A stretch of DNA of 25,669 bases, from the IMG/VR virus record IMGVR_UViG_3300027754_000391, positions 1-25,669 of that record; one strand, given 5' to 3'. How positions within the stretch are numbered: position 1 is the stretch's first letter; the number at the start of each line of letters is the position of its first letter. This document shows, in pieces, positions 1 through 25,669 of the stretch. The notes beneath the pieces were generated by a model. That model was given only the letters and a program-made list of their open reading frames with translations, had not been told where the DNA came from and did no database searches. Origin of the DNA: a virus. Both the position numbers and the translations under genes were made by a program.

Positions 1-222
1 ATCCTGATTTGCCGCTATTTGTAACAGCAACTGTTTAATCTCTTGCATATCTTCTTCTAGTTTGTTCAATCGAGCTTTGTCTTCAGTCTTTTCTATTTGT
101 TGTCTTTTTGCAAGCTCACGTTTCATATAATACTCATTTAGACCATTTCTATCTGTATTTAGAATGGCCTTAGAATCAGTATCTCTAACGAATGGTGTAT
201 CATTAACTTGTACTAGTGGCAT
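1..222 (-). CDS. Small coiled-coil protein, partial (3' end outside window)
   Basis: The reading frame opens with ATG at 222-220 and stays open for 74 codons to the left edge, so the C-terminus is missing. The start follows the DUF4815 gene stop by one base, with a GGAG Shine-Dalgarno sequence six bases upstream of the ATG, placed inside the last codons of that gene. The N-terminus reads MPLVQVNDTPFVRD, followed by an SKAILNTDRNGLNEYY stretch. From about residue 34 it is a highly charged, Lys/Glu/Gln-rich helix with leucines at heptad-like spacing (KLEEDMQEIKQLLLQI), so a coiled coil is likely. Small proteins of this style follow the large baseplate protein in some marine T4-like phages, but I do not know a function. 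An accessory baseplate or fibre-linking role is inferred from position only. Confidence 0.75.
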   Translation of the reverse strand, partial: MPLVQVNDTPFVRDTDSKAILNTDRNGLNEYYMKRELAKRQQIEKTEDKARLNKLEEDMQEIKQLLLQIAANQD

Positions 223-223
223 A

Positions 224-3200
224 TTATACTCCCGATGGGAATGCAATTGCACGAAGATCACGCACTTTTGGAACATCAACTGTATCTATACCAGTCATAA
301 CAACTTTAATAGCAAATGTTCTAAATGTAGAGAATCCAGTTGTTGAAGTTGTGTATGCAACAGAATTGTTTGCAACACCACCAGTTCCTGGTGCAAAAGT
401 TAATTCACGATAATCATTTCTATTTGTAGCAACAAAGTTTTCGTTACCAAGTTCTGTCATCAATTGATAGTTTTTATTATCAAATAAATCACTATCAGAC
501 TTAGAAAGGATTTTGTAATAAACATATATGTTAGAATTTGATGGTTTGTATCCAGTCAAATAAACACGAAGATCACCAGAATCAAATCCATCATTTAGAA
601 TAACTTTACGGGTCATATAACGCACATTAGCATTACCACCAAGTTGTTTATCTTCACCATTATATGTAACAGCCGCACCAGAACCACCGCCTGATCCAGG
701 AGTTATCGTAATCGTTGGTGATGTTGTATAACCAATACCACCATTTGTGATATAAACAGAATTGATTGTATTAGATAGAACATTTGCCGAAGCAGTTGCA
801 CCAACACCCCCACCACCTGTGATTGAAACAGTAACGTCAGTAGAATTGGCATAACCAGTTCCTGATGATGTGATAAAGATTTCAGAGTTTCTTAGTGGCA
901 GATTGTTAATAATATTTTCAACAATAGTAGCACCAGATCGTGAAGAATCTACAACAGGACTTATGGCAGGATTCAATGTTGACATTACTGCCTGTAAGAC
1001 AAACGAATTATTACTTGTTGTAATAACACGGCGTCCAAATCCATCATCCATATAATAATCTTGCAATGGAAGAATAGGTTGGAAACCAGTTGAACCACCA
1101 CCAGCATCTACTGTAGTGTTAAATGAGTATGCAACAGATGTATTACCAAGGACTAAATCGTTAGTAATCAAATGTGTCAAATCGTATGGTACATTTGAAC
1201 TTGGCGCAATTACATTAAACTTCAATGTGGCCGCTGTTCTTGAAAATACACTTCTGTATATTCGGAACAACATATCAGATGTTTGATCCGCAGTCCATGT
1301 AGAACCATTTTGTGATAAGAATAGAGATCCACCATATGCCTGTTCTGAAATTTGTCGTTGTTGTACGATATCTAATTTACCAATTTCAGCAACATATGTT
1401 TCATATTTGTTAGAATTGGAAAAGAATACAAATGAGTGTTCACCAGGCTGCATATAAATTGGTGAATCAAACTTAAACTCAGTATAACTATTTGCATCAT
1501 CTAAATTTGGACTATCTGTTGTTTTAACTTTGTCTGGTGTCAGAGTAACTGTACCATTTGGATAAATGACAGATGCAGATGGTACACCATTTACTGTTGG
1601 TCTAAGTTGTAGTGTAACAGGAACAACAGCATCTTTTGATTTAAAACATGCACGAATTCTACTAAGATACATTCCTTGTGGATATGTATTTGGGTCAATC
1701 AAAAATGTTTGTGCAAGTGGATCATACCAACCAACAATACCCTGTGTTGTAGAAACACCAGTAACTTTAGAAATTGGTTGTGCTTGTGATACAGCCGTTC
1801 TTTGAACTGTTGGTTGTGTAATAGAAAGAATTGTCGCCTCAACTGTTTGTACAGCACCTTGAGCAAAGAATGATGCATCGCCGTTAGTTGTAGACGAGAC
1901 AACATCGTTGATGTTATTATCAATTAGACGAACTTTCTTTTCACCAATTCTAAATGTTGATGCGGGTATTGTAAAGATACCTGCAACATCACCAGCGGCA
2001 GTTGTTTTCATTCTACCAATAGAGTAAGATGAATCATTGGCAATAGGAGTTGTTGTCCATGTGCCAGAAATCATTGCAACTCTTGTTGCAGGATTATATG
2101 ATGTGATTGTTGCAGTTTGGCCAAGACCTGTTCCAGCAGCAACAAAAATTACAGATGCATTGTAATCCGAAACATTGTTTGCAGAATTAGCATCAACCGC
2201 TAATGTAATAGAGTTAGTATTTGCGGCAGTAGCACGACCTGTATAATGGTCATAACGAACAATCTTAGAAGATGTTCCTGTAGATTGGCCAATCAAATTT
2301 GCAGAAGCGAGATTATAAGAACCAGTTGGTTGATTATTAACAATGAAAACTTCAGTATTAGATGTTCTTACTACATATGCAGTACCAACAGAAGCTGCAG
2401 TACTATTGTTGTAAATAGTTACTTGTTCAAAATTACCAATCTCAGTTCTGTAACCAAGGTTGTTGTTTTGTAATGTAAACTTGTTTGCTCGATTTGTATA
2501 TGCTTCAACAGCTGTTGTATCAAAGAATGGATATAATGTTGTGTTTGGTTTAAAATCAGAACCAACCATCAAAATTCCCTTACTTCTCATGTAAGGAATA
2601 ATAGATAGGTCAACTAATCTGTCACCAATGCTTTGTCTAATAGTTTCTGGAGCAATGTGTGAATAAAGACCTGTACGAGTACCAGTACCAGTTGCAGTTG
2701 TTGTAGTTGTTTGCGTTCCCATGATGGATATACCACCGCGGAAATCAATGAATGCAGGACCAGTTGTTGATGTAGTTGTTCCTGTCCAATTATCTTGCCA
2801 TGCACCCCATGTGTAATCATATGGTGTAGTCAATGAAGTAATTCTACTCCATGCATCCGCATCTCCACCGATATTAACTACAACATCAGGTTGACGATTT
2901 GTATCTAACCAGATATCCGTCGTAGGATCAATTGAAATTTTACCAATATAATTAGTAATGTTAAAAGGATTGATACTTGTTGCTTTTGACGCCTTTGGTT
3001 GGTCAATGAACATAGTATCAGTGGAACTTACAGTAATAGAAGTTCCGTTCTGTGTAAATCCAGAAGAATTAGCGGAATCAAATTGTAAAGAAATAGAACT
3101 CACATTAAATGAAGGAACTAATTCTTTTGCTCTTGGCCAAACAGCAGCTTTATAATCTGGTTTTGCAACATCGGCAACACCAGAACCAGTAAATGAATCT

Positions 3201-6193
3201 ACAATAATACCATTTTTAAATCTTGGTAAGTTTTGAGAATCAAGAATTGTCAAGTCTTGTTTAGAAACAGTATTTTGTTCTAATAAAGATAATGAAGTAT
3301 AGTACTCAAGATTTTCAATACGTTTTTCGATAACACCAATATCTTTCATAGTATATCTTCTATAATTGATAAATTGAGTGCTTACATTTGACGTATTCGC
3401 AACATAAGCTGGATTACGCAAAATGTACAATGTCATTGAGTTATCTTTGTCTTTAGGATCATTTGGATATAAAGATGACACACCTTTTATTACCTCAAAA
3501 GTTTTATCTTTATTTAAAACAATTTTGTCATGTCTTGGCAAATAATAACTGTAACTCAAAAGAATATCGGAACCATTCTCAGGTATTTTTGGACCAGTTG
3601 ATGAAGAATCAACATCAAACACAACCGTATTTGCCGTTGCAGCAGTTGCTGTAGCACGAACTGGTCTAAAGTCTAAACAATCACGAAGTGGATAGTTTGT
3701 GCCAGTAGATGCAATATATGTTGGAATGTTTTCGTATGTGTAGCTACTGTATGAGTCGTTTGTAAAGAATCCAGCACCAGACGATGAAAATCTGTCAAAC
3801 TTAATAACAAGAGGACCAACAGGTGTTGAATAACCAGGATTCAATTTAATTGAAGAATGGTCATAGAATGAATCTCTTTGACCAGTGTCTAATGTGTATC
3901 GTGCAGTAACATCGATAGCACTTGCAACATTTGCCTGAGTAATATATGTATTGTTGAAATCTAAAATAGAAACAATTCGAATAACGTCAGATGTGTACAA
4001 TGATTGTGCAACACTTGGTACTCTAACAATGTTATTAGCGGCAATTTGAATTTGGCCGTTTGATGCATAAAGATTCACACCACCATTGGCAAATATGTTT
4101 ACGCCAGCGGATAATTGTAATGAAGTATTTGCAGGTGTATATGTTTTAGTTTTTGGATTTGGTGCAGTTGCATCAATTGTTGCATATACGTTTGCAGTTA
4201 AATTAAGACCATTTGTGATTGTAATTTTTCTTGTTGCTTGGTCAACTGTAAATAAATTAGCAGGAATAGTTTTACCTACTTCATATGCAGAAGAACCAGC
4301 TGCAGTCACAACAACTTGATAGTTTGCCTGTCTTGTACTTGTTGATGTGGCAGTAGATAATGCTTCACCAGTGCCAACAGATAATGCTGAAGATTGTAAA
4401 CCAGCACTAAATCCAACAGATTCATACAGTCTTCTGTATGATAATGAGAGACCAGTAATTGAACTATTAGCAATAAAGTTTTCGCCCAACTTAAACAATA
4501 GAGGTTCTGTATTAGTATCACTAATGAATACATCATCAAAAACTGTAGAATGATCTTTTGAACGCTGATCGATATCAACAGCAGCAACTCTTGCAGTTGC
4601 ACCAGCACCATTAGTAACAACAATTGAGTTTACATCATTAAATTCAAAGTCGATTGAATATGCAGATGCATTTGTTAGTGTTGTAACAAAAGGAGGATCT
4701 ATAGTAATTGTCTGATTTACACCACTATAGTTTGTAATCATTCTAGCTGGTTCACCAAGACCTGGTCCACTAGTAATTCTAAACTTCGCACCAATATATG
4801 CGTTATCAGTAACCAATCTATTATTGGCTGCAATCATTGTGTTAGCGATTTGAACTGCACTAACATTAATTGCTGTGTTAACTGTACCAGTCAATGAACC
4901 AACATTTACATCAAACAAGAAAGCCTTGTACTGATATGTCGCAGAGTTAGATGTGTTTGCTGTTGAATCAAATCCAATAGATTTAATTCTTGCAGTACCA
5001 ATCTTTGTATTAGAAATAGTTGCAGTAGATGTTACATTAATTACAGAATTTGGAACACAATGTAAATCTACAGTCTGTAAACTATTAATTGGCAATGTGC
5101 CATAAAGTGTATTTGCGTAGACATAATATCCATAGTCTGCGGTAATACGCTTACTCACTACACTTTCAGTTTCTCTTGGTTTTGGAATGATAAGTGTAGT
5201 AGGTGAAACCGTTTCAAATTCGTAACCATAAACATATGCCTTGCCTGGAGACAAGATAACTTCCATATTAGCTGTATTTGCTGCGGATGTGTTTAGTGTT
5301 AAATTAAATGGTCTAACGGTGTAGTTACCCGATTCATCAAATGTTCTACGTGCTAAAGTGTCCTCTAATACTGAATAGATTGGGAATCTAGCGTACTTTG
5401 TTAAAGCACCTTCTTCAATTCTAGCTAACTCAAGGAACTGAGTATCGTCTGTAGACTCAATACTTCTTTGTGATAGTGTTAAATTAACTTTATATCTATC
5501 AGATCCAGGTGCTTGATAGTTGGAAGCATCTTGTGCTGGATCTAAAAGAGTTGTATCAGATGTATATGATACTGTGGATTCTGTAATTTCAAAACCTACT
5601 CTTGCATTTGCAGTATTTGAATATTTTGAAACGGCAATAGTTTGTGCATCATTCTTAACAAAGAAACCTTCATAGTAATACACACCTTCATTGACAGAGA
5701 AGATTTGACCAGTGCCTATACCAGCAGTTGCAATATTAGCAGAAACAGTATCAGTTTCATAAGTCTTGATTGTGTCACCGGCAGCAAACTCTGTACCATA
5801 AATGTATTTTACCAATAGAGTTTTTGGATCACCAGTACCTGCATCTGCATCGAATGCTTTAAGGACAAGAGCTTTCTTTGTTGGATTTGTATTATCATCA
5901 ACAAGTGTCTTGTCAATAAAGTTATTTGCTGTTACAGCAGAACCCAAGAATGTAGAATCTAACTTTAGATATGTTACATTTTGGAAAAAAGTTTGACCAC
6001 CAGTTACAACAGAACCGTTCTTATATACAGAATTACCAAAGCGTTGAACTTGCTTTTGTAAAATTGTTTGTAGTTGTGTTAACTCACGAGCTTGAACCGC
6101 ATATCCTGGCTTAAACAACATACGAAGAAATTTCTTATCTTCATCATAGTCATCATAATATGGGTTTACATTAAAATTGGTATCAAGAGCCAT
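224..6193 (-). CDS. Giant DUF4815-type baseplate/fibre structural protein (1989 aa)
   Basis: The N-terminus (YYDDYDEDKKFLRMLFKPG, then QARELTQLQTILQKQ, residues about 13-50) matches what I know as the DUF4815 domain of cyanophage and related myovirus virion proteins. The rest is Ser/Thr/Asn/Val-rich, predicted beta structure. A conserved block near residues 1480-1700 (SRIRACFKSKDAVVPVTLQL, then MQPGEHSFVFFSN) resembles the beta-sandwich found in these proteins. Close to the C-terminus are two GxGY...VTI..GGGxGA repeats (DNA about 660-885). A strong AAGGA Shine-Dalgarno precedes the ATG by six bases, and the gene starts nine bases after gp8. No gp9, gp10, gp11 or gp12 homologue follows gp8 as in T4, so this protein probably takes over the outer baseplate or fibre-attachment role. 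That role is inferred. Structural identity is fairly secure; receptor binding is unproven. Confidence 0.85.
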   Translation of the reverse strand: MALDTNFNVNPYYDDYDEDKKFLRMLFKPGYAVQARELTQLQTILQKQVQRFGNSVYKNGSVVTGGQTFFQNVTYLKLDSTFLGSAVTANNFIDKTLVDDNTNPTKKALVLKAFDADAGTGDPKTLLVKYIYGTEFAAGDTIKTYETDTVSANIATAGIGTGQIFSVNEGVYYYEGFFVKNDAQTIAVSKYSNTANARVGFEITESTVSYTSDTTLLDPAQDASNYQAPGSDRYKVNLTLSQRSIESTDDTQFLELARIEEGALTKYARFPIYSVLEDTLARRTFDESGNYTVRPFNLTLNTSAANTANMEVILSPGKAYVYGYEFETVSPTTLIIPKPRETESVVSKRITADYGYYVYANTLYGTLPINSLQTVDLHCVPNSVINVTSTATISNTKIGTARIKSIGFDSTANTSNSATYQYKAFLFDVNVGSLTGTVNTAINVSAVQIANTMIAANNRLVTDNAYIGAKFRITSGPGLGEPARMITNYSGVNQTITIDPPFVTTLTNASAYSIDFEFNDVNSIVVTNGAGATARVAAVDIDQRSKDHSTVFDDVFISDTNTEPLLFKLGENFIANSSITGLSLSYRRLYESVGFSAGLQSSALSVGTGEALSTATSTSTRQANYQVVVTAAGSSAYEVGKTIPANLFTVDQATRKITITNGLNLTANVYATIDATAPNPKTKTYTPANTSLQLSAGVNIFANGGVNLYASNGQIQIAANNIVRVPSVAQSLYTSDVIRIVSILDFNNTYITQANVASAIDVTARYTLDTGQRDSFYDHSSIKLNPGYSTPVGPLVIKFDRFSSSGAGFFTNDSYSSYTYENIPTYIASTGTNYPLRDCLDFRPVRATATAATANTVVFDVDSSSTGPKIPENGSDILLSYSYYLPRHDKIVLNKDKTFEVIKGVSSLYPNDPKDKDNSMTLYILRNPAYVANTSNVSTQFINYRRYTMKDIGVIEKRIENLEYYTSLSLLEQNTVSKQDLTILDSQNLPRFKNGIIVDSFTGSGVADVAKPDYKAAVWPRAKELVPSFNVSSISLQFDSANSSGFTQNGTSITVSSTDTMFIDQPKASKATSINPFNITNYIGKISIDPTTDIWLDTNRQPDVVVNIGGDADAWSRITSLTTPYDYTWGAWQDNWTGTTTSTTGPAFIDFRGGISIMGTQTTTTTATGTGTRTGLYSHIAPETIRQSIGDRLVDLSIIPYMRSKGILMVGSDFKPNTTLYPFFDTTAVEAYTNRANKFTLQNNNLGYRTEIGNFEQVTIYNNSTAASVGTAYVVRTSNTEVFIVNNQPTGSYNLASANLIGQSTGTSSKIVRYDHYTGRATAANTNSITLAVDANSANNVSDYNASVIFVAAGTGLGQTATITSYNPATRVAMISGTWTTTPIANDSSYSIGRMKTTAAGDVAGIFTIPASTFRIGEKKVRLIDNNINDVVSSTTNGDASFFAQGAVQTVEATILSITQPTVQRTAVSQAQPISKVTGVSTTQGIVGWYDPLAQTFLIDPNTYPQGMYLSRIRACFKSKDAVVPVTLQLRPTVNGVPSASVIYPNGTVTLTPDKVKTTDSPNLDDANSYTEFKFDSPIYMQPGEHSFVFFSNSNKYETYVAEIGKLDIVQQRQISEQAYGGSLFLSQNGSTWTADQTSDMLFRIYRSVFSRTAATLKFNVIAPSSNVPYDLTHLITNDLVLGNTSVAYSFNTTVDAGGGSTGFQPILPLQDYYMDDGFGRRVITTSNNSFVLQAVMSTLNPAISPVVDSSRSGATIVENIINNLPLRNSEIFITSSGTGYANSTDVTVSITGGGGVGATASANVLSNTINSVYITNGGIGYTTSPTITITPGSGGGSGAAVTYNGEDKQLGGNANVRYMTRKVILNDGFDSGDLRVYLTGYKPSNSNIYVYYKILSKSDSDLFDNKNYQLMTELGNENFVATNRNDYRELTFAPGTGGVANNSVAYTTSTTGFSTFRTFAIKVVMTGIDTVDVPKVRDLRAIAFPSGV

Positions 6194-6202
6194 TGACTAT
6201 CC

Positions 6203-7804
6203 TTAGAAACTTACGACTAGTTTAATATTTTCAGCTTGACCGTCAGCACGATCAATCTTTGTTGTGTTTTCGATATATAACATATCACCAGTATATGGTT
6301 GAAATTCTGGATTTTTTACCGCAGTTACAGTTCTAGAAACACCAGAACCAACGCCGATTAACGGCAAACCAGTAATAAAATTACCTTGTACTTTAGACAA
6401 ATGTACACCATTTGTCGTTTGTGAGTTTACGAATCCATATGCATTCGGGTTAACTACCGATCCTTGATAAACATATTCGTTCAAAGTAAATGCACCACCA
6501 GCAACAACGTCTAAATTTGTAGTTTGAGAAACAACAGAATTAGCAGTACTTGTATTAGCTGCAATCGATAACCCATATTTATACGGGTCTCTTAACAATC
6601 CAAACTGTCTAAATGAAGTATCTACAGAAATTAATCCCTGTTCTGTAGAGTCAATTTCACCAACTCGTACTGCAACCATAACATTATTTGCATTCAATTC
6701 TTTCGCAGGATTGAATGAGTGTCCAAACTTTGGTGGTAAAATAACTCTTGCGACTGCACCAGAGCCTGAACCATAGATATATGCATTCGCTCTAGAGTAA
6801 CCAGAACCAATAGTCGATACAGTTATTTTAGAAACATTAGCAGATGCAGCAGCAACACCAGATGCTGTATTAGACAAAACAGCAGAAGCAACTGCACCAA
6901 TACCGTCTCCATAGATGTAAACTCTCGTTGAAATTGTAATATTATTTGCATTACCTCCAGCAGCAGTAGTTGCAGCTGATAATGTAATTGTACCAGTTGT
7001 ATTTGAAATAGAACTAACATATGCATCAGTCGGTAAACCAGTGCCTGTGATTGACAGATTACTTAGATTACCAAGTGTTGGAATACTGAAAACTGATAGT
7101 GTCAATGAAGTATTTGACAATTGTAAAACAGTTTGACCAGCAGTAAATGCATTGACTTTGATGTTTGAGGCTTGTCTATAGTTGAGACCCTTATTTGTCA
7201 ACACGATTGTAGTCAATTCACCATCAACTACACCAGCTGAATTTACACCATAGTCTAGTGCAGCTGTTGAAGTTGGTGCTGGCGCCCAAGAAGTTGTAAG
7301 AAATTTATTTGATGGTTTAATATTGTACATATATTTCCACACATAACCATCAGCAGTAGAAATATTACCATTAGAAGTTGTATAGTCACCTGTTGGTTCT
7401 ATACTAGAATTTGCAGACGCACTATTAGAAACACACTTATATACGTTTCTGGCCGATGTAATGACATACATCGGTTTTAAATTTTGAGTTGTATTAGAAG
7501 ACAGTAAAGTACCAATATCAATCGTATCATCGTATTGACGATATTGTGTATTAGATGTCCAGTTATTTCTTGGTACAACCAATTGAACATCATTACCAGT
7601 TGCACGTTTTGCGGCAAAGATATTATCCCAAGTTACTTTCTCAGTTGTGATCGTATCAACTATAGAATCTGGAGAAGCTTCATTTGCATAGGGAACGTGA
7701 TTGCCAATAAACACATAATATACTGTTGGCACACCCTCAGAGAACGATTCTTTGAATTGTTCTGCGTTATTGAATGATAATTTTTTATTGATTATTGCTG
7801 TCAT
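6203..7804 (-). CDS. 8: Baseplate wedge protein gp8, enlarged
   Basis: This is the wedge subunit that in T4 forms a dimer on the outer wedge and binds gp7, gp10 and gp6. Recognition comes from matches to T4 gp8 at both ends: VPRNNW (T4: IPRRDW), SIEPTGDYTTSNGNISTADG leading into DGYVWKYMYNI (T4: TIEPGDGYVWEYLFEI), and a final GDMLYIENTTKIDRA...ENIKLVVSF (T4: GEMIYMENRPPI...INILFTF). At 533 residues it is about 200 longer than T4 gp8 (334). The extra length sits in the middle as Thr/Asn/Gly-rich beta repeats (about residues 190-360), including VSTIGSGYSRANAYIYGSG. There is no Shine-Dalgarno before the ATG. Instead a CATAAATA late-promoter-like motif ends six bases upstream, inside the stop region of the previous gene. 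Confidence 0.88.
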   Translation of the reverse strand: MTAIINKKLSFNNAEQFKESFSEGVPTVYYVFIGNHVPYANEASPDSIVDTITTEKVTWDNIFAAKRATGNDVQLVVPRNNWTSNTQYRQYDDTIDIGTLLSSNTTQNLKPMYVITSARNVYKCVSNSASANSSIEPTGDYTTSNGNISTADGYVWKYMYNIKPSNKFLTTSWAPAPTSTAALDYGVNSAGVVDGELTTIVLTNKGLNYRQASNIKVNAFTAGQTVLQLSNTSLTLSVFSIPTLGNLSNLSITGTGLPTDAYVSSISNTTGTITLSAATTAAGGNANNITISTRVYIYGDGIGAVASAVLSNTASGVAAASANVSKITVSTIGSGYSRANAYIYGSGSGAVARVILPPKFGHSFNPAKELNANNVMVAVRVGEIDSTEQGLISVDTSFRQFGLLRDPYKYGLSIAANTSTANSVVSQTTNLDVVAGGAFTLNEYVYQGSVVNPNAYGFVNSQTTNGVHLSKVQGNFITGLPLIGVGSGVSRTVTAVKNPEFQPYTGDMLYIENTTKIDRADGQAENIKLVVSF

Positions 7805-7810
7805 AAAGTC

Positions 7811-7818
7811 TATTTATG
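7811..7818 (-). promoter_or_regulatory. Late-promoter-like CATAAATA upstream of gp8
   Basis: On the minus strand the sequence is CATAAATA, one base off T4's TATAAATA and fitting the NATAAATA late motif described for cyanophages. It overlaps the TAA stop of the gp7-like gene, and its last base is six bases from the gp8 ATG. T4-like spacing would put the transcription start at or next to the ATG. Confidence 0.5.
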
Positions 7819-10354
7819 TCACTATAATTAAAGTTTCACTGCTAGAATTAGTAGTAAATGCAGAAGAAACAGAAATATTTGTGTTACTGATGATACTGTT
7901 TACAACTCTTAATTCACCATTAACTGCAATACTTGTACCAACAGTTAGTGTTCCTCTCGTATTTGCAATATTAAATTTAGTGTTTAGACCAGTAACATAG
8001 ATCGAACCACTTGCTACATTAACAGTACCAGAAATGGAATTTGCAGTTGATGTGTTTATGTAAATTGTATTAGCTGAAATAGCAGAATTCTTATTCAAAT
8101 CCGCATAGTTAACAAAACCAGCTGGATGTAATAACTCTTTAAGAATTGTTTTATATTTTGTAAATTGAGTTAACGAAGATGTGATGTATGAGTAATCAAC
8201 ATAGAAGTCACTGCCTTGAAGTTTTCGTTCTGAACTTGAAAGAATAGAATCTGAAGTTGTCCAACGGCCAGGCAATATAGAGTATGATGCACCAATTGTT
8301 GCAGTAGCAGTTGCAGTACCATCACCCTTAGTAGTCAAATCAACTTGTGGAATATATTGATAACCAGTACCACCACTCGTTACTTTGATTGTAATGATTT
8401 GACCAGGAACTGAATCAGTCAAAGCACTCAATCTTTCACCATCACCTATTAAAGAAGTGATTGCGACATTCGCACCAGAACCAGTTGTTGATGAAACTGA
8501 AACAGTTGGGAAACTACCCTGAGTGTAGTTAATACCACCAATAGTACCCCTCGATAAAGAACCGATTGGTGAATTATTTGACCATACAGTACCATCACTA
8601 AATGAGAAAGCTGCATTAACAGTTGCCGATGTAGAAGAAGTTACCGCATTAATAAATCGTTCTTGGCTTCTAATTGTAATTTTATCTCCAACACCCAATT
8701 CAGTACCAAATGCAGTACCAGTACCAACAACAACAATTGAATTGTTTAATACGTTTGCAGTACCAGCAACTCTCTGAGATTGTGGTCTAATTTTTGTAAT
8801 TGTACCAGAACCTTGAACTTCAGTTACGGCAGCAGCTGCACCATAACCATATGTACCAGATGGATTTGTTCCAAAAATAATTTCATCACCAACTTTATAG
8901 TTTACACCACCATTGTTAACATCAATTCTACCGACTGAACGATATGACTTAATGTCATAGATTGCACTGCCAAGAAGATAACGAGCGCCTTCTGAATCAA
9001 GTATTGCAGTATTAACCGAAGTGTTTGAGAACAAAATAACAGCGTTAGTCATTGGACCAAGGTCTGATATAGTCAATGTTGTTAGTGCATCAAAGATTCT
9101 AGTACTGATGTTTTCGCCAGCGGGAATAACTTGTGATGGGAATCCATAATCTGCAGCTGATAATGCTATATTAGAATATGAATTGATAACGTCATCATTA
9201 ATAAGGAATGAAATTGCCGCATTTGCACCAGATGTATCAACAGCATCAATCGCACCAGTAATGAATGTATCACCTGGAGTATTTGAACTTGAAATTAATG
9301 ACGCAGTATGAAATCCTGCACCACCATAATTAACAACAATTCTATTAGTAATACCAATTGTAACAGACTCAACTTCAGCAGCTGCCACAGATGTGGCACC
9401 ACCACCCAAGATGGTTAATTTATCACCAACATTATAAGATGCACCAGTTCCAGTAACTAGAATTGTTGTGAGAATTGAAAACGTATCTGCATTAAGAACA
9501 ATCTTTGTTCCATTTGGATCAATAATATCAGTTACAATTTGTTCACCATTAGTAAATATACCACTTAGAGTTTTTTTATCCATGAACAGTTCAAATGGTA
9601 AACCAAAATTCAAACGGTCCGTAATAATTCTTTTTGTTGCACGTTCAATAACTGCAATTGCACCAGAAGTTACACCAGTAACTTTTCTGTTGTTTAGTAA
9701 TGTAACATCAAAGTTACTGTAAACTGCTTTAATCTGTGAGTTTGCAGCTGGTGCAGAATTGAAAACTAATTTACGAGATTCTTTTCGTATACTGTAATCA
9801 GTACTGTATACTTTTAATACACCATCAACATACACAGAAACTTCATCAGTATTTACTGGTTGCGCCAAATAGAAAGTAGTATTTGCACCTGTGCCAGTAT
9901 ACACACTACGAATACCAGTTTCTAATTTTAAAATATTGTCAACTGTCCATTGGCCATCTGAAACTTTAAGAATGTTATTTTTTGGTAAAATAACTTCAAC
10001 TTCATCACCAAATAACAGTCTGAATAAAAGTTTAAAAGACTTCTCATTACCTCTTGCAAGATAAAGAGGCAATACATTCTTAATTAGTGTTTCTTTATTA
10101 ACTTGTACATCTCTAGGAATAAGAGCTGCGTACATATTAAAGAAACTTTGCTCAAAGGTACTAATAGATGCATCAACATCTGAAAGGTATCTTAAATCTT
10201 TACCTAATGATAATACATTATTCTTTTGAGTGCCTTGAGATTTTTCTAAAAACTCGTAGTAAGCTTCTAAAAATGAAATGAATATGGGATATTCGTCCCG
10301 AACAAATTCAGGAACTTGTTTACTAACAAGTAATGAGGTTTTGTAATCAGACAT
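7814..10354 (-). CDS. 7: gp7-like baseplate wedge protein (846 aa)
   Basis: The first 140 residues are helical: EYPIFISFLEAYYEFLE, a region of long amphipathic helices, then GNEKSFKLLFRLLFGDEVEV. These line up with the C-terminal part of T4 gp7 as I remember it (FEAFCEAYIQYLSDGYGTQ, then GIEASYKFLFKVLYNEEVEI). Near residue 740, LKELLHPAGF corresponds to T4 IRFVHPVGFGF. That T4 segment packs with gp6 in the wedge core bundle. Between these anchors lies a large insertion of Gly/Thr/Val-rich beta repeats (about residues 280-680). Two copies of a GTxxVxxxSxxVxGxxTxF module are at about 555-620 and near the C-terminus. Its position between gp6 and gp8 is the T4 order. The gene start overlaps the gp6 stop (TAATG) and has no strong Shine-Dalgarno, so translational coupling is likely. 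Naming it gp7 is an inference; being a wedge structural protein is much safer. Confidence 0.75.
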   Translation of the reverse strand: MSDYKTSLLVSKQVPEFVRDEYPIFISFLEAYYEFLEKSQGTQKNNVLSLGKDLRYLSDVDASISTFEQSFFNMYAALIPRDVQVNKETLIKNVLPLYLARGNEKSFKLLFRLLFGDEVEVILPKNNILKVSDGQWTVDNILKLETGIRSVYTGTGANTTFYLAQPVNTDEVSVYVDGVLKVYSTDYSIRKESRKLVFNSAPAANSQIKAVYSNFDVTLLNNRKVTGVTSGAIAVIERATKRIITDRLNFGLPFELFMDKKTLSGIFTNGEQIVTDIIDPNGTKIVLNADTFSILTTILVTGTGASYNVGDKLTILGGGATSVAAAEVESVTIGITNRIVVNYGGAGFHTASLISSSNTPGDTFITGAIDAVDTSGANAAISFLINDDVINSYSNIALSAADYGFPSQVIPAGENISTRIFDALTTLTISDLGPMTNAVILFSNTSVNTAILDSEGARYLLGSAIYDIKSYRSVGRIDVNNGGVNYKVGDEIIFGTNPSGTYGYGAAAAVTEVQGSGTITKIRPQSQRVAGTANVLNNSIVVVGTGTAFGTELGVGDKITIRSQERFINAVTSSTSATVNAAFSFSDGTVWSNNSPIGSLSRGTIGGINYTQGSFPTVSVSSTTGSGANVAITSLIGDGERLSALTDSVPGQIITIKVTSGGTGYQYIPQVDLTTKGDGTATATATIGASYSILPGRWTTSDSILSSSERKLQGSDFYVDYSYITSSLTQFTKYKTILKELLHPAGFVNYADLNKNSAISANTIYINTSTANSISGTVNVASGSIYVTGLNTKFNIANTRGTLTVGTSIAVNGELRVVNSIISNTNISVSSAFTTNSSSETLIIVT

Positions 10355-12399
10355 TAAATTTTAACTAAGTCTACTGTTATTGCTGTTGGATCTGTCTCAT
10401 CAATTGTAATAATTGTGTTTCTGATTGTCTCAACAATACCCTTTTCTGATTCGATAGAAATGCGAATATATCCATCTGCCGAATCAACAGATAAAATATT
10501 AATGTCATAAATTTTAATTATGCCATTATCATAGTCGATATATCCAACATTATTATCTATAACCTGTCTTTCAGCATTTGAATCGTAATATATAGTTCTT
10601 AATGTTCCAACACGACCATCAATGATAGCGACAGCACTTGCGCCATAACCACTGCCACCAGAGATAGTTACAATAGCTCTAGTGTAGTCTGTTCCTCTTT
10701 TAATAATATTAATAGCTTGAACTCGACCATTCAGAATTACAGCTTCTGCTTCTGCACCAGATCCATCACCAGTAATTGTTACAGTTGGTGCAGTAAGATA
10801 GCCACTTCCAGCATCAGTTACCTGAATTGAATTAATACCAGAATATGATTGTGGAATTTCATCAAGTACTACTGTTCGTTGTACTCCATCCATATCATAA
10901 ACATTAAATGATGTAGATACAAGCTTGTTTGTGATTGTACCACGCTGTAATGGTGCATCATAATTAATCGTATAATTTTTACTTTGATTTAAAACTGGTA
11001 ATAATCTTTTCTGTAAACGGACAATAGTTTCAGAACCCACGATTGCATTTAAGTTTGAGCCGTCAATGTTGTCTTGTAATTTAGAAAGAATGAATCTTGC
11101 ACCAAACTTGTTTAAGTTAATATCTCTGTAACTAATAACTGAATTGCGAATATCAACTTTAATAGCATCAGCACTTACTGTTGTTTTTCTTGGATCATAT
11201 TTAACATAACTGTTTACCAATAGATACAAATATTTTGGATCAACAAGTTGCGTTTGAATGGCAACAATTGATTTTGGTTTTACGATATCGTCAATAATTC
11301 TTTTCTTTTCTGTCTCTGAAATATAATAGTCTTTTTTAGGTTTGATTGAAACAAAGACTTTACCATAAACAGGAGGAATTTCATCTTCACCACCCCAAAC
11401 AGAAATAGAATCTAGAGCTGGATAATTCTTCTGAATATAGGTTTCATAATCTTTAAATGTTACCAGTCTATTTTGTGTAGCAAATTGCGCCGCTGAACTT
11501 TGTTTAATTGAGTCAACTGTTTCTCTATCAGAACCTCCAGCTGCTGTGTTTGTAACAGTAACAGTAAAAGCACTATATCCATTTAATGTTGCTGTTGGTA
11601 TAATAGTATCAACACCATTAGCTAAAGAACCATTAGTTGTGAGGTAAGTCATTGTAACAATTGATCCATCATCAATCATTTTACCAATAACATCATCTCC
11701 AAAATAAATTTGAAATTTACCATTTCTATGTTCTTGTAAAAAATAAACTTGTGACTCAGCAGTAACATCTAAAATATCAGTTACTTGATTATAAACAACA
11801 GTTTGTGTATTTGATGCAGAAGGCTTAACAGAAATTTTAATTGTATTTGTATCAACATTAGCATCAGGAATAACAAACGACTGTTTTGGATTTGCTGAAT
11901 TATTTTGTGTATATTGATATGTTACCAGTTGTCCTTCATAGAATTCTATATCCTCAAAGAAGTAATTTTGACCACTTTTTGTAACAGTTACGTCATCTAA
12001 TAATACAAAATTGTAGGTAGAATTGTCAATTGCATTTGAACCAAAAGAAAATCCTCTTGGCATAGTAATACTATCTGCTGTTGTTGTGCCACTATTTAAA
12101 ACTACATTACAAGTAATTCTAGGCGCTGTAATAGAATAAGGAGTATATCCTAAAGTTTTTGCATGTGATACAACTGAATCTCTAAGAATGGCAGAATCTA
12201 AAAACGATTCGTTAGCTACCATGTTTAAATAGTATGCATTATAATGTGTATTGTAAGCTAAAACATCTAATAAAACACTAAGACCTGATCCCTCAAAGTT
12301 ATAGTCTGTGAATTGTGATTGTTGCTGTAAAAAAGACTTTAGGTTTTGTTTGATTGAATCAAAGTCTAATTCAGCAATTTCTAAACGGTTTGTTGCCAT
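10354..12399 (-). CDS. 6: Baseplate wedge protein gp6
   Basis: gp6 dimers form the inner ring that joins neighbouring wedges. The N-terminal region (IKQNLKSFLQQQSQFTDYNF, then EGSGLSVLLDVLAYNTHYNA, residues about 15-60) is a close match to T4 gp6 (IKQNLIEWLNGQNEFLDYDF; EGSRLNVLCDLLAYNTLYIQ). YFGDDVIGK and a VTFKDYETYIQKNYPALDSI block (about residues 330-355) match the J-like baseplate core. Its 681 residues compare with 660 in T4. The C-terminal third contains two GSGY...VTIxGxGSGA repeats (DNA about 10600-10830) also seen in neighbouring proteins. The start shares the A of the gp25 stop (TAATG), so the two genes are probably coupled. Confidence 0.93.
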   Translation of the reverse strand: MATNRLEIAELDFDSIKQNLKSFLQQQSQFTDYNFEGSGLSVLLDVLAYNTHYNAYYLNMVANESFLDSAILRDSVVSHAKTLGYTPYSITAPRITCNVVLNSGTTTADSITMPRGFSFGSNAIDNSTYNFVLLDDVTVTKSGQNYFFEDIEFYEGQLVTYQYTQNNSANPKQSFVIPDANVDTNTIKISVKPSASNTQTVVYNQVTDILDVTAESQVYFLQEHRNGKFQIYFGDDVIGKMIDDGSIVTMTYLTTNGSLANGVDTIIPTATLNGYSAFTVTVTNTAAGGSDRETVDSIKQSSAAQFATQNRLVTFKDYETYIQKNYPALDSISVWGGEDEIPPVYGKVFVSIKPKKDYYISETEKKRIIDDIVKPKSIVAIQTQLVDPKYLYLLVNSYVKYDPRKTTVSADAIKVDIRNSVISYRDINLNKFGARFILSKLQDNIDGSNLNAIVGSETIVRLQKRLLPVLNQSKNYTINYDAPLQRGTITNKLVSTSFNVYDMDGVQRTVVLDEIPQSYSGINSIQVTDAGSGYLTAPTVTITGDGSGAEAEAVILNGRVQAINIIKRGTDYTRAIVTISGGSGYGASAVAIIDGRVGTLRTIYYDSNAERQVIDNNVGYIDYDNGIIKIYDINILSVDSADGYIRISIESEKGIVETIRNTIITIDETDPTAITVDLVKI

Positions 12400-12803
12400 T
12401 ATCTTGCCCGTTCAAGGAAAAATTTAATTGTTACTGGATCTGTTCTGTTAATAATATAGAATTCAAGATTTATTTTATAACCATTGTTATCATAGTCTGG
12501 AATCAATTGTAGTTTTGAAGTTGAAACCCGAGGTTCAAAGTTACCAATAATTGTTTCCATCTCTCTTTGTATAGCCGCAGAAGACACATTGTCTAATGGT
12601 TCAAACAATAGTTTTTTGAGGTTACTGCCAATTTCTGGTTGAAATGGTTTTTCGTAGTGGCCAAGAGACATTAAATTCTTTAAAGAATTAATAACTGCAT
12701 ACTCAGCAACGTGTTTATTAATATCCTTTTTAATAGGATGTATCTTAAACGATAAGTCTAAGTCTCTATATTCTCTCGAAATGTTTGTATTTACATATGC
12801 CAT
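12399..12803 (-). CDS. 25: Baseplate wedge protein gp25
   Basis: This is a gpW/gp25-family protein of 134 residues, about the T4 length (132). It joins the gp6 core of the wedge and has lysozyme-like fold ancestry in T4 and in type VI secretion (TssE). The family signature is visible: the N-terminal DLDLSFKIHP, a helical middle with AVINSLKNLM, LLFEPLDNVSS, and the conserved NFEPRV (EPR at 90-92) followed by the alternating strands LQLIPDYDNNGYKINLEFYI. The ATG is preceded, with only four bases between, by a perfect TATAAATA motif that overlaps the previous gene's stop. No Shine-Dalgarno is visible. Confidence 0.95.
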   Translation of the reverse strand: MAYVNTNISREYRDLDLSFKIHPIKKDINKHVAEYAVINSLKNLMSLGHYEKPFQPEIGSNLKKLLFEPLDNVSSAAIQREMETIIGNFEPRVSTSKLQLIPDYDNNGYKINLEFYIINRTDPVTIKFFLERAR

Positions 12804-12807
12804 AGCT

Positions 12808-12815
12808 TATTTATA
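12808..12815 (-). promoter_or_regulatory. Late promoter TATAAATA upstream of gp25
   Basis: This is an exact copy of the T4 late-promoter consensus on the minus strand. It overlaps the TAA of the upstream structural gene and ends four bases before the gp25 ATG. The T4-type start point would fall within the initiation codon, so it either makes a leaderless gp25 message or mainly serves gp6 and later genes. Confidence 0.6.
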
Positions 12816-13674
12816 ACTTACTTTTGAGTTTATCTGTGCCAACAAAATTATCTATTAGATGTAAAGAAATCTTTGATAGACTATTAAACTTTGAAATCTG
12901 ATTGAACTTAGTCATAGTTTCCATAGATTTTCTAAAGAAGTTTATATCGTGATTATATCTGTCATTGATAAGATTATAGCAAGTTGTTACATCTGTCTGA
13001 ATTGTACTAATTTGAGTTGCCGATAAATTTGTTGTATAAGTGTAAGTTGGAGCATCTTCATTACCACCTACTTGGATAGTAATGCTATTCTTAATTCTTA
13101 ATGCACCATCATTAATCTTAATCACCAATACACCAATTTCATCACCAATAAACAGACTTGTAAATGCACCGAGTGCAGCTGATGCATCATTTTGACCATC
13201 ATATCTGCTTGTTAGTTGCATCATGTATTCACCAATTGCCAAACCACTATTAAAATCTGGAAATGATGCGCTGGTTGATGCAGTCACACCAGAAATATTA
13301 TTTGTATGTTTAACGAACAATTCAATAATTCCAGTAGTGTGTGTTGTAACAATTGGCGGATTTTCAGCATCACCAGTTGTTACATCATAACCAGCTATTA
13401 GTCCAGCTGTGGTTTTAATAGTTTCCAAACCAGTTACAGCATATGATGATGTGTACATTGTGTTGGCAGCATTTCTAATTTCTGTTGAAATTGATGCCAT
13501 TGGATTTTGAAAATATCCCCCAATATCATTATTTGCAACAGCATCGAATTGCCATTTTTTATACATCGATGGTTGTTTTTTAAGAGTTTTTCCAATGTCA
13601 CCATATGGATCTAAAGCTTGTTGAAACTTCTCGTTACTAAAATTTAATCCTAAATTATCTATAAGTCTTGGCAT
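12811..13674 (-). CDS. Conserved virion structural protein between PAAR and gp25 (287 aa)
   Basis: I do not recognise a named T4 homologue. The N-terminus (LDPYGDIGKTLKKQPSMYKK, then WQFDAVAN and YFQNPM) is polar with a short helix. The middle (about 80-210) is Thr/Val/Ile-rich and probably beta. LFVKHTNNISGVTAS, ALGAFTSLFIGDEIGVLVIK and NDGALRIKNSI suggest a beta-sandwich. The last 70 residues are helical and basic. It lies exactly between the spike tip and gp25 genes, a place where marine T4-like phages often carry an unassigned structural gene. A hub or central-disc role is inferred from that. A GAGGA Shine-Dalgarno lies four bases before the ATG, overlapping the end of the PAAR gene. Confidence 0.8.
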   Translation of the reverse strand: MPRLIDNLGLNFSNEKFQQALDPYGDIGKTLKKQPSMYKKWQFDAVANNDIGGYFQNPMASISTEIRNAANTMYTSSYAVTGLETIKTTAGLIAGYDVTTGDAENPPIVTTHTTGIIELFVKHTNNISGVTASTSASFPDFNSGLAIGEYMMQLTSRYDGQNDASAALGAFTSLFIGDEIGVLVIKINDGALRIKNSITIQVGGNEDAPTYTYTTNLSATQISTIQTDVTTCYNLINDRYNHDINFFRKSMETMTKFNQISKFNSLSKISLHLIDNFVGTDKLKSKL

Positions 13675-13681
13675 AGTATCC

Positions 13682-13954
13682 TCATAATGCTAAAGTTGTA
13701 AACGAACCTGTGACGATGTTATGTCCACAGGTCTCAAAATCACCCATATGTACGGCGGGGATGCCATTGAACAGTACCATTCCAGGAGATGGTATTGCAA
13801 ATCCTGGAAAAATAAATGGTCCGTGCGGGTGCGGCGATGACATAGAACCAGCAATCAAAGCTGGTCTTCCATTCGCAAGAATGTTTGGATGTGGGAATCC
13901 ATGAATTCCTCCACCCCAATTAACATCACCCATGCAAGCTATTGGTCCTGGCAT
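13682..13954 (-). CDS. 5.4: PAAR-motif spike tip protein (gp5.4-like)
   Basis: This small 90-residue protein caps and sharpens the gp5 needle that pierces the outer membrane. PAAR features are visible: an IACMGDVNWGGG start; histidines at 22, 42, 44, 69 and 78; and a C-terminal PAVHMGDFETCGHNIVTGS with Cys76. Several of these His/Cys residues are expected to bind a metal at the cone tip. It is rich in Pro and Gly throughout, as PAAR proteins are. It directly follows the spike gene, as T4 gp5.4 is linked to gp5. The start has only a weak GAAAG in the usual place. Confidence 0.93.
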   Translation of the reverse strand: MPGPIACMGDVNWGGGIHGFPHPNILANGRPALIAGSMSSPHPHGPFIFPGFAIPSPGMVLFNGIPAVHMGDFETCGHNIVTGSFTTLAL

Positions 13955-13963
13955 ATTATACTT

Positions 13964-16018
13964 TCATTGATTAATTAATTCTTCATTATCTTTAATTCCT
14001 ATACTAGCTAAAGGCGCAATTTTAGCTTGATTATCCGCATAGAAATTTTTCCATGAAGTTGTAATTCCATCTTTAATTATAGTTTTAACATCATCTAATG
14101 TAGAACCATTTTGTCTAGCTTCAAGAGCAGAATTAGCAACTTTATCGATAACATCATCTTTATTTTGAAACACCCATTCATCAGCAACTTTATTTGCGGA
14201 ATCAGCTAAATTTTCTTTACCATCTTCTGCTAAACCAGAAGCGCTTTCTCTGATTGCGGAAACATATCCATCATATGTATCTGATAAATTAGCTTTTACT
14301 TCATCTAAAATTCCAGTATTTTTAATACCTCTAGTGAATGCATCAGAAACACCTTTTGCACCAGAATTTACTACACCACTAACAGCTGCAGCAGCTTGAC
14401 CTGGAATCGCTTTTGCTTGATTCAACATAGTAGAACCAGTTGCAAAAACAGCTTGTGCAGCTGCAAATTTATCTTTTAGAGATGCATTTGGATCTGATAG
14501 TATATCAAATTTACCTTCTAAAACAGTCAAATTAGCTTTAAGTGGACCTGTTATATTATCAACAGAACCTTGCAATTGGTCTGAAATATTAGTTGATAAA
14601 CCACTCAACTGGTCTTGTATATTAGCAATCATTTCTTCAGCTTTACCGGTAATGTTTTCAACAACACTTGCTGCTTGATCCGCATCAACTAAATTAAAAA
14701 ATTCTTCATTAGTCAGTTCGTTTACATTATCGAGTTCACCAACATTACCTAAGTTAGCTTCAATTGAGCCTAAACTTTCAGAAAGTGTATCAGAAACATT
14801 TTCACCAATTGTCGAAACTTCATCGGCAAGATTTTCAACAGAGATATCTACACCACCCAATGGATCAATAGCGCCATCTATTAGACCATCATCAAAACCC
14901 TCTATGGGTTCAATTTCCACCCCAGCTGGATCAATACCTTCTGGGTCTAATCCAGGATCACCCCCAACAGGTGCACCAAGTAGATTAATTAATGATCCGT
15001 TAATGTTTGTAAGTCCAGTCGAACCCATAGTCAAAGCTGTAGTTCCAGTAATAGATGTTACGAGCATTCCACTAACTTTTGTCGTCAGTCCACTAACTGA
15101 TGTTTGTTGTGAAGTTAACCCTCCAACAGAAGTCTTAGTTGTTCCAGAAAGAGAAGCTGACATACCTTTTGCAGAGAATGAATCACTAGCATTTAAACTG
15201 ATAGTTTTAGCTTTAACACTAAAAGCACCATCTGCGGAAAATGATATATTCTTTTTAGATTTAAAACTAATATTACCATCAACCTCTACAGTCATATTGC
15301 CTTGTACATAAAGACTGTAGTTACCGCCAATTGTATCGTTTTTGTTTTTTACAATTTTAAAAGCGCCAGAACCATCTGCTTGCAATTCAATGTAACTACC
15401 TTCTCTATGATATAAATGAACTCTTTCTTTTTTAGGAGTATCATCAAATTCCATCGCATGACCAGATTCAGATTCATATACATTATTATATGGATATTTT
15501 GCAGCGTAAGTTGGATCTAATTCAAACGGTCCAAGCTTATTAGTTTTTTTAGTTTGAACAATTGTTTTACCAATACTGTCAGAATCATTTCGTGCAAGTC
15601 TTGATGTTGTTGGTTCATCCAAAACTCTAGGATAGTTTGTTGGATTCTCACCTGGTTTTACTGGCGCATTTTTTAATTGCGTTGTAGTTCTAGGGTCATT
15701 AAAACCTTGTTGTGGATTAGCTGCACTCAAAGGAATGCCAGGCAAAACACCCATCATAACTGGACTTTGAGCACTTTCTCCATCGATAAAGAAACCAACA
15801 ACCATATCACCTTCTTTTGGTGCATATGGATTAGTATTGTTTATCGGTGTCATTTGTTGTGACCAAGGAAGATGTTTTGTAGGCAAATCAGTTTTACTGG
15901 GAGAGTGCCACCCAACAATTCGAACTCTACATCTTCCTAATTTTAATGGATCTTGTCTATCTTCGACAACACCCATCCACCAAACAAAACCATTTAATCC
16001 AGCAAAATCTTTATTCAT
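13964..16018 (-). CDS. 5: Baseplate hub spike protein gp5, lysozyme-less
   Basis: gp5 trimers form the central needle below the tail tube. Residues about 8-100 are the OB-fold domain (GVVEDRQDPLKLGRCRVRIV; T4: GVVEDRMDPLKLGRVRVRVV). ESGHAMEFDDTP (about 184-195) begins the VgrG/gp5-style beta-helix. Residues about 205-350 carry short repeated strands (NISFKSKKNISFSADGAFSV and so on). The T4 lysozyme domain that sits between OB and helix is absent; only about 80 linker residues are there. After an acidic Gly/Pro/Asp linker, the last 300 residues are predicted helical, which T4 gp5 lacks. I chose ATG 16018 (684 aa), not the in-frame TTG at 16036. The ATG has AGGA eight bases upstream, lies just after the gp27-like stop, and gives the T4-like N-terminus. 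Confidence 0.92.
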   Translation of the reverse strand: MNKDFAGLNGFVWWMGVVEDRQDPLKLGRCRVRIVGWHSPSKTDLPTKHLPWSQQMTPINNTNPYAPKEGDMVVGFFIDGESAQSPVMMGVLPGIPLSAANPQQGFNDPRTTTQLKNAPVKPGENPTNYPRVLDEPTTSRLARNDSDSIGKTIVQTKKTNKLGPFELDPTYAAKYPYNNVYESESGHAMEFDDTPKKERVHLYHREGSYIELQADGSGAFKIVKNKNDTIGGNYSLYVQGNMTVEVDGNISFKSKKNISFSADGAFSVKAKTISLNASDSFSAKGMSASLSGTTKTSVGGLTSQQTSVSGLTTKVSGMLVTSITGTTALTMGSTGLTNINGSLINLLGAPVGGDPGLDPEGIDPAGVEIEPIEGFDDGLIDGAIDPLGGVDISVENLADEVSTIGENVSDTLSESLGSIEANLGNVGELDNVNELTNEEFFNLVDADQAASVVENITGKAEEMIANIQDQLSGLSTNISDQLQGSVDNITGPLKANLTVLEGKFDILSDPNASLKDKFAAAQAVFATGSTMLNQAKAIPGQAAAAVSGVVNSGAKGVSDAFTRGIKNTGILDEVKANLSDTYDGYVSAIRESASGLAEDGKENLADSANKVADEWVFQNKDDVIDKVANSALEARQNGSTLDDVKTIIKDGITTSWKNFYADNQAKIAPLASIGIKDNEELINQ

Positions 16019-16020
16019 AT

Positions 16021-17385
16021 TTAAAATCCTGTCCAATCTCCATAGTCTACTGACGCCTCTTTAAACTCAGGGTTAGCTGAAGGTGTATAAGGCATGTCAC
16101 TAGAATCTCTTGCCACTTCAAGAAGTGTTTCGTGTCTATCATATCTTATGATATGCCTTGTTCCAATAATAACATATTTACCATACAATGTTCTATCATA
16201 GTTATCACCACCAGAACAGAAACCACCATCATCATGTGTAGCACGATTAGGTATCTTTAAAAATAAACTAAAACCAGAACTAACAGCGAAATTACCAGGA
16301 AGTACTACACGAACTCTTTGTTGTAATAGATTCTTTAAAATAGCTTTACGTTGAAAAATAAAATTCTGTGTATCCTGTAAAGTATTAATAGAATTTGGAT
16401 CGTTCTTCTTTATATATTGACTGTATTTTTGACCTTCACTAAAGATAGATAATGTCTTTCTAGATCCATATGCCTCAAATGACAATTGATTATTCCTATT
16501 CAAAATACCACCTGGCAAATTTGGCGTATCATTACCATGACCCATTTTATCTTGTATATCAGAAAATGTAATATTTTTACTTTCTACTTTACGACAAATA
16601 GGATCGAATCCAATAAATTGACCAGCAGCAACACCAGATTGTGTAGAATCTATTAAATCATATTGTGATATAACTTTAACATCTCTTGCACCAGTTAATT
16701 CATCACCAACAGAATCGGTTATGTTTTTTGGATCAAAGTTAACTGTAAATAATTCTTCAGCTTGTGATAAAGTTGATAATGAAACAAAATTAAATCCGTT
16801 TCTATTTTGAAAAAATAGAAAATCTGGTACATATTTTTCATTTACAGCTCTTTTGGACATCCACTCTATAGCTTGTAGTGGTGTTATATTTGGAACAACA
16901 AAGTCTTTAATACCATATGAAAAATCATAAAATGATTTAGAAAAAGAACTATGTGGAATTTTCAATTTATCTTGCATAATTTTAAGTGCAATTTCGGTAT
17001 ATGTTCCATTATAAACTTGATTTAATGTTTGTTGTTCAGATAAAAAATATTCATCAGAAACAAAATGTAGGTTATACATCTCACTTGTTTGATTAATATT
17101 TTTTCTATCGGCAAGTTTGTATATTCTAAATGATTTTCTAAATCTCAATTCATCTTCATCTTTACCAATATCAATTTCTATAAACTCACTACCATCAAGA
17201 GATAGTTTACTAGCTAATCCGTTAGCATCAGTAATTAATATTTGACCAGAAATACAAGGTTGAAGAATCGAATCAAAAATGCTCAATTCTTCAAATATAC
17301 CTTGTATATTTAATTTGCCACCTTTTGTAACAATATTGAGTTCATTTATTTTAAACTCGGTGGTTTCTGAAATACTAAATGCCAT
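16021..17385 (-). CDS. 27: Baseplate hub protein, gp27-like (454 aa)
   Basis: gp27 is the trimeric torus that links the gp5 spike to the tube. The assignment rests on position directly before gp5 and on fold-type resemblance. The early block SGQILITDANGLASKLSLDG, then SEFIEIDI (about residues 45-72) parallels T4 gp27 [20 protein letters not shown], then IQISV. A later block with FVVPNITPLQAIEWMSKRAV (about 165-185) is typical of gpD/VgrG-like hub domains, where a second tube-like domain begins. The C-terminal GKYVIIGTRHIIRYDRHETL resembles the closing strand pair of that domain. It is about 60 residues longer than T4 gp27. The start follows the gp53 stop by two bases with no clear Shine-Dalgarno, suggesting coupling. 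In T4 gene 27 is in a separate hub cluster; here it lies in the wedge operon. Confidence 0.75.
   Translation of the reverse strand: MAFSISETTEFKINELNIVTKGGKLNIQGIFEELSIFDSILQPCISGQILITDANGLASKLSLDGSEFIEIDIGKDEDELRFRKSFRIYKLADRKNINQTSEMYNLHFVSDEYFLSEQQTLNQVYNGTYTEIALKIMQDKLKIPHSSFSKSFYDFSYGIKDFVVPNITPLQAIEWMSKRAVNEKYVPDFLFFQNRNGFNFVSLSTLSQAEELFTVNFDPKNITDSVGDELTGARDVKVISQYDLIDSTQSGVAAGQFIGFDPICRKVESKNITFSDIQDKMGHGNDTPNLPGGILNRNNQLSFEAYGSRKTLSIFSEGQKYSQYIKKNDPNSINTLQDTQNFIFQRKAILKNLLQQRVRVVLPGNFAVSSGFSLFLKIPNRATHDDGGFCSGGDNYDRTLYGKYVIIGTRHIIRYDRHETLLEVARDSSDMPYTPSANPEFKEASVDYGDWTGF
16027..16030 (-). promoter_or_regulatory. Ribosome binding site deciding the gp5 start
   Basis: AGGA on the minus strand, eight bases before ATG 16018 and inside the last codons of the gp27-like gene. 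A start at the upstream TTG (16036) would place this motif inside the coding region and leave the TTG without a site. Confidence 0.6.
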
Positions 17386-17387
17386 AA

Positions 17388-18044
17388 TTAATTAGTCGTA
17401 CCTGTTGTCGAAGAAAGTCTTTTTATTTCTTGATCCAAAGGATATATAAACTCTTTTTTTAGTAATTTGATTTTTCTTTTTTCTTCATTAGTATCAAATT
17501 CATAATCATAGTATGTTCTTGTTTCTTTGGTCAATTCAATAATGACAGAATTACCATCAGATAAATTTAATCCTGTTGTGTATATTGATGTATTTGCATA
17601 TGTGTTGGCATCTGTTTCTGTTTTATCAATTGTGATACCACCAGTTGATAGTGTTCTCGTTTGTAATATAAAATAATTTTTAATGTTACTTTTTGCCCAA
17701 GTAACACCAGTTTGCCCCAAAGAACTATTTGCATTCACAGAATATTTTTCTTCGATGAATTTAATTGTTGTTGCTTGATTCATTGGCCATTCCCATTGAG
17801 GATCAAGAATATCATTAATCAACAAAACAGCCCAATGTTTTTCCGGTGAATCATAAAACTTTGATGCTATGATTTCCGGAGTATCACTATCTTTTATATC
17901 ATATTGGTAATATGCAACTGAATTTTCTTTTAATGCAGCTTCGAATTTAAATCTAACTATGAGATTTGTTATTGTATCTAAACTTTTAGAATCAAGTTTA
18001 GGATAGTAAAATGTTTTTGGAAAATATCTAAAATATCTTGCCAT
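17388..18044 (-). CDS. 53: Baseplate wedge protein gp53
   Basis: gp53 binds between assembled wedges and triggers their joining around the hub. The family core is clear at about residues 5-85: FRYFPKTFYYPKLDS, VAYYQYDIKDSDTPEIIASK, FYDSPEKHWAVLLINDILDP, and QWEWPMN. This is the LysM-like segment of T4 gp53. At 218 residues it is slightly longer than T4's 196. The C-terminal half has an Ala/Asn/Thr-rich stretch and ends in a basic helix. A GGGAG lies eleven bases before the ATG, at the end of gp48. The gene follows gp48 by six bases. Confidence 0.92.
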   Translation of the reverse strand: MARYFRYFPKTFYYPKLDSKSLDTITNLIVRFKFEAALKENSVAYYQYDIKDSDTPEIIASKFYDSPEKHWAVLLINDILDPQWEWPMNQATTIKFIEEKYSVNANSSLGQTGVTWAKSNIKNYFILQTRTLSTGGITIDKTETDANTYANTSIYTTGLNLSDGNSVIIELTKETRTYYDYEFDTNEEKRKIKLLKKEFIYPLDQEIKRLSSTTGTTN

Positions 18045-18050
18045 GATTTA

Positions 18051-19286
18051 TTATGCTCCCATATTACTATTTGTTGACGATGGACGTTTGTATGAATCTT
18101 TAGTCATAATTTCAGTTTCTTCAAAACCCAATACCAATCTAATAGCAACAGGCATACCAGTACGACCGAGTTTTGGCTTACCAAAATCTGCTGGTGATTC
18201 ATATGCGGACCATCCATCCGGTGCATAATCTATATCAATACTTTTTAATACACATGTTGTGATTGGTGGTATATTTGGATTTTCTCCACCATTATAATAA
18301 AACTTAATATCAAATTCGGATGGTGGTACTAAAAAGAATCCACCTGAATTTGATTTTATTTCTGGTGCTTGATGAAATCTAAGTCTTTCTAATATGTTTT
18401 GTACTTCAGTTGCTTCTTTTTCATCTCTTGGATAAAACAAAAAAGAGAAATTGAAAGTTCTAAATTTTGGAGAAGCATAAATCATCTCCATCATTGGATT
18501 CATAGCAAGTCCAGTACCAGCGGCAAATAAAACTTTACCCAAATCACCTTTACTTTTTGCTAATGCAGCTGCAGCAAATGGAGTTAAATTCTTTACTATA
18601 TTTTTACCCTTCTCCCCATCAGGCGAACTCTTATAAGCATCTATAGCAGATGCTCCAGCTGAAAGAGCACCAACCGCAGCGTCACCAATTTTTGGTGTCG
18701 AGTATTCCTGGTTGTATACATAATTTAAAGTATCTGGCATATAAAGAGCAATAGTATCTGTTGTTCTTTGAATAGTTCTAGTAAAAGAAGTGCTTGAGAT
18801 ACCAGCTACAATAGATTTAATTTCATTTGCGAATTGCTGTGATGAACCTATTAATTCCTTAAATGCATTAGCACCATTACCATTACCTAAAACGCTACTA
18901 ATACCAGACACTACTTTATTTCCTAAAAAACCAGATATCGCAGATCCAACACCAGTTTTTTCAGCTTTACTAATTAAATCAGAAGCAACACCAAGAATTG
19001 AAGCCGCACTACCACCAATATTTGTAGCACCTCTAGCCGATTGTAACGCAGTTCTTTGAGAAATTACTGTTGGCTGGTCGCTTGTTGTAGTGCCTTTAAA
19101 TTGTGTTGCACGTTGTTCATTGATATGGATCACCATGTAGTGACCTTTGTCATAACTACCTAGGTCTATAGGATATCTGAAAGTGTTAGATTCATACACA
19201 GAACTTTCTAATGCTCTGAGTGGTCCACCCACTTTACTATTTTTATTACTGTTAAAAGTTATGTCTGTTAATGAAAAAAATGCCAT
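18051..19286 (-). CDS. 48: Baseplate tail tube cap gp48
   Basis: gp48 sits on the hub and makes the first platform for the tail tube with gp54. The N-terminal region has FRYPIDLGSYDKGHYMVIHI (about 36-55), typical of gp48 in marine T4-like phages. A Gly/Ala/Ser-rich helical middle (about 90-265) follows. The C-terminal tube-like domain (about 280-390) contains FNFSFLFYPRDEKEATEVQN, CVLKSIDIDYAPDGWSAYES and MPVAIRLVLGFEETEIM. These parallel T4 FTWDLTPRSTEDLMAIINIY, IQSIRFDKTPNG and TFTLEITMREI. Its 411 residues compare with 364 in T4. An AAAAGG Shine-Dalgarno lies six bases before the ATG, and a CATAAATA motif 26 bases upstream gives it the only well-spaced late promoter in the window. It opens the leftward operon. 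Confidence 0.85.
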   Translation of the reverse strand: MAFFSLTDITFNSNKNSKVGGPLRALESSVYESNTFRYPIDLGSYDKGHYMVIHINEQRATQFKGTTTSDQPTVISQRTALQSARGATNIGGSAASILGVASDLISKAEKTGVGSAISGFLGNKVVSGISSVLGNGNGANAFKELIGSSQQFANEIKSIVAGISSTSFTRTIQRTTDTIALYMPDTLNYVYNQEYSTPKIGDAAVGALSAGASAIDAYKSSPDGEKGKNIVKNLTPFAAAALAKSKGDLGKVLFAAGTGLAMNPMMEMIYASPKFRTFNFSFLFYPRDEKEATEVQNILERLRFHQAPEIKSNSGGFFLVPPSEFDIKFYYNGGENPNIPPITTCVLKSIDIDYAPDGWSAYESPADFGKPKLGRTGMPVAIRLVLGFEETEIMTKDSYKRPSSTNSNMGA

Positions 19287-19311
19287 TTTCTGCCTTTTAG
19301 TTGACTAGATA

Positions 19312-19319
19312 TATTTATG
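19312..19319 (-). promoter_or_regulatory. Late promoter CATAAATA for the leftward baseplate operon
   Basis: The minus-strand CATAAATA ends 25 bases before the gp48 ATG. A T4-type start about six bases downstream would give a leader of roughly 20 bases containing the AAAAGG site. The motif physically overlaps the gp4 start codon (19317) on the other strand, so the two divergent units share these bases. Confidence 0.6.
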
Positions 19320-19748
19320 TCATATCGAGGAACATTTACCCCTAAAAACACATCAAAGTACAAAGGGAACGCAAGTAATATTATTTACCGTTCTTCTTGG
19401 GAATTGAGAGTGATGAAATATTTGGACGAGAATCCAAACGTAATCTGGTGGGCGTCCGAAGAATTGCCAATACCATATGTGTCACCAGTTGACAAAAAAG
19501 CACATCGTTATTTTCCAGATTTTATTGTACATCTAAAACTGAAAGGTGGCAAGACCATTACCTATATATTAGAGGTCAAGCCAGAAGCGCAAACTAAAAA
19601 ACCCACACAAAAAAGACGAACAAAGAACTATATTCAAGAATCTATAACGTATGCTGTTAACCAAGAAAAGTGGCGAGCTGCCGATTTGTTCTGTAAAGAG
19701 CATGGTTGGGAGTTCAAATTGATAACTGAAAAAGAACTTGGCATTTGA
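19317..19748 (+). CDS. 4: Head completion protein gp4 (nuclease fold)
   Basis: gp4 (also called gp50/gp65 in T4) finishes the DNA-filled head so the tail can join. The N-terminus (GTFTPKNTSKYKGNASNIIY, then RSSWE) matches T4 gp4 (GKWVPKNISKYRGDPKKITY, then RSNWE). A PD-(D/E)xK nuclease pattern is visible: Glu29 in SSWE, Asp68 in RYFPDF, and Glu86/Lys88 in LEVKP. Tyr-, Lys- and Arg-rich helices follow (about 95-125). Length 143 compares with 150 in T4. There is no Shine-Dalgarno. The start is chosen by the T4 match and by the 30-base gap to the divergent gp48. It heads the rightward unit. Confidence 0.93.
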   Translation: MSYRGTFTPKNTSKYKGNASNIIYRSSWELRVMKYLDENPNVIWWASEELPIPYVSPVDKKAHRYFPDFIVHLKLKGGKTITYILEVKPEAQTKKPTQKRRTKNYIQESITYAVNQEKWRAADLFCKEHGWEFKLITEKELGI

Positions 19749-19756
19749 CATAAATA
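19749..19756 (+). promoter_or_regulatory. Late-promoter-like CATAAATA after gp4
   Basis: Plus-strand CATAAATA directly follows the gp4 stop (TGA ends at 19748) and stops four bases before the ATG of the next gene. It is the only NATAAATA on the plus strand. It could drive gp54, the gp26-like gene and the tape measure. Confidence 0.5.
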
Positions 19757-19760
19757 TACG

Positions 19761-20339
19761 ATGGCATATCTTTTAGACAGAATAAATCAGTCCTTGCAAA
19801 AAGAAGGACTAACACCTCGCACAAATAAAGCGAGAACATGGCTTCGTGCCAAAATTTCAGACTTGAATCCATCAAGACAAAACTTAATGACGGATCGTCA
19901 ACGATTAAGAGATAGTACTATTATTGGCAATATGTACTTCTACTTTTACGATCCAAAAACAAAGAATTCGTTGCCATACTACGATAGGTTTCCTTTGGTA
20001 CTCCCAATAGAACAATACCCAGACGGTTTTCTAGGATTGAATTTACATTACATTCATCCAAAGCAACGAATACTTTTGTTAGATAAGTTGAGTCAATATG
20101 CTTCAGATAGTCGTTATGACAAGAACACAAGATTGAAATTGAGTTATGCAGCTTTATCTTCTGCATCAAAGGCATTCGAAGCACAACCATGTATTAAAAG
20201 ATATTTGTTCTCTCATGTACAGTCTAGATTCTTACAGATATCTGCTGATGAATGGGACATAGCGTGTTTGTTGCCAATGGAAAGTTTTGTTGGTGCAAGT
20301 ACAAGTAAAGTATACTCAGATTCTAGGAAAAAATTCTAA
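19761..20339 (+). CDS. Conserved T4-type protein of unknown function (192 aa)
   Basis: I recognise this as a type common in T4-like phages but cannot name it with confidence. The N-terminal 50 residues are basic (TPRTNKARTWLRAKI, DRQRLRD). The core has MYFYFYDPKTKNSLPYYDRF then PLVLPIE and GFLGLNLHYIHPKQR (about 58-105), a helical middle, and a conserved C-terminal CIKRYLFSHVQSRFLQI plus DEWDIACLLPMESFVGAST. There is no membrane segment or signal peptide. The basic, aromatic composition and its place between head completion gp4 and tube initiator gp54 suggest a DNA- or neck-related virion or packaging role. That is inference. I checked it against what I remember of T4 gp2 and gp3 and saw no convincing match. 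No Shine-Dalgarno is present; a CATAAATA lies four bases upstream. Its stop overlaps the gp54 start (TAATG). Confidence 0.88.
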   Translation: MAYLLDRINQSLQKEGLTPRTNKARTWLRAKISDLNPSRQNLMTDRQRLRDSTIIGNMYFYFYDPKTKNSLPYYDRFPLVLPIEQYPDGFLGLNLHYIHPKQRILLLDKLSQYASDSRYDKNTRLKLSYAALSSASKAFEAQPCIKRYLFSHVQSRFLQISADEWDIACLLPMESFVGASTSKVYSDSRKKF

Positions 20340-21121
20340 TGTCATTTTCACCGCAATTATTCTTAGCTAATGTTAAAGCTAAAGACGGTTTAGCTAGACC
20401 ATGTCGCTATGAAGTTATACTTCCAATTCCACAATATATCAATGATTTTGTATCATCAAGTCTTATGGAAAAAATATTAAATGCACCAAATGCATTTTTT
20501 ACAGATATTACAGATGCAATTAAAAATTTATTTGGTGCGACTGGTGAAAAACAAGATCCACAATCAAAAACAGCTAATGCTTCTATGTCAAGATATTTGG
20601 CATTACAATGTGAGTCTGCTGAGTTGCCAGGAAGAACAATACAAGCTCAAGATGTGAAAATATATGGTCCAACTTTTAAAGTACCTTTTCAAACACAGTT
20701 CCAAGAAACAACATTAACATTTTTATGTACTAATGAATTCTATGAGAGAAAGTTGTTTGATAATTGGTTGGAATGTATTATGCCTTTAGATACAAACAAT
20801 TTAAGATTTGCTAGAGGTGAAAGTACTAGATATTTAACTAATATTAAAATCATTCAGTATGATGATTTTATCAAACAAATATATGCAATAGAATTGATGG
20901 ATGCTTTTCCAATATCAATCTCATCTCAGCCATTAAGTTGGACTGATGACGGATTTCACAGAGTTACAGTTCAATTTGCATTTCAAAAAACTAGAATCGT
21001 ATATGATGGTCAATATGATTTAGCAGCTGCAGCTACGGCCTTATTTGGAGTAGCAGGTTCAAGATTATTCGATAAGGCACAAAGTTCAATTGCAAGTGCT
21101 ATCGGAAAAATTATTTTTTAA
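20339..21121 (+). CDS. 54: Baseplate tail tube initiator gp54
   Basis: gp54 forms the ring on gp48 from which gp19 tail tube polymerises, and shares the gp19 fold. The core is visible as LQCESAELPGRTIQAQDVKI (about 85-104), YGPTFKVPFQTQFQETTLTF, LCTNEFYERKLFDNWLECIM, and YLTNIKIIQYDDFIKQIYAI then ELMDAFPISI. The last block, LSWTDDGFHRVTVQFAFQKT, is the closing strand of the tube fold. It is 260 residues (T4 gp54 320; gp19 163). The N-terminal insertion and C-terminal Ala/Gly tail fit gp54 better than gp19. The neighbours (hub assembly gene and tape measure) also fit. The start is coupled to the upstream stop (TAATG), with AGGA about eleven bases upstream. Confidence 0.8.
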   Translation: MSFSPQLFLANVKAKDGLARPCRYEVILPIPQYINDFVSSSLMEKILNAPNAFFTDITDAIKNLFGATGEKQDPQSKTANASMSRYLALQCESAELPGRTIQAQDVKIYGPTFKVPFQTQFQETTLTFLCTNEFYERKLFDNWLECIMPLDTNNLRFARGESTRYLTNIKIIQYDDFIKQIYAIELMDAFPISISSQPLSWTDDGFHRVTVQFAFQKTRIVYDGQYDLAAAATALFGVAGSRLFDKAQSSIASAIGKIIF

Positions 21122-21138
21122 CTAAGTGAGGATATAAT

Positions 21139-21870
21139 ATGGGTTTACCAAAACTTGACACGCCAATTTATGAAACAACATTAATTTCAACAGGCAAAAA
21201 AATTAAATTTAGACCGTTTCTTGTAAAAGAACAAAAACTATTTTTAATGGCTTCTCAATCAGAAGATGCAAAAGAAGTTGTAAGTACAATCAAACAAGTA
21301 TTATCTAATTGTATATTGGATGATATTGACATTAATAGTTTACCAACTTTTGATTTGGAACATTTGTTTGTTCAGTTAAGGGCTAAATCTGTTGGTGAAG
21401 TTGTTAATCTTAGATATTCGTGTAATAACAATGTAGAAGACAAAGATGGTGGAACTAAAGTGTGTGGTGGAACAGTAAAGATTGATTTAAATCTTTTAGA
21501 AATTAAACCAACTATAGACCCAACACACTCAAGTAAAATTGAATTGTCTGCAAAAATGGGTATTGTTATGAAATATCCAAACTTTGATATTGTAGAAAAA
21601 TTGAATATACAAACGCAGGCTGAATTATTAAATTTAGTAACTGCTTGTATTGATTACATTTATGATGCGGAACAAATTTATCATGCAAAAGATGTTAGTG
21701 CAGATGAATTAAATGAATTCATTGAAGAAATGCAACAATCAGATTTAGAAAAAATTCAAAAGTTTTTTGAAACAATGCCACGATTACAAACTAAACATGA
21801 TTTTAAATGTGTAAAATGTGGATATCAAGAAAATATTAGTATCGAAGGAATTCAAAATTTTTTCGGGTAA
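21139..21870 (+). CDS. 26: gp26-like baseplate hub assembly protein (zero-frame product)
   Basis: This 243-residue protein belongs to the family I know as T4 baseplate hub assembly protein (gp26-like). It probably acts as an assembly chaperone for the hub or tape measure and may not remain in the virion. Features: an N-terminal beta region (ETTLISTGKKIKFRPFLVKE, about 12-31), a helical part with KLFLMASQSED, and a probable zinc site from Cys95, Cys109, Cys224 and Cys227 (CGG and CVKCGY). The ending SIEGIQNFF is typical. A strong GAGGA lies seven bases before the ATG. The last codons contain the slippery sequence T TTT TTC followed by GGG TAA. An alternative -1 product continues for 64 residues. 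This arrangement mirrors tail chaperone genes upstream of tape measures in other phages. The exact T4 counterpart name is less certain than the role. Confidence 0.8.
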   Translation: MGLPKLDTPIYETTLISTGKKIKFRPFLVKEQKLFLMASQSEDAKEVVSTIKQVLSNCILDDIDINSLPTFDLEHLFVQLRAKSVGEVVNLRYSCNNNVEDKDGGTKVCGGTVKIDLNLLEIKPTIDPTHSSKIELSAKMGIVMKYPNFDIVEKLNIQTQAELLNLVTACIDYIYDAEQIYHAKDVSADELNEFIEEMQQSDLEKIQKFFETMPRLQTKHDFKCVKCGYQENISIEGIQNFFG

Positions 21871-21978
21871 GTCTTTCCCACGATAGTTTGGGTAATTATT
21901 ATGAAACGAATTTTGCTTTGATGCACCATCACAAGTATAGTTTGACTGAATTGGATAATATGTTACCTTGGGAAAGAC
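21858..21978 (+). promoter_or_regulatory. Programmed -1 frameshift signal (slippery site plus long-range stem)
   Basis: The heptamer T TTT TTC at 21858-21864 fits X XXY YYZ in the gp26 frame, with tandem Phe codons. GGG TAA follows (stop 21868-21870). Six bases after the heptamer, GTCTTTCCCA (21871-21880) is perfectly complementary to TGGGAAAGAC (21969-21978). That gives a possible 10-bp stem with an 88-base loop, at the spacing usual for stimulatory structures. Competing smaller hairpins using the same CCC run exist (with GGG 21865-21867 or GGG 21890-21892). That frameshifting occurs is inferred, not measured. Confidence 0.75.
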
Positions 21979-22058
21979 AAGTTTATATTGATATGTTGGT
22001 GAATTTTTTAGAAGCAGAAAAAGAACGATTAAAAGCTCAACAGCAAGCGAGAAAATAA
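21864..22058 (+). CDS. -1 frame extension of gp26-like protein (64 aa, frameshift product)
   Basis: The -1 frame is open from a TAG near 21838 through to TAA at 22056-22058, which abuts the tape-measure ATG. A slip on the Phe-Phe codons would join residue 242 of the gp26-like protein to this 64-residue tail, making 306 residues. The tail reads SHDSLGNYYETNFALMHHHK, then YSLTELDNMLPWERQVYIDM and LVNFLEAEKERLKAQQQ. It is a compact helical, protein-like sequence with a charged C-terminal helix, and the style is familiar from marine T4-like phages next to gp26. The first ATG in this frame (21921) comes only after the start of the protein-like part, and TTG 21888 has no Shine-Dalgarno. Independent initiation is therefore unattractive. 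By analogy with lambda gpGT, the tail could bind the tape measure or tube protein. Confidence 0.75.
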   Translation, partial: RVSLSHDSLGNYYETNFALMHHHKYSLTELDNMLPWERQVYIDMLVNFLEAEKERLKAQQQARK

Positions 22059-24791
22059 ATGGCAGATAAAAAGTCCAGATTAGCAGAAATTTACAAGAGT
22101 GAAAAGACCACCGGTGGTGGTTTAACATCAACTTTGGGTAAAAGATTTAAAGAAAAGTTTGATCCTAGACAGATGTTTAATCAACAAGGTTTCATGGCTG
22201 CTCTTTTGCCTTCAATCTTTAAAGCTTATAAAGCACCAACACTATCATCAAAATTATCTCCAGCATTAAGTCCTACTGCAAGTAGTGGAGTTAGTGGACT
22301 ATCGAATGAAAAGCTTGATATTTTAATAGCGCAATCAAAAGACATTAAAATAAATTCCACAATTGTCGCAAAAAATTCTATGTCTAATAATGCAATGGCA
22401 AGAGACATGAATTTAATGAGACAGAATATATTTCAACTTGTTAAATTAAATAAAGGAGAACCAACAAATAAAGCTGACATGTTTTTTAAACATGCAGGTA
22501 AAAGAGATAAAGAATACAAATCGAAATTCAAAAAAGAAAGTAAAGTAGCTAATAACACAGCACCTACAAAAACTGGCGATACTGGAAAATCAGAAGGTCT
22601 TTTAGGTGTTGGGGGTGCATTAGGTGGTGCATTGGGTGGTTTAAGTAAGGGTATTGGAATAGCATCTAAACTTGGTGGTCTTGGGCTTGGACTTGCCGCA
22701 TTCTTAACTGCCTTGGGTGGCGCTGCTTGGGCTATAGATAAACTTGGTGGTATGTCTGGATTAAAAGATGTGTTAACTAATTTAGCTGAAGGCCTTGGTG
22801 CATTTAGTGGCGGAAGTTTAGTTGCACTTGGTGCGTTATTTGCTGGAAGTATGTTGTTTGGTGGTGGAACAAAAGGACTCAATATAGCAGTAGTTGGTGT
22901 TGGTATAGCAGGATTTTTAACTGCATTAGGTGCCGCTGGAGCTCTCGTTGATGCAATGGGTGGAAGTGGTGGCATTAAAACTTTATTAACAGATTTAGCT
23001 GAAGGTCTTGGTGCGTTTAGTGGCGGAAGTTTAGTTGCATTAGGTTCTTTATTTGCAGCTGGTGCTATATTTGGTGCTACTGGATTAGCAGGAAAAACAG
23101 CATTAGGAATTGGAGCTATGGGTGTTGGTATTGGCGCATTTTTACTTGCATTAGGTGGCGCTGCGGCCATTATTGATTTGTTTGGTGGTGGACCAAAACT
23201 TAAAGATTTATTACTTAATGTAGCTGAAGGCCTTGGTGCATTTAGTAATGGTAGTTTAATTGCATTAGGTTCTTTATTTGCAGCTGGTGCTATATTTGGT
23301 TCCACCGGACTAGCAGGACCATCTGCACTAGGAATCGGAGCTATGGGTGTTGGTATTGGCGCATTTTTACTTGCATTGGGCGGTGCTGCAGCCGTTATTG
23401 ATTTGTTTGGTGGTGGACCAAAACTTAAAGATTTATTAATTAATTTAGCTGAAGGTCTCGGGGGATTTAGTGGACTTGATGGTATGCACTTAGGAAAATT
23501 AGCTCTTGCAATTCCAACTTTTGGTGCTGCTATGTTAGCATTTTTTAGTTCTGCTGGTATTGGTGGCATAGTAAATTCACTTGCCGGTGGTATGAAAGGA
23601 TTAATTGATTTTATTTTTGGTAATGAAAAGAAAAGTCCAATGCAAAAACTTTCTGAAGATTTGCAGTTATTTCAAAATATTAATGGAGATAATTTATCTA
23701 AAATAGGCCAAGGTATGAAAGACTTGGCATCTGGAATGTTAGGTCTTGCTAAGTTAACAGATGAAGATTTAGCAAAAGTTTCCAAAGCCTCTGTTCTTGC
23801 GAAAACTATGGGTGGAACAGGTGGTGTTCCACCCTCATCAGTAGCACCAGCACCTACAGGAACAACTACACAAGCAGCATCAGATGCTAGAGCGTCAGCA
23901 GCAGCAACTGATCCAAGAAGAACTGATATTCCTCAAACATCGCCAACTCCATCTAAAGGTGGATCATCAACAACACCATCAGGTGGGGGGAAAAATCCTT
24001 TATTAGATATGATAGCACAAGGTGAATCTTCTGGTGCTGGTGGTTATAATGCGATGAATCAAGGGACACCAGGTGGAGGACCAGTTATAGGTTCTGGTGA
24101 TTCACAAAAAATTATTCAAAAGAAATTAACAGATATGACTGTTGGTGAAATAATGGATAAAGGTGCAAAACCAAATGATGATGCAGCTAAGAGAAAAGAA
24201 AATGGATTAATTTTTGCAGCAGGTAGATATCAAATTATACCAAAAACACTAGAAGGTTTGGTTAAACAAGGTGTTGTATCTAAAGAAGATAAGTTTAATG
24301 AAGAAACACAAGATAAATTAGGAATGGCTTTAATAAATGGAACAGGAGCAACAAAATTAGCTGAAGGTGGTAATTATGAAGAAGCTCAAAACGCACTCGC
24401 AAAAGTTTTTGCTTCTGTTCCTCTTGCCACAGATATTGGTAATAAAAAAGCAGGACAATCTTTTTATCAAGCTCCTGGCCAAAATCACGGTAATTCTAAA
24501 TTAGATGTTAGAGGTGCATTAATGGCATCTGTAAGCACTTCATCACCGAATCAATCTGCTGCTACTTTAGTACCAAATGCACCTTCATCAGCAACAACAT
24601 TAGCTGCAGCTACAACAGCTGTTTCACAAGAAAAAATGACTTTAGCTTCAGCTGCACCAGTTGTTAATAATATTACTAATAATAATGTTAATAATTCAAC
24701 AAGCGGTGGTGGTAGTGGTTCATCAGCACCATCTACAGCCTCTGTCTATGATGATTTATTTGCTAAACTTGTAGAAAGAGCTCTTGCATAA
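22059..24791 (+). CDS. 29: Tape-measure protein with lysozyme-like domain (gp29 position)
   Basis: This 910-residue protein follows the gp26-like gene and takes the gp29 place: it sets tail length and is released first on infection. Residues 1-160 are basic and helical (KSRLAEIYKSEK; FKEKFDPRQMF). Residues about 185-510 are Gly/Ala-rich hydrophobic helices, arranged in tandem repeats of 71-75 residues, each with an AEGLGAFS anchor. They could insert into the host membrane. A Ser/Thr/Pro linker (about 590-645) follows. Residues about 648-805 look like a muramidase domain: LLDMIAQGESSGAGGYNAMN with a likely catalytic Glu656, MTVGEIMDKG, AAGRYQIIPKTLEGLV (about 720-735) and NEETQDKLGMALI. The C-terminus has an Asn-rich segment and ends LFAKLVERALA. 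Its ATG abuts the -1 frame stop (TAAATG). T4 gp29 is 590 residues and has no such domain. The gp29 label rests on position. Confidence 0.85.
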   Translation: MADKKSRLAEIYKSEKTTGGGLTSTLGKRFKEKFDPRQMFNQQGFMAALLPSIFKAYKAPTLSSKLSPALSPTASSGVSGLSNEKLDILIAQSKDIKINSTIVAKNSMSNNAMARDMNLMRQNIFQLVKLNKGEPTNKADMFFKHAGKRDKEYKSKFKKESKVANNTAPTKTGDTGKSEGLLGVGGALGGALGGLSKGIGIASKLGGLGLGLAAFLTALGGAAWAIDKLGGMSGLKDVLTNLAEGLGAFSGGSLVALGALFAGSMLFGGGTKGLNIAVVGVGIAGFLTALGAAGALVDAMGGSGGIKTLLTDLAEGLGAFSGGSLVALGSLFAAGAIFGATGLAGKTALGIGAMGVGIGAFLLALGGAAAIIDLFGGGPKLKDLLLNVAEGLGAFSNGSLIALGSLFAAGAIFGSTGLAGPSALGIGAMGVGIGAFLLALGGAAAVIDLFGGGPKLKDLLINLAEGLGGFSGLDGMHLGKLALAIPTFGAAMLAFFSSAGIGGIVNSLAGGMKGLIDFIFGNEKKSPMQKLSEDLQLFQNINGDNLSKIGQGMKDLASGMLGLAKLTDEDLAKVSKASVLAKTMGGTGGVPPSSVAPAPTGTTTQAASDARASAAATDPRRTDIPQTSPTPSKGGSSTTPSGGGKNPLLDMIAQGESSGAGGYNAMNQGTPGGGPVIGSGDSQKIIQKKLTDMTVGEIMDKGAKPNDDAAKRKENGLIFAAGRYQIIPKTLEGLVKQGVVSKEDKFNEETQDKLGMALINGTGATKLAEGGNYEEAQNALAKVFASVPLATDIGNKKAGQSFYQAPGQNHGNSKLDVRGALMASVSTSSPNQSAATLVPNAPSSATTLAAATTAVSQEKMTLASAAPVVNNITNNNVNNSTSGGGSGSSAPSTASVYDDLFAKLVERALA
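22690..23475 (+). repeat. Tandem 213/225-bp coding repeats in the tape-measure gene
   Basis: The anchor GCTGAAGG (AEG codons) starts at 22785, 22998, 23223 and, as GCTGAAGG again, 23448. The spacings are 213, 225 and 225 bases (71, 75, 75 codons). The third and fourth units are nearly identical in DNA: runs such as GGTTCTTTATTTGCAGCTGG recur at 23043 and 23268, and GAGCTATGGGTGTTGGTATT recurs 225 bases later. The first unit has diverged more. Together they encode Gly/Ala-rich hydrophobic helices. Confidence 0.9.
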
Positions 24792-24814
24792 AAAATCCCG
24801 CCGAAGCGGGATTT
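24790..24814 (-). terminator. Bidirectional terminator with UUCG tetraloop
   Basis: A perfect 9-bp inverted repeat, AAATCCCGC / GCGGGATTT, with a four-base loop. On the minus strand it reads CCCGC-TTCG-GCGGG followed by ATTTTTT, the C(UUCG)G loop and U-run typical of T4-family terminators. It therefore ends gene 32 transcription best. On the plus strand the U-tract is short (ATTTAAT), so it ends the tape-measure transcript more weakly. The U-run overlaps the tape-measure stop codon. Confidence 0.92.
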
Positions 24815-24831
24815 AATCACGGTAAGAAAGT

Positions 24832-25669
24832 TTACTCTTGTTCTGCAAGAGACTTAAAGTAATCTAAATCTTCATCATCAGCATGTAGAGGTTTATTCAA
24901 TACGGATGTATCATCTTTCAATGTTGCGATTGAGTCTTCAGCCTTTGATTTAACGATTGGTGCACCATCAAATCCAAGAACCTTTTCAAGACGGGTCTTG
25001 AGTTGGTCATAAGGTTTAAAGTTCTTACGTTCTGTGAAATCTTTGAGAGAATATTCTTTCTTCCAAAGTTCTTCAAGTTTATCATCATCACCATTTAACA
25101 ATGCAGACGCATCAGCAAATTCTGATTTGTCATAATTGCGATAGCCTTCAACATTACGAATCTTCAACTTGAAGTTAGCGCCTTCCCACAAGTCAAATGG
25201 ATTGACTGGTGTTTCATCAGCGAATTCAGGATTCATAGCCTCTGTAATCTTATCAAAGATTTTCTTACCAAACTTATACAGTCTGATTTGACCTTCGTTT
25301 GAAGGATTACTTGGGTCAGAAATAACAAGAATGTTTGCAACATAACTTAACTTGCGTTTTTGTTTACGAGCAACATCTTTGTTAGCTTCAACACCAGAGT
25401 TCCATAATGTATTGTTGTGTTCACACACAGGACACTTCTCATTCAAAGTGGTTAAACAGTTATCAATAAACCATCCACCAGGACCTTGAAATCCATGAGA
25501 GAAAGTGCGAACCCAAGGAAGAGCATCATCACCATCAATTGACGGTGCAGGAAGAAAACGAATAACAGCCATGCCGTTACCAGCTTTGTCTACTTCTGGT
25601 TGCCAGAAGCGTGTATCTTCTTTGGAGTTTGAGTCAGCAGTACCTGTTGAGGTTGCTTCAACTGCTTTA
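24832..25669 (-). CDS. 32: Single-stranded DNA-binding protein gp32, partial (5' end outside window)
   Basis: gp32 coats ssDNA in replication, recombination and repair. The frame is open to the right edge, so the N-terminal cooperativity domain is missing; 278 residues are visible. An ATG at 25572 is internal: the codons before it (RFWQPEVDKAGNG) match T4 WKLKLDNAGNG just ahead of AVIRFLPS. The zinc site is seen as His in FSHGF, Cys in IDNC, and CPVC (H-x12-C-x7-C-x2-C; T4 has x9 in the middle). The OB core continues with RKLSYVANILVISDPSNPSN and YKFGKKIFDKI, then PFDLWEGANFKLKIRNVEGY and RNYDKSEF. The C-terminus is acidic (HADDEDLDYFKSLAEQE), the tail that recruits replication partners in T4. 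It converges on the tape-measure gene across the UUCG terminator. Confidence 0.95.
   Translation of the reverse strand, partial: KAVEATSTGTADSNSKEDTRFWQPEVDKAGNGMAVIRFLPAPSIDGDDALPWVRTFSHGFQGPGGWFIDNCLTTLNEKCPVCEHNNTLWNSGVEANKDVARKQKRKLSYVANILVISDPSNPSNEGQIRLYKFGKKIFDKITEAMNPEFADETPVNPFDLWEGANFKLKIRNVEGYRNYDKSEFADASALLNGDDDKLEELWKKEYSLKDFTERKNFKPYDQLKTRLEKVLGFDGAPIVKSKAEDSIATLKDDTSVLNKPLHADDEDLDYFKSLAEQE

Follow-up and report, generated by a model that had tools for sequence, protein, structure and literature searches.

The window analysed here, a 25.7-kb record of an uncultured virus, very probably encodes a tail-assembly chaperone in two forms (TAC-N and TAC-NC), the longer of which would be produced by programmed -1 ribosomal frameshifting near the 3' end of a gp26 gene. 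The short form (TAC-N) is a 243-aa ORF (21139..21870, + strand) belonging to the gp26 family, as it matches Pfam PF12322 with an E-value of 1.8e-62 (211 bits against a cut-off of 24.5) and PHROG 150 with an E-value of 4.6e-70. The 3' end of this ORF reads CAA AAT TTT TTC GGG TAA, where T TTT TTC (21858..21864, + strand) is a slippery heptamer of the canonical type X XXY YYZ with TTT TTC in register with the gp26 frame, and the zero-frame stop TAA (21868..21870, + strand) follows after a single codon (GGG); the initial annotation had placed such a heptamer just before the gp26 stop, and the reading agrees. The 17 ORFs of the window hold 45 canonical in-frame heptamers over 8310 codon positions, TTTTTTC accounting for just two, and in no ORF of the 17 other than gp26 does a heptamer of any canonical kind fall in the last 10 codons ahead of the stop.

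The -1 frame is open from 5' of the heptamer to a TAA at 22056-22058, which abuts the ATG (22059-22061) of a 910-aa ORF. After a -1 slip, the message would be read as CGG GTA AGT and onwards to this stop, giving an extension of 64 residues plus stop (21864..22058, + strand) and, joined to gp26, a long form (TAC-NC) of 306 aa. Both the 64-codon open frame touching the start of the putative tape-measure gene and the product lengths of 243 and 306 residues had been predicted in the initial annotation and are recovered by the ORF reading. The extension is identified as a gp51-type C-terminal domain (TAC-C) from its pattern of selection, described below, and from its match to PHROG 634 ('baseplate hub assembly catalyst', gp51; E=2.9e-28, positions 58-119 of 121), and its relatives are encoded in 570 phage records. 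A full-length gp51 is not present in the window, which contains the C-terminal part only, in the -1 frame of gp26. The protein-like stretch noticed earlier in this frame is present, but it does not start at ETNFALM as first proposed; it begins at the slip site (R-V-S-L-S-H-D), and the gp51 profile match starts at tail residue 2.

Relatives of the locus were compared by profile searches in three frames (329 loci fetched, 323 of which, the window's own included, are readable past the end of gp26). Outside the T4 group the tail is detectable in 315 loci and lies in the -1 frame relative to gp26 in all 315, while T TTT TTN stands in register in 314 of them, with C as the last base in 257, T in 52, A in 3 and G in 2. 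In seven loci no tail was detected, where the contig ends just past the heptamer or the sequence is masked, and the only zero-frame tail among the 323 loci is that of the full-length gp51 of 44RR. A search of the tail against phage genomes, suggested beforehand as a check, finds it always in -1 relation to gp26 and with a slippery motif, except in the T4 group, and these comparisons confirm the predicted slip site as real and almost universal in T4-like phages outside that group. The isolates inspected directly are KVP40, P-SSM2, Mosig, Cr30, ACP17, S-H34, Astolliot, RHph_N34, S-WAM1, Melnitz-3, S-CAM8, P-HM1 and Desulfovibrio phage 7757. In Pelagibacter phage Mosig (L085, 3001-3034) the heptamer is present and the gp26 frame runs eight codons longer to its stop. 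The sole relative without T TTT TTN in register (L326, gp26 end near 2196) has G TTT TTT A, which comes near GTTTTT, a motif that a passage of PMC12846349 reports from Vandenendeviridae.

Codon-level features were examined in a dereplicated set of 184 sequences, chosen for carrying the motif (as 314 of the 315 loci do) and spanning 126 clusters at 70% and 50 clusters at 50% protein identity. The second slippery codon is TTC in 142 of the 184, compared with 26% TTC among the Phe codons of these genes, and the spacing from heptamer to stop is exactly one codon in 155. The codon before TTT TTN ends in T in all 184 sequences of this motif-selected set, where codon usage predicts 120.

Selection in the -1 frame extends to the junction. 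At tail codons 5-10, which lie past the gp26 stop and, in the window, ahead of the first possible start, dN/dS is 0.24 in the -1 frame against 0.89 and 4.4 in the other frames, while at tail codons 12-40 it falls to 0.06 in the -1 frame (927 pairs with identities of 75% or more taken together, the pairs not being independent). These values bear on the view that gp51 is an independent small gene, reached by re-initiation after the gp26 stop at TTG 21888 or ATG 21921, which would agree with its separate annotation in many records, such as those of P-SSM2 (ATG just past the gp26 stop) and Mosig (internal ATG), and with the start codon of some kind that 108 of the 184 relatives have no later than tail codon 10. 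However, in none of the 184 sequences is a -1-frame start codon up to and including tail codon 10 accompanied by an SD-like sequence, the annotated starts are placed differently among records, conservation of the protein begins at the slip site, ahead of every start in the window, and this view gives no reason for the slippery motif. In the window itself the sole -1-frame start before ATG 21921 is TTG 21888, upstream of which no SD-like sequence was found, so the original remark that no usable start precedes the protein-like tail holds. Independent initiation is disfavoured because of the -1-frame dN/dS of 0.24 at codons 5-10 and the lack of an SD-backed start in the 184 sequences, and is considered improbable. 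A literature search on cyanophage gp51 proteomics gave no fusion peptide.

Two further explanations place the shift of frame outside the ribosome. RNA polymerase may insert a base in the T run, with the result that some of the transcripts would carry the fusion as one continuous frame, and both the U-rich run itself and the eight or nine T seen in some relatives would suit such transcriptional slippage. The run, however, is exactly six in 147 of the 184 sequences, which is short for slippage by bacterial polymerases, and C is favoured over T after the run, against codon usage; both observations speak against this explanation, the SD-like element described below points to the ribosome, and transcriptional slippage is thus held to be highly unlikely. 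A sequencing error, in which a miscounted T run splits one long gene, would be in keeping with the homopolymer at the breakpoint and with the single-frame fusion carried by T4-group phages, but the same break occurs in 315 loci, with the finished isolate genomes of KVP40 and P-SSM2 among them, and an error is refuted by the relatives sharing it, leaving it a negligible probability.

Programmed frameshifting by the ribosome, the reading preferred here, may be assisted by a Shine-Dalgarno-like element, GAAGGA (21844..21849, + strand), located 8 nt 5' of the heptamer. This element coincides with the codons of a conserved Glu-Gly pair, written GAAGGA in the window and GAGGG in many relatives. Across the 184 relatives its predicted anti-SD pairing, about -6 kcal/mol, is the strongest in the final 120 nt of the gene, where other positions give about +1 to -3 kcal/mol. 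It exceeds by about 1.3 kcal/mol (s.e. 0.15) the pairing obtained when the codons are replaced according to average usage, and no other scanned position deviates as much. The Glu codon of the element is GAG in 77 of 130 sequences, against 23% overall, and in 54-57% when clusters are weighted equally. Such a codon bias is consistent with a role of the element as a frameshift stimulator.

Clear downstream RNA structure is confined to particular lineages. The P-SSM2-like phages (L084:3001-3060, L178-L257) contain an 11-bp stem (AGTATGGCTCA/TGAGTCATACT) 5 nt after the heptamer with a mean z of -3.5, and S-H34 (L091), P-HM1 (L097) and Cr30 (L086) carry other, unrelated stems in much the same position. 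No downstream stem-loop was found in the clade of the window (mean z +0.13; the window itself -1.26), RNAalifold returned no consensus pair over the 184 sequences, column covariation in the downstream region is confounded by clade structure, and a search of Rfam gave chance-level matches only. What may perhaps be new here is the SD-like element together with the turnover of hairpins between lineages, both of them computed associations whose role we infer. It is conceivable, though rather doubtful, that the chaperone frameshift of T4-like phages is a tunable cassette, with an invariant U6N site and, in most lineages, an SD-like stimulator conserved at the codon level, where hairpins would have been added and lost independently and the ratio of short to long form adjusted lineage by lineage. 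With the SD-like element and the lineage-specific hairpins, nature supplies a series of cases in which the setting of a frameshift rate could be studied.

In the proposed mechanism, ordinary translation of gp26 would end at 21868-21870 and yield the 243-aa short form, while a minority of ribosomes would slip back one base at U UUU UUC and re-pair on UUU UUU, probably aided by GAAGGA upstream. The slipped ribosomes would continue in the -1 frame and produce the 306-aa long form, which ends in the 64 residues of the gp51-type domain. We infer that slippage occurs, and its rate would presumably hold the two products in a fixed ratio, as supposed in the initial annotation. The presumed target of both forms is the tape-measure protein, whose gene follows directly, as for lambda gpG and gpGT; on the lambda model, the shared part would bind the tape measure and the extra domain would recruit tail-tube subunits.

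The 910-aa ORF (22059..24791, + strand), whose ATG directly follows the stop of the extension, owes the name tape measure to its location and its composition and not to a match with a tape-measure profile; with this ORF so named, the chaperone pair lies directly upstream of a tape measure. In Cr30 the gene at the same position is annotated as tape measure, with one small ORF in between. The match of the 910-aa ORF to PHROG 90 (endolysin) is limited to residues 640-860 and suggests an embedded lysozyme-like domain. The AlphaFold model of gp26 has a mean pLDDT of 87 and is similar to gp26 proteins of viruses and, to a lesser degree, to gp51-like ones; among solved structures it matches the HK97 tail-assembly chaperone 2ob9 with a probability of 0.60 but an E-value of 0.83, which is suggestive only, and a sequence search of the PDB gave nothing credible. 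Elsewhere in the window, the baseplate cluster contains a 287-aa ORF (12811-13674, - strand) with no PHROG match, which adjoins a PAAR-like protein (13682-13954).

The slip site of lambda is G GGA AAG and that of the window is T TTT TTC, with a single codon left before the stop, the likeness being one of arrangement. The lambda G/GT system likewise comprises a short protein and its -1 fusion directly upstream of the tape measure (PMC5009743), and a 2016 review of recoding described the G-T frameshift as widely conserved in long-tailed phages 'except T4' (PMC5009743). The analogy with G/GT drawn in the initial annotation is apt in that arrangement. In dnaX of Escherichia coli, the slippery heptamer is A AAA AAG and is accompanied by a downstream stem-loop. 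An internal SD upstream of the heptamer is common to dnaX (PMC5600365) and the window, and the P-SSM2-like phages also have a hairpin downstream. The window itself has the SD-like element and no significant stem-loop, and differs in this from the full dnaX-type set of internal SD plus stem-loop.

The T4 group, represented by T4 and Aeromonas phage 44RR2.8t, differs from the window in that gp51 is full-length (about 249 aa) and encoded by its own gene, divergent from gene 26, so that short and long form each have a gene of their own, one per strand, and no frameshift is involved. T4 gp51 is required for assembly but is not found in the particle (PMC3004832). In its N-terminal part it resembles gp26 (BLASTP E=2e-6), while the C-termini of the T4 and 44RR2.8t gp51 align with the tail of the window; the gp51 of the T4 group comprises the same two parts in one frame, as judged from these alignments.

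Vladimirov and colleagues are said to have found in 2022 that frameshifting is apparently conserved in several T4-like groups, T4 itself using genes 26 and 51. The same work (Vladimirov, Gautam & Davidson, Virology 2022;566:9-15) is reported to have identified the TAC genes of T4-like phages; a passage of PMC12846349 traces to it the poly-T -1 signals of 'TAC-N genes of T4-like phages', and a passage of PMC10885494 credits it with separate short and fused genes in some T4-like phages. As far as these passages describe them, the T4-like TAC-N/TAC-NC (gp26/gp51) are the same genes as those of the window, at the same position and with the same poly-T -1 signal, the window coming from an uncultured relative; on their account the mechanism has been known for T4-like phages since 2022, to which the window would add another case. 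Joined annotation of gp26 and gp51 is nevertheless not standard, as the initial annotation had supposed, since every annotated relative examined gives two genes or gp26 alone, and joining them would be a simple fix. Sullivan et al. 2010 (PMC3037559) reported that cyanophage and marine vibriophage gp51 is without the first ~200 residues, the cyanophage 'gp51' being only about one fifth as long as that of T4. Frameshifting would explain this short cyanophage 'gp51' as the end of gp26 read after a frameshift, rather than as a gene that has shrunk.

Follow-up and report, generated by a model that had tools for sequence, protein, structure and literature searches.

Frameshifting in the tail chaperone genes of phages is known, and in the available parts of the papers that treat it the stimulators are hardly described (PMC5009743, PMC3037559, PMC3004832, PMC12846349, PMC10885494, PMC10448857). 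The chaperones of T4-like phages, made either by frameshifting or from a separate short gene and a fused copy, were described by Vladimirov, Gautam and Davidson (2022, Virology 566:9), according to the portions of PMC12846349 and PMC10885494 that cite this work. Because of that description, as relayed by the two citing papers, neither the frameshift nor the T4 duplication is new. In the same citing passages, no downstream RNA structure is mentioned for the 2022 study, whereas the locus described here has a downstream stem. A full-text literature search found no report of a stem at the gp26-gp51 junction; Vladimirov et al. (2022) lay outside its coverage and may mention one.

As an element, a stimulatory stem is of a known kind, and several described systems resemble the present locus in part. 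The lambda G/GT type shares with it a short protein with a −1 extended form and a place 3′ of the tail tube gene and 5′ of a tape-measure-sized gene. A covarying long-range stem and a Shine-Dalgarno (SD)-like element flank the site studied here; no such stimulator is seen at lambda-type sites in the available part of PMC5009743. For the IS911 three-way junction and for barley yellow dwarf virus, the same part of that source describes stimulatory pairing with remote 3′ sequence or a branched loop; here, in contrast, there is a single conserved 10-bp stem, and no second pairing or conserved inner helix was found. Escherichia coli dnaX is alike in having an SD-like element upstream, a slippery heptamer and a downstream stem at short spacing. 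It differs in that its stem-loop is local, whereas the arms here are 88 bases apart, and in that its shift shortens the product, whereas this one lengthens it.

The DNA analysed here (the window, 25,669 bases in its full length) is the virus record of a T4-like myovirus. An earlier note had drawn attention to a long-range stem downstream of a slippery heptamer in it, and we followed this stem through the wider family.

Materials and Methods

Eighty IMG/VR loci were collected by gp26 protein patterns. A pattern search of viral contigs with Leu-Ser-His (LSH) after the shift fixed and silent bases free yielded at least 120 stretches, and a second search, with the heptamer and Pro-Trp-Glu-Arg fixed and arm 1 free, also yielded at least 120. 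Among the 313 sequences examined, 301 had an ungapped junction and 12 were excluded (contig ends, L027 with a deletion, phages phiM9 and Cr30 with shifted spacing, and a few others). Clustering at 95% identity gave 239 representatives. Set U comprised the 151 representatives from loci gathered without a constraint on arm 1, and the LSH set the 103 nonredundant relatives encoding Leu-Ser-His among the matches listed. Positions are counted from h, the first base of the heptamer (21858 in the window).

In the blind scan, all 8128 ten-pair downstream helices were compared, with codons permuted among sequences sharing the residue. Pagel tests were run on a FastTree protein tree with 102 leaves, and 43 third positions were compared. 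An independent covariation counter was applied to 56 sequences with less than 80% identity.

Results

Gene layout of the junction

The gp26-like gene of the window (21139..21870, + strand; 243 aa, 0 frame) matched PF12322 (T4_baseplate, E = 1.8e-62) and phrog_150 (E = 4.6e-70), and its product is probably the short form of the tail assembly chaperone. The tail tube protein gene (20339..21121, + strand; phrog_45, E = 1.7e-31) adjoins it on the 5′ side. Near the 3′-end of the gp26-like gene stands the slippery heptamer T_TTT_TTC (21858..21864, + strand), with an SD-like GAAGGA 8 nt before it (21844..21849, + strand) and the six-base spacer GGGTAA after it (21865..21870, + strand); the spacer contains the 0-frame stop TAA (21868-21870). 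The −1 frame holds a 64-aa gp51-like extension (21864..22058, + strand), which matched phrog_634 ("baseplate hub assembly catalyst", E = 2.9e-28) and would be the C-terminal part of the long chaperone form.

The AlphaFold model of the chaperone candidate had a pLDDT of 86.3. Foldseek returned the HK97 chaperone 2ob9 at rank 6 only (E = 0.95, prob = 0.57), a weak match, and a PDB sequence search found no relative. The two proteins would act as a short and a long chaperone, a reading that draws on homology and, through its citations elsewhere, on the 2022 paper.

Downstream, a 910-aa ORF in the position of the tape measure gene (22059..24791, + strand) had no tape measure match by sequence. Pfam and NCBIfam profile searches with this ORF gave no match, and its sole PHROG match (phrog_90, residues 640-860 only) was C-terminal and endolysin-like; the product is possibly a tape measure carrying a lytic domain.

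Conservation of the slippery site and the −1 extension

The heptamer, with a stop one codon on, was present in 79 of the 80 gp26-pattern loci, and the remaining one (L038) ends before the site. The −1 frame encoded the gp51 part, at an unchanged offset, in 78 of the 80; the other two are L038 and L009, the contig of the latter ending just past the site. The heptamer was followed by one sense codon and then the stop in 115 of 117 representatives, a spacing that is forced by the LSH search pattern and free in the gp26-pattern loci and the named phages. Stop-codon readthrough was also considered and ruled out, as the conserved extension sits in the −1 frame.

In 12 of 18 named phages, a −1 extension came after TTTTTT and a C, T or G; these were cyanophages, Vibrio CZ01, Aeromonas G2 and phages of Pelagibacter, Methylophilales, Stenotrophomonas, Sinorhizobium and Caulobacter. 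Five carried a −1 gp51-like extension after another site (Ackermannviridae Bue1, SFP10 and Zahir; Vibrio D492 and VPALA), and T4 had no −1 extension. The slip site was ATTTTC or CTTTTC in L317, L318, L319, L321 and L322 (Ackermannviridae and some Vibrio phages), where the gp51-like −1 extension was unannotated or partly annotated. In S-WAM1 and Aeromonas phage vB_AdhaM_G2 (L315, L316), the gp51 extension was without any annotation.

T4 encodes gp51 in a gene of its own, of which the N-terminal 201 residues matched PF12322 (E = 3.9e-52) and the full length matched phrog_150. It looks like a fused long copy beside a short one, which would replace the frameshift. At L091:2303-3729, T4 gp26 and gp51 both matched PF12322, with gp51 on the opposite strand.

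Public records mostly annotate gp51 as a gene of its own, and stop-start overlaps (TAATG, for example) occur in the −1 frame of some phages; gp51 could accordingly be translated on its own, by re-initiation once gp26 has stopped and with no frameshift. However, 97 of 105 LSH representatives (window included) had no ATG, GTG or TTG up to and including residue 5 of the −1 ORF, so that separate initiation fails to explain the conserved −1 start. In addition, TTT-TTC was near-invariant, being kept in 79 of the 80 loci, although TTC accounts for only 27% of the Phe codons elsewhere in gp26. We consider re-initiation very unlikely and frameshifting the better account of the junction.

The stem in the window

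The 5′ arm GTCTTTCCCA (21871..21880, + strand) and the 3′ arm TGGGAAAGAC (21969..21978, + strand; Trp-Glu-Arg codons in the −1 frame) form a perfect 10-bp complement at exactly the coordinates given in the earlier note. The stem starts six bases 3′ of T_TTT_TTC and encloses a loop of 88 bases (21881..21968, + strand), both as claimed there. A chance stem had been called improbable, and this was borne out by an expectation of roughly 0.1-0.5%. Perfect 10-bp stems within 150 nt started at 16 of 25,509 positions on each strand of the window, which corresponds to a chance of approximately 0.3% for the five allowed spacers. The exact 10 pairs arose in 0.13% of 200,000 synonymous recodings of the −1 frame, and any perfect 10-bp stem with a spacer of 5-9 arose in 0.47% of 20,000 such recodings.

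Folding of 21865-21990, suggested earlier as a check, gave a minimum-free-energy (MFE) structure that includes exactly this stem (−33.5 kcal/mol; z = −3.36 vs. 200 dinucleotide shuffles). Most of the 88-base loop is paired inside itself in the window by an inner helix (21890-21902 with 21955-21968), which was absent from the conserved helices of the relatives. An inner hairpin spotted by eye in the nearest loci (CAAACTA/TAGTTTG) was not among the covarying helices. An Rfam search of the window gave no match. The stem had been proposed as a long-range or pseudoknot-type stimulator: the long-range pairing is supported by covariation, and a pseudoknot showed no sign, as no second helix covaried within the scanned range h+6..h+185 in the 103 LSH representatives. 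The suggestion that the fold may switch through alternative hairpins found no counterpart among the relatives, which gave no sign of a conserved switch.

Covariation of the stem

In the 103 LSH representatives, the blind scan placed the stem first of 8128 helices by observed pairs (8.97 of 10, z = 9.9), and the register of the stem (i+j = 133) filled the top six places by z. The stem was also top by z in set U (z = 6.1; 151 representatives), where it was fifth by observed pairs. The 120 non-LSH members of U gave no support to the stem (6.17 of 10 pairs, rank 385 by z). At least 9 of the 10 long-stem pairs were formed in 33 of the 151 U representatives, compared with 0, 0, 0 and 1 of 151 at slid registers. 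The long stem is a property of one large group, and the cultured Pelagibacter phage Mosig and Methylophilales phage Melnitz each have 10 of 10 stem pairs.

Silent third bases co-change in the stem (CTT/GAA with CTC/GAG). The Leu third base at h+17 and the Glu third base at h+116 were TA in 56 and CG in 29 of 102 sequences, and positions h+14/h+119 were CG in 54 and TA in 25 of 102. On the tree, h+17/h+116 ranked first of 43 (Pagel LR = 61.9; next best, 10.9). Positions h+14/h+119 ranked first of 43 as well (LR = 24.4), but less clearly so because the next best LR was 18.9.

With the independent counter (n = 56), 91.1% of cells were paired, compared with 86.1 ± 0.6% in shuffled and at most 61.1% in slid alignments, and the covariation score was 0.199 vs. 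0.113 (0 of 500 shuffles). Three of its five measures agreed with the stem and two were neutral: both-side-changed pairs and further pair types were not above shuffles (120 and 193 of 500, respectively). The pair h+20/h+113 was mismatched in 12 of the 56 sequences. The swap test held in two separately sampled subsets (n = 31 and n = 74; 0 of 2000 each). For the alignment of these 56 sequences, RNAalifold called no structure of any kind, which counts against the stem; we guess that a 10-bp helix is outweighed in the energy model by the long variable loop. A blind mutual-information scan, run with neither a tree nor codon control, mainly picked up upstream protein columns and was uninformative on the stem.

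The arms could match by chance and be kept only for the encoded Leu-Ser-His and Trp-Glu-Arg, given that arm 2 encodes a conserved Trp-Glu-Arg and that arm 1 is lost where relatives encode other residues. The silent covariation in both arms, with its first rank on the tree, and the difference between the true and the slid registers speak against such a coincidence, which we regard as extremely unlikely. Because synonymous positions covary, the arms are not kept solely for these residues. The earlier note had named a lack of covariation in heptamer-keeping relatives as the result that would refute the stem; these relatives showed compensatory synonymous changes in both arms.

Folding energy and alternative structures in related phages

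In all 103 LSH representatives, the folding energy was lower than the average for synonymous codon shuffles of the same sequence (mean difference, −8.65 kcal/mol), compared with 64 of 102 for a control region inside gp26 (mean, −1.55 kcal/mol). At least 8 of the 10 stem pairs were present in the MFE fold of 82 of the 103 and not in that of the other 21. Mean differences from synonymous shuffles were −6.27 kcal/mol in the LxH group (26 of 27 lower), −5.87 kcal/mol in the M.HE group (16 of 16), −4.48 kcal/mol in the MxH group (27 of 33), −2.23 kcal/mol in the FxH group (5 of 5) and −4.93 kcal/mol in the other sequences outside the named groups (9 of 12). The xxY freshwater clade showed no excess structure (mean, −0.78 kcal/mol; 16 of 27 lower than synonymous shuffles). 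The xxY loci (L019, L030, L032, L012 and others) are near the group of the window and retain the heptamer. Many arm-1 variants without compensation were found in the nearest 80 loci; an early reading of these loci against the stem was true of the freshwater xxY clade and was overturned by the wider family.

In the M.HE group (P-SSM2-type cyanophages, n = 16; L083, L219, L222, L227, L231 and L273 among the loci), a local hairpin was formed by h+12..22 and h+32..42, with 10-11 of 11 pairs in each sequence. An Ala codon in this group has T, A or G as its silent third base, which mostly matched the second base of codon 9 (a Glu, Val or Ala codon), and the protein residue may therefore follow the RNA. 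A local hairpin of at least 10 pairs was present in 23 of the 239 representatives. Set U was divided into 33 representatives with the long-range stem, 23 with the local hairpin and 95 with neither. When the arm h+12..24 was compared with any downstream partner, 47 of 151 sequences were individually significant, vs. 12, 13 and 7 for three control arms. A third, mid-distance partner is suggested in a few sequences. In L084, L217 and L290, which have ALMH or SLMH after the shift, a mid-distance stem with the FALMQ codons approximately 35 bases on is possible.

The upstream Shine-Dalgarno-like element

The SD-like motif GAGGGA is enriched through silent codon choice. In raw counts with no correction for phylogeny, the Glu codon at h−14 was GAG in 73 of 121 sequences, compared with 25% of the Glu codons in the rest of gp26 in these loci, and the next Gly codon was GGA or GGG in 90 of 150, compared with 38% elsewhere (likewise uncorrected). 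A G-ending Leu codon often preceded the Glu codon, resulting in GGAGGGA in many relatives. The GAAGGA of the window is a weaker version of GAGGGA.

Discussion

We consider it highly probable that selection maintains the 10-bp long-range stem as an RNA structure stimulating −1 frameshifting at T_TTT_TTC. A dual stimulator like that of dnaX fits the junction because of the six-base position of the stem, the silent covariation, the existence of a second stem type and the SD-like element; from what the sequences suggest, the stem and the SD-like element would both raise frameshifting. Ribosomes reading gp26 would arrive at UUU-UUC with the base of the stem six bases on, where it would occupy the mRNA entry and slow translocation. 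The upstream GAAGGA may pair with 16S rRNA and exert a backward pull, as in dnaX. A fraction of the ribosomes would slip to UUU-UUU and read 64 more codons, producing gp26-gp51 as the long form, and the remaining ribosomes would terminate one codon later, producing gp26 as the short form.

A real stem could also serve another purpose: it might delay termination or re-initiation, shield the mRNA or take part in its processing, or adjust how the following gene is translated, and its 5′ arm does directly abut the 0-frame stop codon. However, it is the distance to the heptamer that is fixed: Pelagibacter phage Mosig has its stop 8 codons downstream, and the placing of the stem relative to the heptamer is unchanged. 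Moreover, the different stem of another clade begins one base earlier, as expected of a stimulator. We therefore find these other functions unlikely, and a role in frameshifting remains our preferred reading of the stem.

The best reading of the related sites is that the 3′ partner of the stem turns over between clades, as comparison of the junctions suggests. The exchange of partners is partly shown, the partner being a local hairpin arm in the P-SSM2 type, the gp51 Trp-Glu-Arg codons in the group of the window and, apparently, a mid-distance sequence in a few others. A wider proposal, which we offer tentatively and think unlikely, is that the position of the 5′ arm varies by no more than a base, the 3′ partner is repeatedly exchanged and the long form feeds back on its own production via ribosome traffic. 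Only shifted ribosomes would traverse the 3′ arm, and each would therefore open the stem for those behind it. Speculatively, the stem could hold the long form low by such feedback.

Because silent double changes keep the stem across many T4-like lineages, the ratio of short to long form looks actively tuned. The related sites, some with the long stem, some with the local hairpin and some where no structure is detectable, constitute a natural series for the contributions of the stem, the loop length and the SD-like element.
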